Virus record (IMG/VR): IMGVR_UViG_3300017727_000011
Location: 1 to 59,445 of that record
DNA: 59,445 bases
Reading direction: 5' to 3' (one strand)
Origin: a virus
This document shows positions 1 through 59,445 of this stretch, piece by piece (position 1 is the stretch's first letter; the number at the start of each line of letters is the position of its first letter). The translations under genes were made by a program, and so were the position numbers. Under the pieces are notes generated by a model. The model worked only from the letters and a program-made list of their open reading frames with translations, had not been told where the DNA came from and ran no database searches.

Positions 1-19
1 CTGCTTGGTTTATTGCCAT
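1..19 (-). CDS. Start of MAINQA-type structural protein gene (partial)
   Basis: Only the first six codons (MAINQA) lie inside the window. They follow a strong ribosome-binding site (AGGAGG, about 9 nt upstream of the ATG) and match exactly the start of the complete gene at 58862-59305. The same 26 nt (1-26) recur at 59287-59312. The gene is therefore most likely the one at the other end of the window, seen again because the molecule is circular or permuted; a second paralogous copy is the alternative. Confidence 0.6.
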
Positions 20-33
20 TTTAATTGCCCTCC

Positions 34-726
34 TTAGGCTTGGGGATTCGGATCAACAGATCTTAAAGGTATCCTTAAGACTCCGTCAACATACTCATCC
101 CTACGTTTTCTACCCATCTGCTCGTCAGCAAAAACTTTTAAAGCTGATTGATATTTTTGATCATATAATTGCATATCTTGTGTATTTTTCAAGAAGGAAA
201 AAGCTTCAGCAAGACATCCAAATAATAAAACTTCTGGTGCATTATTTGAAATAAATGTGGTTGATGATGTATTTCCAGTTCCATTACCAATACGTTCAGG
301 GCTTTCATTATACCACATTTCAATTGTGTAAACTTGATTAGGGGTAGGAGCTAGAATTAAATTTGTGGCATCCCAATTTGCCCAATATTTAGGTTGACCT
401 GTATCACTGGTTGTAGATCTTTGAACAGAATACTCATCAATAAAAGTAGCGTCTACTTGTTCAATCCAAACCCTATTGTTACTCGAATCAACAAGTTGTA
501 AAGCTCTCGCAAATCTAAACCCACCCTCTGGCCCAGAAACATCTAAAAAAGCATTATTTGCTGTGCAAGTAGTGGTTGCAAATCTTCTTTGATAATCACC
601 ATCAATAGTTCTATCTATTTTATTTTCAGTAGTTGTAATAAAAACGTTAATTATTGTATTAGTAAGAACATCAGAAGTTACTTCTGTATAATCTCTTATG
701 TTTGTTAATAATTCGCTATAGTTCAT
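34..726 (-). CDS. Connector/head-tail adaptor-like protein
   Basis: A 230-residue protein beginning MNYSELL. The start at 726 is chosen because its ATG overlaps the stop of the upstream gene as ATGA; a longer reading frame upstream is less likely. It has the mixed helix/strand composition and conserved tail (EQMGRKRRDEY, then VLRIP) of the short adaptor proteins that sit under the portal in podoviruses (SU10/T7 gp11/P22 gp4-type; family assignment is from memory). It sits two genes after another adaptor-like protein, so the pair probably forms the neck. Its last 41 residues are about 70% identical to the partial gene at 59319-59445. Confidence 0.6.
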   Translation of the reverse strand: MNYSELLTNIRDYTEVTSDVLTNTIINVFITTTENKIDRTIDGDYQRRFATTTCTANNAFLDVSGPEGGFRFARALQLVDSSNNRVWIEQVDATFIDEYSVQRSTTSDTGQPKYWANWDATNLILAPTPNQVYTIEMWYNESPERIGNGTGNTSSTTFISNNAPEVLLFGCLAEAFSFLKNTQDMQLYDQKYQSALKVFADEQMGRKRRDEYVDGVLRIPLRSVDPNPQA

Positions 727-1493
727 GTGCTTATTGAGTTCCCCATACCAGAGTGAACACTGCAATAATAATACAATGTTGGTGCTCCAATTGCTACTGT
801 AATTTGTAGTTCTCTAGAAGAAGCTGAAGCATAATCACTTGTGTAATCAGATTCGGATACATCAGAACCATTTATTCTATATATTACTCCTGTAGAATAA
901 GGTGAACCACCGTTGTGATTTCCATCATCTGTTGTGCTTAAATAAAATGGATGACTAGGAACTGTTCCGCTATCTAAGTTAAATACGTAAGTATCTCCTT
1001 CTGTTAAAGAAAGAGTAGGTCTTTCAACTCCATCAATATAAAAAGCATTTCCTCCACCACTTTTTGATCCCACAGTGACTGTATAAATAGTATCTCCTAC
1101 ACCGGTAGCTTGACCAATTCCAGAACTTGATAGAAGTCCTGTTACTGTAGCTATGACATCAGTATCGTCAGTAATTATGTTTAGAGTACCCGTTCTTGTT
1201 AAAGATAATAATGGTCTACTTATTGTTGATGGTTGCATCCCATTACTATTAAAAAAAGTATCATTTGGATTTCCCGCTACAACTACAACAGCTTGTGGTT
1301 TTTTTGGTCTTGGATTTTCAATTGCTTCAGCATCTGCACTTGAATAAGGTGGTTCTAATTGTGGATGTTTTGGTTCATAACATTCTTGACAGACTTCTAA
1401 TCCATTCCATTCTTTTTGTAATGTTAGGTAGGGATAAGCAAAACCACACCTGTCACAAATCGCTTGTGAAAATTTTCCTACTGCAAAAGACAT
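723..1493 (-). CDS. Virion-module protein with zinc ribbon and cupredoxin-like domain
   Basis: 256 residues. The N-terminus has two CxxC pairs (C13/C16 and C35/C38), a zinc-ribbon pattern. A Pro-rich linker and a beta-rich middle follow. The C-terminal 110 residues read like a cupredoxin: FYIDGVE and EGDTYVFNL strands, SHPF with H181, then YYYCSVHSGMG with C244, H247 and M250. His...Cys-x2-His-x2-Met is the type-1 copper ligand set with the loop spacing of amicyanin. The gene lies between two adaptor-like genes (stop TAA then ATG upstream; ATGA overlap downstream), so it is probably a neck or tail component. Copper binding is inferred; the fold could be kept only for structure. Confidence 0.6.
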   Translation of the reverse strand: MSFAVGKFSQAICDRCGFAYPYLTLQKEWNGLEVCQECYEPKHPQLEPPYSSADAEAIENPRPKKPQAVVVVAGNPNDTFFNSNGMQPSTISRPLLSLTRTGTLNIITDDTDVIATVTGLLSSSGIGQATGVGDTIYTVTVGSKSGGGNAFYIDGVERPTLSLTEGDTYVFNLDSGTVPSHPFYLSTTDDGNHNGGSPYSTGVIYRINGSDVSESDYTSDYASASSRELQITVAIGAPTLYYYCSVHSGMGNSIST

Positions 1494-2174
1494 TTAAACT
1501 CCTGGATAAAAGTTTTTAGGAACAATATTCACTGAAGTCGATTGACTGTCTTCAGTAATTGCCCTGGCTAACTCTGATTCATATCTTCTTTCAAGTTCAC
1601 CTGATAAAGCAGGATTTACTTCTTGAGATAAATAATATGCAAGTCCACTTACCATACAAGGTAAGAAACGAAAAGGTGCATCAGCAGTGTTTGTATATGC
1701 TCCTACATCTTGTATTCTTCCAACGTACCAATAATTAATTTGTGTGTCTGTGGTTAGAGGTGTTAAGTAAAGATTAATTTCAACATTGGCTAAATTTCTT
1801 CTTACATAATATTGTGTAGGAGTTCCTGTTGATCCTTTATTTGGAATATTCTGATATTCTGATCTTGAAATTTTAGTCATTGTTGTATCAGTAACTGTGC
1901 TTCCTGATGTTTGTCTAAAAACCATTTCTAAAATATCATCTGCATCACTAGGTGCTGTATAAAGAGATGTACTTGCTGTTAAGTTAGCAGTGGTATTTTT
2001 TACTTTCCAAAGTTGATAACCTCTATTAGCCCATTCAGAAAACAACAAATTTAAATTATCTCTAGCAGCATCAAGATCATATCCTGTACGCATAGAACGA
2101 CCTGCTCTACGATAAGCACGTTCAATTACTCTATCTATATTAAGATTAAAATCTGTTGTTCCTGAAGTAGCCAT
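1494..2174 (-). CDS. Connector/neck adaptor-like protein
   Basis: 226 residues. It opens with a helical segment (DRVIERAYRRAGRSMRTGYD) and ARDNLNLLFSEWANRGYQLW, a pattern seen in many phage adaptor or tail-tube proteins encoded just after the head genes, followed by beta-rich sequence and a helical C-terminus (ELERRYESELARAI). It is distinct in sequence from the second adaptor-like gene at 34-726. Its stop is immediately followed by the ATG of the next gene. Role in closing the portal vertex is inferred from position and composition. Confidence 0.55.
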   Translation of the reverse strand: MATSGTTDFNLNIDRVIERAYRRAGRSMRTGYDLDAARDNLNLLFSEWANRGYQLWKVKNTTANLTASTSLYTAPSDADDILEMVFRQTSGSTVTDTTMTKISRSEYQNIPNKGSTGTPTQYYVRRNLANVEINLYLTPLTTDTQINYWYVGRIQDVGAYTNTADAPFRFLPCMVSGLAYYLSQEVNPALSGELERRYESELARAITEDSQSTSVNIVPKNFYPGV

Positions 2175-2177
2175 AAA

Positions 2178-2309
2178 TTATTTTTTCTTTTTCGTTGTTT
2201 TTTTTGTTTTCTTTTTTGTGACTTGTTTCTTCTTAGCCATTCCGCCACCACGCATTTTTAACATTCCGCCACCACGCATTTTTACAACATTTTTCTTTTT
2301 GCCCATCAT
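2178..2309 (-). CDS. 43-residue Lys-rich peptide with repeated MRGGGM motif
   Basis: The peptide reads MMGKKKNVV, then two copies of KMRGGGM, then a run of Lys and Thr (KKKTKKTTKKKK). The ATG overlaps the stop of the upstream gene as ATGA and it ends 3 nt before the next ATG, so it sits in the operon like a real gene. Small peptides with MRGGGM-type repeats are frequent in marine phages; function unknown. Its strong positive charge would suit binding to packaged DNA or RNA. Confidence 0.6.
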   Translation of the reverse strand: MMGKKKNVVKMRGGGMLKMRGGGMAKKKQVTKKKTKKTTKKKK

Positions 2310-2893
2310 TTTTTAGCTCCTTTGTTTAGCTGTTCATATAACATTTGTCTATTTTTCACTACATCATTATAATAGTCTTTTGGCCATAACTTATAATAAC
2401 CCATTTTATGTAATTTAACAGAAGCATAATATAATTGCGAGAACTTTTGTACAAGCATCATTGAGTACTCTAAATCAGATTTAGGTAAACTTTCTCTGTC
2501 TCCATTAGGTTCTACTAAAAAAGCTTGATCCTCATCATTTGCAGGATTCCTAGGATGAAATCCCATAAAATACAAATCTTTTTTATTATATTTGTTGTTA
2601 AAACGATCTACTTTAGTTTGAAATTTGTTCAATGAATATTCTTTAAAAGACAAATCACAGAATATTAATATTTCTTTTTTATTCCAATTTATTTCTTTTA
2701 TCTTGTTATTTAAGTTTCTTGTATAACCTTTTTCAATATTTCTTACATCTATTACTACTTTTTCATCTTTCCAAGCTTGTTTTGCGAAAGGACAAGCTGG
2801 CATTTTATTAAGATGTACGTTTGGTATTTCGAGATACTCTCTACTCCAAATCCTTAGATCTTCAGTGATTAGTTTAAGATTGTGTTTTTTCAC
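2306..2893 (-). CDS. Conserved hypothetical protein with PACPFAKQAW motif
   Basis: 195 soluble-looking residues without a signal or membrane segment. Near the N-terminus lies WSREYLEIPNVHLNKMPACPFAKQAW, an aromatic- and Pro-rich stretch with a single Cys that looks conserved, and later GFHPRNPANDEDQAFLVEP. I recall similar proteins in marine phages and bacteria but no function. It overlaps the coiled-coil gene upstream by 20 nt and is coupled by ATGA to the Lys-rich peptide downstream. Confidence 0.6.
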   Translation of the reverse strand: MKKHNLKLITEDLRIWSREYLEIPNVHLNKMPACPFAKQAWKDEKVVIDVRNIEKGYTRNLNNKIKEINWNKKEILIFCDLSFKEYSLNKFQTKVDRFNNKYNKKDLYFMGFHPRNPANDEDQAFLVEPNGDRESLPKSDLEYSMMLVQKFSQLYYASVKLHKMGYYKLWPKDYYNDVVKNRQMLYEQLNKGAKK

Positions 2894-3143
2894 TCAAAGC
2901 AATACCCATTTCCTCTGCTTTTTTAATTCTAGCAGAGATGGGTAAATTAATAAACCCTGTTCTCAAATCGAAAAATTTATCTGCCCACTTTGCTAATCTT
3001 TCAGTTAAAAAATTAATGTGTAAATCTTTTTCTTTCAATTGATCATCTTTCCTTGAATTTTCACCAAGAATTTTATTAATTTGTCTTTTTAAATCTTTAT
3101 TTTCTTTTTTCAAACGTGAAAAATCTTCTTCTTTCGGTGTCAT
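2874..3143 (-). CDS. Small coiled-coil protein
   Basis: 89 residues, mostly charged heptad-like helix (SRLKKENKDLKRQINKILGE and DQLKEKDLHINFLTERLAKW), so probably a coiled coil, ending in a short polar tail. No membrane segment. It follows a group of membrane-anchored proteins (3159-5760) and overlaps the next gene by 20 nt. Function unknown; it could be a cytoplasmic partner of those proteins. Confidence 0.5.
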   Translation of the reverse strand: MTPKEEDFSRLKKENKDLKRQINKILGENSRKDDQLKEKDLHINFLTERLAKWADKFFDLRTGFINLPISARIKKAEEMGIALSEKTQS

Positions 3144-3158
3144 ATAAAACCTTTCTTC

Positions 3159-3383
3159 TTAATATTCTTTATAGTTTTTAATTAAAAATTCTTCCATCCA
3201 AGCCATTTTTTCATCAATTGCTTGAATTTGGACTTTTATAACAGCTAGATCTTGTTGCATTTTTGCAACACTATCTGCTTTAACTTCTACTGCATTTAAA
3301 CGTTCTGACCACATGCCCCATGTCATGGCTAATGTGCCAAATAGCACTAGATAGGGTAATACTGTTTTAATTTCTAGTTTCAT
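3159..3383 (-). CDS. Small single-pass membrane protein
   Basis: 74 residues. One clear hydrophobic helix near the N-terminus (VLPYLVLFGTLAMTWGMW), then a helical tail (VKADSVAKMQQDLAVIKVQI) that could form a coiled coil. Its ATG overlaps the end of the preceding gene (3380-3383). Size and topology would suit a spanin-like or holin-accessory protein, but a holin is already present at 11551-11964 and no lipobox is seen. Function unknown. Confidence 0.5.
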   Translation of the reverse strand: MKLEIKTVLPYLVLFGTLAMTWGMWSERLNAVEVKADSVAKMQQDLAVIKVQIQAIDEKMAWMEEFLIKNYKEY

Positions 3384-3841
3384 TTTGTTTTAGCACTCAT
3401 ATTGTTTAAAGGGTTATTTAAAGCCTTATTAATTTGTAAGTCAAGGCTTTCTTCAATGAGCTTTAACTCATCAAATACTTCTCTTGTATCTTCTTTTTGT
3501 CTATCTTCCACGTCATTCACAATTTCGGTTATGTGTCGAATATCATTAGATTGTTGACGTAAATCAGCCTTCATATCTGAACGCATATCACGTGCCACAT
3601 CACTGATTATGGTAATTTCGTCCAATATTATATCTAGTTCTGATTTTAAAACTGCTATTTCTTCATCATATTTAGATAGATCGGGAGCTGTATACTCCAA
3701 AACTTTGGCGGTTAGGTCTTGATAATTTTTCCAAAATTCAAAGACTGCCCAAGCACCACTACCTAGGGCACCTAATAGTGTAAGAATAGCGAAAGCTTTA
3801 CCTCCACTTACCTTTAAACCCGAATATTCAATACTGGGCAT
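3380..3841 (-). CDS. Membrane-anchored coiled-coil protein
   Basis: 153 residues: short N-terminus, one hydrophobic helix (FAILTLLGALGSGAWAVF), then a long charged helical part to the end (LKSELDIILDEITIISDVAR, RHITEIVNDVEDRQ). Predicted as an inner-membrane anchor with an extended coiled coil. It overlaps both neighbours (14 nt upstream, 4 nt downstream), so it is translated with the secreted Glu-rich protein and the 74-residue membrane protein. This topology resembles inner-membrane spanins, but that is a guess. Confidence 0.5.
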   Translation of the reverse strand: MPSIEYSGLKVSGGKAFAILTLLGALGSGAWAVFEFWKNYQDLTAKVLEYTAPDLSKYDEEIAVLKSELDIILDEITIISDVARDMRSDMKADLRQQSNDIRHITEIVNDVEDRQKEDTREVFDELKLIEESLDLQINKALNNPLNNMSAKTK

Positions 3842-5279
3842 CTATCATCTCCTGAATTGTATTTTCCTGTGCCATTTCGAACAACATACCATACTGGTCT
3901 TCTATTGTCTTGTTTAAATATTCAGTAACGTTTGTGTCTTGTATGTATGACTGAGTATCAAAAAACGATTTTGTATTACCTAGTATTTGCATGACAATCA
4001 ATGTTTTTGTTTGAGCAGCATCATCATATCTTGCTTTGTCATCAATCTTTTTAACTATTTTAGTTGCTGCTTTTTCTTTAGCAGTAGGTTCTTTCTTAGG
4101 CTCTTCTTTTTTAGGTTCTTTCTTAGGCTCTTCCTTGGGTTCTTCTACCTCTTCAACCTTTTCTATTTCTTTAGGTGCTTCCTCAGGTTCTTTTATTTCT
4201 TCAACTTCTTCTTTGGGTTCTTCTACAGTTTCAACTTCAGGTTCAGGTTCAGGAATTTCTAACTCTAATTCCATTTCCATTTCTAATTCTAGCTCAATCT
4301 CTAATTCTTGCATTTCCATTTCAATCTCTGGAATCTCTGCTTTAAAATCTAATTCTAGTTCTACCATTTCTATTTCAACAGTTTCATAAGTGACTTCTTC
4401 GTATTCTTCTTCTATAGGTGCAAATTCTATATTACCTTCATCATTGGTTGTAATATCATTAAACTCAAATACTTCCTCTGCAAAATCTAACTCTGTTGAA
4501 TTAAATAAATTCAAATAAACTATTTCTTCTACTGAAGTTATCTGCTGTGTTATTATGGTGTCGATAACATTATAGAACACGTTAAGAGATACTGAATCAA
4601 AGACTGGTCCTACCGCTAGATTGACATCACGTCCACCAATTTCTATGGTGACTCTATTTAAAACGCCACTGAAATCGAAAGTGCCGTCATAAGACTGGTA
4701 TCCACTTGATATTCCAGATTCAGACAAGATATCAGTTCCTGTAAAGACTTGGCTACTTCCGTTAAGCCCTGTAATGTGCATGTATATTCTATCTTCAGCA
4801 TCCTGCTTATCTACCTCAATTGAGTATTTAACTTGACCACCCTTATCTATTTGTAAATCTGATAGATTAACATTTTGAATAAAGGTTGTTCCCATACCTT
4901 CAACTCCCATATTAGAAGTTGTGTTTCCACTACCTGTAATCTCTGCACATGTATCTGTGCCTAATCCGTAACAAGCATTTCCTGATCGCATACTAGCAGG
5001 CCCTTCACCACCCCAATCTTGAGACATATCAGGTAAGTTTAAAACATTACCAGAATCTTTGTTAGTGACTGTTACTGTTGTTGTGGTTTTGGTAGTCGTT
5101 GTTGTTGTAACAATTTCTGTACCTTTATCTTCTTCTATTTTGTCAATTTGTGTATCTTCTGTGATTGTGACTCCTGGAGTACAAAGTCCTTCAGTATCAG
5201 GTAGACAGTCTGCTTTAGAATAAAATGATACCAGTAAGAACAACAAGCATAGCTTTGTAAAGAGCAACGTTTTGTACAT
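3828..5279 (-). CDS. Large secreted or envelope protein with Glu/Pro repeat stalk
   Basis: 483 residues. An N-terminal signal peptide (LLFTKLCLLFLLVSFYSKADC) is followed by a Thr/Val-rich stretch, a beta-rich domain with Cys (about residues 85-250), then a long low-complexity acidic segment encoded around 4090-4400: first alternating hydrophobic/Glu (EMEMELELEI type), then Pro/Lys/Glu repeats (KEEPKKEPKKEEPK). The C-terminus is helical. The layout suggests an exported domain and an extended stalk crossing the periplasm. It overlaps the upstream secreted-protein gene by 65 nt in another frame. I do not recognise the family; a role in altering the host envelope, superinfection exclusion or lysis is inference. 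Confidence 0.55.
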   Translation of the reverse strand: MYKTLLFTKLCLLFLLVSFYSKADCLPDTEGLCTPGVTITEDTQIDKIEEDKGTEIVTTTTTTKTTTTVTVTNKDSGNVLNLPDMSQDWGGEGPASMRSGNACYGLGTDTCAEITGSGNTTSNMGVEGMGTTFIQNVNLSDLQIDKGGQVKYSIEVDKQDAEDRIYMHITGLNGSSQVFTGTDILSESGISSGYQSYDGTFDFSGVLNRVTIEIGGRDVNLAVGPVFDSVSLNVFYNVIDTIITQQITSVEEIVYLNLFNSTELDFAEEVFEFNDITTNDEGNIEFAPIEEEYEEVTYETVEIEMVELELDFKAEIPEIEMEMQELEIELELEMEMELELEIPEPEPEVETVEEPKEEVEEIKEPEEAPKEIEKVEEVEEPKEEPKKEPKKEEPKKEPTAKEKAATKIVKKIDDKARYDDAAQTKTLIVMQILGNTKSFFDTQSYIQDTNVTEYLNKTIEDQYGMLFEMAQENTIQEMIDAQY

Positions 5280-5760
5280 CTGTAAACTCCTCTGTTTCTG
5301 GTTTATTTGCTGTTAGATATTCTTCTCTATATCGAGAGCCCTCAGGGATCTCCTCTGGGTTTTCTTCCCAATAAGCGGCAGCTTCCGCTCCAATCAAACC
5401 TTGTACAGGACACGGGGTTCCTGCATCTGTCATGGCTGTCCAAGTACGATGGTCTTGACATAGTAGACTCACCGCAGCGACTTTCATACCGTAGGAATAA
5501 AGTGCCCTACTGGTGCGAACACGCTCACAAAATTCGTCTGTGATGACGTAACCTGTAGCTACTCCTAAAATATTATTTTGCACACTTCCTCCAATCCCAA
5601 CTTTACAAATATCATTATTATTATTGAGAATAGTCGGTGCGCTTGCTGTTGAAGGCGAGTTATTTAAAACTGTTGAGGATACGGTGTTGGTATTTGCTCT
5701 TGTGTCCGTTGCCACTGCTATTGCAGTAAAAAAGAATAATATAATTGCAAGTTGTTTCAT
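5215..5760 (-). CDS. Secreted protein with C-terminal membrane helix
   Basis: 181 residues from the ATG at 5760, which overlaps the stop of the Cys-rich micro-gene as TAATG. A signal peptide (MKQLAIILFFFTAIAVATDTRA) leads a Ser/Thr/Asn-rich region and a domain with four Cys (CKVGIG, CERV, CQDHR, CPVQG) that could form disulfides in the periplasm. The C-terminus is one hydrophobic helix (LYKAMLVVLTGIILF). It is the first of four overlapping membrane or secreted proteins. Function unknown. Confidence 0.55.
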   Translation of the reverse strand: MKQLAIILFFFTAIAVATDTRANTNTVSSTVLNNSPSTASAPTILNNNNDICKVGIGGSVQNNILGVATGYVITDEFCERVRTSRALYSYGMKVAAVSLLCQDHRTWTAMTDAGTPCPVQGLIGAEAAAYWEENPEEIPEGSRYREEYLTANKPETEEFTDVQNVALYKAMLVVLTGIILF

Positions 5761-5843
5761 TACGCACCACAACTATCACATTCATCATCGCATATACAAG
5801 GATTACATCCACATGCTATACAATTATTATTTAACATCTCCAT
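5760..5843 (-). CDS. 27-residue Cys-rich micro-protein
   Basis: A tiny frame starting MEMLNNN and then carrying seven Cys in 18 residues (CIACGCNPCICDDECDSC), like a metallothionein or metal-cluster knuckle. Its TAA overlaps the ATG of the secreted-protein gene (TAATG), the coupling used by its neighbours, and its start overlaps the end of the basic-protein gene upstream. That placement supports it being translated although it is shorter than usual gene-calling limits. Confidence 0.5.
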   Translation of the reverse strand: MEMLNNNCIACGCNPCICDDECDSCGA

Positions 5844-6106
5844 CTTTTCCTCGCTTGTCTTAGTCTTGAATTTGGATCTTTAGCTGCTTTAGGAAATTGT
5901 TTCATTTGACCAGCAGATCTAGCACAGTAAGATTTTCTTCTCTTTGCAGCTTTACTTCCGGGCTTCACTTTTCCAGTGACTGCTGTCTTTAATTTAGAAC
6001 CAGGATTGTCTCTTCTATATTTAGCAACTCCTGCTTTAGTCATTCCCGCCCCACTTTTTGTGGAGCGGAAATATTTTTTAGTTTTTGGTGGTTGCTTATC
6101 AGCCAT
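5831..6106 (-). CDS. Small basic protein ending WRC (marine-phage family)
   Basis: 91 residues from ATG 6106 (TAATG with the upstream gene; an in-frame ATG 15 nt earlier is less likely). Very basic: about a third Lys/Arg, with RRKSYCARSAGQMKQFPKAA and a C-terminal SRLRQARKRWRC. I recognise this as a family frequent in marine phages and some large DNA viruses. Function not established; nucleic-acid binding is likely from the charge. It sits between decoration-like genes and the membrane cassette. Confidence 0.65.
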   Translation of the reverse strand: MADKQPPKTKKYFRSTKSGAGMTKAGVAKYRRDNPGSKLKTAVTGKVKPGSKAAKRRKSYCARSAGQMKQFPKAAKDPNSRLRQARKRWRC

Positions 6107-6378
6107 TATCCAAAGATACAAGTAAGTGATGTAACATTAGTTAATGTGGCATGAATATTTTTTTGAAATCTCATACCAAAATCTCCAATATATGTGTCAA
6201 TTACTGTAGTAGCAGAAGCAGGAGTATCTAGATCCAACAAAGTTGCACCAGTGCTTGAGTCTTTCAATACTATGCTACCTGCAGTGCCTCCACAAACGGC
6301 ATGGATTGCAATTAGTCTGGCTGAGCCAGTAGTGACATCACCTGTTCCAGTTACTTTAGCAGATCTAAAATTTAACAT
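6106..6378 (-). CDS. Small beta-rich virion protein
   Basis: 90 residues, beta-rich and Gly/Thr/Ala-rich (GTGDVTTGSARLIAIH, GSIVLKDSSTGATLLDL), the look of small capsid-decoration or tail-completion proteins. It follows the 158-residue structural gene by 10 nt and is coupled by TAATG to the basic protein. No membrane or signal segment. The specific role cannot be read from the sequence. Confidence 0.5.
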   Translation of the reverse strand: MLNFRSAKVTGTGDVTTGSARLIAIHAVCGGTAGSIVLKDSSTGATLLDLDTPASATTVIDTYIGDFGMRFQKNIHATLTNVTSLTCIFG

Positions 6379-6388
6379 ATTTTACTCC

Positions 6389-6865
6389 TTACGCAGGTAC
6401 ATCGCCAGCAAGTGCTATTGAATTATTTTGTAAATATTTCACAGTCACTGTTGCAGCACCTGTTGTTGCATCGCCACTAGCTCCTGTAAAATCAGCTACC
6501 ACTTGAATATCAGTTGTGCCAATATTTGTAGCTTCCGTGTCAAGAGTACCATAAGTAGTACCTAATGCCTTAGCGTTTGCAGCGTCAATAAAAGCATTAG
6601 CATCATCTATCGTTCCTACTGAAACAGTTGCAGCACCAGAGTCATTATTTACTGTGGTTACATTTAATACCACATCAGTGATTTGTGAGTTTGCAGGAAT
6701 TGTTGCTATCACTTGGTTTAAGTGAGAAGCACCAATAACATCAACAATTGCTGATTGTGCCATTACAACAAAACCAGTGTTTTTTACATTAGTTCCTAAA
6801 GTGGTTCCTATTGTGTCTTTAATCGTTCCAGCTTTTACTGGACCCGAAAATGTAGTTGTTCCCAT
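6389..6865 (-). CDS. Putative capsid-decoration or minor structural protein
   Basis: 158 residues of Gly/Thr/Ala/Val-rich beta sequence (VTTVNNDSGAATVSVGTIDD, GASGDATTGAATVTVKY) starting MGTTTFSGPVKAG. The type is common directly after the capsid gene in marine phages. A strong terminator (6931-6966) separates it from the capsid gene, so it either depends on readthrough or on a promoter in the 120-nt gap. Assignment is by composition and position. Confidence 0.5.
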   Translation of the reverse strand: MGTTTFSGPVKAGTIKDTIGTTLGTNVKNTGFVVMAQSAIVDVIGASHLNQVIATIPANSQITDVVLNVTTVNNDSGAATVSVGTIDDANAFIDAANAKALGTTYGTLDTEATNIGTTDIQVVADFTGASGDATTGAATVTVKYLQNNSIALAGDVPA

Positions 6866-6930
6866 GTCTATCTCCTTTTGTTAATAGTCCCCGAAGGGTC
6901 ATAGGGTTAATAAAGTTTTATTTTTGCATA

Positions 6931-6966
6931 AAAAAAGGGCGGAGTCAAAGACAACCGCCCCTTAAA
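6931..6966 (-). terminator. Rho-independent terminator after the major capsid gene
   Basis: On the minus strand, 22 nt or so after the capsid stop, GGGGCGG/GGGCGG pairs with CCGCCC (arms 6955-6960 and 6937-6942, 12-nt loop) and is followed at once by a run of seven T. GC-rich stem plus U-tract is the standard intrinsic terminator. It would lower transcription of the downstream genes relative to capsid. Confidence 0.8.
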
Positions 6967-6987
6967 TTACCTTGAAAGGATTATTTA

Positions 6988-7911
6988 TTATGCACCAGAT
7001 GTACCAAATACACAACGAGGATCTGAAAAGCCGAAGCTATATCTTTCTCTTGCTTTGTATTTCATATTACCTGTTTCAAAATCACCTTCCATTGCAGTTG
7101 TTAATGGAGTTCTTACGAAATGCTTGAAACCATTAGGAGAGTCAGTTTTAATATAGAATGCATCTGTATCAGTTAAGTAGTGATTTACTACATAACCTTC
7201 TGGAATCATATTCATATTCCTTAATGCATTTATATCATTATCTGCTGTTCCTACTCTGTTTGGTGAGCTTAAGACTCTATCAGCTACAAATTGAGATTGA
7301 ACTGGAATAATCAGTTTTCTACCTCTAGTTGCAATTAATAGTCCTCTTTCATCAACAAACTGAGAGATGTCAATCAATGCCTGCTCTAATGAGGCTTCGT
7401 TGAGGTCAGCGTCAACAGCAAGTCTGTTTGAGAAATCACCGCCTAATGCTGTTGGGTGTTGTGTATTAATAAGTGACACACCATCACCACCAGGATTAGT
7501 TCCTGCTGCTCCACCTGCTGCAAAAGCAGTGTTTAACACATCAGCTGCTTTGATCTGCTTTGTATAAGCCATTGATCGAGCTAGTGCACGAGTATATCTT
7601 GCTGACAGTCTGTCATAAAGATTATCTTCCACTGCTTCTTCTGTTATAGCAAACGCTAACGCAATTGTTTCGTGTGTATAACGAGCTGTGAATGACTCTT
7701 GTGCTGAATCAAAAGTAACTGATGCACCTTCAGCTTTAGTTCTTGCGTTACCAAAGCCTACGAGCATCTGCTCTTCTTCAAAAGCTCTCTCTGATGCTTC
7801 TTGATCAAAGATTTCAGCGTGTTCATTTTCGTACTTATCGTACTCAAGGCCAAACAGTGCGTTTAACCCTGGCTCTAGTTCTTTAACTAGTTGTTGTCTT
7901 GATATTGCCAT
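6988..7911 (-). CDS. Major capsid protein
   Basis: 307 residues in the size and style of HK97-fold capsid proteins of marine phages: N-terminal MAISRQQLVKELEPGLNALF, an acidic helical arm, then ITEEAVEDNLYDRL, SMAYTKQIKAADVLN, SLINTQHPTALGG and RKLIIPVQSQFVADRVL. No long delta domain is apparent; scaffolding is supplied by the separate gene 9021-9932. It is preceded by a decoration-like gene 15 nt upstream with AGGAGGTT before the ATG, and followed by a strong terminator, as expected for the most expressed virion gene. Confidence 0.85.
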   Translation of the reverse strand: MAISRQQLVKELEPGLNALFGLEYDKYENEHAEIFDQEASERAFEEEQMLVGFGNARTKAEGASVTFDSAQESFTARYTHETIALAFAITEEAVEDNLYDRLSARYTRALARSMAYTKQIKAADVLNTAFAAGGAAGTNPGGDGVSLINTQHPTALGGDFSNRLAVDADLNEASLEQALIDISQFVDERGLLIATRGRKLIIPVQSQFVADRVLSSPNRVGTADNDINALRNMNMIPEGYVVNHYLTDTDAFYIKTDSPNGFKHFVRTPLTTAMEGDFETGNMKYKARERYSFGFSDPRCVFGTSGA

Positions 7912-7926
7912 AGTTTAACCTCCTGT

Positions 7927-8505
7927 TTATACGCCTGTAGTATCAGTTAAAGAGTGCTTGTTTATTTTAACAATAATTGAAGCATTAGCTGCTGTATAAT
8001 CATTGTTATCTACATCAGTAGATAAACTTACTACTCTGAAGTTTGCTGCATTTGAAGTAGCAAAAGTACTACCATCAAGAGAAACCCCTGATACACCGTT
8101 GTTAGTTGAACCAGCTGCATAGGTTGCAATGTTTGCATTACTTCCTACTTGTGCTTGCCCGCCATTTGTATCGTCAATCTTTGCTTCGAAAAGCATGTTT
8201 GGATCATCGAATACAAAAGCTTGCATGTTAGTTTGTGTTACGCCCCCTGGATAGAAATTTGAGAAGGTTGGTTTTTTAGTTGTTGGATCATCATAGAAAC
8301 AACCGTTAAAAATCCCTATCAACTCTGCTCCAGCAGTCGAACCTACAGAGATAGAACCATTTGCATTTAATACAACTGGATCACCCTGAAATATAGCAGA
8401 GGATTCACCGCTTGCGATTGAGTACTCGTTAGAACCTATAGCGGTATAACCAGCACCTACGCCTTTGACGGGTCTGAATCCAAATACACTATTTATATTT
8501 GCCAT
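7927..8505 (-). CDS. Capsid decoration/stabilisation-like protein
   Basis: 192 residues starting MANINSVFGFRPVKG, then Gly/Ser/Asn/Thr-rich beta sequence (GDPVVLNANGSISVG, ELIGIFNGCFYDDPTTKKP). Genes of this type lie just upstream of the capsid gene in many marine podoviruses and are called head decoration or structural proteins. An AAAGGAG ribosome site precedes the ATG, and a perfect hairpin (8519-8550) lies just upstream of it. Confidence 0.6.
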   Translation of the reverse strand: MANINSVFGFRPVKGVGAGYTAIGSNEYSIASGESSAIFQGDPVVLNANGSISVGSTAGAELIGIFNGCFYDDPTTKKPTFSNFYPGGVTQTNMQAFVFDDPNMLFEAKIDDTNGGQAQVGSNANIATYAAGSTNNGVSGVSLDGSTFATSNAANFRVVSLSTDVDNNDYTAANASIIVKINKHSLTDTTGV

Positions 8506-8518
8506 TTTTGACTCCTTT

Positions 8519-8550
8519 AGTCTTAGTTGTTAATAACCAACTTTTAGACT
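8519..8550 (-). other. Hairpin before decoration-protein ribosome site
   Basis: Two nested arms pair: AGTCT (8519-8523) with AGACT (8546-8550), and AGTTG (8525-8529) with CAACT (8538-8542), loop of 8 nt. It lies between the stop of the 156-residue gene and the ribosome site of the decoration gene. No U-tract follows, so it is not a typical terminator; it may be an mRNA processing or 5'-stabilising element. Confidence 0.45.
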
Positions 8551-9020
8551 TAAGATTTTTTATTCTTCGGTCCAAAAGTCACATTACTTTGCCTCTCCGC
8601 TTGGATAGGCATACTAGGGTGTTCGTCTCGATATATATCATTTTCCACTGATTCTTTTTGTCCTTGAGTTTGACGCAAGAAATATTCTTCTCGGTCTTCT
8701 TTTACTTCTATAGGACACCTCATCAGTATCAAACCACCTACTCCAATTACGCCCTTATATCTACCGTCTTCATATTTTGGTAGATCGTTTCTGTCTGGAT
8801 ACTGGTCAGCCCTAACGAACTCATATCCAGAACGAATTCTTCCCATGACATTTTTGTCATCAGCAAGTCCTCGTGTTTCAGCTCTGATCCATCTGTGGTG
8901 CCAACCTTCAGGTGGTTCAGGGGCTTCAAGTGATGATGGAGGAACCCAACCTCTTTTACGAACAGTTTTTTCACGGGTCTCTGAAGAGCGTGAAGTCTTT
9001 TTTACATCTTTATTTTCCAT
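8550..9020 (-). CDS. Head-module hypothetical protein
   Basis: 156 residues, charged, with conserved-looking blocks RKRGWVPPSSLEAPEPPEGW, HHRWIRAETRGLADDKNVMG and GVIGVGGLILMRCP. I recall such proteins between scaffold and capsid genes in marine phages, never with a proven role. It directly abuts the scaffold gene (stop at 9021). A capsid-assembly accessory role is inferred from position. Confidence 0.55.
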   Translation of the reverse strand: MENKDVKKTSRSSETREKTVRKRGWVPPSSLEAPEPPEGWHHRWIRAETRGLADDKNVMGRIRSGYEFVRADQYPDRNDLPKYEDGRYKGVIGVGGLILMRCPIEVKEDREEYFLRQTQGQKESVENDIYRDEHPSMPIQAERQSNVTFGPKNKKS

Positions 9021-9932
9021 TTATGCCTCCTTCACGTATTTAGCATATTCATTGATAGGCACTCCTAATCGTTTCGCCATTGCTACTTGTGACGGAGTGA
9101 GTCTTACTACTTTGCGACCAGCTTTTTTTACGTTTGAGCGTGTGGTAGAAGCAACAGGCTGGATCGGTTTACTGTCAATTTCTACATTTTCCTCTTGTGT
9201 AAATTTTTGAGGAAAATATTCACGAATTTTTTTATCAATACCACTATAGTACTCTTCTGAAGTAGGATCAACACCATTTCTTATAAGTTCACGATGAATT
9301 GCTTTAGCAGATTCTGTCATAACTTCATCATCACCATACCAATCGTTCTTATTGGCCCATTCAACTGCTTTTGGATCAGGTTTAGGTGTAGTTGGTTGTT
9401 GAGGTTGTGCTTCTTGCGTCTCTACAGGCTTTTCATCAACATTTTCTTCTTGTTGTTGTTTAGAATAAGCTATTCTTTCTCTATCTATAGTTAGTTTTGC
9501 TATTAATTCATTGGCTGAAATCTGTTCATCAACATCTCGATTAGTAATAGCAGCTTTTAATTTTTCTTTTGCACTACCTAATCTATCTTCAACAGATTTA
9601 GAGAGATCATCAATATAGTTTTTATCTAATTTTTGATAAGCACCAGCAATTTTATCTTTTTCTTGCTGTACACCTTTAGCAAAAGCTATCGCTGCTTCTT
9701 CTCTACGTTCAGCTTCTCTTAATCGTTTGGTTAATTTGTCTATTCTTGATTTAACTTTTACAGAATAATTTTCAACTTCATCTTTATTATCCTGAGTTTC
9801 CTCAACCTTAATTTCTTCTTGAGGTTGTTCAGAAGAATCTTGAGCTTGTTGAGCTTGTTCTTCTACTTTTACCTCTTCCGGTAGCTCTACTTCAATATCT
9901 TCTCTTTTATCTTGTTCTATATTTGTTTGCAT
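9021..9932 (-). CDS. Scaffolding protein
   Basis: 303 residues, highly charged and rich in Glu, Gln, Lys and Asp, with an acidic N-terminal half (EEVKVEEQAQQAQDSSEQPQ), a predicted coiled coil (RIDKLTKRLREAERREEAAI), more helices, and a short basic C-terminus (KAGRKVVRLTPSQVAMAKRL) of the kind that binds capsid subunits. Composition, size and position just before the capsid genes are those of a phage scaffold. No protease gene is visible nearby. Confidence 0.75.
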   Translation of the reverse strand: MQTNIEQDKREDIEVELPEEVKVEEQAQQAQDSSEQPQEEIKVEETQDNKDEVENYSVKVKSRIDKLTKRLREAERREEAAIAFAKGVQQEKDKIAGAYQKLDKNYIDDLSKSVEDRLGSAKEKLKAAITNRDVDEQISANELIAKLTIDRERIAYSKQQQEENVDEKPVETQEAQPQQPTTPKPDPKAVEWANKNDWYGDDEVMTESAKAIHRELIRNGVDPTSEEYYSGIDKKIREYFPQKFTQEENVEIDSKPIQPVASTTRSNVKKAGRKVVRLTPSQVAMAKRLGVPINEYAKYVKEA

Positions 9933-9945
9933 GATTTAGCTCCTA

Positions 9946-10296
9946 TCATGATTGTAGGAAATCTTCAGGATCATCAATAACCCCTAAAATTTCATCGTCA
10001 TTCATAAGTCTAACTTCGCCACCTTCAATTCTAATTCTTGAACCAGCATACTTTCCAAAAATTACCCATTCTTTTTCCTTACACCAAGGACCATTAGGAA
10101 ATCTTTCTTTATCTTTGTAAGCGTCTGGTCCTACTTTTAAAACCAGTCCAATACTTGATGCTATTTGTGATTCTTCTAAAGATTGATCAGTGAGAATAAT
10201 TCCACCTTTTGTTTTTTCTTTTCTTTTGTAAGGAAGAACTAATAGTCTCCAACCCGTAGGGGTAGGAAGTTTGTCAGTTGTTGATGTCTCCATCAT
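9946..10296 (-). CDS. GroES-like co-chaperonin (Cpn10)
   Basis: 116 residues matching the Cpn10 fold: GWRLLVLPYKRKEKTKGG, the mobile-loop anchor GGIILTD, then IGLVLKVGP, WVIFGKYAGSRIRIEGG and a final LMNDDEILGVI strand. Known phage co-chaperonins (T4 gp31 type) pair with host GroEL to fold the capsid protein; its place right before the scaffold and capsid genes fits that. Three starts are possible (TTG 10299, ATG 10296, ATG 10293); GGAG upstream favours the ATGs. It overlaps the 68-residue gene. Confidence 0.8.
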   Translation of the reverse strand: MMETSTTDKLPTPTGWRLLVLPYKRKEKTKGGIILTDQSLEESQIASSIGLVLKVGPDAYKDKERFPNGPWCKEKEWVIFGKYAGSRIRIEGGEVRLMNDDEILGVIDDPEDFLQS

Positions 10297-10480
10297 CAAG
10301 CTCCATTCTTTTCAGCAACGAATTGACCTCAGCAAGCATTTCGTTGTAAGCATGGTATTTACCTACCATGTTATTATATTGATCCCAATCTTTCACACCC
10401 TGAGATACGTATAAACTTATATCACTTTGTTTTTGTTTCAAGAGCTTTCTTAAATGATCTGAAAATTTAATTATATCCAT
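10274..10480 (-). CDS. Small helical hypothetical protein
   Basis: 68 residues, almost all helical (FSDHLRKLLKQKQSDISLY, YNEMLAEVNSLLKRMELDDG). It starts right after the lysozyme stop (10481) and overlaps the co-chaperonin start by 23 nt. Proteins of this size with a HLRKLLK opening occur near the portal/scaffold genes of marine phages. Function unknown. Confidence 0.55.
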   Translation of the reverse strand: MDIIKFSDHLRKLLKQKQSDISLYVSQGVKDWDQYNNMVGKYHAYNEMLAEVNSLLKRMELDDGDINN

Positions 10481-10927
10481 TTAAGCAAATGACTCGACTA
10501 TAGCAGATAAAGATTCACATCTTTTTTTGGTTTGTTTCCACCATCGTGAGTCCTTCATTTCTTGTGAGGCCGTATAATAATCTGCATTATTCAGAGCAGT
10601 CCACATATTGTTAAACTTACCTACACCTCCAATTCCTAATTGATACACCATTTCCACTAAGACATGCTGTATGTCTAAAGGTAATTCATTATCAGGACAA
10701 CGATCCTCAATTAGTTCATCTGCATTAGTGCATGCTTCAACTAAGTCTTGTTCAAAAATGTCTAATAAAAATTCTTCCTCATATTTTTTGTCTTCTTCCC
10801 AAAAGTCTTCAACACAAAGATGGCCTATACCCACAGTTTTTTTTCCTAAACTATCCAGATAGACATGATCCCTATAGCCTTCATGTAAACGAACTCGCTC
10901 ACGAAGTGTATTATTTATTTCAATCAT
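10481..10927 (-). CDS. T4-type lysozyme (endolysin, GH24)
   Basis: 148 residues from ATG 10927. It cleaves the peptidoglycan glycan chain. The T4 lysozyme catalytic triad is intact with identical spacing: E16 in HEGYR, D25 in YLDS and T31 before VGIGH (T4 has E11, D20, T26). The C-terminal part (WTALNNADYYTASQEM, WWKQTKKRCE) fits the second lobe. No signal peptide or membrane anchor, so release depends on a holin; a candidate is encoded at 11551-11964. An upstream TTG (10942) is a less likely start. Confidence 0.85.
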   Translation of the reverse strand: MIEINNTLRERVRLHEGYRDHVYLDSLGKKTVGIGHLCVEDFWEEDKKYEEEFLLDIFEQDLVEACTNADELIEDRCPDNELPLDIQHVLVEMVYQLGIGGVGKFNNMWTALNNADYYTASQEMKDSRWWKQTKKRCESLSAIVESFA

Positions 10928-10966
10928 GATCCTATCCCCCAATATTCAGAATGCTCATCCTTTGCT

Positions 10967-11203
10967 TTATCTAAATTTAGAAGTTTTCTTAGCAATGTTT
11001 TTAGGTTGTTTAACAAATTGTTTTCCTTTCTTATCTCCTTTTGCTTTTGCTCTATTTGTAGCTGCTTTTTCAGCGGGGCTAAGTGATTTCCAAGCAGCAT
11101 CAGGTAAATATCTTCTTTTTCCCTTAGAAGGTTTACCTGAGGAAGTTCTCCATTTTTGTTTACCCCAGTCTTTTAAACTTTTCTGTGATTTTTTTAAGGC
11201 CAT
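10967..11203 (-). CDS. Small basic protein (KSQKSLKDWGKQKWRT family)
   Basis: 78 residues, strongly basic, with KSLKDWGKQKWRTSSGKPSK, RYLPDAAWKSL and KKGKQFVKQPKNIAKK. I recognise this family from many marine phages and some bacteria (I believe Pfam DUF5872, not checked). Function unknown; nucleic-acid binding or virion DNA condensation is plausible. Coupled by overlap with the next basic-protein gene upstream. Confidence 0.7.
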   Translation of the reverse strand: MALKKSQKSLKDWGKQKWRTSSGKPSKGKRRYLPDAAWKSLSPAEKAATNRAKAKGDKKGKQFVKQPKNIAKKTSKFR

Positions 11204-11406
11204 TAGCTTTTATAGCCACCGCCCTTAGCTTTATATTGTTTAGCTAACATCTGTGCTTTTCTTGCACTCCACTGTCCAGGGTTTCCACCCTTTCCTCCAG
11301 CTTTAATACGATTAAATAAACTTTTTCTCATTCCAGGCTTAGTATAATTACCAGCCTTGTTAACAGTTGATTTGCTCTTCCTTGGCGTGCTTGTTGTTTT
11401 GCTCAT
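11203..11406 (-). CDS. Small basic protein (KAGNYTKPGMRK family)
   Basis: 67 residues from ATG 11406 (MSKTTSTPRK); a longer frame from 11427 is less likely. Contains KAGNYTKPGMRKSLFNRIKA and GGNPGQWSARKAQMLAKQYK, a short basic family I have seen repeatedly in marine phage genomes without known function. It lies inside the run of tiny genes between holin and lysozyme and overlaps the Cys-rich gene by 47 nt. Confidence 0.65.
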   Translation of the reverse strand: MSKTTSTPRKSKSTVNKAGNYTKPGMRKSLFNRIKAGGKGGNPGQWSARKAQMLAKQYKAKGGGYKS

Positions 11407-11551
11407 TTGATTCCTCGTTATTACCATGTCTACATCCTACGTGACCACATTCTATACAAGATTGTCCGCAATGGCAAAGACAACCGCATCCTTCACATAA
11501 AGATAATTGTGATTCACATTTAAGACAAAGATTATCACAACCTTCACACAT
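11360..11551 (-). CDS. 63-residue Cys-rich protein
   Basis: The first 43 residues hold thirteen Cys in CxxC and CxC patterns (MCEGCDNLCLKCESQLSLCE, GCGCLCHCGQSC, ECGHVGC), then a Glu/Asn-rich tail. This looks like several zinc knuckles or a metallothionein-like cluster. Its ATG overlaps the holin gene stop (11551). The last 47 nt are shared with the start of the basic-protein gene in another frame. Function unknown. Confidence 0.6.
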   Translation of the reverse strand: MCEGCDNLCLKCESQLSLCEGCGCLCHCGQSCIECGHVGCRHGNNEESNEQNNKHAKEEQINC

Positions 11552-11964
11552 TATTTAGTAATTTTCCTACTTTTTTCCCAAGAGCGAAGCCCAGACATTC
11601 CGAGCAAAGCTGTGACGAGTGGAAATAAAGTCGACATGTCAAGCTCTGGAAGAGGGTTATGTTGAATGCTGAAAGCAGCTAAAATAAAAACAATAAATTG
11701 TTTTAATACAAATTCCCACAATATCGCTAACGCACAGGACATCCCGATGAGGGGGCGCCACGACCGCTGCATCATGCCACCAAAACCTGTAGCAGTAGAC
11801 TTAGCATCAGCCAAGTTAATATCCATTTGTTTAGAATTAATTTCGTTTTCTAATTGTTGAAGTTTTATTTTGATTTGACCTTTTTCTTCCTCTGAAGTGT
11901 GGACACTGTCAATAACTTTACCGACAGTGTCTACTAAAGATCCACCTAATAATTTAGATAACAT
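11551..11964 (-). CDS. Holin, 3-TM superfamily (GTA-type)
   Basis: 137 residues. An amphipathic, charged N-terminal helix (SEEEKGQIKIKLQQLENEIN), then the family signature MQRSWRPLIGMSCALAILWE and further hydrophobic segments (FIVFILAAFSI, LFPLVTALLGMSGL), ending in a charged tail. This arrangement with RSWRP is that of the GTA/3-TM holins, which open the inner membrane for the lysozyme. The lysozyme gene lies 0.6 kb downstream in the same operon. Confidence 0.75.
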   Translation of the reverse strand: MLSKLLGGSLVDTVGKVIDSVHTSEEEKGQIKIKLQQLENEINSKQMDINLADAKSTATGFGGMMQRSWRPLIGMSCALAILWEFVLKQFIVFILAAFSIQHNPLPELDMSTLFPLVTALLGMSGLRSWEKSRKITK

Positions 11965-11967
11965 TAA

Positions 11968-12063
11968 TTAAATATATTGAGCGAGTGCCCAACCTATTAC
12001 GAGACCTACGATTAACCACTTCTTTTTTGGGTGGTCATTCCAAAGTTTTTTAATCATATCCAT
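11968..12063 (-). CDS. 31-residue single-pass membrane peptide
   Basis: Reads MDMIKKLWNDHPKKKW followed by a hydrophobic helix (LIVGLVIGWALAQYI). Its ATG overlaps the upstream stop as TAATG and it ends 3 nt before the holin ATG, so it sits in the lysis group as a coupled micro-gene. A second, small holin or a holin regulator is plausible; nothing proves it. Confidence 0.55.
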   Translation of the reverse strand: MDMIKKLWNDHPKKKWLIVGLVIGWALAQYI

Positions 12064-12218
12064 TAGAATACTCCTTTGAATGGTACCTTTTTAACCTGAA
12101 CAGCGTATTGACCTCGTGTTTTACCACTTGGTTCATTGCCCATAGTCTTAAAAGGAACCTTTTTACCATCAGTTACCTGATATTGGTCCTTGTCTACGAC
12201 TTTGTTTTGTTTTTCCAT
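12063..12218 (-). CDS. 51-residue polar hypothetical peptide
   Basis: Starts MEKQNKVVDKDQYQV and contains two related pieces, DGKKVPFKTMG and QVKKVPFKGVF, around a Gly-rich middle. The TAA overlaps the ATG of the membrane peptide (TAATG), which supports translation. Function unknown. Confidence 0.5.
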   Translation of the reverse strand: MEKQNKVVDKDQYQVTDGKKVPFKTMGNEPSGKTRGQYAVQVKKVPFKGVF

Positions 12219-12226
12219 GTTTTACC

Positions 12227-12445
12227 TCAATGCATTGTTGGTTTGTCGAAGTCTACCTTCGATCCACCTAAACTGTCAATCAAATTAACAGCCATTTCCT
12301 TGCCATAAAATTGTTCAAATATAATTCTAGCACAATAAATCATAGATGTAGCAGCAAGAATTTGATCATCTGAACTTTTACACATTTTATCTGTTTGTTT
12401 CATGATCTCATCCATAAATCGATTATATTGTTCTTCATGTTTCAT
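12227..12445 (-). CDS. Small helical hypothetical protein
   Basis: 72 residues, mostly helical and acidic (YNRFMDEIMKQTDKMCKSSD, TSMIYCARIIFEQFYGKEMA). It starts 2 nt before the stop codon of the DUF6496-like gene region ends and lies within the block of small genes between portal and holin. Not recognised. Confidence 0.5.
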   Translation of the reverse strand: MKHEEQYNRFMDEIMKQTDKMCKSSDDQILAATSMIYCARIIFEQFYGKEMAVNLIDSLGGSKVDFDKPTMH

Positions 12446-12446
12446 T

Positions 12447-12590
12447 TTATTTTGATTTTCCTGCCTCAGATAAAGCTATTGCAATAGCTTGTTTTCTTGA
12501 TTTTACGGGTTTTTTTGACTTTCCTATATTTAATTTACCTTTTTTAAATTCTTTCATAACTTTCTTAACTTTTTTTTGAGATTTTGTCAT
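12447..12590 (-). CDS. 47-residue basic protein, DUF6496-like
   Basis: Reads KVMKEFKKGKLNIGKSKK then SRKQAIAIALSEAGKSK. The VM-EFK-GKL plus SRKQAIAIALSEA pattern is one I associate with DUF6496, a small family in bacteria and phages (not checked). The ATG overlaps the preceding stop as ATGA. Likely nucleic-acid binding from its charge; function unknown. Confidence 0.65.
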   Translation of the reverse strand: MTKSQKKVKKVMKEFKKGKLNIGKSKKPVKSRKQAIAIALSEAGKSK

Positions 12591-12772
12591 ACTCTTCTCT
12601 TTTTCATCAAGTTCATCCTTGATTTTGTATCTATATTTTTTGTTAAGAACTTATTAGAATTTTTCATACCTGTTGAAGAAGGAGTTCCTTTCAGAATATT
12701 ACCATATTTTGTAACTAATTTTTTCTTTGTGATAGGTTTGTACGTTTTAGTAGATTTTTTTGTTGTAGCCAT
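12587..12772 (-). CDS. 61-residue basic protein
   Basis: Very Lys/Thr-rich (MATTKKSTKTYKPITKKKL) with a Met/Arg/Lys C-terminus (SRMNLMKKRRV). It is coupled on both sides: TAATG with the portal gene and ATGA with the next small gene. Not recognised beyond its charge. Confidence 0.55.
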   Translation of the reverse strand: MATTKKSTKTYKPITKKKLVTKYGNILKGTPSSTGMKNSNKFLTKNIDTKSRMNLMKKRRV

Positions 12773-15129
12773 TATTTACTCATTGCCTTTGCTGCATTGA
12801 TATCATTTCTTTCTTGTGAAATTTTTACTTTTTCTTGATCAATCTGATCTTTCTGCATCAATCTCATACTATCAAGTTCCATTTGATCTTGATCTTCTGA
12901 GGCTCTTCTTAAAATATCCATTTCTCGAAGATCTAATTCTCTTTCTTTGAGTTTTATTAAAGGATCTTCTCCAGCTCCATCTAAAGTCAGTTGCTCTTCA
13001 GTAACAAGTTTAGCTGTTTCTTCTGCAATCTTTACAGCAATAATTTTTTCTGCTTCAAGTTGGATGGCTTGAATTTCTTCAGGTGCTAATTGTCTTTGTA
13101 GTTGAGCAATCTGTGCCTGAATCTTTTGTTCAATTTCAGCATTAACTTTTTCTCTAACCATGCTTGATATATGATCACTAATATGAGCTTGTAAAACTCC
13201 TAAAATAGCAGGATTACTTTTTACCAAAGCACTAGACATAAAAAATCTATGGGCTTGGACATGAGCTTCGTGTTCTTGTCCAGGAAAAACTTGAATAGGA
13301 AGACTTCTTAAAGCGTTTGCGTTTTCAGTAGCAGGATCTTGTGGTGCTGGTTGAGGAGGAGGGGGAAGAATTTGATCAATGTTTTGAACATTTAAAGCTT
13401 GATACATTCTTCTATACGCTTCTCTTACATTATGGATCTGTGGATTTGATTGAGCTAATTGTAATTGTTGTTGTGCTAATGCAACTCGTTGAGCCATGGA
13501 AAAAATATTTGGATCAGATACAGGAATGACATCTACACGATCATCAAAGTCTGTCACTTTGACCATCATATTAGCACCTGAAGTTGCGTAAGGATAAATA
13601 GGAGGTAGGAATAATTTAAATACCTGAGCTAATAACTGAAACTCTTCTTTTTGTGCATAGTGTAATCTTTTATGAATAGAAGACATGACCATTGAACCAC
13701 GCTCCAACATAGCAATTGTAGAGCCAACAGGATTGTTTGAACCCATGTCAGCAATCTTTGCATCTGCTACACTGACAAAATTCTTTGCAGCCCCGACACA
13801 GAAATTAAGAAGTTGAAAAAGGGTTTGATCGGGACCTTTGTAAGGAAGATTAATTAAAGAACCTTGAATAGATCCTCCTGGTGCATCCACATCTCTGAAT
13901 TCACCTGGTTGTAAGGGTTGATCGTCATCACGTATTCTTAAACCTCTTGTTTTAAAACCTGCGGGTAAGTTGCTCAAGGTTCCTGCATCAAGAAGCTGTC
14001 TTAATGCAAGTGTTGCGGTTTTGGATAATCCACCAATCATGTGTATTAATCCATAGCCATAAAAACCTAGCCCAGGTAAAAACTTGTAATGTACAAAGTA
14101 ATCTTTCTTTTTCTTTAAAGGATCTTTCTCGTCAAAGTTTCTGTAGACAGATAAAACTTTACCTGATCCCTCATCAACAGTGACAATGTAAGGAAGCTTC
14201 ATTCCGTTTGCATCTTCAAATCCTGGTATATCTAAATAACAGTGACATTCAAACAAAGTGTATTCATCAGATTTATAAGCAGTTGCTTTTGTGCCATCGA
14301 TTTGATCATACTTATCTTGAATATTACTGGTGTCATCATGAGGTTGTAATTCTACATCACGATATAGACCTAAAGCTTTCTTCTTCTCTAACTCAATCTC
14401 ATTCATTTTGATAACATGAGTAACTCTTTCAGCTTGTTCTAAATTTGATGCATGATAGGGAACAATTAAATCTTCTGCGGGAACAAATTCTGCTTTTGCT
14501 CTTTGTAAAACAGCATCATAATAAATCTTTTTAAATGTTGATCCTGCTAATGGTAGATAAAATAACATTTGATCTGTCTCAGGATCATAATCTTTCATCA
14601 CTGTTGTGATTTGATAGTTCATAAAATCTTTTACACGATCTGCTTGTTCTTCTACTTCAGGGCTTGGAGTTCCCATAATCTTTGTTTTAACAGGTCCACC
14701 CGCAGGTAAAAGTTCACGATATGCTTGGGCTTGAAATTGTGTCACTGCTTCTGCTAAAACAGGATGTGTTACAGAGGATGCTCCTCTAAAAGGACGAGTT
14801 CTTTCTTGTAGTTTAAATCCTAAAAGATCTAAACCTTTTACATATGTTTCGTAATAATCTTCTCTTGATGTTTTGTCATCGGTGATATCTCCAAGAAGCT
14901 CAATAGACATCATATCTAAATCTTGGTCTGTTAAATATTCTGCTAGATTTGAATTAAATGATACGGGAGCTAGCTCAGGTTTACTAGGAACCATGGCTCC
15001 TGTTGCATCTTCTTCAAAGTCAGTTGTTTCTATCTCTTCGTCAATAGTGATATCTTGTGGAATCTCACCCTCTACTTCAATAGAGCTATCCTTAATATCT
15101 TCATATGAAATTCTTTTGTCAACAGCCAT
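12772..15129 (-). CDS. Portal protein
   Basis: 785 residues, the length of P22-type portals. It forms the dodecameric ring at the head vertex through which DNA enters and leaves. Recognisable blocks: RTRPFRGASSVTHPVLAEAV, FQAQAYRELLPAGGPVK, DYDPETDQMLFYLPLAGSTF with KKIYYDA, ADMGSNNPVGSTIAMLERG, and a long Gln/Glu-rich helical C-terminal barrel (residues about 650-785). It lies two genes after the large terminase. Start ATG overlaps the stop of the 36-residue gene (TAATG). Confidence 0.85.
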   Translation of the reverse strand: MAVDKRISYEDIKDSSIEVEGEIPQDITIDEEIETTDFEEDATGAMVPSKPELAPVSFNSNLAEYLTDQDLDMMSIELLGDITDDKTSREDYYETYVKGLDLLGFKLQERTRPFRGASSVTHPVLAEAVTQFQAQAYRELLPAGGPVKTKIMGTPSPEVEEQADRVKDFMNYQITTVMKDYDPETDQMLFYLPLAGSTFKKIYYDAVLQRAKAEFVPAEDLIVPYHASNLEQAERVTHVIKMNEIELEKKKALGLYRDVELQPHDDTSNIQDKYDQIDGTKATAYKSDEYTLFECHCYLDIPGFEDANGMKLPYIVTVDEGSGKVLSVYRNFDEKDPLKKKKDYFVHYKFLPGLGFYGYGLIHMIGGLSKTATLALRQLLDAGTLSNLPAGFKTRGLRIRDDDQPLQPGEFRDVDAPGGSIQGSLINLPYKGPDQTLFQLLNFCVGAAKNFVSVADAKIADMGSNNPVGSTIAMLERGSMVMSSIHKRLHYAQKEEFQLLAQVFKLFLPPIYPYATSGANMMVKVTDFDDRVDVIPVSDPNIFSMAQRVALAQQQLQLAQSNPQIHNVREAYRRMYQALNVQNIDQILPPPPQPAPQDPATENANALRSLPIQVFPGQEHEAHVQAHRFFMSSALVKSNPAILGVLQAHISDHISSMVREKVNAEIEQKIQAQIAQLQRQLAPEEIQAIQLEAEKIIAVKIAEETAKLVTEEQLTLDGAGEDPLIKLKERELDLREMDILRRASEDQDQMELDSMRLMQKDQIDQEKVKISQERNDINAAKAMSK

Positions 15130-15239
15130 TAGCTTATCCTCGTTCTTGGTCTTTTTTGTGGCATCATTCTTTCAAATCCTCTCGGCTTTACTATTCTTAC
15201 TTTTGGTTTACTAATAATTTTTTTATTTGAATACTTCAT
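15129..15239 (-). CDS. 36-residue basic peptide
   Basis: Reads MKYSNKKIISKPKVRIVKPR and ends QKRPRTRIS, one third Lys/Arg. Its start overlaps the end of the upstream gene by 17 nt and its TAA overlaps the portal ATG (TAATG), so portal translation may depend on it. Function unknown. Confidence 0.5.
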   Translation of the reverse strand: MKYSNKKIISKPKVRIVKPRGFERMMPQKRPRTRIS

Positions 15240-16446
15240 CAATTGTCATAATACCTGTTTCTTTTGTACTATCTACCTTTTTATTCTTCTTTGGTTTCAT
15301 CAATCCTAAAGGATCCATTCCTTGAATTCTAGGAGATAAATCTGCTCCCTCTCTAATCAACTTAGCTACTTCAGGATTTTCACGATACATCATTCTTTGT
15401 AATCGTTCATCCTCGGTATAAACTTCACCACTTTCAATTCTTTGTTTTGTTTCTAAACTTTGATCTTCAGGATTTAATTCTCCCGCAGCTAGTCCTTCAG
15501 TAATTACTGCCATGACACCCGCAGGTCCCCATAGTGCACCTCTTAGTAATGTTTTAAAATTACTCGCAATAGCTTTCTTTGTAGCAGGAGAATTAAAATC
15601 AAATTTATCTCCTAGCTCTTCTTTTGCTTTCGAAACAGCATCAACAGAGGCTCCATCTACAACGGATTCCATTGCAAATTTTATTCTTTCTTTGCCAAAG
15701 TTTTTGGTCAATATTTTATATTTTTTTGGATCCTCTTTTTTTAATTGTTCAATCATTGGACCAAATTTAATATCAGAAACTTGAGCCTTATCAATTGCAT
15801 CAAATTGTTGACCAACAAATCTTTCTAAACTTTGAGTCTTTGGTCCACCTGGAACATCTGGAAGTGCTAAAACATATCCTTTATCAATAGCAAGTTTATT
15901 CAAAGCATCTTTAGTATAGGTTCTGTATCCTAAACCAGTTCCACCTTTTAATTTTGCAAGGTCCCCTCCCTGATTCATATCTTTCAAAAATTGTTGGTTG
16001 TTGAAATATTTGTATTCTGCTAAATCTTTTGGAGTTCTAATAACATCTTTTTTATAAGTATCTGTGTACCAATCTTTAAAAGTCATTTCTGTTGGTCTGA
16101 AAGGTTTGATATCTACAAATTCATAACCCATAGGAGGAACACGTTTAGATTTAAATTTATCAAGTTGCATTTCTTCTACGTTTACCAGTAACTCACCAGG
16201 AGAAAGTCCTAAAATATTTTTCTTATAAGAATCTGTCACATTTAAAATTGTTCCTGAACGCATGACACCTGGTGTAGTTGTACTAGCACGTAACACTTGT
16301 TCTGTTCCTCCAGGGGGAAGTCGATAGGTTGATGCCACTCTACTAGAAGTGGTTTGAGAAGTTCCTCCTCCAGCTGTTGGAATATTAATCCCTTCATCCA
16401 ACACACCTTTTCTTACTTTTGCTAGAATATCTTTTAAGTTAGCCAT
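15223..16446 (-). CDS. Hypothetical virion-module protein
   Basis: 407 residues from ATG 16446, which overlaps the terminase stop by 8 nt; longer in-frame starts upstream would lie inside the terminase gene. Soluble overall, with a Thr/Ser/Gly-rich N-terminus, charged middle (KKEDPKKYKILTKNFGKERI) and one hydrophobic stretch (LLRGALWGPAGVMAVITEGL). Position between terminase and portal suggests a head-related protein. I do not recognise the family. Confidence 0.55.
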   Translation of the reverse strand: MANLKDILAKVRKGVLDEGINIPTAGGGTSQTTSSRVASTYRLPPGGTEQVLRASTTTPGVMRSGTILNVTDSYKKNILGLSPGELLVNVEEMQLDKFKSKRVPPMGYEFVDIKPFRPTEMTFKDWYTDTYKKDVIRTPKDLAEYKYFNNQQFLKDMNQGGDLAKLKGGTGLGYRTYTKDALNKLAIDKGYVLALPDVPGGPKTQSLERFVGQQFDAIDKAQVSDIKFGPMIEQLKKEDPKKYKILTKNFGKERIKFAMESVVDGASVDAVSKAKEELGDKFDFNSPATKKAIASNFKTLLRGALWGPAGVMAVITEGLAAGELNPEDQSLETKQRIESGEVYTEDERLQRMMYRENPEVAKLIREGADLSPRIQGMDPLGLMKPKKNKKVDSTKETGIMTIDEVFK

Positions 16447-17902
16447 AATACTCGTATTCCTTATAATCTCTTGGGGGAGCTTCGTAGTCATCATCTAACA
16501 ACACAAAATTCCCTTGTCTATATCTCATCACTGCTTGTGTCATACTATCCACATAGTCATCATATTCTCCGTAAGGAAACGCTGCACATTCCTCAATCAC
16601 TTCTTCAGCCCACTCGTATCCTTCAGGGTAGTAAACTTTTCCTGATTCAAATACAGGTGAAACGGAGTTAACTCTTGTCAACTTATCATTACCCCTACTA
16701 GGTGTAAAGTTCGATATTGGGATTCCTAATCTGTTTAATTCTTGTGTTAAAGGCATACCTGATGCTTTTGCTTCAATGATCACACTGTCAGGATTATATT
16801 CTTTGTACTTATCTAATGCGATACGTTTGAGTTCAGGAAAGTCCCATCTTCCTTTTTGTGCATCCATCATAATTAAACTGGGACCTAACATGCCATCATC
16901 TTGAAACACGCCCCATGTTGTAATAGCAGAATAGTCAGCACTTTCTTTTTTACTAAAGGCTGTGTCATAACTTTGAATGATGTGTAATAAAGGCGGGACA
17001 CTAGGCTTTGTCCATTTCTTCCACCACTCTCTTTTGATAATAGCTGTTTCATCACTGGTGGGTTGTTGTTGATATTGAGCTTGCCATTTACTTTCACTAA
17101 TAGCTGCTTTTACTTTTTCTAATTCTTCAATCTTCCAATACTCAGGCCAGATAGGATTACCACTAGGCATGATTGCAGGGAACTCAATGACTTCCCACTT
17201 ATCTCCCTTTTCAGTTTTTGCCTGAGCTTTTATTAATTGTCCTGTTAAATCTTTCTCGCTCCATCGTGTCATAACCACAACAATAGCTCCCCCTGGTTGC
17301 AAACGCTGACGAGGACCAGAAGTATACCACTCATAGGTATTGTCCATTGCTGTATCGGACATTGCATCTTGTTCCGTGTGGGGATCATCAATAATCAGTA
17401 AATCTGCACCACGACCAGTAATCGCTCCACCCACACCCGCAGCAAAGTATTCACCACCATGATTCGTTTCCCAACGACCTGACGCTTTACTGTCAGTTGC
17501 AATCTGGACATTATGAAATATTTGATTGTACAAACTATCATCTACCAAATTCTTCATCTTTCTACCGAAGCGTGTAGCGAGTTCCGAGTTGTGGGAGGTT
17601 TGAATTATTTTTAATTTAGGATTTTTTCCAATCATCCATGCAGGAAAAAGATAGGAAGCAAATTCTGATTTTGTATGTCGAGGTGGCATGTTAACTACTA
17701 AACGTTTTATCTTTCCTTTTGCTATATCTTCAAACTTCTTTGCTATCTGTCTGTGATGTTTGCCATCAATGAACTCGGGCCAAACGTGTTTGACGAAAGG
17801 AATAAATTTTTTTTCACAATGATCGAGATATCGCATCTTCTCTGCGATGAGTTCTTGTTCTAATTGTTCTCTAGGAGCTGTGTTTAATGAGGCGTGAGCC
17901 AT
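16439..17902 (-). CDS. terL: Terminase large subunit
   Basis: 487 residues, the ATPase/nuclease motor that packages DNA into the head. Walker A-type MPPRHTKSE lies near residues 72-80, Walker B LLIIDDPH near 168, followed by VVVMTRWSEKDLTGQL. The C-terminal nuclease domain shows HIIQSYDTAFSKK (first catalytic Asp), DSVIIEAKASGMPL (second acid) and YDDYVDSMTQAVMRY (third). MPPRHTKSE is typical of the Terminase_6 group. No small terminase gene adjoins it; a candidate lies 9 kb away at 26511-27026. Confidence 0.92.
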   Translation of the reverse strand: MAHASLNTAPREQLEQELIAEKMRYLDHCEKKFIPFVKHVWPEFIDGKHHRQIAKKFEDIAKGKIKRLVVNMPPRHTKSEFASYLFPAWMIGKNPKLKIIQTSHNSELATRFGRKMKNLVDDSLYNQIFHNVQIATDSKASGRWETNHGGEYFAAGVGGAITGRGADLLIIDDPHTEQDAMSDTAMDNTYEWYTSGPRQRLQPGGAIVVVMTRWSEKDLTGQLIKAQAKTEKGDKWEVIEFPAIMPSGNPIWPEYWKIEELEKVKAAISESKWQAQYQQQPTSDETAIIKREWWKKWTKPSVPPLLHIIQSYDTAFSKKESADYSAITTWGVFQDDGMLGPSLIMMDAQKGRWDFPELKRIALDKYKEYNPDSVIIEAKASGMPLTQELNRLGIPISNFTPSRGNDKLTRVNSVSPVFESGKVYYPEGYEWAEEVIEECAAFPYGEYDDYVDSMTQAVMRYRQGNFVLLDDDYEAPPRDYKEYEYYG

Positions 17903-17908
17903 GAATCA

Positions 17909-18955
17909 CTAACTAGTGGCAAATACTACTCTACCTTGTGGAAATACAGATTGATATAATTCAGGATATTGTTCAGAAAGTTCTCTGTATTTATTATAAA
18001 AAGGGGTTGTTGTCATTTGTAAAAATTCTTTACTTCCTTTTCCACCTGAAGATTCCATAAAATCAGATCTTAAAATATCGTCCACTAATGCACCTTGTTC
18101 AAATACATCCTGAATTTCAGCAAGGCTTTCTAAAGGTTGTTTTAAAATATCTTGTGGAGTTAAATCTTTAAATGCGGGTGTATCAGTTGCATCGGGAATA
18201 GATTCAATGCCTACTGCTTCTTGAGGCATGACGCTTGCTTCAGGGACAACCCTGCCTACTGGTTGATTCCCCATACCTCTAAATAAATCAAATATATTTC
18301 CTGTGGGAACAGGATCTGGAATTGCAGGACCAAACAGATTAGATAGACTTCCTGTGGGAACAGGATCTGGAATTGCAGGACCAAACATATTTTTACCTTT
18401 TCCTAAAAGGTCTTTGCCTGTGTTCATGAGAAGGCCCATGATACCTCCTGTATTAATCACGTTAGGAATTAAACCTTGTGTTCTTTGTGGAGCTGGTGCC
18501 ATGTTAGCAAAGTTTACATCACCTGAACCTACGAGTGAGGGAACAAGAGCGTTAGCTTGTGATGTTGTCGAAGCAGGTGGTTTAACAGGTAAGTTGAATT
18601 GTGGTGCATCTGCTTGACCACCAAATAATCCTCTCGTGATATCACCAAAAAATTCTCCTGTAGTAGGTTTGTTTGCGATAATATTTCCTGTGAAGTCAGC
18701 GGCAGTGGTTCCTGTTCGCATAACTCTTTTCTTTTCACCTGTGGCAGGATCTATTCTGAAAACATTTTCACCACCAACATATGGATCACCAGGAACAAAT
18801 TGTACACCTCTACCTTTGTTGGCTGCGTCTTGTAATTCTTTTTCTCTCTTTTTAGAAATCTCACCTGCACCGGGTGCCATGATGTTTGACATTAACTCAG
18901 CGGTGTTTGCTTGTCTCTCTGCGTTCCTTGAACTTTTTCCTGTTTCTGATCCCAT
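17909..18955 (-). CDS. Hypothetical protein before terminase, with a duplicated 17-residue unit
   Basis: 348 residues, Gly/Pro-rich and low in predicted structure. It contains two tandem copies of FGPAIPDPVPTG, encoded by a perfect 39-nt direct repeat (18298-18336 and 18349-18387). N-terminus MGSETGKSSRNAERQANTAE; C-terminal helices with SEQYPELYQSVFPQGRVVF. It overlaps the acyltransferase-like gene by 64 nt and ends 6 nt before terminase. Unknown; a structural or DNA-bound linker protein is possible. Confidence 0.5.
   Translation of the reverse strand: MGSETGKSSRNAERQANTAELMSNIMAPGAGEISKKREKELQDAANKGRGVQFVPGDPYVGGENVFRIDPATGEKKRVMRTGTTAADFTGNIIANKPTTGEFFGDITRGLFGGQADAPQFNLPVKPPASTTSQANALVPSLVGSGDVNFANMAPAPQRTQGLIPNVINTGGIMGLLMNTGKDLLGKGKNMFGPAIPDPVPTGSLSNLFGPAIPDPVPTGNIFDLFRGMGNQPVGRVVPEASVMPQEAVGIESIPDATDTPAFKDLTPQDILKQPLESLAEIQDVFEQGALVDDILRSDFMESSGGKGSKEFLQMTTTPFYNKYRELSEQYPELYQSVFPQGRVVFATS
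18298..18387. repeat. Tandem 39-nt direct repeat, 51-nt period
   Basis: The 39-nt stretch at 18298-18336 recurs without change at 18349-18387. It is in frame (51 nt, 17 codons) in the gene 17909-18955 and duplicates FGPAIPDPVPTG. Perfect identity suggests a recent duplication. Confidence 0.85.
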
Positions 18956-19317
18956 GTATTTATATATCCATTTCGTTTAAGATTGCCTCGTGAGTCACGT
19001 CTCATGAAACTTACCTTATATATTTTTTTATATTTATTTAAGTACCTTTTCAAGTCTTTACATAGGTACAAAACTTTGCCGTAGGGGGCTGCCATATGGA
19101 ACACTTCGGTTTTTTCTTGGCTAGGGACCCACGTTGCATAGGCAAAAGGTTTATTATCTCTTGTCCAAAGGAGATAGTTTCCCTGAACAATACTTTTAAG
19201 ATAGTGGTCTATAAGATGTTCTACCTCCATAAACTTCATGTAATTACTGTCGTAGTTGATACGAACCATGCAACCAAGAGCTTCATAAGGATTTAAATCA
19301 AATCTTCTTTTGATCAT
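18892..19317 (-). CDS. HlyC-like toxin-activating acyltransferase fold protein
   Basis: 141 residues from ATG 19317 (a TTG at 19335 is the alternative). It resembles RTX-toxin lysine acyltransferases: EALGCMVRI at the N-terminus, then NYLLWTRDNKPFAYATWVPS (HlyC has LLTRDNYPVAYCSWA), HMAAPYG (HlyC WIAPFG) and a basic YKVSFMRRDSRGNLKRNG end. The HlyC catalytic His near the N-terminus has no clear counterpart, so activity is doubtful or different. It is the first gene after the 19.3-19.7 kb gap and has a promoter without leader. Family call is by eye. Confidence 0.5.
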   Translation of the reverse strand: MIKRRFDLNPYEALGCMVRINYDSNYMKFMEVEHLIDHYLKSIVQGNYLLWTRDNKPFAYATWVPSQEKTEVFHMAAPYGKVLYLCKDLKRYLNKYKKIYKVSFMRRDSRGNLKRNGYINTWDQKQEKVQGTQRDKQTPLS

Positions 19318-19324
19318 TGATCTT

Positions 19325-19352
19325 AGTATATGCAAATGATTTGGGATGTAAA
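19325..19352 (-). promoter_or_regulatory. Sigma70-type promoter at the head of the late operon
   Basis: TTTACA (19347-19352), 16-nt spacer, TATACT (19325-19330), then 7 nt to the ATG at 19317. Both boxes match consensus at five of six positions. Transcription would begin at or next to the start codon, and no ribosome site is visible, which suggests a leaderless message for the acyltransferase-like gene and the terminase operon. Confidence 0.5.
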
Positions 19353-19688
19353 TGTTTGTGTGAATTAGGGCTATAGGGGTATGTAAAATTTTTCGTGGGC
19401 CGATTTTTGGTGGTGGGGGTTGCTTAAAAAAAGGTTTGGATTTTCTAGGCTCAAGGGACCCGCAGCTGCTGCCCCTGGTTCATGTGTCCAGATACACGCC
19501 TCAGGGCTAATTAAAAAAAATGCCTGGAGGTGAAAAAAATAGCATTTATTGCCGACTAAATTTTAGAGGTTTTTGGGAGAAGATTATGGGGCCAGAGCTC
19601 TAGCCCCAAGTAAAGTTAAAAGATTAATAAAGATATTAGGATGAAGATCAGGGCTTTAATACCCTGATCCTTGGATCGTGCCTCACGC
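19353..19688. other. Intergenic region with palindromes
   Basis: No gene is seen. It is less AT-rich than other gaps and holds a 24-nt hairpin (GATCAGGG/CCCTGATC, 19647-19670), a 20-nt near-perfect palindrome centred on AGAGCTCT (19588-19607), GCAGCTGC (19462-19469) and G-rich runs near 19405-19425. The first hairpin lies about 20 nt after the stop of the last early gene and could end early transcription. The region separates early from late genes next to the terminase operon, so a packaging or control site is possible. Confidence 0.5.
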
Positions 19689-20171
19689 TTATTGTTGCTG
19701 GCCATATAAGGCTTCTGGTAACCCTTTTATATAAGCAAGAACTTTATTCTCGTGTTCGTCTACCTTCGCAGGATCACCTTTGATCTTCATAATTTCTGAG
19801 TAGTGATCCTTTTTGATTTTATTTATTTTTTGTTTACCAAGATACTTGTCTCGCTCCACGTCCCCAACAGGTCTGATGACTCGTCTAATCCAAATATCTC
19901 TAGAAGTAAATGGAGCATTGGTGCTTAAACCTTTAAACAATTCCCAATTAATAAAAGATTCCTGAGGCTTATTATCATCACTAATAGCATTAAGTATCTC
20001 TTCACGTTTTTTAATCTCAGGAATAGTTTCATCATTAATCACGCTTACTTGTAAACCCAATAATGTCATACAAATGTACGCTCCATAACATCTGAAAAAA
20101 CCATATAATGGTTGATGATATATTTTTAAAGCTTCATCAGATAATAAATGATCGTCAAAACATAATCCCAT
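19689..20171 (-). CDS. Hypothetical protein, last early gene
   Basis: 160 residues with HQPLYGFFRCYGAYICMTLL near the N-terminus, a semi-hydrophobic segment, then a charged part (RDIWIRRVIRPVGDVERDKY, KINKIKKDHYSEIMKIKG). Its ATG overlaps the preceding stop as TAATG. It ends the early transcription block. Not recognised. Confidence 0.5.
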   Translation of the reverse strand: MGLCFDDHLLSDEALKIYHQPLYGFFRCYGAYICMTLLGLQVSVINDETIPEIKKREEILNAISDDNKPQESFINWELFKGLSTNAPFTSRDIWIRRVIRPVGDVERDKYLGKQKINKIKKDHYSEIMKIKGDPAKVDEHENKVLAYIKGLPEALYGQQQ

Positions 20172-20527
20172 TATGCTTCTCCATTTCTAACTTTATAATT
20201 AACATCAGCCAAATTAACCTGAGCCGTGAAACGATCTAAGTTAAAATTCTTAATATGAGTTTTGCCGTAATGCTCAAGTCTTGAATATAAAAGATCAAAA
20301 GCATCAGGAACATTATCACCAAACATGGCACGAGCCTCGCCAACAATGTGAGCCAATCCGTCTTGTTCACACTCAGGACAATTACAATCATCACTATCAA
20401 GACAATCATATTCCTTGTTCCATTGATCTTTCATCTGTACTTCTTTGAAATCATTAATCGCAATAGATACCTCTTCTTGAGGCAAACCTAGTTCAACCAA
20501 TGCATTTTTTAATATTATATCTTGCAT
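20171..20527 (-). CDS. Hypothetical protein with CxC-x2-C motif
   Basis: 118 residues, acidic. A cluster CLDSDDCNCPEC in the middle could hold a metal ion; the rest is helical (GEARAMFGDNVPDAFDLLYS). The start is preceded by a short hairpin (CTCCC/GGGAG) whose 3' arm is the ribosome site, so translation may be controlled. Not recognised. Confidence 0.5.
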   Translation of the reverse strand: MQDIILKNALVELGLPQEEVSIAINDFKEVQMKDQWNKEYDCLDSDDCNCPECEQDGLAHIVGEARAMFGDNVPDAFDLLYSRLEHYGKTHIKNFNLDRFTAQVNLADVNYKVRNGEA

Positions 20528-20552
20528 TTTTTATTCTCCCTTTTAATTGGGA
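20528..20552 (-). promoter_or_regulatory. Ribosome-site hairpin upstream of 20171-20527
   Basis: On the minus strand TTATAAACTCCCAATTAAAA is followed by GGGAG and AATAAAAAATG. CTCCC pairs with GGGAG (5 bp, 8-nt loop), burying the Shine-Dalgarno sequence. The TTATAA..TCCCAA block is shared with the sites before 20938-21549 and 23657-24538. Confidence 0.45.
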
Positions 20553-20554
20553 GT

Positions 20555-20941
20555 TTATAACGATTTAAGAAAATTATCTAGTTTTTTATAGTCTTCGCTT
20601 CTTGGTTCAAGATGCATGAGGCACGGCTCAAGATCAAAGCCTATTTTTAAAAGGTCTTTTCCCTGATTTCCCCTGAAGAGTTTAAAGCTTCTTGCTTCAA
20701 GGCTCTCTACTATATAAAAATTAATGGGGTTATATTCAAAGTGCTTATAATTCCAAGATATTTGTAAAGGTGAGATATTAATTTTTTTCATCTTGCTACA
20801 TTTAAATTCAAGCCAAAAGGAACTATTTTTATAAAATCCGTAAATATCAGGAAGACCAAATTTTAAATATGTTTCTATTGCAAAAGTATTTGCACTAAGA
20901 TTTTTTATGATTTTAGATTTAAATTTATTTTCAGGTTTCAA
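20555..20941 (-). CDS. VRR-NUC/PD-(D/E)XK-type nuclease
   Basis: 128 residues. The core reads KFGLPDIYGFYKNSSFWLEF then KCSKMKKINISPLQISW: a GxPD turn, then FWLEFK (the D...ExK catalytic set) and SPLQ, which is the VRR-NUC pattern of phage and bacterial nucleases acting on branched or single-stranded DNA ends. It overlaps the preceding gene by 4 nt (ATGA-like). A role in processing replication or recombination intermediates is inferred. Confidence 0.7.
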   Translation of the reverse strand: MKPENKFKSKIIKNLSANTFAIETYLKFGLPDIYGFYKNSSFWLEFKCSKMKKINISPLQISWNYKHFEYNPINFYIVESLEARSFKLFRGNQGKDLLKIGFDLEPCLMHLEPRSEDYKKLDNFLKSL

Positions 20942-21549
20942 TGCAATTTATAAGAAATATTTTTTATTCTCTTATCCCAACAGGCAACACAATCGAGGCA
21001 TTTATTACCTTGTGAAGGGGCTTTGCAAATAAATCCAATTGGTTTTTTATCTTTATGGACTGTTGATGTATATTTTTGAGTTTTTAAAGGTTTTCCGTCA
21101 ATCTCTGGGCTTGAATACCTAATCATTAAATTTTTTGGAAGTTTGATTTTTCCACTTTCAACCATTTTATCTAATTTTACTTTAAACTTAATTTCTCTAG
21201 TTGCTAACCAATGATTACAATGAGGGGTATTTTTTGCAATCTCAACAATTTTTAATAAGGATTTAAAATGTGGTAAATCCCCACTATCAAACCACCTGAA
21301 AAGGCGTAGGCTTTGCAATTGGTAAGTCATGACATACACAAAATATTTAGCATTAAGATGATTTAAATTAGTTTTTTTTCCTTTTTTTACGCTTGAAAAA
21401 TTATAATTGCCCCTGAGTGCGTAGCATTTTGAACACGTTGTATTTTTTTTCTTGGCTAGTTTTTGCCCTGTTATACACTCACGAGCATCAAGACCAAAAG
21501 AAAAACAATTTAATTTTGACGTTTGACTTAATTTGATTAGTTGTTGCAT
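20938..21549 (-). CDS. Gene product 88 (GP88) family protein
   Basis: 203 residues. Signature blocks: KLNCFSFGLDARECITG, TTCSKCYALRGNYNF, FRWFDSGDLPHFKSLLKIVE, IAKNTPHCNHWLATREIKF and a C-terminal Cys cluster (CKAPSQGNKCLDCVACWDKR). This is the pattern of the phage and plasmid GP88 family as I remember it; its biochemical role is unknown, but the many Cys suggest one or two metal or Fe-S sites. The ribosome site lies in a small hairpin. Overlaps the nuclease gene by 4 nt. Confidence 0.6.
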   Translation of the reverse strand: MQQLIKLSQTSKLNCFSFGLDARECITGQKLAKKKNTTCSKCYALRGNYNFSSVKKGKKTNLNHLNAKYFVYVMTYQLQSLRLFRWFDSGDLPHFKSLLKIVEIAKNTPHCNHWLATREIKFKVKLDKMVESGKIKLPKNLMIRYSSPEIDGKPLKTQKYTSTVHKDKKPIGFICKAPSQGNKCLDCVACWDKRIKNISYKLH

Positions 21550-21579
21550 TTTATTCTCCCTAAATATTGGGATATTATA
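21550..21579 (-). promoter_or_regulatory. TATAAT box and ribosome-site hairpin before GP88 gene
   Basis: The minus strand reads TATAATATCCCAA, then TATTTA, then GGGAGAATAAAATG. TCCC can pair with GGGA (4 bp), which includes the ribosome site. The 13-mer TATAATATCCCAA is identical to the one before 23657-24538. A -10-like box so close upstream implies a transcript starting near ATCCC. Confidence 0.5.
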
Positions 21580-22747
21580 CCTTGGTTAAATCAAAAAGAT
21601 AAGCTTTTTTTCTACTCATTTTTTTAAAAAATTGTAAAAAATCCTCTTCAAATTGTACGAAGTTTTCACAAGGAAAAACAAATTTTGATTTGCTCCAATT
21701 AAAGATAAAAGGTCTTTTTAATTCTCTATCAGGATAGTTTTTTATTGATCGTACTTTATTGTTGAACTTTTCAAAAAGGTTAATCAATGTTTCAAACTTA
21801 CAAGCATCCTGACAATTAATTTTTTTAAATATTTCTGTATATTCTTTAAGAATACCTTTTGAATTATCTTTTTTTACTTCTTTTTTATTGGGCTTTTTCT
21901 TAGGTTTTATTTTGGGCTTTTCTTCGACTTCTTTATTTTCATCAGGTATTAAAAGTTTTGTATATTTATCAAAATATTTAAATATTCCTGACGCATTTTT
22001 TCCCAGACTTGTCATGTGTTCGCCCCTTGCTCTATCGTTTTGCACCACTTCTAAAAATATTTTTATGAAGTAATTTTTTAATTCTTGTAAACTTTTATGA
22101 TGTTTTGATTGAATAACTATTGGTGAAAAACTCCCACCAATGTTATATTCAAAATCAAAGACACCGACATATCTATCATTTATTAATGGAATATATTTTA
22201 TTTTAAAATCTACTTTCCATGTTTTTGGTATATCAAAAGATATTATTTCAGGGTTTATAATTGATAGTTCGTTATCATCTTTTTTATGATATTTTTCAGG
22301 TACTAAAAGCTCTATTAATCTTCTTTCTTCTTTTTGCCATTTCTCATAGTCGCTATTACTATTATCATATTCAAGGTTTGACGTGCTTTCTACTTTTGGA
22401 TCTATTATTGCGTCTTGGCTTTCCTCTTCTTCTTCCTCTTCCTCTTCTTCTTCTTCCTCTTCCTCTTCTTCTTTCTCTTCTTCTTCCTCTTCTTCAGCGA
22501 AATCTTTATAAACATTTGGATATTTTTTTCCTAATTGTTTATTTTCATATTCTTCAAGATTTTCTCTTTCTTCCTCGTTATCAGAATTAATTTTTTTAAA
22601 TAAATCTAAACTAGCTTGAGCAAGATTTTCTAAATCTGTGCTGATAGACTTAATTTCTTCTTTCAATTCAATAATGTCATCTTGGTTTTGACGTTGTATT
22701 TTTAAATATTTTACTTCCCTGATTACTTCTTGAATTGTTTTAGACAT
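21575..22747 (-). CDS. Hypothetical protein with a Glu run
   Basis: 390 residues from ATG 22747 (MSKTIQEVIREV). A helical N-terminus is followed by an almost unbroken run of about 25 Glu with one Lys (encoded about 22422-22496), then a mixed domain (FDIPKTWKVDFKIKYIPLIN), a Lys-rich linker (KPKIKPKKKPNKKEVKK) and a helical C-terminal domain (KSKFVFPCENFVQFEEDFLQ). A Glu run of this length could mimic DNA or bind basic proteins. It ends 26 nt before the GP88 gene. Not recognised. Confidence 0.5.
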   Translation of the reverse strand: MSKTIQEVIREVKYLKIQRQNQDDIIELKEEIKSISTDLENLAQASLDLFKKINSDNEEERENLEEYENKQLGKKYPNVYKDFAEEEEEEEKEEEEEEEEEEEEEEEEESQDAIIDPKVESTSNLEYDNSNSDYEKWQKEERRLIELLVPEKYHKKDDNELSIINPEIISFDIPKTWKVDFKIKYIPLINDRYVGVFDFEYNIGGSFSPIVIQSKHHKSLQELKNYFIKIFLEVVQNDRARGEHMTSLGKNASGIFKYFDKYTKLLIPDENKEVEEKPKIKPKKKPNKKEVKKDNSKGILKEYTEIFKKINCQDACKFETLINLFEKFNNKVRSIKNYPDRELKRPFIFNWSKSKFVFPCENFVQFEEDFLQFFKKMSRKKAYLFDLTKV

Positions 22748-23342
22748 TTGCTTCCCACCTTTGAATTGCTTCATCCCAAAATTTCTTAGCCTCTATTTTA
22801 AAATAAGGTTCAAGCTGATTATTAAAAACATTTTTAATATTAGGATTATTGATTACATCCCACTCACTTCCGTCATGATATTTTTTAGTGCTTTGTTTAA
22901 TTTTAATAGAAATAGGATGTTTGCCATATCTATCCGTAAATTGATAATGAGGTTTACCAATTTTTATAATTTTCCATTTTACATAATCTCTTTTTCTAAA
23001 TGCATTACAAAAAACAAAATCACCAAGTTTAAAATTATTCTCAACAATAATTTGTTTTTCATCAAATCTATCAAATTCTCTAATAGGTTTTGAATAAGGT
23101 AATTCTTTAATATTTGGATTTTCTTTAAATGCTTTTTTATAAGCTTGTTCAAATAAAGTAAGGTCTAAAGCTTCTTCTAAATAAATCTTACCCATTACAT
23201 TGTTATTATTACTATCAACATATTTTGCAAAATAAGAAAATGGGCTTATTTTTTTGTAAATATCTAAGTAAACAACATCCATGCTAGGAACTTCTAACCA
23301 TGCGTTTTTTTGATCTGTGTATAAATTATAAGTTTTTTTCAT
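22740..23342 (-). CDS. Conserved hypothetical protein
   Basis: 200 residues starting MKKTYNLYTDQKNAWLEVPS with ISPFSYFAKY and YLEEALDLTLFEQAYKKAF: an N-terminal pattern I associate with small phage/plasmid proteins of unknown function that open with a HAWLEV-like block. The second half has DFVFCNAFRKRDYVKWKIIK and ends in helix. A hairpin (CTAGTATCC/GGATACTAG) and a GGGGA ribosome site precede it. Confidence 0.5.
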   Translation of the reverse strand: MKKTYNLYTDQKNAWLEVPSMDVVYLDIYKKISPFSYFAKYVDSNNNNVMGKIYLEEALDLTLFEQAYKKAFKENPNIKELPYSKPIREFDRFDEKQIIVENNFKLGDFVFCNAFRKRDYVKWKIIKIGKPHYQFTDRYGKHPISIKIKQSTKKYHDGSEWDVINNPNIKNVFNNQLEPYFKIEAKKFWDEAIQRWEANV

Positions 23343-23365
23343 TTTATTCCCCTTTAATCTAGTAT

Positions 23366-23393
23366 CCCAGAATAATAGGATACTAGAAAAAAT
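23366..23393 (-). promoter_or_regulatory. Hairpin upstream of 22740-23342
   Basis: CTAGTATCC pairs perfectly with GGATACTAG (9 bp, 10-nt interior around TATTATTCTG) just after the stop of the upstream gene; ATTAAAGGGGAATAAAATG follows. No U-tract, so probably a 5' mRNA structure rather than a terminator. The ribosome site is left free here, unlike in the two related hairpins. Confidence 0.45.
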
Positions 23394-23402
23394 TCAAGCT
23401 TT

Positions 23403-23657
23403 TTAATCAGATAAATCTCTAACTAAACTATAACAATCATGCTTTTCTAAAATATTAGCTACTTCAACTTGAGCGTCTTTTGATAAAGTTTCTTCTTGGA
23501 CTTCTTTTAATGCCATTATCCAATTATCGAGTTCTTGTAAGCAAAGGGTAAGATCAGCATGTTCTTTTACTATTAAATTCATAGCTGATTTATCGATAGG
23601 GGTTAATTCGATTTCATATCCTTCAGGCTTTCCATTTTCATTAATTATTGTTTTCAT
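23403..23657 (-). CDS. Small hypothetical protein
   Basis: 84 residues, acidic: a short beta segment (PEGYEIELTPIDKS) and helices (ADLTLCLQELDNWIMALKEV). The ATG overlaps the stop of the 293-residue gene upstream as TAATG. Not recognised. Confidence 0.5.
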   Translation of the reverse strand: MKTIINENGKPEGYEIELTPIDKSAMNLIVKEHADLTLCLQELDNWIMALKEVQEETLSKDAQVEVANILEKHDCYSLVRDLSD

Positions 23658-24538
23658 TATCTTAACTCCATTAATCCTTTAAGATCATCAACAAGTTCTG
23701 AAGATACAATAGAAAGAGATTTACCAATTTTTTCATTTAAAATTGTATGATTAAAATCGTTCCAAACTTTCTTAACATCATTAGTATCTTTACAAGTTTT
23801 TAAATACTCACGCATTTTTGTTAAATTTGTATAATGCTCTTCAAGAAGTTTTTTTACAGATAAATTTAAGTGTTCCTTTGTCTTCACATATTCTTTTAAG
23901 AAATTAAAATCCTTTTTTGTTTTAACCCTAAAATCTAACTTATGGCTACTTATATCTGGCACTTCAAAATAAAAAGGATTAGGAATTTTTTTATCATCAT
24001 AATAATACGAAAATACAACAGGGCAATTATTTCTAATCCATGTAGATACTTTATCACCCATATTACTATCGTTTCTTGGTTTTTGAAAACTATTAGGAAT
24101 ATTAGACGAAAAGACATTTAGACAAAAAGGATTTAAATCTTGTTGTAGTAATTCATCAAAATGCAATGCTACTGCCTGATCAGTTGATAAATTAAAATCC
24201 AAACATTTATCTGAATAATCAAAATGATAAGGCTTCATCACAGTTTTATTTCCAAGTGGATAGCTTTCCTTTTGTTCAACATCAAAAGTTGTTTTTGCAT
24301 AAAGATGACTTACTTTCGAAGTTGTTTTAAATTTTCTAAATGTTTCCAAATCAGAATGAGAGATTTGACCATACACCATATTGGTTGCTATTTGATATGC
24401 TTTAGTTCTATATGCTAAAAAATTACTAACTGCTACATCAAGTTTTTTTCTCATAGGTGTTTTTGTTTGTAAGACAATCTTAGACCATTCAGCTAAGATT
24501 TTATCTCTATGCTTGTTATTTATTTTAATTAAAGTCAT
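23657..24538 (-). CDS. Hypothetical early protein
   Basis: 293 residues, soluble, Lys-rich, with no motif I can name. Blocks include WSKIVLQTKTPMRKKLDVAV, STWIRNNCPVVFSYYYDDKK and a helical C-terminal half. It has its own strong promoter (24569-24598) and AAGGAG ribosome site, so it heads a small transcription unit that includes the 84-residue gene and probably the genes down to 19689. Confidence 0.5.
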   Translation of the reverse strand: MTLIKINNKHRDKILAEWSKIVLQTKTPMRKKLDVAVSNFLAYRTKAYQIATNMVYGQISHSDLETFRKFKTTSKVSHLYAKTTFDVEQKESYPLGNKTVMKPYHFDYSDKCLDFNLSTDQAVALHFDELLQQDLNPFCLNVFSSNIPNSFQKPRNDSNMGDKVSTWIRNNCPVVFSYYYDDKKIPNPFYFEVPDISSHKLDFRVKTKKDFNFLKEYVKTKEHLNLSVKKLLEEHYTNLTKMREYLKTCKDTNDVKKVWNDFNHTILNEKIGKSLSIVSSELVDDLKGLMELR

Positions 24539-24568
24539 TTGATACTCCTTATCTTAATTAGTTGGGAT

Positions 24569-24598
24569 ATTATAACCAAAAAAATATCTAAAAGTCAA
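24569..24598 (-). promoter_or_regulatory. Sigma70 promoter before 23657-24538
   Basis: TTGACT (24593-24598), 18-nt spacer, perfect TATAAT (24569-24574). The -10 is part of TATAATATCCCAA, also found before the GP88 gene. Start of transcription would be about 30 nt before the ATG; an AAGGAG ribosome site lies between. Confidence 0.7.
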
Positions 24599-24621
24599 TC
24601 TTGTAAATAAAGTTTTTAAAA

Positions 24622-24696
24622 AAATGAGGGAACGATTTACTATTAGGGGAATAAAAGTAAGGATAGGAATAAAAGTTATCAAACGCTCCCTCATTT
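24622..24696 (-). terminator. Long-loop inverted repeat with U-tract after 24702-25019
   Basis: AAATGAGGGA and TCCCTCATTT (10 bp, perfect; 24687-24696 and 24622-24631) enclose 55 nt. On the minus strand the second arm runs into a T-rich stretch (TTTTTTT with the arm). It lies just after the stop of the 105-residue gene, so it may end that transcript. The large loop, holding two TTTTATTCC-like words, is unusual and could make this a structured RNA. Confidence 0.5.
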
Positions 24697-24701
24697 CGTG
24701 A

Positions 24702-25019
24702 TCAAGGATTGTACTCTACTGCTCCGTCTACCAGCAGAATTTCGGATAAGCATACAACCCTAATGAAGAAAATCAGCTTACATATACCTCTGCCAAAATT
24801 CTTCACTTTCAATATGGCTTTGTTTATACCCACAAGGCTTGACTCCTTGGGACAGGAATAATTTAAACATTTTTCCCGTACTGAAACATGGTCTGGTGTT
24901 TCTTTTCTTGCCTGTACCATATAGAAACTTTTAGAAAGCGTAGGCAGTCCCATAGAGCAATCTATTGCCTGATCAATTACTTCAGGCTCAACTACTTTAG
25001 TCTGTTTTTCACTACGCAT
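24702..25019 (-). CDS. Isolated 105-residue hypothetical protein
   Basis: 105 residues (MRSEKQTKVVEPEV start) with VREKCLNYSCPKESS as a possible CxxxxC metal site and a hydrophobic C-terminal part (GRGICKLIFFIRVVCLSEIL). It stands alone: a terminator upstream, its own TTGACA promoter with the ATG 6 nt after the -10, no ribosome site, and a terminator-like repeat downstream. Coding is likely but not certain; the region could instead give a structured RNA. Confidence 0.4.
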   Translation of the reverse strand: MRSEKQTKVVEPEVIDQAIDCSMGLPTLSKSFYMVQARKETPDHVSVREKCLNYSCPKESSLVGINKAILKVKNFGRGICKLIFFIRVVCLSEILLVDGAVEYNP

Positions 25020-25025
25020 GATTAT

Positions 25026-25053
25026 AAGATAGTGAGATATATTAGGATGTCAA
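25026..25053 (-). promoter_or_regulatory. Promoter with no leader before 24702-25019
   Basis: A perfect TTGACA (about 25048-25053), 16-nt spacer and TATCTT (about 25026-25031) are followed by ATAATC and the ATG. A second box, TATAAT, lies 1 nt before the ATG but at a 21-nt spacing. Either way no ribosome site lies between promoter and ATG. Confidence 0.5.
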
Positions 25054-25060
25054 TACCCTA

Positions 25061-25096
25061 AAATAAAAAAACCCCTGAAGTATTTATCAGGGGTTT
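25061..25096 (-). terminator. Rho-independent terminator
   Basis: AAACCCCTGA and TCAGGGGTTT (25087-25096 and 25069-25078) form a perfect 10-bp stem with an 8-nt loop, followed on the minus strand by TTTTTTATTT. It ends the transcript that carries 25116-26459. Confidence 0.85.
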
Positions 25097-25115
25097 ATGA
25101 GTGAAAGATCGTTAT

Positions 25116-25181
25116 TTACTTTCTATTTCCAAAAAACAAAAAGTCAATTAGTTTTGCAAATTTTTCTATAAGCCAATTCAT
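25116..25181 (-). CDS. 21-residue amphipathic peptide
   Basis: MNWLIEKFAKLIDFLFFGNR plus Lys: an amphipathic, partly hydrophobic helix. The ATG overlaps the stop of the 65-residue gene (TAATG) and it is the last frame before the terminator. Very short, so the call rests on coupling; could associate with the membrane. Confidence 0.4.
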   Translation of the reverse strand: MNWLIEKFAKLIDFLFFGNRK

Positions 25182-25378
25182 TATCGTATCTCCTCTACTT
25201 CTTCAATTCTAAATTCTTCAATCTTTGATTTGTCAGCTTGTATTGATCTATCATTATTTTTATCAAAGTACATAGCTCCTTTATCTTCTATTTTTTTTCT
25301 AGCATCATCTTGTGTTTTTGCGTTTAATATAAAGGTTTTAGCATAAGCTTCATAAACTCTTACCTTATAAGTCGGCAT
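25181..25378 (-). CDS. Small hypothetical protein
   Basis: 65 residues: PTYKVRVYEAYAKTFILNAK then TQDDARKKIEDKGAM and an acidic end (EEFRIEEVEEI). The strand-helix layout is like small phage proteins with a beta-alpha-beta unit. AAAGGAG ribosome site upstream. Not recognised. Confidence 0.55.
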   Translation of the reverse strand: MPTYKVRVYEAYAKTFILNAKTQDDARKKIEDKGAMYFDKNNDRSIQADKSKIEEFRIEEVEEIR

Positions 25379-25380
25379 TT

Positions 25381-25608
25381 TTATTCTCCTTTTAAAATTA
25401 GATTTGTTTGTAAATTTTCTAACTTACTCGCTATAGTGTCTGCAACATAAAATTCTACATCTGCGACTGTTTTGTTCATTACAAGGTCTTTAGTTTTATC
25501 AGCATTGTATTCATACAAAATTTCTTTTTTACTCGCCTCTGTAATTTGTTTTAATTGATCTTCCAATATTTTAGTAATTATGGAAAGTGATAGGTTATAA
25601 TTTTTCAT
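25381..25608 (-). CDS. Small helical hypothetical protein
   Basis: 75 residues, helical (LSIITKILEDQLKQITEASK and ADTIASKLENLQTNLILKG). AAGGAG before the ATG. Part of the block of tiny early genes 25116-26459. Not recognised. Confidence 0.55.
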   Translation of the reverse strand: MKNYNLSLSIITKILEDQLKQITEASKKEILYEYNADKTKDLVMNKTVADVEFYVADTIASKLENLQTNLILKGE

Positions 25609-25613
25609 TTTTA

Positions 25614-25889
25614 TTATCTCCTTACGGCAATATCAGGATTTTTCCTAATATAAGAAATTAACTTATCATAATATTTTATACATCTACGACCTGACGCAAT
25701 TATTTTTTGCTTATCTTCTAAAGAACTGTGATTATCTTTTTTAGCCCAATCTATAAAATCATATTTCATTTTTTTAAAATCCTCTAACATATCAATTCTT
25801 TGATTATGCCCTAAATAAGCTAGATCTTTAAATATCTTGCCTTGTCTTTTTAAGTAATGTGTATAAAAAATATTTTTTTTGTATTCCAT
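25614..25889 (-). CDS. Small basic hypothetical protein
   Basis: 91 residues from ATG 25889, chosen for its AAGGAGAGA ribosome site; frames from further upstream would overlap the previous gene. Basic and helical (YKKNIFYTHYLKRQGKIFKD, SGRRCIKYYDKLISYIRKNP). Not recognised. Confidence 0.5.
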   Translation of the reverse strand: MEYKKNIFYTHYLKRQGKIFKDLAYLGHNQRIDMLEDFKKMKYDFIDWAKKDNHSSLEDKQKIIASGRRCIKYYDKLISYIRKNPDIAVRR

Positions 25890-25890
25890 T

Positions 25891-26040
25891 TTATGTCTCT
25901 CCTTCTTTTTCATCAACAAGTTCTTCTAAAACTGTATAAGCCTCTCTAATATTTTCATCTTCTTCTGTATCAAGATAATTATTAGCTTTCCATAATTCAA
26001 AATTTTTATAAAAAACTTCTAATGCTTCTTTAGCTTTCAT
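25891..26040 (-). CDS. 49-residue acidic peptide
   Basis: Starts MKAKEALEVFYKNFELWKAN and ends with Glu/Asp-rich helix (EELVDEKEGET). It fits exactly between its neighbours: start inside the end of the 72-residue gene, stop 1 nt before the next ATG, and its last codons carry the ribosome site of that gene. Not recognised. Confidence 0.5.
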   Translation of the reverse strand: MKAKEALEVFYKNFELWKANNYLDTEEDENIREAYTVLEELVDEKEGET

Positions 26041-26248
26041 AACTTAGTCCTCCTGGGCAAACTTTTTTTACTTGAAAATACCAATCTAAATATTGCTCAT
26101 AATATAATTTATTTAATATTTTTCGATCATAAGAATTACCTCTACAGTCATAAAGAGGTATGTTCCATTTTGTATTAAACTCATCATCAGTTTTAAGAAA
26201 ATGTTTGAAGGTTTTCCAAGCCTGTCTATCAATCTTTACTATCTTCAT
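26030..26248 (-). CDS. Small basic hypothetical protein
   Basis: 72 residues rich in aromatics and Lys (RQAWKTFKHFLKTDDEFNTK, KLYYEQYLDWYFQVKKVCPG). Overlaps the genes on both sides by 20 and 11 nt. Not recognised. Confidence 0.5.
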   Translation of the reverse strand: MKIVKIDRQAWKTFKHFLKTDDEFNTKWNIPLYDCRGNSYDRKILNKLYYEQYLDWYFQVKKVCPGGLSYES

Positions 26249-26459
26249 TTGTATCCCCCCAATCTATACCCACTTCACAAAAAGAAACTCCAAAAGGATA
26301 GTTATCTAAAAATGGTTTATAATTATTGATGTCATAACCCATGGCTTCATAGGTCTCTATCGCAGTCCTTAATCTTTCAAGTGCTTTGTTTACTTCTTGT
26401 ATTGTATTTAAAACGTTAAGCTCTTTTTCAAGTTTTAGTATATGTGTATGTAGTTCCAT
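26229..26459 (-). CDS. Small acidic hypothetical protein
   Basis: 76 residues from ATG 26459, preceded by AAGGAGAG. Helical N-terminus (HTHILKLEKELNVLNTIQEV) and an acidic end (GVSFCEVGIDWGDTNEDSKD). First gene of the unit started by the promoter at 26498-26527. A small hairpin (CACTT/AAGTG) lies just before the ribosome site. Not recognised. Confidence 0.5.
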   Translation of the reverse strand: MELHTHILKLEKELNVLNTIQEVNKALERLRTAIETYEAMGYDINNYKPFLDNYPFGVSFCEVGIDWGDTNEDSKD

Positions 26460-26497
26460 TGTTCTCTCCTTCACTTGCCAAAGTGCAATTAAAAAAG

Positions 26498-26527
26498 AAT
26501 ATATTACAACTTATTGGGATTTGTCAA
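26498..26527 (-). promoter_or_regulatory. Sigma70 promoter overlapping the small-terminase stop
   Basis: TTGACA (26522-26527) lies within the last codons of the upstream gene, followed by an 18-nt spacer and TATATT (26498-26503). It would drive the tiny genes down to the terminator at 25061-25096. Confidence 0.6.
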
Positions 26528-27026
26528 TATCTGATTGATCTTCAATTTCAGAATAATCTGCGTCTTGAATTAATTCATTTTCTTTTCTTAGATTTTCTAA
26601 TTTTTGTTGAAGTTCTTTTCTGGACATATTGTCAAGACTAGCAGTAACAACTTCTTTTCTTTCAACATAAAAACCACCTAAGAGGCCTCTTCTATATTCT
26701 GCATTAATCGCAGCGGAATATTGTTTTTCCTCAACTGCCATATCTCTTAATCTTGCCATTTCTCTGGCATGTTTTTGAAATTCAATTTTACTAGCTTTAG
26801 AATATTCTTTTGTAAGGGTATCAATAAAATCTACAACCTTAGGATACATTTTAGGATTTTGTAAATTACAAGCTATTTGGGTAGCTGAGTGCTCTGAGTA
26901 TCCAGCCATTTTCGCACATTCAGTGGGAGTAGCTCTGCCATTCTCTTGAACAAGGTATTGAGCAAAGGCTCTTTGTTTTCTAGTTAGACCTTCATCATCT
27001 TTTATATCACCAATTTGTTTTGACAT
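26511..27026 (-). CDS. terS: Terminase small subunit
   Basis: 171 residues from ATG 27026. N-terminal helix-turn-helix of the Terminase_2 type: LTRKQRAFAQYLVQENGRAT, PTECAKMAGYSEHSATQIAC, then NPKMYPKVVDFI, followed by a long helical oligomerisation part (FQKHAREMARLRDMAVEEKQ) and a charged tail. Small terminases recognise the packaging site and hand DNA to the large subunit. It is about 9 kb from the large subunit, inside the early block and coupled (TAATG) to a 21-residue Cys peptide. Confidence 0.8.
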   Translation of the reverse strand: MSKQIGDIKDDEGLTRKQRAFAQYLVQENGRATPTECAKMAGYSEHSATQIACNLQNPKMYPKVVDFIDTLTKEYSKASKIEFQKHAREMARLRDMAVEEKQYSAAINAEYRRGLLGGFYVERKEVVTASLDNMSRKELQQKLENLRKENELIQDADYSEIEDQSDIDKSQ

Positions 27027-27091
27027 TAGCAATCACAATCCTCTTCTATATCAAGTCCACAAAGTGGACAGTAAATTATATCTTCTTCCAT
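27026..27091 (-). CDS. 21-residue Cys-rich micro-protein before small terminase
   Basis: MEEDIIYCPLCGLDIEEDCD plus Cys: a CPLCG half zinc ribbon and a terminal CDC in an acidic peptide. TAATG overlap with the terminase ATG suggests coupled translation; it may mainly set terminase translation. Too short for firm calling. Confidence 0.4.
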   Translation of the reverse strand: MEEDIIYCPLCGLDIEEDCDC

Positions 27092-27276
27092 TTTTTTATC
27101 TATATAGATATATATACAATAATATATATATAAAAAATTTTTTCATTTCATTTTTTTCACGTAATCAAGTAATATTATATATATATTATATATAAATCAA
27201 CAATAGTAGCCATTACATGACTATTACCTTTGTCTTACACCATTACACAATATTGAAAATAATCGTTTTAAGAAGT
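27092..27276. other. Very AT-rich gap, candidate origin or promoter region
   Basis: No gene. About 27095-27205 is almost pure A/T with long TA alternation (TATATATA runs), then AATAGT...ACTATT arms (about 27202-27225) and repeated ATTAC words (CATTAC three times, TGTAATGG twice on minus). Such easily melted DNA with short repeats is seen at phage origins, and TATAAT-like boxes are frequent, but no specific origin protein or consensus is evident. Confidence 0.4.
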
Positions 27277-27645
27277 CTAGCCTTTATAGGCTTTGCCGTA
27301 TCCACGTTTAGCTAAACGACCTGCCACACGAGGCTTAGAACGGGTTTTTGAGGTATTTTTAGATACCATTCCACCCCTCTTCATCTTAATCACAACTCCA
27401 CCTGTTTTTCCTGTTGTTGGAACATCACCAGAGTCTTTTTGTTTCTGCATTTGTCGAATAATTGTTTTGAAATTATCGAAGTCTTCTTGTGTATCTATAT
27501 CTCTCCAACTATCTACACCAAGGGCCTCTTGAGCACTGTTTACTATGTCATTATCATATTGCAAACCACCACCAAAAGTGAAAGTTTTGTCCAGAAATAG
27601 ACCTATTTTTTCTTTAATTCCTGTTTTTTTCTTTTCTTCAGCCAT
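27277..27645 (-). CDS. Hypothetical protein with basic RGGM/GYGKA tail
   Basis: 122 residues: helical charged N-terminus (EKKKTGIKEKIGLFLDKTF), middle with DSWRDIDTQEDFDNFKTIIR, and a basic C-terminus (IKMKRGGMVSK, RSKPRVAGRLAKRGYGKAYK) like those of several small marine-phage proteins. TAATG with the SRPGLYANIHAKR gene upstream. Function unknown; the tail could bind nucleic acid or capsid. Confidence 0.55.
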   Translation of the reverse strand: MAEEKKKTGIKEKIGLFLDKTFTFGGGLQYDNDIVNSAQEALGVDSWRDIDTQEDFDNFKTIIRQMQKQKDSGDVPTTGKTGGVVIKMKRGGMVSKNTSKTRSKPRVAGRLAKRGYGKAYKG

Positions 27646-27779
27646 TATTTTTTCCTTACTGTTTGCTTTGCTCTAGCAAAAGCTTTCGCGGTGGGAGCAC
27701 CTTTTGAATTCTTTTTTCTCATTTTTTCTCCACGTTTTCTTTTCGCATGAATGTTAGCATAAAGACCAGGACGAGACAT
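27645..27779 (-). CDS. 44-residue SRPGLYANIHAKR-family peptide
   Basis: Starts MSRPGLYANIHAKRKRGEKM and continues RKKNSKGAPTAKAFARAKQT. This short sequence is strikingly conserved across marine phages in my memory, especially cyanophages and pelagiphages, with unknown function. Both ends are coupled by TAATG. Too short for most gene finders but clearly real by conservation. Confidence 0.75.
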   Translation of the reverse strand: MSRPGLYANIHAKRKRGEKMRKKNSKGAPTAKAFARAKQTVRKK

Positions 27780-28087
27780 TACTTCTTTTTTCTTTTAGTG
27801 GATTTCTTTTTCATCATTTTAAAATCCGCACCTGTAATTTTACCGTCTTTGTTCTTGTCTAATTTTTTTTGACCACCAACAAGACCACCATTTTTCTTCT
27901 CTTCAATTTTTCTAATAGCTTTGTCCATTTTAGCATATGTATTTTTTAAGCCACTAGTCTCATAGTATCTTAGACCAGCTGGTGAAAGACCAAGTCTACC
28001 TTTTTCAACATAAGTTTTGGCACCTTCGTCATTTTTTTTACGACCTAATAAACCAAGTCCTTTTTTAGCAATTCCAAATATACTCAT
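27779..28087 (-). CDS. Small protein with an EF-hand-like motif
   Basis: 102 residues: basic N-terminus (MSIFGIAKKGLGLLGRKKND), SPAGLRYYETSGLKNTYAKM, a helix, then KKLDKNKDGKITGADFKMMK, which matches the 12-residue EF-hand calcium loop (D-x-N-x-D-G-x-I-x-x-x-D), and a Lys-rich tail. Single EF-hand loops of the dockerin/calerythrin kind occur in some marine-phage small proteins. Calcium binding is inferred. Confidence 0.6.
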   Translation of the reverse strand: MSIFGIAKKGLGLLGRKKNDEGAKTYVEKGRLGLSPAGLRYYETSGLKNTYAKMDKAIRKIEEKKNGGLVGGQKKLDKNKDGKITGADFKMMKKKSTKRKKK

Positions 28088-28102
28088 AAGAAATAAATAT
28101 CA

Positions 28103-28351
28103 CTAATGAAGAGTTTTGCCTAGTTTTTTCTTGAGCCGTGAGGCGTGATCCTTGTCCCTTTTCCCTTGCTCTTCTACCTCTAGCTCCACTTCCACATCAA
28201 CCTTGAGGCATGGACAATTCACCAAAATATACGTTTCATAAATAGGAACATAAAGTTCCCCTGTATCTTTACAAAGGCTACAATCGTATTTCTTTTTTAA
28301 TTCGATTTTTCGTCGAGACTTGGTATGTACTTTTTTCCTGTTTTTTCCCAT
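28103..28351 (-). CDS. Small zinc-finger-like basic protein
   Basis: 82 residues. Basic N-terminus (KNRKKVHTKSRRKIELKKKY), then CSLCKDTG and later NCPCLKV, a CxxC...CxC set like the zinc site of DnaJ/ribbon proteins, followed by an acidic/basic helical end. Overlaps the RHH gene by 55 nt. Function unknown, probably nucleic-acid or protein binding. Confidence 0.5.
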   Translation of the reverse strand: MGKNRKKVHTKSRRKIELKKKYDCSLCKDTGELYVPIYETYILVNCPCLKVDVEVELEVEEQGKRDKDHASRLKKKLGKTLH

Positions 28352-28485
28352 GCTTCATAAATCATTTCTATAGCTTTATCAGCTAAGGTATTAATAGGAA
28401 TATGAGTGTTTAATTTAATCTCAGCTAATTTTTCATATCCTGGCTTATTTACGGCAACAGATTTATATTTATTTATATCAGTCAT
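28297..28485 (-). CDS. Ribbon-helix-helix-like DNA-binding protein
   Basis: 62 residues: a short beta strand (YKSVAVNKPGYEKLAEIK), then two helices around a turn (LNTHIPINTLADKAIEMIYE), the layout of Arc/CopG repressors. It lies just after the polymerase gene, transcribed in the same direction, and may regulate early promoters. No operator was identified. Confidence 0.55.
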   Translation of the reverse strand: MTDINKYKSVAVNKPGYEKLAEIKLNTHIPINTLADKAIEMIYEAWEKTGKKYIPSLDEKSN

Positions 28486-28510
28486 TTTTTTCTCGGCTTT
28501 CTACTTTCTT

Positions 28511-30388
28511 TTATTTACCAGCTTCACCCCAAGTTTTTCCTACTCGAACATTTACGACACTAGGAACTTTTAACTTATCCACGCAAGTTTCCATAATTTC
28601 TCGTACTCTATCAACTTCTTGGGAGTTTTCAAGAGATATATCAAGTTCATCATGGATTGCAATATCGGCAACAATACCTTCTTCAAACAAAGTCAGCATA
28701 GCTTGTTTCGTTTGATCAGCGGCACTCCCCTGAATTAATTTATTCAAGGATTTATACGTAAAGGCACGTTTAATGTCATTACCATATTCGACAACTGCTT
28801 CTGGGTGAGGAAGAGCTTTATTAATTCCAAAGCGATTAGGTTCCCATAAAGGAAATCGACATTTACGACCTAACAGAGTTCGGATATGTCCATGTTTACT
28901 AGCAGTACGCATAGCAATGTCTTGTAGCTCTTTGACAAAAGGAATGGATTGATGATACTTTTTTAATATTACTTCTGCGTCTTGAATCTCGAGGCCTAAG
29001 TCAGTAGCCATTTTTCCTTTACCCATACCATACATAATACCTAAGTTAATACTCTTCGCTTCTTCACGAGTAATATCAGCCATGTCCGCTACCATTTGAT
29101 GAAAGTCTACTTCACTGCCTTCATTGTATTTGGTTAAAACATCTTCACTACCGGTCAAACCACCTTTGGAACTTAATGCATAGTGAACCAAGATGCGTGG
29201 TTCTTGTTGCGAGTAATCAAACACATGCCACTTCTTTCCTTCCTCAGGTAAGAACGCACCTTTAATCATTTGTGCAACACGTTTATCACGTGCTGGAATG
29301 TTTTGAAGGTTAGGATTAGAATAGCTCATACGCCCTGTCACCGCTCCTCCGTCTTCACCCTTCATCTGATTAATCGATGCATGAACTCTTCCTTTATAAA
29401 TATGTTTTTTCATACCCGCTAAAAAAGTATTTCTCGTTTTATAAACTTCACGGGCCTGAACGATCATCTGGGGAAACTCATGGACATGGGTATTTAAAAA
29501 ATTCTTTTGGAACGAAGGCTCATTAGATTTTTCGGTGCGAGGATAGGGTAGCTTTAAATGATCAAAAGCTTTGGCAACGCTTCTTGCAGCGTGAATCTCG
29601 ACATCAAAACCCACATACTTTTTTATCTTCGCTATCAGTCTTTTTTCTTCCGCTAATAATTCAGCATCAAGGTTATAAAGTTTTTCTTCATCAATACGCA
29701 CCCCTTTTTTCTTCATGGCATAGGTCACAGGGATTAAACGTTCTTCTAAATCAAGAATATGGGTGCACTCTTGTTTTTCAATTTCATGCATTAAACGATT
29801 GTATAATTTCAATGTTAAGACTGTATCTTGTTCCGCATAGCGACCTACATACATCGGAGGTAATCTCCACATTTCACTTTTCGCATCAACATTAAATTCT
29901 GTAGCGGCCTCTCTTAGTGCTGATTCATCTTTCGTTTCCCCAACGTAGTCATAACCTAGTGAGTTCAAGGAGTAGTAGGTTCGATTTTCATCGATTAAAG
30001 GTGCCATGATCATTGTATCTTTAATACGACCACGCAAGGAAAAGCCCTCAGCCTCTAACCACCCTATGTCATAGGAAGAATTATGAAATAATTTAGGGCA
30101 ATCAGAATTGAAGATTTTTTGTAAAGGATCACGAATGATATTTAAATCAAAGTTGCCACCGCCTTCATGTGCAATTGGAAAATAACCAGTCCAACCATCA
30201 ACGGCAAGAGATATTCCCGCAACAAAGCCGTCTTGACGGAAATATCCAGGACCCAATTTTTTAAGATTCGGATCACTAGTCTCAACATCAATTGCAATAC
30301 AAGAAGCCGAAGATAAATCTGGAACACTTTGAGGAGGCATCCATTCAGGAGGTGCTGTTTTTGCTTTTGGAAATTTGTTATCATTCAT
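28511..30388 (-). CDS. polA: DNA polymerase I (family A) with 3'-5' exonuclease
   Basis: 625 residues, T7-like in size. Exonuclease motifs: IDVETS (D34, E36), HNSSYDIGWL (D107), YAEQDTV (D188). Polymerase motif A DYSQQEPR (D391), motif B REEAKSINLGIMYG (R441, K445, Y453), motif C AIHDELDIS (H579, D580, E581). All catalytic acids are present. The residue equivalent to E. coli Phe762 is Leu449 (codon 29042-29044). No 5' nuclease domain. It replicates the phage genome together with the nearby helicase and primase. Confidence 0.93.
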   Translation of the reverse strand: MNDNKFPKAKTAPPEWMPPQSVPDLSSASCIAIDVETSDPNLKKLGPGYFRQDGFVAGISLAVDGWTGYFPIAHEGGGNFDLNIIRDPLQKIFNSDCPKLFHNSSYDIGWLEAEGFSLRGRIKDTMIMAPLIDENRTYYSLNSLGYDYVGETKDESALREAATEFNVDAKSEMWRLPPMYVGRYAEQDTVLTLKLYNRLMHEIEKQECTHILDLEERLIPVTYAMKKKGVRIDEEKLYNLDAELLAEEKRLIAKIKKYVGFDVEIHAARSVAKAFDHLKLPYPRTEKSNEPSFQKNFLNTHVHEFPQMIVQAREVYKTRNTFLAGMKKHIYKGRVHASINQMKGEDGGAVTGRMSYSNPNLQNIPARDKRVAQMIKGAFLPEEGKKWHVFDYSQQEPRILVHYALSSKGGLTGSEDVLTKYNEGSEVDFHQMVADMADITREEAKSINLGIMYGMGKGKMATDLGLEIQDAEVILKKYHQSIPFVKELQDIAMRTASKHGHIRTLLGRKCRFPLWEPNRFGINKALPHPEAVVEYGNDIKRAFTYKSLNKLIQGSAADQTKQAMLTLFEEGIVADIAIHDELDISLENSQEVDRVREIMETCVDKLKVPSVVNVRVGKTWGEAGK

Positions 30389-30587
30389 CTTGTTTGCTTT
30401 CTGATAATTCTTTTTTTACTTGCATGTGTTTTAAATAATAAGTTGCCGCTTTTGTAATATCTTCATGAAGCATCGGTAGATTACCAATGTCTAATTCAAC
30501 AGGATTACCTATCTCATTATTAACTTTTGTTACTTCGTCTCTTGTTAAACTTACTAATAGTTTTCCGTCTTGATAAATTATTCTCAT
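30381..30587 (-). CDS. Small hypothetical protein between helicase and polymerase
   Basis: 68 residues: two strands (MRIIYQDGKLLVSLTRDEV), then VELDIGNLPMLHEDITKAAT and a helical charged end. It overlaps both the helicase stop (4 nt) and the polymerase start (8 nt), so it is part of the replication operon. Not recognised. Confidence 0.55.
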   Translation of the reverse strand: MRIIYQDGKLLVSLTRDEVTKVNNEIGNPVELDIGNLPMLHEDITKAATYYLKHMQVKKELSESKQDE

Positions 30588-32119
30588 TGAAATATCTCCG
30601 TAAATTCTCTACTGCCTTCGGCTCTAATAATGTGTAATGATTTTTTTGCTCTTGTTGCTCCCACGTAAAATACTCTCCTTTCGCTATCAATGTTCGATAG
30701 CAGTTTATCTTCTGTCTTCTTTGACAGATCTGTTAATAACATCACATGATCAGCTTCTCCACCTTTTGATCCGTGAATCGTGCTGAGTTTTATTCGAGGC
30801 GGAGTTGTCAGCATTGTTTCATCTTTTTGTAGCATCGTCTTTACATACAAAGATTTATTCTCACTTACTTTATCAAGGGCATGATGCCAAGGATAATTTG
30901 CATGAGCTACTAAACCGTGATTTTGTTGTAAGTCTTTCATTGAAAACATTTGTCCCGGAAGAACTTGAATGTTTAAAGTTTTATGTCCTCGCTTAACACG
31001 ATTACCAACAGACATATAATAATACAAATCTTTAACATCAGAAAATTCTACATCTTGACCTGTGCGAAGTTTTTCCCATGTTTCAATTGCTTTTAAAAGT
31101 TTGGAACTGACACTTGGTTGATTACCTCGAATAAAGTGATGTCCAAATTGTTTTAAGTCGTGTTCTATATTATCTAATAAATAATTAGCACGAGCTAAGA
31201 TAAGCCACTCGCCATGATCAAAACTACTTGCATTGAGTTTATAAGCATAGGATTGCGTAAAACCTCGATACTTTCTAGGTTTCCAAAGCTTTTGTTTTCG
31301 ATGTTGGATTCTTTGGACTAAACGATCTGCTACTTCATGATTTGTTTGCGGTACACGATATGATTGATTTAACACTTCTGTTTCCCAATCAAGATCAACC
31401 AAACGACCACTATCAGCTCCCGCCCAATCGAAGATAGCTTGATCATCATCTCCCGCTACATAGACTCGTGTGGCGTGAGCCATGATCTTGTTAATCACGT
31501 TCCACTGTAACCACGACAAGTCTTGTGCTTCATCAACAATTAATACTTCTAACTTTGGCGATGTCCCGATCTGTACAAAATCCATAAGCATGTCCGTATA
31601 ATCTTTCACGTTCATGGTTTCTTTGTACTTAATCAATGATTCAATGACGTACTTTGTTTTAAAAAAGCCACCATCAATACGACCAAAGCGATTGTATTCA
31701 TCTTCTAATGTAGTTCCCCTCGCTCTGGATAAATCATAGACACGAAGATGTTCATTATTGTGTACAGATACGCCAACTTCATCAGCTGAAGTGACATTGA
31801 GGAGGGGAACTTTTATTACCTCAGCCAATTCTCGATAGTGCTGAGGTGTCATAACTTCATCGGAGTTATAATTTAAATTTTTAAAAACAAAACTATGAAT
31901 AGTGCGAAACCAAATTAATTCTTTTTTGGTAAGATTAAATTTATTACCAGCTCGTTCCACTGCTTCTTGAGCCGCTTTGCGTGTAAAAGCAAGATAGGCA
32001 ATTCGATCAGGTGGAACGCCCCTAGCTAATTCTTCTTCAACAATAGATAATAACCTTGTTGTTTTTCCTGTACCAGGAGGTCCGAAAATTATTTTTTTAG
32101 ACAATGTGACAGTCTCCAT
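30584..32119 (-). CDS. Superfamily I DNA helicase (UvrD/Rep-like)
   Basis: 511 residues with the SF1 motif series: GPPGTGKTT (I), IAYLAFTRKAAQEA (Ia), LIVDEAQDLSWLQW (II), VAGDDDQAIFDWAGAD (III), LNQSYRVPQTN (IV), LSTIHGSKGGEADHVMLLTD (V) and RRVFYVGATRAKKSLHII (VI). A 3'-5' unwinding activity is expected from the family. It lies between a PD-(D/E)XK nuclease and the polymerase, overlapping the nuclease by 23 nt, and is the likely replicative or recombination helicase, as no DnaB-type helicase is seen. Confidence 0.88.
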   Translation of the reverse strand: METVTLSKKIIFGPPGTGKTTRLLSIVEEELARGVPPDRIAYLAFTRKAAQEAVERAGNKFNLTKKELIWFRTIHSFVFKNLNYNSDEVMTPQHYRELAEVIKVPLLNVTSADEVGVSVHNNEHLRVYDLSRARGTTLEDEYNRFGRIDGGFFKTKYVIESLIKYKETMNVKDYTDMLMDFVQIGTSPKLEVLIVDEAQDLSWLQWNVINKIMAHATRVYVAGDDDQAIFDWAGADSGRLVDLDWETEVLNQSYRVPQTNHEVADRLVQRIQHRKQKLWKPRKYRGFTQSYAYKLNASSFDHGEWLILARANYLLDNIEHDLKQFGHHFIRGNQPSVSSKLLKAIETWEKLRTGQDVEFSDVKDLYYYMSVGNRVKRGHKTLNIQVLPGQMFSMKDLQQNHGLVAHANYPWHHALDKVSENKSLYVKTMLQKDETMLTTPPRIKLSTIHGSKGGEADHVMLLTDLSKKTEDKLLSNIDSERRVFYVGATRAKKSLHIIRAEGSREFTEIFQ

Positions 32120-32393
32120 TTTCTGTGACGTAAATAAATTTAACGCCTAATTTTTTTTGTTCATCTGACTTCTTGGAATAAATACGTCTACCCCTGTGTC
32201 GAGATACTTTAACTTTATCAGAATAATATCGTTCTGTCTTAACATCGAAGAGATGCACTGATCCCTGACGAAACCCAATGATATCTACAGGACCAATTTT
32301 ATAAATATTATCAAAGGGAATGTAGCCATGTTCAGCTAACCATACCAAAGCAAATTGATGGGAGATCATTCCTTTCAAATGTTGTTTATACAT
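32097..32393 (-). CDS. PD-(D/E)XK family nuclease (Holliday-junction-resolvase-like fold)
   Basis: 98 residues: an N-terminal helix with QFALVWLAEHGYIPFDNI, then GPVDIIGFRQGSVHLFDVKT (Asp, then D-x-K as the D...(D/E)xK set) and a strand KFIYVTENGDC. This is the compact resolvase-like or phage endonuclease pattern. It is encoded with the helicase, so a role in recombination or branch cutting is likely. Confidence 0.65.
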   Translation of the reverse strand: MYKQHLKGMISHQFALVWLAEHGYIPFDNIYKIGPVDIIGFRQGSVHLFDVKTERYYSDKVKVSRHRGRRIYSKKSDEQKKLGVKFIYVTENGDCHIV

Positions 32394-32574
32394 TGTCTCT
32401 TTTCTTACTTAATTGAATTGCACTTTCTAAAACTAAAGCTTGAGCATTAGTAAAATAATTTCTACCTAATAATTTTTCAGCAAGTTCTCTTGCACGTTTT
32501 CTTTTGGCTCGTTCCAATTTATATTTTACAGAACCTCTGTGATCAAAATGTTCATAAGTTGGTTTATGTTTCAT
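32386..32574 (-). CDS. Small basic hypothetical protein
   Basis: 62 residues, basic helix (SVKYKLERAKRKRARELAEK) then NYFTNAQALVLESAIQLSKK. Overlaps its neighbours by 8 and 11 nt in the replication operon. A DNA-binding accessory role is a guess. Confidence 0.5.
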   Translation of the reverse strand: MKHKPTYEHFDHRGSVKYKLERAKRKRARELAEKLLGRNYFTNAQALVLESAIQLSKKRDNV

Positions 32575-32821
32575 CCTTACTATCCTTTTTGTTTACATAT
32601 TGAGCAATGATTTTTCTTTCATAGTCTTCAAAAATAAGAGCTTGAATTTCTTGTTTTGATCTTGCAGTAAGATTTACTTCATCAAATTTTCTTTTAGTGT
32701 GATAATTGTTTTCGTCTGAAATTATTATTTCTGCCTCCAACTTAATGAGTTTAATATTAAAATTTAAACAATGATTAGTTCCTTTAAACATTGTTCCCCA
32801 TAATTTAGGTCCTTTTTTCAC
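32564..32821 (-). CDS. Hypothetical protein with GTG start
   Basis: 85 residues. The start is a GTG overlapping the primase stop (GTGA) with GGAGG 8 nt upstream, a better fit than the internal ATG. Beta-rich N-terminus (HCLNFNIKLIKLEAEIIISD) and helical acidic end. Not recognised. Confidence 0.5.
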   Translation of the reverse strand: MKKGPKLWGTMFKGTNHCLNFNIKLIKLEAEIIISDENNYHTKRKFDEVNLTARSKQEIQALIFEDYERKIIAQYVNKKDSKDET

Positions 32822-34371
32822 AACAACGCCTCCGAACCGTCATCCATATCAGGTACAGAAAAACTTGTTTGTTGTAATCTTTCATAAGGCACCATCCAAA
32901 CAAATTCTGTTTTACCATTAATAGATAATCGGTGATGCCCACCACTTCTCTTTAACTTAATGTGAGCAGACATTTCTGTTGTAGACATGCCTTTAAATTT
33001 TTTCTTTTCTTCCACATAATTTATTAAAAATTCCATTTTAAAATATGCTTTTGTTTGTTCACTCTTTTCATCTTTTTCAAAAAGAACATTTCCTAGTTTT
33101 ATCTGTTCTCTTGTATCAGCGACAGGAGTTTCATCTAAAAAAGAATTTAATAAATTATCAAATCTTCCAACCTTTGTTATCTCTCTTGGCATTTCAATAA
33201 CTTGTACTTTAGAAAGTAATTCATTTAACAATCGTATCCATTTCTTTTGAGGCATGGGTTCTGGAAAAGGAATAATGTTAATTTCATCAATACACCTTTT
33301 TAAAAACAAACTTTGTGAAAATAATTCATCTGTATTTAATGCAATAGGTTTTCCATCAATGTTCATAAACCATATAGAATCATCTGATTGATATTTTCTT
33401 AGATCAGATAATTGTGAAGCATAGTCTTCACCAATACCAAATTGTCGAACAGAACATTCTGTAGAATTACAATGATTACACATGGGAGGCACTTTACATT
33501 TATATTGATACTCTTGTTTTTTGTGTTGGTTAATTGTCTTCATTACCTGTGAACTACTCAGGGGTGGTTGCATAAAGTCTCTATTAAACTCATCAATTTT
33601 TTGTGACCATACGTTCTCATCATTCCATTTCTTCTTCGCATAGACAGCATATTGATATAGAGCTTCATCACGACCACCCTCTGGTATTCCCAAAGTCATC
33701 ATAGTTTGTAGACAAGGAGGCCCATCGCTAAGGGGAGTATCGCTAGTATTTTTTTCCTTAGCTTTCAGCTTTGAGAATTTTTTTGGATCAACGGCAACTT
33801 CATCATAATAATCTAAAAATTGAGAAAGCTTCAGTGCATTGCCGTCTTCATCATATGCATATCGCATAGAGTTTTCACCTTCAAAGTAAGGTAAGTTTAA
33901 AAAGTTTCCTGTATCACCTCTATCAGTTCTAATTTCAATTTGTTTAGGAAAAATTTCACTAGAGGCATAACCAAGTAACGATGCAAATTCTTGTAATTTT
34001 TTTCTCATCATTACTGCTGGTATAAAATCAGTTGTAAATAAAAATAAATGGCATCCCCCAGATTTAGACCTAAAAACTGTAAGAGGTATCTTTTTTTCTT
34101 TCAGTGATAGTGAGATTTTCTTGTGATCGAGAGGGTAAACGTCGACATCAATACAACCCCACTTGCACTTACTATCATCATTAATAGGAATAACTCCGAG
34201 AGATGCTCCCTCTCCTTTCAAATGCTTTTGCCAATTTACATCGGTGATAGGTTCTTGAACAACCTTACCCGTACCTTTGACTTTATTTTTATCAGATACT
34301 TCACCTGAAATAATAAAGATTCCATAGGCACGATTAAGACCTTCAAATATTTGTTTAAACTTATCGATCAT
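32818..34371 (-). CDS. Archaeo-eukaryotic-type primase (TOTE/PrimPol-like)
   Basis: 517 residues from ATG 34371 (a TTG at 34380 is the alternative). The AEP core shows CIDVDVY (D75-x-D77, metal ligands), TVFRSKSGGCHLFLF (the SxH-like motif with H108) and EIFPKQIEIR, as in the primase module of TOTE-type systems. A PriCT-like helical part (GRDEALYQYAVYAKKKW, SSSQVMKTINQHKKQ) is followed by a Cys cluster (CKVPPMCNHCNSTEC) that may bind zinc, and a long C-terminal domain. It would prime DNA synthesis for the family A polymerase. Confidence 0.7.
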   Translation of the reverse strand: MIDKFKQIFEGLNRAYGIFIISGEVSDKNKVKGTGKVVQEPITDVNWQKHLKGEGASLGVIPINDDSKCKWGCIDVDVYPLDHKKISLSLKEKKIPLTVFRSKSGGCHLFLFTTDFIPAVMMRKKLQEFASLLGYASSEIFPKQIEIRTDRGDTGNFLNLPYFEGENSMRYAYDEDGNALKLSQFLDYYDEVAVDPKKFSKLKAKEKNTSDTPLSDGPPCLQTMMTLGIPEGGRDEALYQYAVYAKKKWNDENVWSQKIDEFNRDFMQPPLSSSQVMKTINQHKKQEYQYKCKVPPMCNHCNSTECSVRQFGIGEDYASQLSDLRKYQSDDSIWFMNIDGKPIALNTDELFSQSLFLKRCIDEINIIPFPEPMPQKKWIRLLNELLSKVQVIEMPREITKVGRFDNLLNSFLDETPVADTREQIKLGNVLFEKDEKSEQTKAYFKMEFLINYVEEKKKFKGMSTTEMSAHIKLKRSGGHHRLSINGKTEFVWMVPYERLQQTSFSVPDMDDGSEALL

Positions 34372-34383
34372 GTAGGGCAATTA

Positions 34384-34423
34384 GGGGCGGGGAAGAAAGG
34401 AGAGAATAAGAAGAAACCGCCCC
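34384..34423 (-). other. GC-rich inverted repeat before the primase
   Basis: GGGGCGG (34417-34423 on minus) pairs with CCGCCCC (34384-34390); the 26-nt loop is almost all pyrimidine. It lies between the previous stop and the primase start, 10-20 nt before the start codon, and no ribosome site is visible there. A partial terminator or translation control element is possible; no U-tract follows. Confidence 0.5.
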
Positions 34424-34431
34424 CAAACTTT

Positions 34432-35247
34432 TTATATCATACCTGAGTCTTCATTGTCACTATTTGTTTCTGCCACTTCTACTTCAGGTTTGACTACTAC
34501 ATCACCTTTTGTAACAGATTGTGAGAATACTTTAGCGTCCTGTAAGACTTCAACATCTTTAACAGAATCTTCTAAAGATATATCCCAAACTGCCCAAGAC
34601 ATAGCATCCTTTTTTACAAGTTCACCTTTAAGCCTGTAAATGTATGCATAAGCGGGTGGTGTAAAAGGACCATTTTTACCTTCCATAACTTGTGATTTAA
34701 TCATGGTATTCAATAACTTTGCTTTCTTGAAATTTGTAGAAAACATAGATATTTGAGCGGGCTTCCATATTCCTTCTTCATCTTCAAATAACACAAAAAA
34801 GTTTCCATCAGTTCTTATATAAGTATCGGTCAATTCACCGTTTTCTATATAAACATCTTTTGACTCTACTTTTTTGGTCTTTGTTAAAATATCAGAAGAA
34901 GAATCATAGGCTCCTAAAAAACCACCACCTTTTTCAACTTCTTTCCAATGAGTATATTGTTTGATAAAAGCACAAGGAATAATTCTTATTCCCTCAGTCT
35001 TTTTCCAAACTTTCTGTGATATATTATGATAAATTTCAGCTTTTGATATTTCATCAGGAGCATCTTTAGCATTACCATGATATAATTTTAGTCTTGGTAG
35101 TTCTAAATCATTAGAACCAATATTTTGCGAACCATCTCCTGCGTTTTGTTCAAGAAATGAATCGATATTTAAAGTAGCTACTTCTGTATTTGCGTCTTTG
35201 GTAGCCACTGCACCCTTTTTCTTAGGTGTTGTTTTTCGTTTCGCCAT
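34432..35247 (-). CDS. Putative single-strand DNA-binding protein
   Basis: 271 residues: basic N-terminus (MAKRKTTPKKKGAVATKDAN), LELPRLKLYHGNAKDAPDEI, a beta-rich middle (DTYIRTDGNFFVLFEDEEGI) and an acidic C-terminal tail (ETNSDNEDSGMI). The acidic tail and place ahead of primase, helicase and polymerase are what one expects of a gp2.5-type SSB. I do not recognise an OB-fold signature with certainty, so this is a moderate call. Confidence 0.45.
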   Translation of the reverse strand: MAKRKTTPKKKGAVATKDANTEVATLNIDSFLEQNAGDGSQNIGSNDLELPRLKLYHGNAKDAPDEISKAEIYHNISQKVWKKTEGIRIIPCAFIKQYTHWKEVEKGGGFLGAYDSSSDILTKTKKVESKDVYIENGELTDTYIRTDGNFFVLFEDEEGIWKPAQISMFSTNFKKAKLLNTMIKSQVMEGKNGPFTPPAYAYIYRLKGELVKKDAMSWAVWDISLEDSVKDVEVLQDAKVFSQSVTKGDVVVKPEVEVAETNSDNEDSGMI

Positions 35248-35256
35248 ATTACCTCC

Positions 35257-35823
35257 TTAGGTTTTTGAAACTTTGGTTTTCTTGCCAATGTATAATCCAA
35301 AGAGGTCTTCTGGTATGCTAATACCCTTCTCTACGGCCTCTCTGCAAGTAGACTTCAGCGTGCCTGCGTGAATTGTTTCTGTATGTAATACAGGAAGTCC
35401 TTCAGCGTTAAGTTTTTCTTTAAGGGCAACTGCTTCAGCATCTTGTGTCTTATCAAATTGCACTGCAACCTGATTTTTAATAATAGTGCCAAGCCCTGCA
35501 TCTCTTAACCATTCATAGGCAGCAGATTTGTTAGCTTCACTAATATGAGCACGGATATCATTTACAATTGTTAATAGTAAACCATTATCTAATTTTAACT
35601 TAGATAAGCCAAGTTCATCCATGATTCCTGGTATTATTTCTTCCGATATCTTATCTCTAGATTTTTTCAAAGATTTAGTTTCACTTTCTTTCAATTCAAT
35701 CGCTTGATCATATTGAATAAGCTTTTTGACAGCCTCTGAAAGTGACTTTTGATCTTTTTCACTGGAGTTAAAATCCTGAAGGTCTTCTTCTAGTTGTGCT
35801 AGAATTTCAGATTGATTTTCCAT
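35257..35823 (-). CDS. Gp157-like coiled-coil early protein
   Basis: 188 residues from ATG 35823, which has AAAGGAGATG upstream. N-terminal helical half (LAQLEEDLQDFNSSEKDQKS, KESETKSLKKSRDKISEEII), then KLKLDNGLLLTIVNDIRAHI and a small C-terminal domain. It resembles the phage Gp157-type proteins that precede SSB and recombination genes, but this is a loose match. First minus-strand gene after the divergent promoter region. Confidence 0.5.
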   Translation of the reverse strand: MENQSEILAQLEEDLQDFNSSEKDQKSLSEAVKKLIQYDQAIELKESETKSLKKSRDKISEEIIPGIMDELGLSKLKLDNGLLLTIVNDIRAHISEANKSAAYEWLRDAGLGTIIKNQVAVQFDKTQDAEAVALKEKLNAEGLPVLHTETIHAGTLKSTCREAVEKGISIPEDLFGLYIGKKTKVSKT

Positions 35824-35843
35824 TTGAACATCTCCTTTATTAT

Positions 35844-35872
35844 AATATAGTGGGAGAATATGAAATTTGCAA
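35844..35872 (-). promoter_or_regulatory. Early minus-strand promoter, inside the SNF2 gene start
   Basis: TTGCAA (35867-35872), 17-nt spacer, TATATT (35844-35849), with TATAAT also overlapping at 35839-35845. The 36-nt gap between the divergent starts (35823 and 35860) means this promoter lies partly in the SNF2 coding region. It would drive the whole replication block. Confidence 0.5.
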
Positions 35873-37317
35873 GTGTTAATGAGTTTACCTTTAAAACTCA
35901 ACCATACCAACACCAATTAGATGCATTAAGTAAATCTCACAACAAAGATTACTATGCCTTTTTTATGGAAATGGGTACAGGTAAATCAAAGGTGTGTATA
36001 GATGATATGTGTATTGCGTATCAACAAAAAGAAATTAATTGTGGTATTGTTGTAGCCCCTAAAGGTGTGTATAGAAATTGGTCTCAATTAGAGATACCTA
36101 AACATATTAATGATGAAATTGATCATGATATTGTTGTTTGGTCTAATTCCACAAGTATGAAAAACAAAAAACAATTGAGAAAATTGTTTGAAAAGAATGA
36201 AAAATTAAAGTTTTTTGTAATTAATATTGAAGCATTTAGAACAAGAAAAGGTATTGAATTTACTAAAAAAGTGCTTCAGGAAAACAACTGTTTAATGGCA
36301 ATTGATGAAAGCACTGTGATTAAAAATCCTCAGGCTTTACAAACTAAAAACATTTTAAATTTAAGAAAACTAATTAAAAAAAGACGTTTGTTATCAGGTA
36401 TGCCTGTCACTAAATCACCCTTAGATTTATTTTCACAATGTCAATTTTTACATCCTAATGTTCTTGAATACGATAGTTATTATGCCTTTCGCTCCCGGTA
36501 CGCTATTTTACAAACAAGATCAACAGCCTCTCATAGTTTTCAACAAGTAGTAGATTATAAAAATTTAGATGAATTAAATAAAAAATTAGAAAAACATTCC
36601 TCAAGAGTTTTAAAAAAAGATTGTCTTGATTTACCTGATAAAGTTTATGTTAAAAGATTAGTTGAACTAACTCCTCAACAACAAAAAGCTTATGATGAAA
36701 TGAAGCGTGAAGCGATGACCATTATTAATGATGATCTCGTAAATGTTACAACTGTACTTGCACAGATAACAAAGCTTCAACAGATATGTTGTGGTTTTAT
36801 AATTGATTCTAACGGTGATCCTCAAACCATTGAGAACAATAGATACTCAGCTTTAATGGAAATATTAGAAGAAGCTGATGGACAAAAAGTAGTTATCTGG
36901 GCTAATTATCGTCATGACATCAAGAGTATTTTAAAACAAATACGATCTATTTATGGCTTTGAATCAGCCATGGGTTTTTATGGAGATACAAAAGATTCAG
37001 AAAGACAAGATATAGTCACTGAGTTTCAAGATCCTAATAGTAAATTGCAATATATAGTAGCAAATCCTCGTACAGCAGGGTATGGATTAACTCTTACAGA
37101 AAGTAATACAGTTGTCTATTTTAGTAATTCTTATGATTTAGAGATAAGAGTTCAATCAGAAGAAAGAGTCCATCGAATTGGTCAAACCAAAAAGTGTACT
37201 TACATTGATTTAGTCACAGAAAAAACTGTAGATGAAAAAATTATTAAATCTCTTCGCAAAAAAATAAATATATCATCTGAAGTAATGGGTGAAGAGCTCA
37301 AGTCGTGGTTAGTATAG
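35860..37317 (+). CDS. SNF2-family DNA helicase/translocase
   Basis: 485 residues, one of three plus-strand genes. Motifs: FMEMGTGKS (Walker A, 36-43), IVVAPKGVYRNW (Ia), LMAIDESTVIKNP (DExx box as DEST, 149-152), LSGMPVTKSPLDLF (III), VIWANYRHDIKSIL, NPRTAGYGLTLTESNTVVYF (V) and QSEERVHRIGQT (VI). SNF2-type phage helicases remodel or anneal DNA, as in UvsW/RadA-like roles. GGGAGA precedes the ATG. It diverges from the replication operon and is followed by an AT-rich hairpin. Confidence 0.9.
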   Translation: MKFASVNEFTFKTQPYQHQLDALSKSHNKDYYAFFMEMGTGKSKVCIDDMCIAYQQKEINCGIVVAPKGVYRNWSQLEIPKHINDEIDHDIVVWSNSTSMKNKKQLRKLFEKNEKLKFFVINIEAFRTRKGIEFTKKVLQENNCLMAIDESTVIKNPQALQTKNILNLRKLIKKRRLLSGMPVTKSPLDLFSQCQFLHPNVLEYDSYYAFRSRYAILQTRSTASHSFQQVVDYKNLDELNKKLEKHSSRVLKKDCLDLPDKVYVKRLVELTPQQQKAYDEMKREAMTIINDDLVNVTTVLAQITKLQQICCGFIIDSNGDPQTIENNRYSALMEILEEADGQKVVIWANYRHDIKSILKQIRSIYGFESAMGFYGDTKDSERQDIVTEFQDPNSKLQYIVANPRTAGYGLTLTESNTVVYFSNSYDLEIRVQSEERVHRIGQTKKCTYIDLVTEKTVDEKIIKSLRKKINISSEVMGEELKSWLV

Positions 37318-37395
37318 GGTAACAACAGTTAATATTACTATTTAAAAAATAGTGATTTTTTGCCTTATATACACATACAATAAGTTGCTACCCTA
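37315..37395. repeat. Inverted repeat around the SNF2 terminator
   Basis: TAGGGTAACAAC (37315-37326) and GTTGCTACCCTA (37384-37395) match at 11 of 12 positions in inverted orientation, enclosing the smaller hairpin at 37337-37353. The outer arms would put the SNF2 stop codon at the base of a large stem. Confidence 0.55.
37337..37362 (+). terminator. Likely terminator after the SNF2 gene
   Basis: ACTATTT (37337-37343) pairs with AAATAGT (37347-37353), followed by GATTTTTTG. The stem is A/T only, so weak, but U-tract and position just after the stop fit. Confidence 0.5.
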
Positions 37396-37471
37396 TGGGA
37401 TATATTTAATCATAGCTGTTATGCAAAAACAACAATAAAATTTTAATAAAAAATAAAATAAGTATTTACTT

Positions 37472-37639
37472 ATGTTGAATATTTTAAAATCATTTGGAAA
37501 CTTTTTTACGTTAGAGCCTGACGCAGATAAGGCGTTGAAAGAGTTTATAAAAGCTGAATATAAAAAAGATTGGTTAGCTGCATACAAACATTATAAAGCA
37601 GAAGGTACATTACCTAGCTATATGAGAAGAACTTTATAA
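37472..37639 (+). CDS. 55-residue plus-strand protein
   Basis: MLNILKSFGNFFTLEPDADK then ALKEFIKAEYKKDWLAAYKH and YKAEGTLPSYMRRTL: helical, basic, well-formed. It runs towards the minus-strand structural block and overlaps the last minus gene by 6 nt. The upstream 150 nt are AT-rich without a clear ribosome site. Likely real from its composition; function unknown. Confidence 0.5.
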   Translation: MLNILKSFGNFFTLEPDADKALKEFIKAEYKKDWLAAYKHYKAEGTLPSYMRRTL

Positions 37640-37846
37640 AACATCCTCCAATACTCCAGCTTGGACACAAGTAAAATTAATTTCTACAGTGTCTAAGTCT
37701 TGGAGATCTTTTGTTACTAAACTATAATATTCATTACATTGTTCGTAATTTGGAAAATCTACTTCGGAAACCATTCTTAAACATTTTTGATCTACTCCTA
37801 AACCAATACACACCCAACCTATTAAAAAAAATTTTAAACTAGCCAA
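37634..37846 (-). CDS. Small secreted or membrane-anchored protein (TTG start)
   Basis: 70 residues from TTG 37846, which overlaps the stop of the 1159-residue gene (TTGGCTAG). An N-terminal hydrophobic segment (LKFFLIGWVCIGLG) is followed by a short polar domain with three Cys (QKCLRMVSEVDFPNYEQCNE, FTCVQAG), consistent with a small exported disulfide protein. Start is uncertain; no strong ribosome site. Confidence 0.45.
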   Translation of the reverse strand: MASLKFFLIGWVCIGLGVDQKCLRMVSEVDFPNYEQCNEYYSLVTKDLQDLDTVEINFTCVQAGVLEDVL

Positions 37847-40800
37847 AGACTGTATCAGTAGCTCCAAACACTTCCTGACCTCTTGATGATGTTTGACCAC
37901 CACCTCTCAAAGGAGGTAAAAACGCCATAGAGACTTGATTCAAGCTTGATGCGGGGCTAATGGTAGGAGAACTTAAAACAGGTTGTACTGGAATATTTGC
38001 TTGTGATTGATCTCCAGGTACAGTCCTTGCAATTTCATCTTCTCTTCTTTTTTTGAAACTATCAGCTTCTTCCATATTAATATCTTGTTCAATTCCGTCA
38101 GTCATCATTCCACCAATTTGTCCTAAGAATCCAATCATCTTTTCTATATCTCTTGATTTAAGATCCTGTCCAACAATCATATTGACTAAGGATTCAGAAA
38201 ACTCCCTGTCGTATAAAGATTTTGCTATTAATTCATTTCTTTTTCTAATGCTCAATTGTCTTAACATCCTAGCAAACAATTCACCAGCAACAAATTTAAT
38301 TCCTGTACGACCAGAAGCCACTGCAAAGAAACGTGAAAGAATTTGTGGTGATCCTGTGCCCAATACGCTTTTTACTACATCTCTTAATTGTTCAGGATCG
38401 GTTCTTCCTATAGGAAAGGGAACAGCTCCTGCTTTTTCATAAGCACTCGTAATTAATTTAAGTCTTTCAAAACCTTGAGGATCATTTACTAAATTAAAAA
38501 ATGTTTGAAAAGAATCTTTGTTTTTATCTAAGTAATCATTCATCTTGTCATACTTTGGATATTTACCTTTTCTGATATCAACCATAATTGGGGCTGACCA
38601 ATCTTTAAATATTTCTTTTTTAAAAGCTTGAAGTATGATTCCATCAGGATCATTTTGTGCTATAGCAGTTACAATTTTTTCCATATCATCAGGATCTGCT
38701 AATGCTTTTTTTACCATATCATCAGCATTCTTATAAGTAATTCCTCTGAATAATGTTTTGTCTTTAGCTAAATTTTCTAACTCAATAGTACCAGCAACAT
38801 TTAATCTTGCATTCTGTTCATTAATTTTATTTGCAAGGTTTATACCCACATCAGTTTTGCTGTTAAGATCAGCTTTGAAATTTGGAATTATTTCATCCAT
38901 TTTATTTATTATCTCAATGTTATCTGCTTTGAACTTATCAAGCTTTACATTGTCAATAACTCCTGTTGGCCTAAAAATATTTTTTATCATAGTATCATAA
39001 AAGGCGTTTTCTATTCCTTGTATGGCAATAGGATTATCACCAAAGAAATTTTTAAATTGATCTAAAGTTTCTGGGCTTTCTAAAAAAGCAGCTCCTACAC
39101 GTTCATTGGGTAATTTGTAATTACCATCTCCTGTTTCTGTTCTTAACTTTAAAATTACTCCTTGTTCGTAAAGATCTTTATATTCAGTATTGTATTTTGT
39201 TAACCAATTATCTACAGGTTCAACTGCTTCTGGAACTGACTTGAGTAATTGATCTGTTTTATGTTGTAGTAAAGATAATCTTCTAATTTTTTCTGAGTTT
39301 GTGTTTGGATTTCTAAGTGATTTATTTAAAGATTCTCCAATACTTCTTTTTAAACCAACTATTTCATCAGCACTTAATGTAAAAGTTTCATCAATTGGAT
39401 TATATTGTGGAGCTAGTCCAAAAGGTGCATCACCTTTTTGTTTATTACGCAGTAAACGTTGGTTAAGCATATTTATTGCTTCATCTAATTCTATAGTACT
39501 AATTTGTCCAGATTCTAATAGGGGACCAAGTTTGGCTAATAGCTCATCAAAAGGCTTAGTTAAATCTTTTAGAATTGTATATTCCTGAGGCAAGTCTCCT
39601 ACTGTTTGAAAAGGTTTAACAGCTAATTCACTTCTTACATCATCAACAAAAGTGTTGACCTCAACTCTTGGATTGAATTCTTTGACAGTTGCTTCTAATT
39701 CACCATATAAAGTATCTTGTGTTTGTTTAGCCTTTGTTCCTAATTCTCCACGTACAAAAATACCTGCATCTTTTAAAACTTCATCAGGAACCCTTGGAAA
39801 TGTTTTTAATAATTGTTCTTCAGCAGCAGCAATTTTACCTGGTACATCATCTAAAATAGCTGCATTCAAATTCTTTTGTGGATCAACATAAGTATTAAAT
39901 TTTTTAACAGGTTCTAATACCTCTTCTACACTACCATCATTAAACTTACGAGTTATAGGAATAGCATCAGGAAACTCTGCTGCAACTGTTGCATCTAGAA
40001 TAGCTTTGTTTTGTAAAGCTCTTTCTTGTGCAGCAGTTAATATTTCAGTTCTAACAGGTAAATCTGCTTCCATTTGAGATTGTGTTTTTATTAATTGTGG
40101 ATCTTGAGTTCTTTCAGCTAAAGACAAATTAAATTTTAAATCAGCTGCTTCTCCAGCTTCAGTTTTTTTAGCATTTTCGGAAGCAATAACGGGTGCAACT
40201 AAGTCTTCTATATTTTGTGATTCTTTTAAATTAGTTTTTGCAAAGTCATTTTCAACACTTTGTTGTATTTCACTTTTAGCATCTTCGTATGCTTTAGCCT
40301 CAGATTTTTTATCAATAAATTTTCTGAACTTATTAAAAACTGCCCCAAACACTCCTTGATCTTTCATATTCATAACCACGTCTAATGTTGCTTTAGGAAA
40401 ACCGTATAAAGCACCAGGCAAAGCTAATGAACTAGCAAAAGGTAAAACACCTCTCCATATCGCCTCAGTAGTACTTAATTCTTCTACTTTTTTATCAGAT
40501 AAATCGGCAGGTAATTCTCCTAATTCCCATCCTGTAGTAGCTAAAACATCAGTAAGAGCTGCAGTTGCAGGTGATCTTTGATAAAGTGTTAAAATTTCAT
40601 CAATAACTTTTTTACCTGTATCATAAACATTATTTTTAAAAGTATCAGGTCCCATTTGTTTCAGAATACTAGCACCAGCAGGTATAGATCCCGCAATTTT
40701 TGGGCTGGTTAAAGCAGCACCACCTGCTGCAAACTCAATACCTAGTAAGGTACCAGCAGCTACACGATCTGCAACTCTCTCTCCTAATGTCTTTGGAGTA

Positions 40801-41318
40801 AATCTTGGATCAATAGCTTTTGTAATTTCAAAACCTTTTTGAATAGAGTCTTTTATATTTTGTCGATACTCTTCTTCTTCAGATAAATATTCATCAATAT
40901 CTGAAGCAGTCCAATTTATGTATGGAAGAAAATCAGAACCAGATTGTAACAAACCTGCTAACCTTTGATTAAAACCATTTGTAAATGATTTATATAAATT
41001 TTCACCATTACTTTGATAAATACCCGCTACTTGTTCTTTCGTTAAACCATAATCATTTAAAAGTTCGTCAACTAATTGATTTGTTTGAAATGCATTAAAA
41101 TCATTCTTGATTGAATATTGACGTAAGTTTTTTAAATCTTCTCTTGCATCAATAACTTTTTTTCTTAACTCTTCGTCATCAGGTAAATATATTTTTGTGT
41201 TAGATTCTTCTCTTGGAATTTCTATTTCGTTTTGTACAAATTCACTATCTGTTTTAGAAGTTGCTTGGGCAACTGCTTGCTTAACGACTTCTCTCTCATA
41301 TTCTGCAGGTAAAGCCAT
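37839..41318 (-). CDS. Very large virion protein, probably ejection/internal core
   Basis: 1159 residues, largely helical and charged, the longest gene here. A Gly/Ala-rich hydrophobic region (AAGTLLGIEFAAGGAALTSP, about 185-215) may insert in a membrane. The rest has blocks such as NAFYDTMIKNIFRPTGVIDN and GRTGIKFVAGELFARMLRQL. No tail-tape repeat or lysozyme/transglycosylase motif that I can name. As last gene of the tail block it corresponds in size and place to the podovirus internal proteins that pass into the host with DNA. Inferred, not proven. Confidence 0.5.
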   Translation of the reverse strand: MALPAEYEREVVKQAVAQATSKTDSEFVQNEIEIPREESNTKIYLPDDEELRKKVIDAREDLKNLRQYSIKNDFNAFQTNQLVDELLNDYGLTKEQVAGIYQSNGENLYKSFTNGFNQRLAGLLQSGSDFLPYINWTASDIDEYLSEEEEYRQNIKDSIQKGFEITKAIDPRFTPKTLGERVADRVAAGTLLGIEFAAGGAALTSPKIAGSIPAGASILKQMGPDTFKNNVYDTGKKVIDEILTLYQRSPATAALTDVLATTGWELGELPADLSDKKVEELSTTEAIWRGVLPFASSLALPGALYGFPKATLDVVMNMKDQGVFGAVFNKFRKFIDKKSEAKAYEDAKSEIQQSVENDFAKTNLKESQNIEDLVAPVIASENAKKTEAGEAADLKFNLSLAERTQDPQLIKTQSQMEADLPVRTEILTAAQERALQNKAILDATVAAEFPDAIPITRKFNDGSVEEVLEPVKKFNTYVDPQKNLNAAILDDVPGKIAAAEEQLLKTFPRVPDEVLKDAGIFVRGELGTKAKQTQDTLYGELEATVKEFNPRVEVNTFVDDVRSELAVKPFQTVGDLPQEYTILKDLTKPFDELLAKLGPLLESGQISTIELDEAINMLNQRLLRNKQKGDAPFGLAPQYNPIDETFTLSADEIVGLKRSIGESLNKSLRNPNTNSEKIRRLSLLQHKTDQLLKSVPEAVEPVDNWLTKYNTEYKDLYEQGVILKLRTETGDGNYKLPNERVGAAFLESPETLDQFKNFFGDNPIAIQGIENAFYDTMIKNIFRPTGVIDNVKLDKFKADNIEIINKMDEIIPNFKADLNSKTDVGINLANKINEQNARLNVAGTIELENLAKDKTLFRGITYKNADDMVKKALADPDDMEKIVTAIAQNDPDGIILQAFKKEIFKDWSAPIMVDIRKGKYPKYDKMNDYLDKNKDSFQTFFNLVNDPQGFERLKLITSAYEKAGAVPFPIGRTDPEQLRDVVKSVLGTGSPQILSRFFAVASGRTGIKFVAGELFARMLRQLSIRKRNELIAKSLYDREFSESLVNMIVGQDLKSRDIEKMIGFLGQIGGMMTDGIEQDINMEEADSFKKRREDEIARTVPGDQSQANIPVQPVLSSPTISPASSLNQVSMAFLPPLRGGGQTSSRGQEVFGATDTVFG

Positions 41319-42439
41319 TATTGTTCTTGCCCTTCTATAACGTAGCTCCCTTCATCTGCATCTAAATTCATTCCTGAAAAAGCATCATCTCCAGACTTAA
41401 ATTGTTGATACTCAGAGCTAGCACTAAATGGACTTGGGTTATTAAGATCATATTCATTAACTAAATCATTATATTCTGCTCTATTAGAAGCTTTATTTGC
41501 AAATTTTCCGTAAGCTATAGTTCTATCTGCATAGAATTTTAAAATATTGACTAATCTCTGATTAGCTTCTGGATCTGTTGCTAAATTGGGCGTTGATCTA
41601 AGTAAATTTGTTAGTTCAAAGTTTGACTTATTACCTGTTAATTTCTCAGCTAAGTCCAATGCTAAATTTCTATTGATTATATTAAGCATATCAGAATCAG
41701 CACCCGATACAGTAAGTCGATTAAACCCTGTATTATTCAAAAATCCATCAATATCAAATCCAAAAGCATCGCCAACCTTGACTAGTCCAGCTAATGATGC
41801 AACAACTGGGTTTGTAGTCATATCAGGATCAGATAAAATTTGCATAGTCTCTTCTAATAACACAGTGGTAGCTTTTGCTTTATTCGCATCCTCTTCCTTT
41901 TTATCTCTGAAAGCAATGTAATCCTTTACATCATACTTACCTGTACCTTTTTGTTGAATTATACCCTCTAAATTTTCTAAATCTTTTAATTCCCAATCTG
42001 CTAATTTTTCTCCTGCTTGAATTCTTTGATTGTAAGCATTGATCTTTCCAATAAAACCCTCTGTTTCGGTTTTTTTATCATCAGAAACATCAGGAATACT
42101 TTCTTTATAAATATCTAAGGAGGTATCTAATATCTTTGCTTGTTTTTCTTGATCTGCTTGTGCTCGCAATAATTCATCAGTTTGTCTACCCGCACTAATT
42201 CCACCAAATAAATTTTTTAAATCATCTGCAAGAATTGCACTACTACTTGGAAGCTTTGTACCAGGTCTAGCTGTTCCAGTGAAACTTTCTGGATTTTGTG
42301 CTAAAAATTGTCCTGCAATGTCAAGTTTTGTTCTCTCAGGTAAAGTTCCAATACCTGAATAAAGATCACTTACATTAGATACAATCTTTTCGAACCCTGG
42401 AAAGTTCGCAAACATTTTTCTATTTTCTAATTTTGCCAT
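41318..42439 (-). CDS. Virion-module hypothetical protein
   Basis: 373 residues, helical, charged (FIGKINAYNQRIQAGEKLAD, NLALDLAEKLTGNKSNFELT). It directly abuts the ATG of the 1159-residue gene (shared position 41318). Likely a second ejection or internal virion protein by context. Not recognised. Confidence 0.5.
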   Translation of the reverse strand: MAKLENRKMFANFPGFEKIVSNVSDLYSGIGTLPERTKLDIAGQFLAQNPESFTGTARPGTKLPSSSAILADDLKNLFGGISAGRQTDELLRAQADQEKQAKILDTSLDIYKESIPDVSDDKKTETEGFIGKINAYNQRIQAGEKLADWELKDLENLEGIIQQKGTGKYDVKDYIAFRDKKEEDANKAKATTVLLEETMQILSDPDMTTNPVVASLAGLVKVGDAFGFDIDGFLNNTGFNRLTVSGADSDMLNIINRNLALDLAEKLTGNKSNFELTNLLRSTPNLATDPEANQRLVNILKFYADRTIAYGKFANKASNRAEYNDLVNEYDLNNPSPFSASSEYQQFKSGDDAFSGMNLDADEGSYVIEGQEQ

Positions 42440-42442
42440 GGT

Positions 42443-43333
42443 TTACCCAAATGCAGATAATGCTCCTATACCTAATCCTAGTGACTGAGAATAAGGGCTG
42501 TATTGATAAGGAGAGGATGTTACTGATTGTGATGGATAAGGTAATCCACCTAAAATACCAGCACCAAAATCAAGTCTTTCAAAAGGCTCTGCTTGTTGAG
42601 CTAATGTGTTTAATCGTTGTGCTTCTAAACCTGCTTGTTCTTGCTGTTGTTGTAGAGCACCAATACCTTGTAAAAAAGCAATATCTCTTTGAGGTGCTTG
42701 TTGAGCCGTAGTAGCTAATCCTCTAAATTGTGGAGCAGCATAAAGTGATCGTGCCGATGCTGATTCCTGAGCCGATTGTGATCCCGCTAGGGCCTGTAAA
42801 TAATTTCTTTGTAAATCTTCAAAAATTCTTTTGGATTTAACGTCTTGTAAATTTCTACCTAGTTCTGCTCGTTGTACACCTTCTCTTCCACCACCAAAAG
42901 CACCAGATGCTATAGCAGAAGCAGATAATTGATTTTCAGCTTGAGCAGCCTGTCGATCTAATTCAGCTAATGCTTGTTGAGTTACTGATTGTTGATAAGG
43001 ATCCATGAATGATTGGATACCTTCAGCAGTGGGTGTAAATTGTGTTTGTGCAGATTGAAGTGCAGCGTTAGCTTGTTGCATGTATGGTTCAAATGCACCA
43101 AGTCCTAAACTTGTTGCACCAACATTACTAGCAGCAGTGTTAGCAGCTTCGGATATAGCTTGTTGAACAGGAGTAAATGCAGCTACTTGTTGTGCAGGAA
43201 TTTCTCTTGGTTTTTCAATTAATCCAGTTGTTCCATCTGTTCCAAAAATTGTATTTAAAAGTTCTTGTGTCCTTGATTGTATATAAGGAGCAGGAAGAAT
43301 GCCTGAATATGATACGTCTTGTATAGTAGCCAT
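42443..43333 (-). CDS. Gln/Ala-rich internal virion-like protein
   Basis: 296 residues, rich in Gln, Ala, Ser (ISEAANTAASNVGATSLGLG, QALAELDRQAAQAENQLSAS) with a Gly-rich loop AFGGGREGVQRAELGRNL and a Tyr/Ser/Pro C-terminus (YPSQSVTSSPYQYSPYSQS). The Ala/Gln-rich helical character with GGGREG is one I associate with internal or ejection proteins of marine podoviruses. Coupled to the neighbouring genes. Confidence 0.55.
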   Translation of the reverse strand: MATIQDVSYSGILPAPYIQSRTQELLNTIFGTDGTTGLIEKPREIPAQQVAAFTPVQQAISEAANTAASNVGATSLGLGAFEPYMQQANAALQSAQTQFTPTAEGIQSFMDPYQQSVTQQALAELDRQAAQAENQLSASAIASGAFGGGREGVQRAELGRNLQDVKSKRIFEDLQRNYLQALAGSQSAQESASARSLYAAPQFRGLATTAQQAPQRDIAFLQGIGALQQQQEQAGLEAQRLNTLAQQAEPFERLDFGAGILGGLPYPSQSVTSSPYQYSPYSQSLGLGIGALSAFG

Positions 43334-44502
43334 TATGCTCTACCTCCAACTTGATTTTGCATATTATATAAAAGTTCAGCACCTTTTGATCTTTCTTGTG
43401 CTCTACCTTTACCACCCATTAAACTTCCAAGTCCACGAACTGTTCTAGCATTTACTACAAACTCTCCATCAGACAACATAGCAGGAATATCATCAGAAGT
43501 TTCAGTGCCGGGTCCTTCGATCTCACCATTTTTTCTTGGAAAGCCACCTTCAGCTAAACTCATAAGTCCTCCATTCTTTACAAAGGCTCTTGGATCTACT
43601 GGAGCATAACTAATAGGTGTGGGTTTATCAAAGCCACCTAACACCTTATCTGTAGTAATAGTTTCATACAAACCTTTAGGCATGGCTTCTTCATCAGTAG
43701 GTATTTCACTTTTAAGGTAATCACCACCAAGTTTTGTTATTAATGCTAATTGTAATGCTTTTTCAAAAGTTAAACCTTTTTTCATATTTTTACCAACTTC
43801 ACCTTTTACTTGACTTTCAACAGATCCAGTTAAACCAAGTTTATCTGTGACTTTAGTTACAGCCTCACCTACTGATCCACCCTTAAAAGACATTTGACCA
43901 CCAGAACCTAACACACCTTGTGTTGCTGTTGTTCTACCTGGTGCACCACCTGATGCGATAGTATCTCCAAAAAGAAAAGAAGAAAAATCGGTAGCTGATG
44001 TTTTACCAGCTCCTGTTAAAAAACTTAAAGGTGTTCCTGCACCAAATTTTGCAACCTGACCAAGAGATCCAATACCAGGAGAAAAATATCCACTAGCTCC
44101 TGCACCTATATAATCTTTTACCCCATACTTTTGAGCTTCAGGTTCAAAAAAAGTAGCTCCTGCAGCAAGTAAGGGATTTCCTGTTAAAATACCAACTGCT
44201 TCACCAAGATACTTTTCTGAATCACCAGGTAAGATATCTTTAATAATTTTTCTAATACCTTTGATAAAAAACTCTGGAAGACCAGTTTTTGGATTAATAG
44301 AGTTTGCTTTACTACCAACTCTAAAACGAGAAGGTTCAAGTCCTATTTTTCTAAATTCTTTATATATAGCATCTTTTAAATCAGGGTTTAATTTAAGTAA
44401 ATCAGAGGGAATGACCATTTCGTCTTCTGCCACGTGAGCCAAGAAGCTATCTTCATATCTACCTAATTTTGCTAATTTTTGTGCTTGTATTTTTTCAGTC
44501 AT
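43333..44502 (-). CDS. Virion protein with two related GEFVV/DEMVI blocks
   Basis: 389 residues. The N-terminus SFLAHVAEDEMVIPSDLLKL and the C-terminus SDDIPAMLSDGEFVVNARTV look like two versions of one short motif, found separately in many marine-phage structural proteins; a Gly/Ala-rich semi-hydrophobic middle lies between (VGILTGNPLLAAGATFFEPE). A ribosome site (AAGGGAT) precedes the ATG. Role in the ejection apparatus or tail is inferred from neighbours. Confidence 0.55.
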   Translation of the reverse strand: MTEKIQAQKLAKLGRYEDSFLAHVAEDEMVIPSDLLKLNPDLKDAIYKEFRKIGLEPSRFRVGSKANSINPKTGLPEFFIKGIRKIIKDILPGDSEKYLGEAVGILTGNPLLAAGATFFEPEAQKYGVKDYIGAGASGYFSPGIGSLGQVAKFGAGTPLSFLTGAGKTSATDFSSFLFGDTIASGGAPGRTTATQGVLGSGGQMSFKGGSVGEAVTKVTDKLGLTGSVESQVKGEVGKNMKKGLTFEKALQLALITKLGGDYLKSEIPTDEEAMPKGLYETITTDKVLGGFDKPTPISYAPVDPRAFVKNGGLMSLAEGGFPRKNGEIEGPGTETSDDIPAMLSDGEFVVNARTVRGLGSLMGGKGRAQERSKGAELLYNMQNQVGGRA

Positions 44503-44525
44503 TTAAGATCCCTTAATTATATATT

Positions 44526-44546
44526 TATACCTAAAATTAAGGTATA
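44526..44546. promoter_or_regulatory. Palindromic operator-like site between divergent genes
   Basis: TATACCT (44526-44532) and AGGTATA (44540-44546) form a 7-bp inverted repeat with 7-nt centre in the 59-bp gap between the minus gene ending its 5' end at 44502 and the plus gene at 44562. TATATT lies just right of it. Suits a regulator binding site or overlapping promoters. Confidence 0.4.
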
Positions 44547-44561
44547 TTACAAAGAAAAATA

Positions 44562-44861
44562 ATGAAAGTAATTCGTAACTTCCAAGACTTTAAATTAACC
44601 GATTGCCCCTTAGTATTGGTTAAATGGCTTGATGCTCATGATGCTCTTGAGACAGGATGGCATGAATGGGCAGACATTTTTCGTAAAGCAAAGCTAGCAG
44701 AATGTACCTCAGTAGGTTATTTATTTCATCAAGATGATCAAAAGATAGTATTAGTTGCCGATGAATGTGGCGAATTTGGATCTCGTATTACAGTTATACC
44801 AGGCAACTGGGTAGAAGATGTAGAGTTTTTAAAAAAAAGTAAGTCTAAGGGATCTTCTTAA
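44562..44861 (+). CDS. Small plus-strand protein, WLDAHDALETGW family
   Basis: 99 residues: CPLVLVKWLDAHDALETGWH, then TSVGYLFHQDDQKIVLVADE, GSRITVIPGNWVEDVEFLK. This arrangement occurs in many marine phages as a conserved protein of unknown function. It is the only plus-strand gene inside the minus-strand tail block, has its own divergent start region, and overlaps the 3' end of the methyltransferase gene by 17 nt, so the two transcripts collide. Confidence 0.65.
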   Translation: MKVIRNFQDFKLTDCPLVLVKWLDAHDALETGWHEWADIFRKAKLAECTSVGYLFHQDDQKIVLVADECGEFGSRITVIPGNWVEDVEFLKKSKSKGSS

Positions 44862-45444
44862 GCCATCTTTCAGGATCATTTGATTTATCGTGATACCACG
44901 TAGACTCTTTGCCCATCATAACAGCTAAATGTGCATTGCCTTTATAATATTCAGATAAGCCTTTTTTACATCCCATTTCTACTGATTGCATGTAATAATC
45001 ATCACCAAACATTGTGCCGTCATCTTTAATTTTTGGTAACCAATTTAAAACATCTTCTGTAACAGCCTCATATTTATGATCAGCATCAACCATAACTGCA
45101 TCAAAATATTTATCATCAAACAACTTTACGGCTTCATCAGTACGCATTTTATGTACTTTTGTAATCCATCCTTCTTGCACTAAATGACCGCAGTGATCAA
45201 TAAACTTATCATAAAAAGATTCCATATGATCATGTTCACCTGATGTACCTTCAAAAGTATCTACAACATGAAATTCAAATTTTTTATTATGTTCCTTGAG
45301 CCGTGATGCAAGAAAGTTGGTGCTTTTTCCAAGCAAACATCCTAGTTCTATAAATTTACTTCCTTCGGGTAGTTTATGAGCAATCATCTCATACGTTTCC
45401 ATATAATTAAAGTATCCTGGTATTTCAAACCATGGTTTTGACAT
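44845..45444 (-). CDS. Class I SAM-dependent methyltransferase
   Basis: 199 residues. Motif I KFIELGCLLGKSTNF (E33-x-G35...G39), motif II FHVVDTFEGT (D62), motif IV DAVMVDADHKYEAVTEDVLN and MFGDDYYM, as in the Methyltransf_24 group, which act on small molecules, sugars or proteins. Start has GGAGAG upstream. It is at the end of the island of oxygenases and a glycosyltransferase, so a shared modification pathway is plausible. Confidence 0.75.
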   Translation of the reverse strand: MSKPWFEIPGYFNYMETYEMIAHKLPEGSKFIELGCLLGKSTNFLASRLKEHNKKFEFHVVDTFEGTSGEHDHMESFYDKFIDHCGHLVQEGWITKVHKMRTDEAVKLFDDKYFDAVMVDADHKYEAVTEDVLNWLPKIKDDGTMFGDDYYMQSVEMGCKKGLSEYYKGNAHLAVMMGKESTWYHDKSNDPERWLKKIP

Positions 45445-45462
45445 TCTCTCTCCTTTTTTATT

Positions 45463-45714
45463 TTATTCTTTTATTACGGCACCTGTAAATAATTTTGGTG
45501 CAATAACATTTACGTCTCGTCTGATTTCACTATCAGTGGTGTCGGTGCTAGGATCGGCAACGTCATTGTTTGCGTGATCCTCAGATTCATATTCGACACC
45601 TGTTCTTGTATTAGTAATAGTGGTTTCTACCTTACAGCTATAGACAGGAATTTGATTTCCCTCTGCGTCGTACTCATAGCGTAAGATGATTGGTTCATCT
45701 ATAATCTTTGCCAT
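45463..45714 (-). CDS. Small beta-rich virion-module protein
   Basis: 83 residues: EPIILRYEYDAEGNQIPVYS, KVETTITNTRTGVEYESEDH, then an acidic part and DVNVIAPKLFTGAVIKE. Looks like a small structural protein. Not recognised. Confidence 0.5.
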   Translation of the reverse strand: MAKIIDEPIILRYEYDAEGNQIPVYSCKVETTITNTRTGVEYESEDHANNDVADPSTDTTDSEIRRDVNVIAPKLFTGAVIKE

Positions 45715-45753
45715 GTTATAGTTTTATCTAGTAAAAACTACGAAATCAAGGGG

Positions 45754-46470
45754 TTATTTAAAGGACTTTTTCTTCCAAATCTTTGTTTTATAGTTATCTA
45801 TAAAAGTAGAGAAAAACCCTAATGCTTTTTTATCATTAGTTTCTTGATCAGTTCTGTCTATATTTACACGTATTTCCCAAGATTCTCTTTTGAAAGGAAT
45901 AACTAAAGCCATAGGAGAGCCTTGTTCTAGAGTATAAGATTCGTGTGCATTCTTTGTCCAATAAAAAGGAAAATGAACTTGAAATTTATAATCATCAGTA
46001 TCAACAATTCCAGTTATTAAATCAAAGGGAAGATTTCTATTAAAAGGATTTATAAAAAGACAGCTATATCCTTTAGGAGTGCTTATAGTCCAAGGATTCA
46101 TAAATTTAAACACAGAATCGATTGTTCTTTTTGATGACCTCAAATCTGAACTTATTTGTTTTTCGTTATGTGAATTAACTCCTACACACTCTTTATCTAT
46201 AAAGTCAGTAGGAATATTACTATTTATAGCAAACTCAGATGTATTTTTTTCTTTGTCATAATGATATCGAATGTCTGTGGGAAAGGGAATAATATATCCA
46301 GTGGTATAAGCATCTAAAAAAGGAATACATGATTTTATTGTTCCGTTAGAAAATGTATCATCAATCCTACTTGTCATTTTTTTATAGGCTTCAGGTATAA
46401 AAAATTTAGCAGGTTTTGGATCAGGGATTAAACCTTTTAATATTGATTTAAATTGTATTTTATTGGTCAA
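45754..46470 (-). CDS. DUF6065-like protein, copy 1
   Basis: 238 residues. Shares with the next gene upstream the pattern C(I/P)xxxDxxxxGYI(I/V)P (here CIPFLDAYTTGYIIPFPTDI), an NPW block (KFMNPWTISTPKGYSCLFI) and a final GSPMALVIPFKRE. I believe this is the DUF6065 family (not checked), of unknown function. The start appears to be TTG at 46470, as no ATG lies near. A pair of such paralogs beside modification enzymes is unusual. Confidence 0.5.
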   Translation of the reverse strand: MTNKIQFKSILKGLIPDPKPAKFFIPEAYKKMTSRIDDTFSNGTIKSCIPFLDAYTTGYIIPFPTDIRYHYDKEKNTSEFAINSNIPTDFIDKECVGVNSHNEKQISSDLRSSKRTIDSVFKFMNPWTISTPKGYSCLFINPFNRNLPFDLITGIVDTDDYKFQVHFPFYWTKNAHESYTLEQGSPMALVIPFKRESWEIRVNIDRTDQETNDKKALGFFSTFIDNYKTKIWKKKSFK

Positions 46471-46482
46471 TATTTATTACTT

Positions 46483-47166
46483 TTATTTAAAACTATATTT
46501 ATATTTAAATTTATTATAACGCCTCAATATACCTAAGACTTCGGATTCAGAAGATTTTTCAGGATCATTTAAACTTTCTTTTTGAAACTCTAGTTTAAAA
46601 CTACCCGTCTTTATTGGAAAAAATTGAAACAAAGGTGTTCCTGCTGGAATTACATATGACCCATCTTTTTTGGTTAGTTTTAAAAAAATATGCATTCCAG
46701 GCATCCAACTAGATTCACTTAATCCTTCAGAAGACTCAAAAATGTCATCGTTTCTAAAAGGCACTTTATTAATAATTATTTTTGTATCAGGGGTAGTTTT
46801 AATATACCATGGATTCTCAATTTTTACCCAGCCTCCACACCAATGAGAGTTTTCATTTGTCTTCTTTATTGTTGGTTTGTTCCAAATATCTGAGTTTAAA
46901 GGCATGCGGGCATGAGTTCCGAAACTCACTATTTCTCCATTACGGATATCAAAGTACATATCACACCAACTAGGCACTATGTAGCCATAAGAGATTATAT
47001 CCATAATACCAGGACAACGTTTTGGATGAGCTTCTAGTTTAGGAGTCTTAATATCTAAATCAAATTTTTTAATTAGATCTTCTTTACGTTTATTTGCGGG
47101 GTAAATAGGGAACCATTTTTCGACTATAGGGTGCTCGCAACTAATTTTAATAGGTGTTTCGAACAC
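46483..47166 (-). CDS. DUF6065-like protein, copy 2
   Basis: 227 residues, paralog of 45754-46470: RCPGIMDIISYGYIVPSWCD, WVKIENPWYIKTTPDTKIII, VIPAGTPLFQFFPIKTG. The GTG start overlaps the preceding stop as TAGTG. Trp/His/Cys-rich middle (HWCGGWVKIENPW). Function unknown; the conserved strands and GTPLFQFFP end suggest a beta-sandwich. Confidence 0.5.
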   Translation of the reverse strand: MFETPIKISCEHPIVEKWFPIYPANKRKEDLIKKFDLDIKTPKLEAHPKRCPGIMDIISYGYIVPSWCDMYFDIRNGEIVSFGTHARMPLNSDIWNKPTIKKTNENSHWCGGWVKIENPWYIKTTPDTKIIINKVPFRNDDIFESSEGLSESSWMPGMHIFLKLTKKDGSYVIPAGTPLFQFFPIKTGSFKLEFQKESLNDPEKSSESEVLGILRRYNKFKYKYSFK

Positions 47167-47522
47167 TATTGTTGTTGTTTGATCTCTAAAACAGAAGCTT
47201 TGATGACTAAATCATTGGCACTACTAGAGGTTACAATTAAGCTATCGCCACCTTCAAAAACAAAGGTTCCGTTGATAATGGTCGTAGCTTGATGAGCCAC
47301 AGCTACGTTATTAATTTCAAAATCAGTGCTTCCATCATTGTAAGTAAGCACGGCATCTACAGTTCCAGAACCTGCTTGATTATGTAAAACAATAGTTTTT
47401 ACCATAAAGGTAGTCACAGGGGTAGGAGGAGTTGCTGCCACATTGGCTAGTGGTACTGTAAACAATGTATTGGCACCTGTGTTAGCGGGAGAAAGTGCAA
47501 AGGATCTAAATCTATCAGCCAT
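47166..47522 (-). CDS. Small beta-rich structural protein
   Basis: 118 residues, Thr/Ala/Val-rich beta sequence (GANTLFTVPLANVAATPPTP, TTFMVKTIVLHNQAGSGTVD) with the look of a tail or head surface protein. Directly abuts the 62-residue gene and is coupled to the next one. Exact role unknown. Confidence 0.5.
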   Translation of the reverse strand: MADRFRSFALSPANTGANTLFTVPLANVAATPPTPVTTFMVKTIVLHNQAGSGTVDAVLTYNDGSTDFEINNVAVAHQATTIINGTFVFEGGDSLIVTSSSANDLVIKASVLEIKQQQ

Positions 47523-47710
47523 TAGTCAGTCGTTGTGCCTCCTGTTGCAAAGTATACTGCTCTTCGAAATGATTCTTCTAAAGTATCTTCTGTGTACTGA
47601 GTATTTAATTGTTGTATTAGTTCTTCTAATTGTCTGATCAATTCAGCCGCCTGTTGAGCATCATACTCAGGTCTTGGATCAGGAAATCTTTGTAGTGTTA
47701 GTTTTGCCAT
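47522..47710 (-). CDS. Small helical virion-module protein
   Basis: 62 residues: AKLTLQRFPDPRPEYDAQQA then a Glu/Leu-rich helix (ELIRQLEELIQQLNTQYTED). Small proteins with this PEYDAQQA...LIRQLEELI pattern occur in marine phages near tail genes. ATG at 47710, stop overlapping the next ATG. Confidence 0.55.
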   Translation of the reverse strand: MAKLTLQRFPDPRPEYDAQQAAELIRQLEELIQQLNTQYTEDTLEESFRRAVYFATGGTTTD

Positions 47711-47714
47711 ATTT

Positions 47715-48245
47715 CTATTGTATACTAAAATTGCAAGAAAGTACTATTCTTTCCTCATCTTGATTAGGACCTACATAGTGTGGTAAAGACCCAGAAAAAA
47801 TAACAAATTTTGATTCTTCTGCGTCTACTGGAATTCCTTTTGTTGGAATATAAGGAAAACCTGGAGCCATAAAAACAGTTTCAGAAGAATCTTTAGTGCA
47901 CTGTATATAGAAAATTAAAGAATAGTCATTCACTCCACAGTTATGAACATGCGTTTCATGAAAATCATTTTTTCTATAAGCTTGAATCCATGATCCCTGC
48001 ATATCAAATGTTTTCTTTTTCATAATATGCTCTGTAAAAATTTTGATATACTTGTATACGTGATTTTTTAAATCAACAAGTTTCTCATCTTTTAATATTT
48101 CTGGATTATCAAAATATGTTGTAAGCATTTCCCCGCTCACAAAAGAAAAACCTTTTATAAAATCTATTGTTGTTTTTTTATTAAATTCAGAAGGTATTTC
48201 GTAAATTGAAGTGACAAAGTTATGTCTTTTTATTTCTATTTCCAT
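47715..48245 (-). CDS. 2OG-Fe(II) oxygenase-like protein 1
   Basis: 176 residues. The double-stranded beta-helix core is marked by WIQAYRKNDFHETHVHNCG (H99/H101 as iron ligands), DYSLIFYIQC, then FVIFSGSLPHYVGPN (distal H156) and ERIVLSCNFSI (R166 for 2-oxoglutarate). This HxH variant is like the 2OG-FeII_Oxy_5 group common in marine phages. Substrate unknown. It lies just downstream of the tail-nozzle-like gene. Confidence 0.7.
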   Translation of the reverse strand: MEIEIKRHNFVTSIYEIPSEFNKKTTIDFIKGFSFVSGEMLTTYFDNPEILKDEKLVDLKNHVYKYIKIFTEHIMKKKTFDMQGSWIQAYRKNDFHETHVHNCGVNDYSLIFYIQCTKDSSETVFMAPGFPYIPTKGIPVDAEESKFVIFSGSLPHYVGPNQDEERIVLSCNFSIQ

Positions 48246-48277
48246 CTATGTTTAATTTATCTCTCCTTAATAAGTCT

Positions 48278-50107
48278 TTATCTTCTACCGTCAGGCTGTA
48301 CATCAAAACGTTGTGTACCCAATCTCCATGCAGTTCCTGCAGTGTTTGAAACAACATTGACTGTGAATTCTCTACCTCTACCTCGTAAACTCACAAACTC
48401 TGTAGTATCACTGAATGTTGTAGTTTTGGTAACGCTTTGTGTGTTGTTAGGGTAGTATTTAAATTCTAAATCCATATTTAAAACACCTGATTGGTTTTGT
48501 ATATCAGGTATTAATTTCTGTACAAAAAGTATATCATTTCCTTCCCCTATTTCAACAGATCCAGATTTTACAAAAGCGGTCATTGCTTGGCCATCAGCGT
48601 CATTACCAGCTTCGTGTAGATACAATTGAGATGCTCCATTAGTCAAACCTAATATTGTTTCATTATTGGCTGTTATAGTGGCATCGTATTCTGTTCCCAC
48701 AGGATTATCATAAACTTCTCTATCAATCCAAGCTGTGCGGGAGAGAGTCCCTGTCCACCAAGTTTGCTCTAAATAATTATAAGCCACAACAGCGTTTATT
48801 TGATTAGATCCTTCTCTAGCATAAAACCAAAGTATTTCATTAAATTCACCATTATGCCCTGCAAAAGCATTTTCGGATCCTGTCTGATTAATATTATCAA
48901 AAACAAATTGTTCTACGGTGCAAGGAAGTTTTTTCACAGTACCATCAAAAAGATAAAAAGAATCTTGAGACATCCAGTAAGAAACACCATTTAAATCAAC
49001 GCCCGCATGTTGTCCAATAATCCCACAGTTTTGACCTAGTTGTCTAAGACCAAAAGTAAATGGCGGACCAATAAATTGCATTGAGTGCAATGAAGTGTCA
49101 GTCCAAACAAGTATCTGTCCTCTAGAACGTTCAGCTGCCACGATTCGTGATCCGTCAGCAATACGTAATGAGCCTGCAGTATTTTCTGCTGTGGGTTGAT
49201 ATGTAGTAATATTTTCTTGATCTGAAAATCTTATTAACAAGTCATCTTGACTTGTTACATCTCCAACTACACTTTCTGTCCCCATAATTAATAAATGTCG
49301 GTCAGGAGTAGAAATTAAACTTAATCGTGAAGCAGTTGGAGCATTTGTAATAGCGGCTGCTCTTGTAGAGAGTCCAACAGAGGTATCCCATTTAAAAGTC
49401 CCTCCGTTTAAAACAGTTGCAATAAGATCCTCTCCAAAATTATCTAAGGACCACTGTCTAGCAGCAAGAGTTACGTTGGATGCTGTTGAAGGACTTCCCC
49501 AACCACCTGCGCTCCATTCGTCTGTTCCATAACCATAAGCAAGAAGAGAAAATTCGGGACCAGGATTAATTTGATAATTAGCGTTACCTGTTCCTCCACC
49601 ACCTGCGGTGGAGCCAGAGGCAGTGCTTGTATGGGTAACTACATATGCACTTGTATTAACAATCGAGGTGACTTCAAATTCATTGTTCATATTCAATCCG
49701 TCTATAGCGGAAAAAGAATCAAACGTTACAAAACTACCTTGAATACATCCGTGACCTGAGTCAGTCACCAAGACAGAAGTAGTAGCATTCGTGGTGAAAG
49801 GATTAGTTAAAGAAGTTGGTCCTCTTCTAATAGGTGTAATATCATAAGCTAGTCCCTCTTGAATAACATAAAGTTTTCTATCAGTGCCTACTGCATTAAA
49901 TCTTGTGCCGTCTAAAGATACCCAGGCGTGTTGATCACGCACCACTCCTACAATGGTGGAAATGATGAACTTTTCCCAACCTTTTATTTTTTGAGGTAAT
50001 CCTTGAAAAAAGCGTACATTATCACTGTCTGTCCATCTATTTTCACCTGTATAGTCGGTTACTTCTTTATTGATACCTGGAGCTGGTCTAAAATTAACTA
50101 GGGGCAT
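48278..50107 (-). CDS. Tail nozzle/stabilisation-like protein
   Basis: 609 residues, beta-rich throughout, starting MPLVNFRPAPGINKEVTDYT and WTDSDNVRFFQGLPQKIKGW. This opening is typical of the large tail-tube/nozzle proteins of podoviruses (T7 gp12 or P22 gp10-like), with repeated W/Y-rich strands (LAYGYGTDEWSAGGWGSPST, WTGTLSRTAWIDREVYDNP). It has its own promoter just before the ATG and no ribosome site. Family assignment is by pattern memory. Confidence 0.65.
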   Translation of the reverse strand: MPLVNFRPAPGINKEVTDYTGENRWTDSDNVRFFQGLPQKIKGWEKFIISTIVGVVRDQHAWVSLDGTRFNAVGTDRKLYVIQEGLAYDITPIRRGPTSLTNPFTTNATTSVLVTDSGHGCIQGSFVTFDSFSAIDGLNMNNEFEVTSIVNTSAYVVTHTSTASGSTAGGGGTGNANYQINPGPEFSLLAYGYGTDEWSAGGWGSPSTASNVTLAARQWSLDNFGEDLIATVLNGGTFKWDTSVGLSTRAAAITNAPTASRLSLISTPDRHLLIMGTESVVGDVTSQDDLLIRFSDQENITTYQPTAENTAGSLRIADGSRIVAAERSRGQILVWTDTSLHSMQFIGPPFTFGLRQLGQNCGIIGQHAGVDLNGVSYWMSQDSFYLFDGTVKKLPCTVEQFVFDNINQTGSENAFAGHNGEFNEILWFYAREGSNQINAVVAYNYLEQTWWTGTLSRTAWIDREVYDNPVGTEYDATITANNETILGLTNGASQLYLHEAGNDADGQAMTAFVKSGSVEIGEGNDILFVQKLIPDIQNQSGVLNMDLEFKYYPNNTQSVTKTTTFSDTTEFVSLRGRGREFTVNVVSNTAGTAWRLGTQRFDVQPDGRR

Positions 50108-50113
50108 ATCGTC

Positions 50114-50141
50114 AATATACTATTGATTGAAAGTAATTCAA
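50114..50141 (-). promoter_or_regulatory. Promoter without leader before the tail-nozzle gene
   Basis: TTGAAT (50136-50141), 16-nt spacer, TATATT (50114-50119), then GACGAT and the ATG at 50107. No ribosome site lies in the 6-nt gap, so the message would start at or next to the start codon. Confidence 0.5.
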
Positions 50142-50148
50142 TAGAGTT

Positions 50149-50679
50149 TTAAGAAGCTATTGCTTGAAAATTAAAAGCTAGTGTGATTCTTTGATGATCT
50201 TTACCTCCACAAGGGCTAACAGAATGAGGCATTAATCCCCTGAAGAAAACCATACGTCTTTCTACTGGTACAAAATTAAAATCTTCAGTTATCATTGCAG
50301 GAACTAAATGAGAAAAATTTGTAGTTGCTTTGTCACAACAAACTTTGTGGTAATAAATTACTGACCACTCTTCAAGACCATGAATATGAACTCTATTAAA
50401 ATCATTACCTGAATTAATATTTAACCAAAAAGTATTTAATTGTGCCTTGAGGCCTATGGTTGCAAAACCATCAACGGCAAATTTTATTAAATTACTAAAA
50501 CCAAAAGTAATAGAGTTGCTTTGATAGCCTCCTTCATTACTAAGTTGCCTTCCTTTATCGAAAGTTAAAATATGTTCTATGTGTGATTGTATGGTATCTG
50601 CATCACCTTTGTAATCATTGTAAAAAATTGATTCTTTATAAATTACTTGTTCAATCATACTTTTAGATAAACATTTCAA
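50149..50679 (-). CDS. 2OG-Fe(II) oxygenase-like protein 2
   Basis: 176 residues (TTG 50679; ATG 50658 is an alternative start). Core motifs: FWLNINSGNDFNRVHIHGLE (H98/H100), SVIYYHKVCC, MVFFRGLMPHSVSPC (H152) and HQRITLAFNF (R164). The same HxH subgroup as 47715-48245. The fit to the phage 2OG-FeII_Oxy_5 pattern (W-N...HxH...SxxYY...PHxVxP...RIxLAFN) is good. Substrate unknown. Confidence 0.75.
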   Translation of the reverse strand: MKCLSKSMIEQVIYKESIFYNDYKGDADTIQSHIEHILTFDKGRQLSNEGGYQSNSITFGFSNLIKFAVDGFATIGLKAQLNTFWLNINSGNDFNRVHIHGLEEWSVIYYHKVCCDKATTNFSHLVPAMITEDFNFVPVERRMVFFRGLMPHSVSPCGGKDHQRITLAFNFQAIAS

Positions 50680-50682
50680 AGT

Positions 50683-51486
50683 TTAGTTTGTTTTTTTAGC
50701 AAACAAAGATCCTACATGACCCTTGAAAGCTCTATTACCAAAGTGTGTTAGAGGCATAGCTATATCAGCCCATATATCTCCACCACATTCCTGCCATAAT
50801 CTAGAGAAATAGTAGTCCTCTGATAAATATCTTCTAGTACCGTTTGTTTCATAAATTCCTGCACAAAATAAATCATAGCAGTTATCAGAGCTAAAAGATT
50901 TACCATTGATGATTTGATCAGAAGTATATTTGCGTTCTGGGAATTTCTTCATCATAGTCCTAAATACTTCTCTTTTGACAAGCATCATCCCTGTAGCTGC
51001 CTCTTGTACCTTACAGAAACCATCTTCCATTTTAACATTCTTTGGATCATCAAAGTTAAGGTTATATCCAAGACTTTTAACTTCAAGTTCCTCAGGAGTA
51101 GCATTCGGATTTTCTTTTAAAATGCCTGGTATTTTCTCTAAGTGAAGGTGTTTTCTTGGATAGATACCACATACAACATCTTTATCAAAAGCAAGCATAC
51201 GTTCAATGTTTTGAGATTGAAAACCTATATCAGAATCAATGAATAATAAATGTGTAGCAATGTAATCTGTTTGATCCATCATCATAGAAACACAAGTATT
51301 TCTTGCTCTGGTAATTAAACTTTCATTGCCCATTGTTTGAACACGCATTCCAACGCCTTTTGCCATTGACCACTGCTGTAGCTGCAATAACCCGTGCATT
51401 GTATTTTCTGTTAACATACCACCATACATAGGCATGCCTAAAAATATCTTAAATTTCTTGTCTTTTAGTTCTTCTGGTTTAATCAT
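50683..51486 (-). CDS. Glycosyltransferase (GT-A fold)
   Basis: 267 residues. FKIFLGMPMYGGMLTENTMH start, ESLITRARNTCVSMMM, then HLLFIDSDIGFQSQNIERML with the DxD (D84, D86) that holds the metal and nucleotide sugar, VCGIYPRK, and LSEDYYFSRLWQECGGDIW (acceptor-side acid). This is the GT-A arrangement of phage-encoded glycosyltransferases. GGAGAAA ribosome site. Standing between oxygenases, it may glycosylate the product they hydroxylate; that is inference. Confidence 0.75.
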   Translation of the reverse strand: MIKPEELKDKKFKIFLGMPMYGGMLTENTMHGLLQLQQWSMAKGVGMRVQTMGNESLITRARNTCVSMMMDQTDYIATHLLFIDSDIGFQSQNIERMLAFDKDVVCGIYPRKHLHLEKIPGILKENPNATPEELEVKSLGYNLNFDDPKNVKMEDGFCKVQEAATGMMLVKREVFRTMMKKFPERKYTSDQIINGKSFSSDNCYDLFCAGIYETNGTRRYLSEDYYFSRLWQECGGDIWADIAMPLTHFGNRAFKGHVGSLFAKKTN

Positions 51487-52024
51487 TAATTTCTCCTAAC
51501 CATTTTATTGATATTCTAGCAATATGTGGTTCATTAAAAGCATTAGCTCTATGTACATCACTAGCCGTTATTGTTACAACTCTGCCATATTTATAAGGAA
51601 CAGTTACGTTCATTGTCTGATTTATAAATTCACCACCAATATTTTCAACAATTTCATTACTTAACATTAATATGTGAGCCACTTCATCATCTCTGCCATC
51701 TACGTGAAAGGTGCCGTCCATACTTTTAAATTGTAAATTTGTACTACATTCTATTAACCGTAAATCTTTTTTTAATCTTTGATTAATAGCCTTAAAGGCA
51801 TCTATAAAACTATTAGATAAAGTTCTATTTGAGTTATACTCTATGTTATCTTCACTAAGTCTACGAAAAAAAGTATCGCCCAACAACCTATGTGAGCCTC
51901 TTTCTTTATAAGGCCAAGAATTTCTATTTGCAACATTGTGTGCATGCCAAGGAGCTAAAATTAATTGACTTGTAATTTCATCTAAATATTTTTTATCAAA
52001 AATATCGTCACAGTAAGTAATCAT
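51479..52024 (-). CDS. 2OG-Fe(II) oxygenase-like protein 3
   Basis: 181 residues. TFHVDGRDDEVAHILMLSNE carries HxD (H107, D109), GGEFINQTMNVTVPYKYGRV, then SDVHRANAF (H158) and HIARISIKW (R170): the complete His-x-Asp...His plus Arg set of prolyl-4-hydroxylase-type enzymes. N-terminal half helical (LILAPWHAHNVANRN). Overlaps the glycosyltransferase start by 8 nt, suggesting joint production. Confidence 0.75.
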   Translation of the reverse strand: MITYCDDIFDKKYLDEITSQLILAPWHAHNVANRNSWPYKERGSHRLLGDTFFRRLSEDNIEYNSNRTLSNSFIDAFKAINQRLKKDLRLIECSTNLQFKSMDGTFHVDGRDDEVAHILMLSNEIVENIGGEFINQTMNVTVPYKYGRVVTITASDVHRANAFNEPHIARISIKWLGEIND

Positions 52025-52518
52025 TAATGAAGCCTATTGTTTTCAAAAAAATTTATATTTACAACTATTCTTCTATTTGTATCTGTTTGACTTACAGATC
52101 TGTGCTCTATATTTGAATCGAACAACACTATAGAATTTTCTTGATTTGGAATAATAATTCCGTCTTTTAACTCAGTATACCCATTACAGTTATTTAAATA
52201 AAAAATACCTGTTTTACACTTAAAGGGCATATCTACATGATAGGCTGATTTAAAAACGGTTTCTTTTTTTAAAACTAGATTGGCTCTTGCAATAACAAGA
52301 GAAACACAATTAATTCTATCTAAAATATGAGGAATAAAAGAATGATACAAATTAGATTGTATTTCATTTTTTACATAGAAACAGTGCATAAAAAAATTAT
52401 TTTTATCATATGCTGTCATGGTGTCTCTATAAAACCATGAAGTTTCTTCGGACATCATTTCATTTTTAAAACTTAAAAACAAATTCTCCTCTAAAACATT
52501 ATTTATAATTCTATACAT
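52024..52518 (-). CDS. 2OG-Fe(II) oxygenase-like protein 4
   Basis: 164 residues: SAYHVDMPFKCKTGIFYLNN (H94, D96), GIIIPNQENSIVLFDSNIEH (H139) and NRRIVVNINFF (R149 or R150). All expected metal and co-substrate residues are present. The start overlaps no upstream gene and has only a weak ribosome site. Its stop overlaps the next ATG (position 52024). Substrate unknown. Confidence 0.7.
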   Translation of the reverse strand: MYRIINNVLEENLFLSFKNEMMSEETSWFYRDTMTAYDKNNFFMHCFYVKNEIQSNLYHSFIPHILDRINCVSLVIARANLVLKKETVFKSAYHVDMPFKCKTGIFYLNNCNGYTELKDGIIIPNQENSIVLFDSNIEHRSVSQTDTNRRIVVNINFFENNRLH

Positions 52519-52545
52519 AAAGATTTTGTTATCTTCTATATTTTA

Positions 52546-53175
52546 TTAAGGTTTTTTTAAAAAACCAATATTGTGCCTTCCGTCATATTTTTGATCTTTA
52601 TAGTTTTCATCATCTTCGTCCACATAATGTAAAAATGTTTGCACACAATGATCTCCTTCAAAAGCATCTCTCCAGTGCAATAATTCTTGACCCATATAGA
52701 CAGCCCCTTCTCCTGGTTTTAAAGTAAGTTCATTTAAAATCTTAACCTTTTGTCCATTATATAAGACACCGTCTTTTGAATTAGGATCAAGTACACCGTA
52801 ATAAATAGACCAAGGATCTCCTCCAATGTTTACAGTAACTGAATATTGACAAGCTGGTCTATCACTGTGAATTTTTAATTCTTCTCCTGCCACGTATACT
52901 CTGCTATAAGAGTAAGTAGGACAAAGATTTTTTTGCACTATATTAGATAAAGGTTTATCTAGTTGTGATAAAAGAGTTTCTGCTGTTAGATCACCATAAG
53001 ATCCTTTTAAAAAATCATCATAAATTGATTTGTCCATTTCTGCTGAATCATTAAAGTCTCTATTTGTACATGCTTTTAATACAAAGTAATTATATAAAAA
53101 ATTAATAACGTCTGGAGAAATTAAATTTTCTACTACGACATATTTATTTTTTTTAAAATACTCTATCTTATCCAT
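52546..53175 (-). CDS. 2OG-Fe(II) oxygenase-like protein 5
   Basis: 209 residues: SRVYVAGEELKIHSDRPACQ (H103, D105), YSVTVNIGGDPWSIYY, KPGEGAVYMGQELLHWRDAF (H167) and QTFLHYVDED. The usual Arg about ten residues after the distal His is not obvious here, which also holds for the related phage subgroup with HWRD as far as I recall. N-terminal YFKKNKYVVVENLISPDVIN resembles phytanoyl/prolyl hydroxylase openings. Overlaps the next gene by 13 nt. Confidence 0.65.
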   Translation of the reverse strand: MDKIEYFKKNKYVVVENLISPDVINFLYNYFVLKACTNRDFNDSAEMDKSIYDDFLKGSYGDLTAETLLSQLDKPLSNIVQKNLCPTYSYSRVYVAGEELKIHSDRPACQYSVTVNIGGDPWSIYYGVLDPNSKDGVLYNGQKVKILNELTLKPGEGAVYMGQELLHWRDAFEGDHCVQTFLHYVDEDDENYKDQKYDGRHNIGFLKKP

Positions 53176-53744
53176 ATTACTAACACCTTCCTTACACCTT
53201 CTAAAACAGGTTCAACTTTATGAGGAAAACAAAGATTACTAGGAAACATCACTGCTTGGTTTTTTTTCAACTTAAATTTATATTTATCATTGATAACGTT
53301 AAGCTGCCCGCCCATATAATCATTATTTAAGCCTACTATTATAGTAAATTCTCTAGGAGTAAATTTGCCTGAATCTTTATGCCAGTCATAATGTCCTTTA
53401 TCTTCGGATTGATATTTTAAAAAAGAATAATCGAATTCAGCTTGTTCTTCTTTTTTCAAACTTAAAGCAGAACAATAAGTGTTATAAATAGTATTTACTG
53501 TTCTTGTTAACTCGTTAAATAGAATTCTAGAAGATATTGAATTTCCAATATCTTCTTCTTTAAAAAATAAAGTTTTTACTCTGCGAACTTCTGGATCAAT
53601 AAGACCTTGTCCATTTTTTGCAACTACTTGAGCTTCAAGAAAATTTGATTTTTTGAAAATAACATTATCAATAGCGTCTAATAATGATTTATTGCCAAAA
53701 TCATCAAAAGTTCTTATGAAGTCAGAAAGACTAAAGTTATGCAC
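53163..53744 (-). CDS. 2OG-Fe(II) oxygenase-like protein 6 (prolyl hydroxylase type)
   Basis: 193 residues: FLKYQSEDKGHYDWHKDSGK (H122, D124), FTPREFTIIVGLNNDYMGGQ, LKKNQAVMFPSNLCFPHKVE (H175) and GVRKVLVIWI (R185). This is the classic P4Hc pattern (HxD, MGG(Q/E)L, FPS...PHKV, R). The best candidate of the six for a protein prolyl/lysyl hydroxylase. It overlaps the structural gene upstream by 8 nt, so production is linked to a virion protein. Confidence 0.8.
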   Translation of the reverse strand: MHNFSLSDFIRTFDDFGNKSLLDAIDNVIFKKSNFLEAQVVAKNGQGLIDPEVRRVKTLFFKEEDIGNSISSRILFNELTRTVNTIYNTYCSALSLKKEEQAEFDYSFLKYQSEDKGHYDWHKDSGKFTPREFTIIVGLNNDYMGGQLNVINDKYKFKLKKNQAVMFPSNLCFPHKVEPVLEGVRKVLVIWIR

Positions 53745-54210
53745 TTAAAATATTATTCTTTGCTGTTGTTGCTTGGGCTGATGCATTTGATTCTGCTGAT
53801 TCGTAGTCAGCCGCATATGTTTCTGAAGTTGCATCAAGATTAGCCACTAAGTCACTTAAAACAGAGTTATAAGTATCCTCATAAGTCTTTTCTCCGTTCC
53901 ATCTAGTTATCATTGTATTAGCCCAAGAAGGAATATCAGCTGAACTAGACAAAACTAAATTGTGAGCATTGCCCACATATTCTAATTCTCCACTGTCAGT
54001 TACTGGAGAAAACTGTAGCGCATGTACGTTTGAAGGAATAATGTCACTTGATGAAATATTTAAATATGCTCTACCATCAATAACTACATCAGCCTCAGTA
54101 TTTCCTGAATACTTTGCTGGCCCATCGTTAGGGTTAGAACTATTAATATCGGCATCATTAATGATGCTTATCTGATTATTTGCGGTTACGTTGTTTATTG
54201 TTATTGGCAT
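53737..54210 (-). CDS. Tail-associated structural protein
   Basis: 157 residues: MPITINNVTANNQISIINDA, beta-rich middle with YLNISSSDIIPSNVHALQF and a helical Ala/Ser-rich end (NLDATSETYAADYESAESNA). It resembles small structural proteins of marine myo- and podoviruses that carry a WNGEK-type block (here ITRWNGEKTYED). Sits between the 4-Cys gene and the first oxygenase, overlapping both. Confidence 0.5.
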   Translation of the reverse strand: MPITINNVTANNQISIINDADINSSNPNDGPAKYSGNTEADVVIDGRAYLNISSSDIIPSNVHALQFSPVTDSGELEYVGNAHNLVLSSSADIPSWANTMITRWNGEKTYEDTYNSVLSDLVANLDATSETYAADYESAESNASAQATTAKNNILSA

Positions 54211-54643
54211 TTTTTGTTACCTTTGTTTTACCTTTCTTCTTTTTATCAAGTTTTTTATTAGAAAGCAAGTTGATATCCTCTGGAACATCTTTACCTTCTT
54301 TCAAACTTTCTTGAGCATCTCCTATAGCCTCCCAAACACTGCCTGCTTCTTTAAGTTTAGGATTTTCTTTTTCTTGAGCCATTTTAGGCAACATTGAAAG
54401 AGTCACCATATTGGCTTTAACCATTTCATTTCTAAAAGATTCTACAGCAGCTGTTGTTTGAATTTGTTTACCGTTATTTTCAACCAAAAGAAGAGGTAGC
54501 CAAGCAACTGAACATCCCCACTCTTGAACAGGTGCTCCTGTTTGAGGATTATTACCTTGAAGCATATTATACCAAATACACTGGTGTTTTATGCATTTTT
54601 TATTTAAAAGAGGACACTTACCGTCTGGATCAAAAATAGGCAT
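54176..54643 (-). CDS. Conserved four-Cys protein
   Basis: 155 residues. N-terminal CPLLNKKCIKHQCIWY and EWGCSVAWLPLLLVENN give four Cys (C10, C17, C22, C44) with strongly conserved surroundings; then TAAVESFRNEMVKAN and a Lys/Glu-rich tail. I recognise this CP..KKC..H.C.WY...EWGC pattern from cyanophages and other marine phages. The spacing could hold zinc or an Fe-S cluster. Function unknown. Promoter at 54655-54682. Confidence 0.6.
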   Translation of the reverse strand: MPIFDPDGKCPLLNKKCIKHQCIWYNMLQGNNPQTGAPVQEWGCSVAWLPLLLVENNGKQIQTTAAVESFRNEMVKANMVTLSMLPKMAQEKENPKLKEAGSVWEAIGDAQESLKEGKDVPEDINLLSNKKLDKKKKGKTKVTKNANNNKQRNRK

Positions 54644-54654
54644 TTCTAATTAAA

Positions 54655-54682
54655 ACTATACAAAATATTTTTTTAAAATCAA
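54655..54682 (-). promoter_or_regulatory. Promoter before the four-Cys gene
   Basis: TTGATT (54677-54682) overlaps the fibre gene stop codon, 16-nt spacer, TATAGT (54655-54660), then 11 nt to the ATG with no ribosome site. Would drive the four-Cys gene and the oxygenase island. Confidence 0.45.
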
Positions 54683-55752
54683 TCTTTAGTAGCCGCTATG
54701 ATATCTTCATACTTAACGTCCATAGTAGGAACAGTCAAGGAGACGCTGTCAGAACTCACTGAACCACTAGCTGTTATTGGAGAACCACTAAAAGGGTGGC
54801 TGTGTGCACCACTGCCTCCTGTACCGCCAGAATTTCTAGCAGGTTGATTATCATAAAACGGAACATAGTAATTATTAGCTGGGGTTTGATATCTATAATT
54901 AGTGAAAGTACCTCTAGGTACTGCACCAGATGCACTTGAGGGGTGAGTGTGTGATGCTATTGTTGGAGAACCCAAAGAAGTGTCACCTGTAGAACCACTT
55001 ACTGTTCCTGAACTACTTACCGCAAAAGGAACTGTTTTTGCTTCTGTTGTTTTACTTGAAGCAAGAGTCGTTGTAAATCCATCAGCACCACCTACGCCTC
55101 CACCTGATCCTGTTACAACTCTTAAACAACAATCGTTTATGGTAGCCGCTGTATTTTGTGTCCAACCTGTTGGTGCGGTTCCTTGATAAAAAAGAGCCGT
55201 TGATCCTGAAGGAATAGATGAAACACCTGTCAAGTTAGCTCCATTGCCTGAATAAGTTGTTGCGTTAACGGTTCCGTTAGAAGATATAACTGTTCCATTA
55301 ACAGTCAAAGATTCTTTAACACTAAAAGTTCCAAGAGAATTAGCAAAAAGATCGACCATTGCATCCCCTTTATTATACATTATTGTGTGTGCTCCCTGTA
55401 CAACAGTTACTCCATTTGATCCGTGGCCCGTAGGCGCTACAGTCAAAGATTGTGATCCTGATGTATTATTAAAGAATATGTAGTTGGACTCTACGGCAGG
55501 AACAAAAACAGTAATATCTCCTGTTAGAGCGCCTGTAAACTCTATGACTTTGTTAGATGCTTCAGCATTTGGATCAGCATTATTTGTGGACAAAGTTACA
55601 TTAGCAGAACCAGCGACATCTTTAGATAAATAACCAGCAGTGAAAGCATCAATTGTTTCTAAATTTGTGTTGGTGTTATTCCCCCATGTATTTGCATTGG
55701 CTCCTGTTTCTTGAAGTTCTAATTTATATCTATCTGAATAAGTGCTTGTCAT
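54679..55752 (-). CDS. Tail fibre/collar protein, paralog 1
   Basis: 357 residues. The first half (YSDRYKLELQETGANANTWG, AFTAGYLSKDVAGSANVTLS, GALTGDITVFVPAVESNYIF, TVAPTGHGSNGV) is shared with the next two genes and probably attaches to the tail. The second half is a collar-like domain: STALFYQGTAPTGWTQ then Gly-rich stretches with HTHP and HSHPF, the His pairs that bind metal in T4 gp12-type trimers. This copy has the most diverged C-terminal part (RYQTPANNYYVPFYDNQPAR). AAAGGATT ribosome site. Confidence 0.7.
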   Translation of the reverse strand: MTSTYSDRYKLELQETGANANTWGNNTNTNLETIDAFTAGYLSKDVAGSANVTLSTNNADPNAEASNKVIEFTGALTGDITVFVPAVESNYIFFNNTSGSQSLTVAPTGHGSNGVTVVQGAHTIMYNKGDAMVDLFANSLGTFSVKESLTVNGTVISSNGTVNATTYSGNGANLTGVSSIPSGSTALFYQGTAPTGWTQNTAATINDCCLRVVTGSGGGVGGADGFTTTLASSKTTEAKTVPFAVSSSGTVSGSTGDTSLGSPTIASHTHPSSASGAVPRGTFTNYRYQTPANNYYVPFYDNQPARNSGGTGGSGAHSHPFSGSPITASGSVSSDSVSLTVPTMDVKYEDIIAATKD

Positions 55753-55755
55753 TTT

Positions 55756-56802
55756 TTAATCCTTTGATGCTATAATATTGTCTACATATTTCAATTCTAT
55801 ATTTGGAACACTTTGAGATACAGATATAGGTATTGAACCAGAGTATGTTGCTCCTCCTGAAATTGGGTGTGAGTGAGATCCACCGCCACCTGTATTGTTT
55901 ACGTTACGACTTCCTGGTTCAGTGACAAACGATTGTCCATAGTTTCTATTACCTCCTGTGGATCCCGCAAATCTAGAATGATAATATTGGTGAGTGTGAC
56001 CACCAAGAGTAGGTGTAGAAATAGTTGTTCCGCCAGAAGTTCCACTCACGGGAGATTGAGGCAACGGAGACATATCGACAGCAAGAGTTCCTGTAGCATC
56101 TTTAGCAGCAAAGGTTGTCGTAAAATCTTGTGCTCCGCCAGTGCCTCCACCAGAACCGTTGACAACTCTTAGAGTTGAATTATTTAAAGATGCAGTTGTG
56201 TCTTTTGTAAAACCTGTAGGAGCATCTGTTTGAACAAACAGGGCTTTTGTTCCAGCAGGGAATTCATCAACACCCGAAATTCCTGCACCATTACCTTTGT
56301 ATGTTGTAGCTGCAACAACACCATTTGAATTTAATTGAATATCATCTCCTATTCTTAATTGATTAATTACACGAACAGTGCCTAAAGAATTTGCAAACAA
56401 ATCCACCACTGTATCTCCAGTACAATATTGGACTGTATGAGAACCTTGAGATATTAAAGATCCATTAGAACCATGTCCCGTAGGTGCAACGGTTAAAGTA
56501 AAAGAACCTGAAGTATTATTAAAAAATATGTAATTGTTTTCTACAGCAGGAATAAAAACAGTAATATCTCCTGTCAATGCTCCTGTAAATTCAATAACTT
56601 TATTCGAAGCTTCTGCGTTAGGATCAGCATTGTTACTTGTAAGAGTTACATTTGCAGATCCAGCTACGCTTTTTGCTAGATACCCAGCATTGAAAGAATC
56701 AACTGTTTGTAAATTTGTATTAGTATTATTTCCCCAAGTGTTTGTGTTGGCTCCTGTAGCCATCAATTCAAGTTTGAGTCTATCTGAATAAGTGCTTGCC
56801 AT
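55756..56802 (-). CDS. Tail fibre/collar protein, paralog 2
   Basis: 348 residues, same build as its neighbours: conserved N-terminal half (DRLKLELMATGANTNTWGNN, VAGSANVTLTSNNADPNAEA) and collar domain TKALFVQTDAPTGFTKDT with HTHQYYHS and SHSHPISGG. The middle (GTVRVINQLRIGDDIQLNSN) differs from paralogs 1 and 3. Ends 4 nt before paralog 1. Confidence 0.7.
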   Translation of the reverse strand: MASTYSDRLKLELMATGANTNTWGNNTNTNLQTVDSFNAGYLAKSVAGSANVTLTSNNADPNAEASNKVIEFTGALTGDITVFIPAVENNYIFFNNTSGSFTLTVAPTGHGSNGSLISQGSHTVQYCTGDTVVDLFANSLGTVRVINQLRIGDDIQLNSNGVVAATTYKGNGAGISGVDEFPAGTKALFVQTDAPTGFTKDTTASLNNSTLRVVNGSGGGTGGAQDFTTTFAAKDATGTLAVDMSPLPQSPVSGTSGGTTISTPTLGGHTHQYYHSRFAGSTGGNRNYGQSFVTEPGSRNVNNTGGGGSHSHPISGGATYSGSIPISVSQSVPNIELKYVDNIIASKD

Positions 56803-56803
56803 T

Positions 56804-57838
56804 TTAATCCTTACTGCAAACTATAGTGTTTGCATGTTTTATATCCATGTTGGGTACTGCATAACTAGTAGGAGTGTTCACACTTCCACTAATAGAAGCA
56901 GAGAAAGCAGCAGGGTGATTATGACTTCCACCGCCACCACCACTTCCGGTAGTACCTAGTGTAACACAACCGCCGCCACCAGGACCACCATAAGGAGATA
57001 TTGTGGCAGAGGTACTAACAGTATGATTATGTGATGCTATTGTTGGAGTTCCTAAGGTAGTGTTTCCAACAACAATAGTGTCAGTAACAACAGTGGTTGC
57101 TGCAGTATCTAATGTGATGTCACCTGCCGTAGTTGTCTTAGCGGAATCAAAACAAGAAGCAAATTCGGTAGATCCTCCTGTGCCTGCTGATCCTGTGACT
57201 ACTCTTAAAGTAGAATTAGCTAAAGAAGCATCAGTGTTTTGTGTCCAACCTGTCGGAGCACTTGATTCTAAAAAAACCATTTGTGTTCCTTGGTCAAGAG
57301 TCGATACTCCGTCTAAACCTGCACCATTGCCTGTAAAGCTTGTTGCTGTTAATTCACCATTAGCTTGAATTTTTACAGTGTTAGCAACGTTAACTAAATT
57401 TTTTACACTTACTTTTCCTAATGAATTTGCAAAAAGATCTACTACAGTATCTCCTGTGCAATACTGCATTGTGTGAGCACCTTGTACAATAGCTACACCG
57501 TTAGACGTATGCCCGGTTGGAGCTACAGTTAATGTAAAAGAGCCTGCTGTGTTGTTAAAAAAAATATAATTATTTTCCACTGCGGGAACAAAAACTTTGA
57601 TGTCTCCAGTTAATGTTCCTGTGAATTCAATAATTTTGTTTGATGCCTCCGCACTTGGATCAGCGTCGGCTGTTGTTAAAGTAACATCCGCACTACCTGC
57701 TACACTTTTTGATAAATATCCTGCTCCAAAGCTGTCAACTACATTTAAGTTATTATTTGTGTTAGTTCCCCAAACATTGGCATTTGCACCTGTTGCCATT
57801 AATTCTAATTTTAATCTATCTGAGTATGTGGATGCCAT
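56804..57838 (-). CDS. Tail fibre/collar protein, paralog 3
   Basis: 344 residues. N-terminal half nearly as in paralog 2 (YSDRLKLELMATGANANVWG), collar domain TQMVFLESSAPTGWTQNT, and ASHNHTVS, SHNHPAAF His pairs around a Gly-rich loop (GGPGGGGCVTLGTTGSGGGG). It has its own promoter (57845-57873) and is the first of the three transcribed. Confidence 0.7.
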   Translation of the reverse strand: MASTYSDRLKLELMATGANANVWGTNTNNNLNVVDSFGAGYLSKSVAGSADVTLTTADADPSAEASNKIIEFTGTLTGDIKVFVPAVENNYIFFNNTAGSFTLTVAPTGHTSNGVAIVQGAHTMQYCTGDTVVDLFANSLGKVSVKNLVNVANTVKIQANGELTATSFTGNGAGLDGVSTLDQGTQMVFLESSAPTGWTQNTDASLANSTLRVVTGSAGTGGSTEFASCFDSAKTTTAGDITLDTAATTVVTDTIVVGNTTLGTPTIASHNHTVSTSATISPYGGPGGGGCVTLGTTGSGGGGGSHNHPAAFSASISGSVNTPTSYAVPNMDIKHANTIVCSKD

Positions 57839-57844
57839 GATTAA

Positions 57845-57873
57845 TTTATATACCTATATTTAAAAAAATTCAA
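57845..57873 (-). promoter_or_regulatory. Promoter without leader before the fibre genes
   Basis: TTGAAT (57868-57873), 17-nt spacer, TATAAA (57845-57850), then TTAATC and the ATG at 57838. No ribosome site in the gap. Same -35 word and same 6-nt distance as before the tail-nozzle gene. Confidence 0.55.
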
Positions 57874-57883
57874 TTTCATAAAC

Positions 57884-58840
57884 CTATGCCGCCACTGAAG
57901 TCCATGTGTTACTCGCACCTGTTACAACATTTGCCCATGGCGTTGATCTTATATTACCAACACTAGCTAACATTTCAACCCCTGTTGGCAACACTGTTGC
58001 TCCTGCAGTTGGAGTAGCAGTTCCATCTGTAAATGCCATTGAAAGACCAGCCACAGTAATTGGAATAACAACATCTCCAATATTAGTAGATATTTGTTGC
58101 CCTGTTGGAAGAGCTGCTGCAGGAGCTACTAAAGTCCCTGTTTCAAATGTTGATACTAAAGATGTTGCATCTACCTGAGTAAAGATGTCAATTTCTACCG
58201 AACCAAGAGCGGTATCCATAAGATCTGGAGGAGCGGATGTAGTAACGCTTCCATCAGCTATAATTGTAGCTAGAGCTGCTGTTGATGTAATATTTAATCC
58301 TGTTACAGAAAGTATTTGATCTGTAACAAAACTAAAACTACCTAAATCTGTGGATAATAAATTAGTAGTTCCAATTGCTTCATTACCTGTACCTACAAAA
58401 ATACTTACACTGGACTGATCAAAGGATATTTCTTGACCTGTAACAGAAACATTTTGCGTTATGTTTTCATTCCAAGCGAATGATCCCCAGTCATTTCTAC
58501 CCCAACCTGCATCGACTGTTGTGATAATAGTTTCTGTTCCATCAGCAAAAACCATTTCAACCCCTGTGGGTTGTACTCCATGGCCTTCAGAAATACTGAT
58601 GGTGCCTAATGTTGTTGTGGATTGTTCGCCTGTTAGAGCGTAGATACCCTCTGCTTCACCGATTGCAGTGCCAGTTATTGTGGATGCTTCCACACCTGTG
58701 GGGTTAATAAGTGCAGTACCAGTTCTACCTACATCTTCTAATGTAAATGAACTTGCTACACCAGTGACAGAAACTGTTATGGAGCTTTGTTGGCCCCAAA
58801 AGCCTTCGCCCCAATTATTTTCACCCCAAGCGTCTGCCAT
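57884..58840 (-). CDS. Repetitive structural protein with WG-W motifs
   Basis: 318 residues: MADAWGENNWGEGFWGQQSS, then repeated beta units ending in TGV or TGQ (VSVTGVASSF, NPTGVEAST, QPTGVEMVF, LPTGQQIST, LPTGVEMLA) and another GWGRNDWGSFAWNE. WGxxxWG repeats with T-G-V strands are common in virion proteins of marine phages, probably tail or capsid fibres. GGGAGT ribosome site. Ends with a Trp (SNTWTSVAA). Confidence 0.6.
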   Translation of the reverse strand: MADAWGENNWGEGFWGQQSSITVSVTGVASSFTLEDVGRTGTALINPTGVEASTITGTAIGEAEGIYALTGEQSTTTLGTISISEGHGVQPTGVEMVFADGTETIITTVDAGWGRNDWGSFAWNENITQNVSVTGQEISFDQSSVSIFVGTGNEAIGTTNLLSTDLGSFSFVTDQILSVTGLNITSTAALATIIADGSVTTSAPPDLMDTALGSVEIDIFTQVDATSLVSTFETGTLVAPAAALPTGQQISTNIGDVVIPITVAGLSMAFTDGTATPTAGATVLPTGVEMLASVGNIRSTPWANVVTGASNTWTSVAA

Positions 58841-58861
58841 GGTAAGGACTCCCTATATGGA

Positions 58862-59305
58862 TTAGGAAATCCTTAGAATAGCACTTGATGCGTCGTTGGT
58901 TGGAAACTGAATTGTAAATGTTCCGTTTGTTGATGTTTTTACACCGCCAAAATCTAATACTGCAATTGCTGCATTTGTAGCTGTTGATGATCTATTATAA
59001 ATCAAAGCTGCTTGAGCTGAGATTGTTGCACTTGTAAATGATAGATCAGCAAAATCTACAAAAGCTGTAGATGCGGTATCACTAGTTTTGGTTAAGCCGA
59101 CAGTAGCACTCTGTAATGTTGCACCGCCTGCTGCGTATGTGCCTGATGCACCAACTTCGTTGGTTGCAGCATAGGCTGTTGTGTTTGCGTTCAATGTGGC
59201 AGAATCTGTAAAAAGAGCGAGATTAACTGTATCGTTAGTTATATCATGATCGCCGTTTAACAACTCCTGTTTAAATGTTGCACAAACTGCTTGGTTTATT
59301 GCCAT
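58862..59305 (-). CDS. Beta-rich virion structural protein (MAINQA)
   Basis: 147 residues: MAINQAVCATFKQELLNGDH, DTVNLALFTDSATL, GGATLQSATVGLTKTSDTAS, FVDFADLSFTSATISAQAAL, IYNRSSTATNAAIAVLDFGG. A FVDFADLSWTSAT-like block is recurrent in marine phage structural proteins. GGGAG ribosome site. It follows the partial adaptor gene by 13 nt; the same gene order is cut at the left end of the window. Confidence 0.65.
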   Translation of the reverse strand: MAINQAVCATFKQELLNGDHDITNDTVNLALFTDSATLNANTTAYAATNEVGASGTYAAGGATLQSATVGLTKTSDTASTAFVDFADLSFTSATISAQAALIYNRSSTATNAAIAVLDFGGVKTSTNGTFTIQFPTNDASSAILRIS

Positions 59306-59318
59306 TTTAATTACTCCC

Positions 59319-59445
59319 TTATGGTGATAACGATTTCATCGGAATGCGTAACACACCATTTTGATACTCATCCCTACGTTTGCGACCCATTTGCTCTTGT
59401 GCAAAATCTTGCAGAGCTACTTGGTACTTACCTTCGTATAATTGC
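59319..59445 (-). CDS. 3' end of connector/adaptor-like gene (partial)
   Basis: The 41 C-terminal residues (QLYEGKYQVALQDFAQEQMG then RKRRDEYQNGVLRIPMKSLS) are about 70% identical to the end of the adaptor gene at 34-726, and the DNA ends at the equivalent point (172 on the left). The upstream part lies outside the window. Either the same locus in a diverged strain, met again at the circle closure, or a second adaptor copy. Confidence 0.65.
   Translation of the reverse strand, partial: QLYEGKYQVALQDFAQEQMGRKRRDEYQNGVLRIPMKSLSP

Follow-up and report, generated by a model that had tools for sequence, protein, structure and literature searches.

A predicted copper-binding cupredoxin domain as a mobile, optional module of a podovirus neck gene

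Can a structural gene of a phage neck carry a metal site, and what would the particle gain from it? These questions are raised by a gene of IMG/VR virus record IMGVR_UViG_3300017727_000011 that joins an N-terminal CxxC...CxxC ribbon to a C-terminal domain resembling the blue-copper proteins. We analyzed positions 1 to 59,445 of that record, a stretch that we call the window, and asked whether the fold and the copper ligands are what they seem, how the domain is distributed, and which role on the particle fits the evidence.

The gene and its head-tail connector cluster

The window belongs to an HTVC023P-like podovirus, since its terminase and major capsid protein are closest to those of HTVC023P, HTVC027P, 023Pt_psg01, and the freshwater DSL-LC04. 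The gene of interest lies near the start of the window, and all features considered here are on the minus strand.

34..726, minus strand: downstream adaptor-like gene (Pfam SU10_adaptor, E 2.6e-23; match on 34..765)
723..1493, minus strand: neck-cluster gene of 256 aa, with an N-terminal ribbon domain, a linker, and a C-terminal cupredoxin domain
726..1091, minus strand: predicted cupredoxin domain, aa 135-256 (AF2 model of aa 130-256 and structure matches)
728..1193, minus strand: mobile module (replaced by 25 bp in L042/L043)
744..746, minus strand: M250, predicted axial copper ligand (residue position, conservation in homologues)
753..755, minus strand: H247, predicted copper ligand 3 (residue position, conservation in homologues, plastocyanin alignment)
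762..764, minus strand: C244, predicted copper ligand 2 (residue position, conservation in homologues, plastocyanin alignment)
951..953, minus strand: H181, predicted copper ligand 1 (residue position, conservation in homologues, plastocyanin alignment)
1260..1487, minus strand: conserved N-terminal connector domain, aa 3-78 (phrog_28581, E 8.3e-15)
1380..1457, minus strand: CxxC...CxxC (C13, C16, C35, C38), putative zinc site (residue positions confirmed)
1494..2174, minus strand: upstream adaptor-like gene (Pfam SU10_adaptor, E 1.8e-10; phrog_12985, E 2.7e-30)

The initial annotation had placed the gene between two connector-adaptor-like genes, and both neighbors do match SU10_adaptor, a family of head-tail connectors; its residue numbering (C13, C16, C35, C38, H181, C244, H247, and M250) is also correct throughout. 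The longest open reading frame of the downstream adaptor starts at 765; at 726 there is an ATG that shares bases with the stop codon of the cupredoxin gene (ATGA, 726-723). This stop/start overlap with the downstream adaptor is kept in relatives that lack the module, such as L042.

To view the locus from the ribbon side, we used a sample selected by the ribbon part alone, the best-scoring 80 of at least 597 loci, from which rates are only a guide. The order adaptor-ribbon-adaptor was found in all 80, which makes the ribbon part a core connector gene. The two CxxC knuckles that had been read as a zinc ribbon are present in the window, but about half of the relatives have lost these cysteines together: of about 108 distinct relatives, 51 have all four, and most of the others have none or one. 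In HTVC023P itself, the cysteines are replaced (ISDRSG...VHISEFE). The Pfam scan gave no zinc-finger family at cut-off for the ribbon part, and full-length structure prediction modeled the ribbon and linker poorly, with low confidence. Judged from its cysteines, zinc binding by the window's ribbon is plausible and would not be general among relatives.

Several other features of the window were recorded. The genome is either circular or permuted, because three contigs (L001-L003) continue from window position 1 up to roughly 59321. Within the window end (59286-59445), the final ~124 bp resemble a diverged copy of the end of adaptor 2, which perhaps reflects a strain mixture in the assembly; direct comparison rejected window positions 1-36 as an exact repeat of 59286-59321. 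A 63-aa open reading frame at 11360..11551 (minus strand; MCEGCDNLCLKCESQLSLCEGCGCLCHCGQSCIECGHVGC...) is very cysteine rich and possibly binds metal. At 54679..57838 (minus strand) lie three adjacent paralogous genes of 344-357 aa that have near-identical starts and diverge toward their ends, perhaps alternative tail-tip proteins. In Roseobacter phage CRP-901, the ribbon protein (L293:2492-3436) ends in a part similar to the WG-repeat stretch with which the window gene at 57884..58840 (minus strand) begins.

The C-terminal domain and its predicted copper site

A cupredoxin-like C-terminal domain had been proposed from the letters of the sequence, and structure prediction gave a cupredoxin fold with the ligands at the expected strands. 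The AF2 model of aa 130-256 had a pLDDT of 89.9 and a pTM of 0.84. DSSP assignment of the model put H181 before a strand, C244 at a strand end, and H247 and M250 in the loop preceding the last strand. The top matches among solved structures (VIA) were rusticyanin (Z 9.7) and the N-terminal domain of three-domain copper nitrite reductase (Z 9.1), with laccase domains next; Z values below 8 in such comparisons may reflect a common arrangement, and the top values here are above 8. The best Foldseek matches were a nitrite reductase cupredoxin domain (E 2.7e-4) and rusticyanin, at a moderate TM of about 0.5.

Sequence searches reached the same fold through a homologue on a SAR86 chromosome. Its sole PDB sequence matches are four plastocyanins (best E 0.017), and in the alignment the H, C, and H fall on the copper ligands of plastocyanin; the Met is offset because the loop is shorter. 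Direct scans of the cupredoxin part returned no significant Pfam or NCBIfam match, and no curated copper-family model reached its cut-off among the homologues; the best E value for PF00127 (Copper-bind) was 0.0042, with L098 at 0.028, below the gathering score. For scanning, we used a narrow alignment, since one built from 12 diverse domains was too heterogeneous. A profile search of the PDB was dominated by antibody 'YYC' matches, with multicopper oxidase and pseudoazurin appearing weakly. Taken with the ligand statistics below, the model, the structure matches, and the SAR86-plastocyanin alignment identify the C-terminal domain as a predicted cupredoxin, a fold that InterPro, CATH, or other annotation systems may already flag.

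H181, C244, H247, and M250 had been read as the type-1 copper ligands, with an amicyanin-like Cys-x2-His-x2-Met spacing; the set is complete, and most homologues keep it. We gathered 262 distinct ungapped homologous domains with search patterns that mostly avoided the ligand residues. The complete HCHM set is present in 231 of these; together with the phage records that match the domain, this shows that the pattern did not arise by chance. When grouped into 17 clusters at 50% identity, 10 clusters had the full set, 2 had it with one variant member each, 1 had Met replaced by Gln, and 4 were without the Cys. Among the 262, the few exceptions had mostly lost the set jointly: H181 or C244 is missing in 29 domains, and in 27 of these both are gone. 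The sequences are related and this was corrected only roughly, which makes the Fisher value for the joint loss no more than a guide. Just three variants keep the Cys, and all three have an altered axial Met (Gln in L075; Leu in L206 and L148, the latter also with a His-to-Asp change). The ligands rank among the most conserved positions of the domain. The ligand-less domains are more diverged overall, and general decay may account for some of the joint loss. Since the four ligands are retained together, we argue that copper is bound and important; from the sequences and the model, copper binding by the domain appears likely.

A different explanation is that phages reuse the cupredoxin fold as an Ig-like decoration or receptor-binding domain, with the ligands kept for packing and no metal bound. 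Beta-sandwich decorations are common on phage surfaces, and the fold can serve without copper, since ligand-less copies persist in phage structural genes. Baseplate-type proteins, for example, carry tandem copies of which one is intact and one ligand-less (P-HM2 gp7 [L073], S-MbCM6 gp7 [L076], and L064), although in the P-HM2-type ligand-less copies the alignment is uncertain around the last two ligand positions. However, the conservation of the ligands and their variation as a set speak against a packing role, the single changes include axial Met to Gln or Leu, which real type-1 sites tolerate, and packing can hardly account for a free Cys kept with two His and a Met. We therefore regard structural reuse without metal as unlikely and continue with a domain that would bind copper.

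Gain, loss, and exchange of the domain

The module can be absent from otherwise similar loci. In L042 and L043, the flanks are 95-96% identical to the window, and 25 bp stand in place of the 466 bp at 728-1193. In the L004/L005 loci, the ribbon has ~60% DNA identity to the window, and most stretches of the module are 90-100% identical. A codon comparison of the window with L004 gives 14 synonymous and 7 nonsynonymous differences in 153 codons of the module, versus 18 synonymous and 23 nonsynonymous differences in 66 codons of the ribbon.

We found the ribbon-cupredoxin fusion in 115 open reading frames, a number that is not a rate, as most of the loci had been retrieved through the cupredoxin. 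Within the ribbon-selected sample, which is again a guide only, the fusion occurs in 8 of 80 loci, and 5 more have the domain nearby. With just 8 fusions in 80 loci, the cupredoxin is not essential. We also considered the module as typical of the HTVC023P-like group and rejected this, as 67 of the 80 loci are without it in the stretch covered.

Within the connector cluster, the domain is found in several other places. It stands at the front of adaptor 1 in 023Pt_psg01 (L067) and L180, in the gene after adaptor 2 in L048-L058, and in the middle of adaptor 2 in L345:2988-4016 (plus strand), L119, L157, and L176; these last loci also carry the ribbon-cupredoxin fusion. A different inserted domain is seen in adaptor 1 of HTVC027P (gp64, L292:2554-3492), where aa 91-162 match a tail-fiber family, which suggests that neck adaptors accept varied decorations.

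In all, 225 phage records match the window protein, nearly all through the C-terminal domain, and at least 514 viral-contig stretches contain the domain. Outside the HTVC023P-like group, it occurs in putative tail fibers of the pelagiphages HTVC028P and EXVC032P Baldr and in cyanophage baseplate genes, and fold searches also retrieve giant-virus 'beta-sandwich' proteins. A phage-only domain was also considered, but SAR86 contigs of 0.47 and 1.19 Mb encode it among housekeeping genes, which rules this out. One of the SAR86 carriers, a lipoprotein-like protein of 182 aa, keeps all four ligands, and overall the domain is found there in small lipoprotein-like and large secreted proteins (L100:3764-4312, L098:3101-4270, and L101:2-6040), one with a subtilisin-like part. 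These comparisons indicate that the cupredoxin is a mobile, optional module common to many marine phage structural genes and to marine bacteria.

Possible roles on the particle and relation to known systems

On balance, we favor the reading that the gene carries an exchangeable copper-binding surface domain on the neck, with a possible role in host interaction. The conserved N-terminal ribbon would sit at the head-tail junction together with the two adaptor proteins, and the cupredoxin would be displayed on the neck exterior and hold one copper ion through H181, C244, H247, and M250. Phages gain, lose, and exchange the module and place it also on tail fibers, baseplate genes, and adaptors. Most likely it would act as an accessory binding domain that aids contact of the particle with the host envelope, and the copper site would be needed for the functional fold or for that contact. 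The domain seems to behave as an accessory surface module because it is gained, lost, and swapped and is placed on several outward-facing structural proteins; Ig-like and carbohydrate-binding decorations are comparable modules. The parts of this reading differ in strength. The sequence comparisons and the model show the predicted fold, the conservation and joint loss of the ligands, the gene order, and the gain, loss, and exchange of the module, whereas the copper and the uses on the particle are inferred from them. Copper binding is likely. Presence of the protein in the virion is very probable, a role in host interaction has about an even chance, and redox use is doubtful. Attachment to the host envelope would be the most likely step to use copper, with redox contact or metal-guided entry less likely.

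Two more specific uses of copper were weighed. Type-1 copper sites mostly serve electron transfer, and the full type-1 ligand set would suit a redox module that trades electrons with proteins of the host envelope or shields the entering particle from oxidants, but no redox partner was identified nearby, and we think this use quite improbable. We give a similarly small chance to Trojan-horse entry, in which host metal-uptake receptors would recognize copper on the neck or tail. An iron version of such metal piracy, the Ferrojan Horse idea of iron in marine phage tail fibers, has been proposed in print for marine phages (PMC11705849), and the domain studied here has a wide distribution among marine phages and occurs in genomes of marine bacteria as well. 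Against this, the window's domain is on the neck cluster rather than a fiber tip, and nothing in the data ties copper uptake to the receptors of these hosts. The accessory surface domain with a predicted copper site remains our preferred reading.

Judged from the sequences and the model, the particles of some common ocean viruses may bear copper. If the domain binds copper, it would change the view of how abundant marine phages attach or stay stable, and it would add a possible biological copper pool in the ocean; if a surface copper module works in infection, phages would be copper carriers in seawater. The stronger version, in which many abundant marine phages bear working blue-copper proteins and use the copper in infection through redox contact or copper-dependent attachment, is in our view unlikely. 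No virion cupredoxin or phage-particle copper protein was found in the literature searched, outside which lie subscription papers and preprints, or in the family libraries, which name the carrier genes and not the copper fold. The fold itself is known; what we did not find in these sources are phage structural genes that use it as a mobile module whose predicted copper site is intact.

The window gene can be compared with four known systems. The HTVC023P-type connector gene (phrog_28581; HTVC023P gp55) shares the ribbon domain between two adaptor genes, but gp55 is without the cupredoxin and without the ribbon cysteines. The cyanophage baseplate wedge and tail fiber families phrog_708, phrog_677, and phrog_30742 contain a homologous domain with the same ligands; their descriptions refer to the carrier gene (tail, baseplate) and not to a copper fold, and some of their tandem copies are ligand-less. 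Plastocyanin, rusticyanin, amicyanin, and the N-terminal domain of three-domain nitrite reductase share the fold predicted for the window's domain and its H...C..H..M order, whereas the phage domain, unlike these cupredoxins, is a C-terminal or inserted module of structural genes and has a long insert between strands. The iron-binding tail fibers of Alteromonas phage R22Y are likewise a proposed case of metal on a marine phage particle (PMC11705849); in fibers of that type, iron would be held by HxH motifs in the fiber itself, whereas the predicted type-1 copper site of the window gene lies in a mobile domain of its own.

Follow-up and report, generated by a model that had tools for sequence, protein, structure and literature searches.

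Background

Why would a phage pack six candidate oxygenase genes and a putative glycosyltransferase gene against its own tail fibre genes? The question is raised by IMG/VR virus record IMGVR_UViG_3300017727_000011, of which positions 1 to 59,445 (59,445 nucleotides, here called the window) were analyzed. The source phage is an HTVC023P-type podovirus, kin of phages that infect the ocean bacterium SAR11. Arrays of oxygenase genes are common across marine phages; to our knowledge no function has been assigned to them, and they are usually counted among the host-metabolism genes. Co-variation of two of these oxygenases with the tail fibre, together with gene fusions in related phages, offers a testable alternative to that view, namely modification of virion proteins. 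The island itself is not new. HTVC023P-type pelagiphages were reported by Wittmers et al. (2022, PMC9599517) to carry co-located 2-oxoglutarate (2OG)-Fe(II) oxygenases, eight distinct ones, with adjacent 'ferrochelatases'. Compared with the available part of that paper, the additions made here are arrays of 8-10 or more genes, a constant glycosyltransferase (GT) and tail hub, fusions of oxygenases with each other and with the GT, co-variation with the fibre, and the predicted fold of a neighboring DUF6065 protein.

Layout of the island

The oxygenase genes and a single GT-A-like gene are packed between the tail fibres and a tail 'stabilization' gene, as follows:

47715..48245, minus strand: oxygenase A (2OG-FeII_Oxy_5 / phrog_81); H99xH101...H156...R166; PF13759 3.4e-7
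48278..50107, minus strand: tail stabilization / virion structural protein (phrog_3287 3.6e-82); conserved anchor
50149..50679, minus strand: oxygenase B (2OG-FeII_Oxy_5 / phrog_81); H98xH100...H152...R164; PF13759 2.6e-7
50683..51486, minus strand: glycosyltransferase-like protein (phrog_1574); DSD/DAD motif; constant island gene
51479..52024, minus strand: oxygenase C (divergent phrog_274); H107xD109...H158...R170; phrog_274 2.2e-16
52024..52518, minus strand: oxygenase D (phrog_274); H94xD96...H139...R150; phrog_274 2.2e-37
52546..53175, minus strand: oxygenase E (phrog_2954, 'ferrochelatase'); H103, D105, H167, HWR; phrog_2954 8e-40
53163..53744, minus strand: oxygenase F (2OG-FeII_Oxy_3 / phrog_61); HxD...H175...R185; PF13640 1.6e-14, phrog_61 1.9e-30
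53737..54210, minus strand: small gene S, between fibre and oxygenases; member of a co-inherited block
54176..54643, minus strand: small gene T, between fibre and oxygenases; member of the same block
54679..55752, minus strand: tail-fibre-like protein nearest the island; N-terminal match to phrog_31104

A first-pass annotation, made from the sequence alone, had described six different oxygenase-like frames, two with an HxH and four with an HxD motif, linked to a GT and flanked by tail genes. This description holds: all six frames are intact and on the minus strand, the motif types are as claimed (the HxH pair reading HxH...H...R), and neighboring island genes overlap or are spaced by -13 to +41 bp. 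The six are divergent from one another, and they are not recent duplicates, as had also been proposed, since only two pairs align significantly (47715/50149, 31% identity over 92 aa, and 47715/52024, over 38 aa). The stabilization protein has homologues in HTVC023P, HTVC027P and DSL-LC04.

Five oxygenases with a conserved triad and arginine

A motif search alone was dropped as proof of oxygenase identity: an HxD..H..R-like pattern turns up in 41% of shuffled sequences, and the case was therefore built on profiles, residue conservation and fold. Profile searches returned 2OG-type Pfam matches for A, B and F, together with phrog_81 for A and B and phrog_61 for F. Oxygenases A and B, with their HxH...H...R arrangement, lie above the Pfam cut-off for 2OG-FeII_Oxy_5 (PF13759) and below that of TIGR02466. 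In A, the HxH and the downstream histidine are kept in 38/38 homologues and the arginine is near-invariant; in B, H98 and H100 are present in all 33 homologues and H152 and R164 in 32. The HxD..H..R of oxygenase D is kept across 31 homologues (H139 in 30 of them), and H175 and R185 of oxygenase F occur in 98/99, its HxD being H122-K-D124 rather than an HYD further upstream. Oxygenase C, with four homologues aligned, has the weakest conservation support of the five. Its type is rare, at 10 copies in 321 loci, nine of them directly upstream of the GT; an 82% identical copy is present in loci L302/L303. By profile match and conserved triad plus arginine, A, B, C, D and F can be placed in the 2OG/Fe(II) oxygenase superfamily.

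Oxygenases C and D match phrog_274, which carries the label 'DNA endonuclease V'. Checked at the sequence level against this T4 DenV-like label, phrog_274-type proteins keep HxD...H, and the 'DNA endonuclease V' proteins of P-SSM2 and ACG-2014b appear among the matches when a model of a 2OG oxygenase is compared by fold. The family is apparently a 2OG family and its label a misnomer.

The 'ferrochelatase' is predicted to have an oxygenase fold

The AlphaFold (AF2) model of oxygenase E (pLDDT 92.5, pTM 0.89) has the 2OG oxygenase fold, in line with the double-stranded beta-helix expected from the first-pass annotation. A Foldseek comparison with the PDB gave 522 matches at E<=0.001, with 2OG oxygenases dominating the top 50; PHD2, P4H, HalB and FtmOx1 are among the matches. 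The metal triad H103, D105 and H167 occurs in 181/181 homologues, and the HxD...HWR signature is invariant, Arg169 included. An arginine or lysine on the last core strand usually binds 2OG in this superfamily, a feature that is common without being the sole defining one. The first-pass annotation had seen a co-substrate arginine in most of the six frames, and it is conserved in the other five, but none of the 181 homologues of E has a conserved arginine or lysine beyond H167+2. Because this residue is missing, the co-substrate of E is uncertain, and we place the protein in the superfamily by its predicted fold and triad. A profile comparison of E with the single oxygenases of the window gave no signal, so its tie to them rests on fold; PDB sequence searches with the E, GT and DUF6065 profiles returned nothing useful.

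The oxygenase fold, together with the failure of the Pfam ferrochelatase model PF00762 to match any of 67 phrog_2954 members or anything in the record at E<=10, rules out a ferrochelatase. Judged by the modelled structure, the database name of this family is wrong. The same signature is found in the phage 'ferrochelatases' of S-PM2, S-SM1, HTVC008M and HTVC023P, and at least 121 phage records hold homologues of E, annotated 'ferrochelatase' in most of the listed cases. Ideas about phage heme and iron that lean on this label, as in PMC9599517, PMC11561400 and PMC3037559, need correction.

Among cellular homologues of E, one (L334) has as neighbors a JmjC gene and a peptide in which a stretch resembling a double-glycine leader occurs along with QPSPGG repeats; a second (L347) forms a pair with an F-like oxygenase. 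A RiPP recognition domain fused to further cellular homologues (L349-L351) was suspected by eye and dropped in view of its lack of Pfam support.

Glycosyltransferase and neighboring genes

The product of 50683 belongs to an unnamed PHROG (phrog_1574) and weakly matches phrog_34859 glycosyltransferase (1.2e-6) and Anp1 (0.007). Together with a conserved DxD motif (FIDSDIGF or FIDADIGF), these weak matches point to a possible GT-A-like glycosyltransferase. The protein is 72-88% identical in relatives.

Three genes lie beyond oxygenase A:

44845..45444, minus strand: class I methyltransferase (Methyltransf_24; PF13578 4.3e-19)
45754..46470, minus strand: DUF6065 (phrog_7084) protein with predicted dUTPase-like fold; GIVDTD-x-Y, resembling dUTPase motif 3
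46483..47166, minus strand: second, divergent DUF6065/phrog_7084 protein (phrog_7084 1.5e-24)

The methyltransferase had been counted with the island; its family assignment stands, but with 7 copies in 321 loci it was rejected as a regular pathway member. The AF2 model of 45754 (pLDDT 88.9) finds dUTPases as its best PDB matches in Foldseek, nine with E<=0.001, which suggests a dUTPase-like fold; an hhalign comparison of motifs 3/4 with E. coli Dut gave E 0.011, and Pfam dUTPase has no match in the record.

Turnover, fusions and co-variation with the fibre

Co-occurrence in related genomes had been proposed as a check, and an order of fibre, F, E, (oxygenase), GT, (oxygenase) and stabilization gene does recur in related phages, which counts for a functional module. 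Arrays reach 8-10 or more genes. The GT and tail hub stay constant, whereas the oxygenases turn over between phages, with metal-ligand residues near-invariant at 30-55% identity. The earlier idea of a stepwise pathway, taken as a fixed one, finds no support here, as the gene set beyond F, E and GT differs from phage to phage. E lies directly upstream of 42/126 GT genes; one open reading frame of 469 aa (L305) fuses E to GT, and E-F fusions occur in L008, L299 and L284. Counting against a module, HTVC023P (cultured on HTCC1062) and HTVC027P have their GT homologue separated from the oxygenases, at a place downstream of the tail hub. The inspected region of HTVC027P shows no 'ferrochelatase' gene.

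Co-variation was analyzed by rank correlation across 32 related loci. F and E follow the C-terminal half of the fibre closely (0.77 and 0.78), its N-terminus only weakly (0.25 and 0.35), and do not follow the GT (0.11 and 0.22). S and T track the fibre C-terminus as F does (0.75 and 0.83), and a single block transferred as a whole can account for much of the signal. The oxygenase on the far side of the GT likewise follows the fibre C-terminus, and not the intervening GT (partial Mantel 0.375, p 0.0045, n=19), which simple linkage does not predict. By these patterns, part of the island moves from phage to phage along with the presumed receptor-binding end of the fibre.

Proposed function and alternatives

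The evidence suggests, without proving, that the island decorates the tail. Our preferred reading, held tentatively and a little short of an even chance, is of a late, virion-linked module of hydroxylation followed by glycosylation that acts on a tail or fibre protein as its putative substrate. F and E would hydroxylate residues of a late phage protein, with the tail fibre or an adjacent tail protein as the likeliest target, and the GT would add a sugar onto the new hydroxyl. Other oxygenases, exchanged from phage to phage, would add further oxidations and so alter the pattern of decoration. The benefit may be a change in receptor contact, in fibre stability or in how the virion looks to host surface defences. 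Fibre or tail modification had been anticipated in the first-pass annotation, and the co-variation of F and E with the fibre C-terminal half and the E-GT fusion favor it, but the collagen-like substrate also anticipated is not evident, no Gly-X-Y repeat or collagen-like frame being seen by eye in the fibres or the window. No direct report of hydroxylation in phage tails came out of a literature search.

These enzymes might instead act on glycans, lipids or small molecules of host or phage, such as lipopolysaccharide (LPS) or a surface glycan made in infection, with the fibre link arising from co-evolution of fibre and cell-surface chemistry, as in superinfection exclusion. GT families are often surface-glycan enzymes, pelagiphage GTs are interpreted as LPS-modifying in PMC9599517, and the E model also matches the sugar-tailoring AviO1 and EvdO1 and the free-amino-acid enzymes HalB and trans-proline hydroxylase; co-variation with the fibre C-terminus fits as well. 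We nevertheless consider this unlikely: beside the island, no gene for sugar-nucleotide synthesis, a flippase or a polymerase was recognized, and the E-F and E-GT fusions and the peptide-linked cellular homologue of E point to work on peptides. More improbable still is a passive cassette, in which recombination carries fibre end, S, T, F and E along as one block while the oxygenases serve unrelated metabolism (2OG draw-down, nitrogen signalling or iron handling). The correlations of S and T with the fibre speak for it, as do the 2OG signalling proposed for cyanophages (PMC3037559) and iron-related readings in PMC9599517 and PMC12753301. A single oxygenase would suffice to use up 2OG, however, which leaves up to ten divergent, metal-ligand-conserved ones unexplained; the oxygenase beyond the GT still follows the fibre; and the iron argument leaned partly on the misapplied 'ferrochelatase' label.

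Modification of DNA bases, which had also been suggested, or AlkB-like repair of alkylated DNA, either shielding the phage genome, is very unlikely. Thymidine hypermodification genes occur in some HTVC023P-type clades (PMC9599517), the dUTPase-like fold predicted for DUF6065 hints at nucleotides, and cellular homologues of E weakly match an AlkB-type Pfam model (best 2.4e-5). Base modification found no positive evidence, and the record has no thymidylate synthase; the array is placed in the virion region, at a distance from the polymerase, and its co-variation is with the fibre and not with the genome core, nor would protection of DNA explain why the oxygenases turn over as they do.

An extension of the preferred tail-decoration reading, conceivable if somewhat unlikely, is a swappable code in which the oxygenase array and the constant GT would write a phage-specific hydroxyl and sugar pattern on the fibre. 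The array would be exchanged as a unit with the receptor-binding end, and host recognition would depend on chemistry in addition to protein sequence.

Comparison with known systems

Viral hydroxylation followed by glycosylation has a precedent in mimivirus L230 (PMC9546862), a lysyl hydroxylase and glucosyltransferase acting on viral collagen. The general logic proposed here would be similar, with different enzymes and different, non-collagen targets. In L230 and human LH3 (lysyl hydroxylase and glycosyltransferase), a 2OG oxygenase and a GT act one after the other, in some cases within a single polypeptide, an arrangement to which the E-GT fusion of L305 may be compared; no collagen substrate is evident here. 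Wittmers et al. deal with the same group of phages and with a cluster of this kind, but in their paper the 'ferrochelatase' is a partner in the heme pathway, whereas here it is predicted to have an oxygenase fold. T4-like cyanophages (S-SM1, Sf-FR1) and pelagimyophage HTVC008M (Sullivan et al. 2010, PMC3037559) have similar runs made up of 2OG, 'leprecan', 'DNA endonuclease V' and 'ferrochelatase' genes, in some cases close to genes for tail or neck, but differ in morphology, and the constant GT-E arrangement is absent from the loci inspected. In cyanophage Sf-FR1, the row runs fibre, tryptophan halogenase, 2OG, 'endonuclease V' and 'ferrochelatase', followed by neck genes.

Results

Six 2OG/Fe(II)-oxygenase-like frames, two of HxH and four of HxD type, had been proposed in the first-pass annotation. 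All six were found intact in the window with these motif types, and little sequence is common to them, so that, as also proposed, they are not recent duplicates. The oxygenase and putative glycosyltransferase (GT) genes are on the minus strand.

Genes of the island and its neighbors (basis of family assignment in parentheses)
54679..55752, tail-fibre-like protein
54176..54643, small gene T
53737..54210, small gene S
53163..53744, minus, oxygenase F, 2OG-FeII_Oxy_3/phrog_61 (Pfam and PHROG)
52546..53175, minus, oxygenase E, phrog_2954 (profile match)
52024..52518, minus, oxygenase D, phrog_274 (profile match)
51479..52024, minus, oxygenase C, phrog_274 (profile match)
50683..51486, minus, GT
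50149..50679, minus, oxygenase B, 2OG-FeII_Oxy_5/phrog_81 (Pfam and PHROG)
48278..50107, tail stabilization protein
47715..48245, minus, oxygenase A, 2OG-FeII_Oxy_5/phrog_81 (Pfam and PHROG)
45754..47166, two adjacent divergent DUF6065/phrog_7084 proteins (45754, 46483)

Column conservation is a better test than the motif, because an HxD..H..R-like pattern was also present in 41% of shuffled sequences. HxH..H..R was near-invariant in both HxH proteins (38 homologues of one and 33 of the other), as was HxD..H..R in D (31 homologues), and H..R was kept in 98 of 99 homologues of F.

The window, a virus record of 59.4 kb, averages 34% G+C, falling to 28% across the oxygenase stretch 51479-53744. 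Its genes include those for terminase, primase, DNA polymerase, helicases and a large portal protein. Its tail stabilization protein is ~38-45% identical to those of Pelagibacter phages HTVC023P and HTVC027P, phage 023Pt_psg01 and lake phage DSL-LC04, and by this match the phage is judged a relative of HTVC023P-type podoviruses. Adjoining the head genes, a 483 aa protein (3828-5279) without PHROG match has a signal-like N-terminus and a long Glu/Val/Pro/Lys-rich repeat stretch.

About 320 loci were fetched and scored with profiles built from the window genes. Oxygenase arrays were common among them, although queries with island genes favor loci with islands, so that array counts give a range rather than a frequency: ten family hits within 5.9 kb (L107), nine (L124), and ten among the twelve genes listed for L332, the other two being a DUF6445 gene and an unmatched gene. 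L332 (271-7766), a possibly viral contig binned to a Flavobacteriaceae MAG, consists almost wholly of consecutive oxygenase-like genes. A frequent order was tail fibre, F, E, zero to two oxygenases, GT, zero to two oxygenases, stabilization gene. In the relatives compared, excluding a near-identical copy of the window (L163), the stabilization protein was 71-89% and GT 72-88% identical to the window; the six oxygenases were 26-78% identical or absent, with C at 82% in one lineage. Where GT pairs were 90-95% identical, the adjacent upstream oxygenase was at least 60% identical in only ~5% of locus pairs. The enzymes are linked by E-F fusions (L008, L299, L284) and a single E-GT fusion (L305), which could be a lost stop codon.

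Pairwise divergence was compared over 32 loci with the complete gene set. The C-terminal part of the fibre, T, S, F and E were mutually correlated at 0.75-0.87, weakly with the N-terminal 130 fibre residues (0.25-0.45) and hardly with GT (0.10-0.22), which instead correlated with the stabilization protein (0.49). Fibre tip and F-E pair therefore form one exchange block, bounded on one side by a point inside the fibre gene and on the other by the E-GT junction. Going by the usual build of tail fibres, this C-terminal tip presumably binds the receptor. Linkage accounts for much of this co-variation, since S and T track the fibre too. In a small, exploratory sample (n=19), the oxygenase beyond GT also tracked the tip (partial Mantel 0.375, uncorrected p 0.0045), unlike the intervening GT, which hints at function.

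E belongs to a family labelled 'ferrochelatase', and an iron/heme partner argument was published on the strength of that label (PMC9599517). An AlphaFold model of E, built with 67 relatives from the window and IMG/VR (pLDDT 92.5, pTM 0.89), gave 522 Foldseek PDB matches at E<=0.001; the best 50 were nearly all 2OG oxygenases (PHD2, bacterial P4H, HalB, FtmOx1) and included no ferrochelatase structure. The Pfam ferrochelatase model matched no E-family member searched. H103, D105, H167 and R169 were kept in 181 of 181 homologues, among which the usual last-strand Arg/Lys was not found. E is thus predicted to be an oxygenase-fold protein rather than a ferrochelatase; it likely uses 2OG, though, with that residue missing, not certainly. 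HxD...HWR occurs in all deposited 'ferrochelatase' proteins compared (S-PM2, two of S-SM1, HTVC008M, HTVC023P, 023Pt_psg01), with HxD...HYR instead in that of Sf-FR1. Viral fold matches of the E model include S-SM1 'Ferrochelatase' and P-SSM2 'DNA endonuclease V'. These PHROG names, widely copied into GenBank records, appear wrong for phrog_2954, phrog_3531 and phrog_274.

DUF6065 has a dUTPase-like fold by prediction. The 45754 model (pLDDT 88.9) resembles dUTPases (TM normalised to target up to ~0.7), and motif 3 of these enzymes can be aligned to a GIVDTD-x-Y segment of 45754. DUF6065 was found repeatedly next to oxygenase arrays in the fetched loci.

Discussion

The data show the genes, their order and fusions, the conservation of metal-ligand residues, a predicted oxygenase fold for E, and the co-variation. 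The best-supported, if tentative, reading is that a phage protein made late, probably the fibre or a neighboring tail protein, is first hydroxylated and then glycosylated. The oxygenases would hydroxylate this putative substrate, presumably late in infection, GT would then add a sugar, and the phage would presumably benefit. Modification of a glycan or lipid instead of a protein is rather unlikely; less likely still is a passive cassette whose oxygenases serve metabolism, and DNA modification is improbable. Non-phage E homologues are sparse (17 loci from one genome scan, many being phage contigs). In a Pyrinomonadaceae MAG (L334), the homologue adjoins a JmjC-type gene and an 89-residue peptide (1565-1834) in which a double-glycine leader-like stretch precedes four QPSPG/QPSPGG repeats; this set may be a peptide-modification cluster not yet described. 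The E homologue of another genome (L347) is paired with an F-like oxygenase. These few cellular cases favor a peptide substrate.

Oxygenase clustering in HTVC023P-type phages is already known (PMC9599517). In the open-access papers covered we found no prior statement of the 'ferrochelatase' as an oxygenase, fibre-tip co-inheritance of oxygenases, a constant GT with changing oxygenases, the E-F and E-GT fusions or the dUTPase-like fold of DUF6065, although any of these may have been stated elsewhere.

In T4-like phages, flavin tryptophan-halogenase-like genes adjoin oxygenase or DUF6445 genes (Sf-FR1, L356, 1421-5630; L337, 9060-12620, this locus read by eye); that of Sf-FR1 lies near tail genes.
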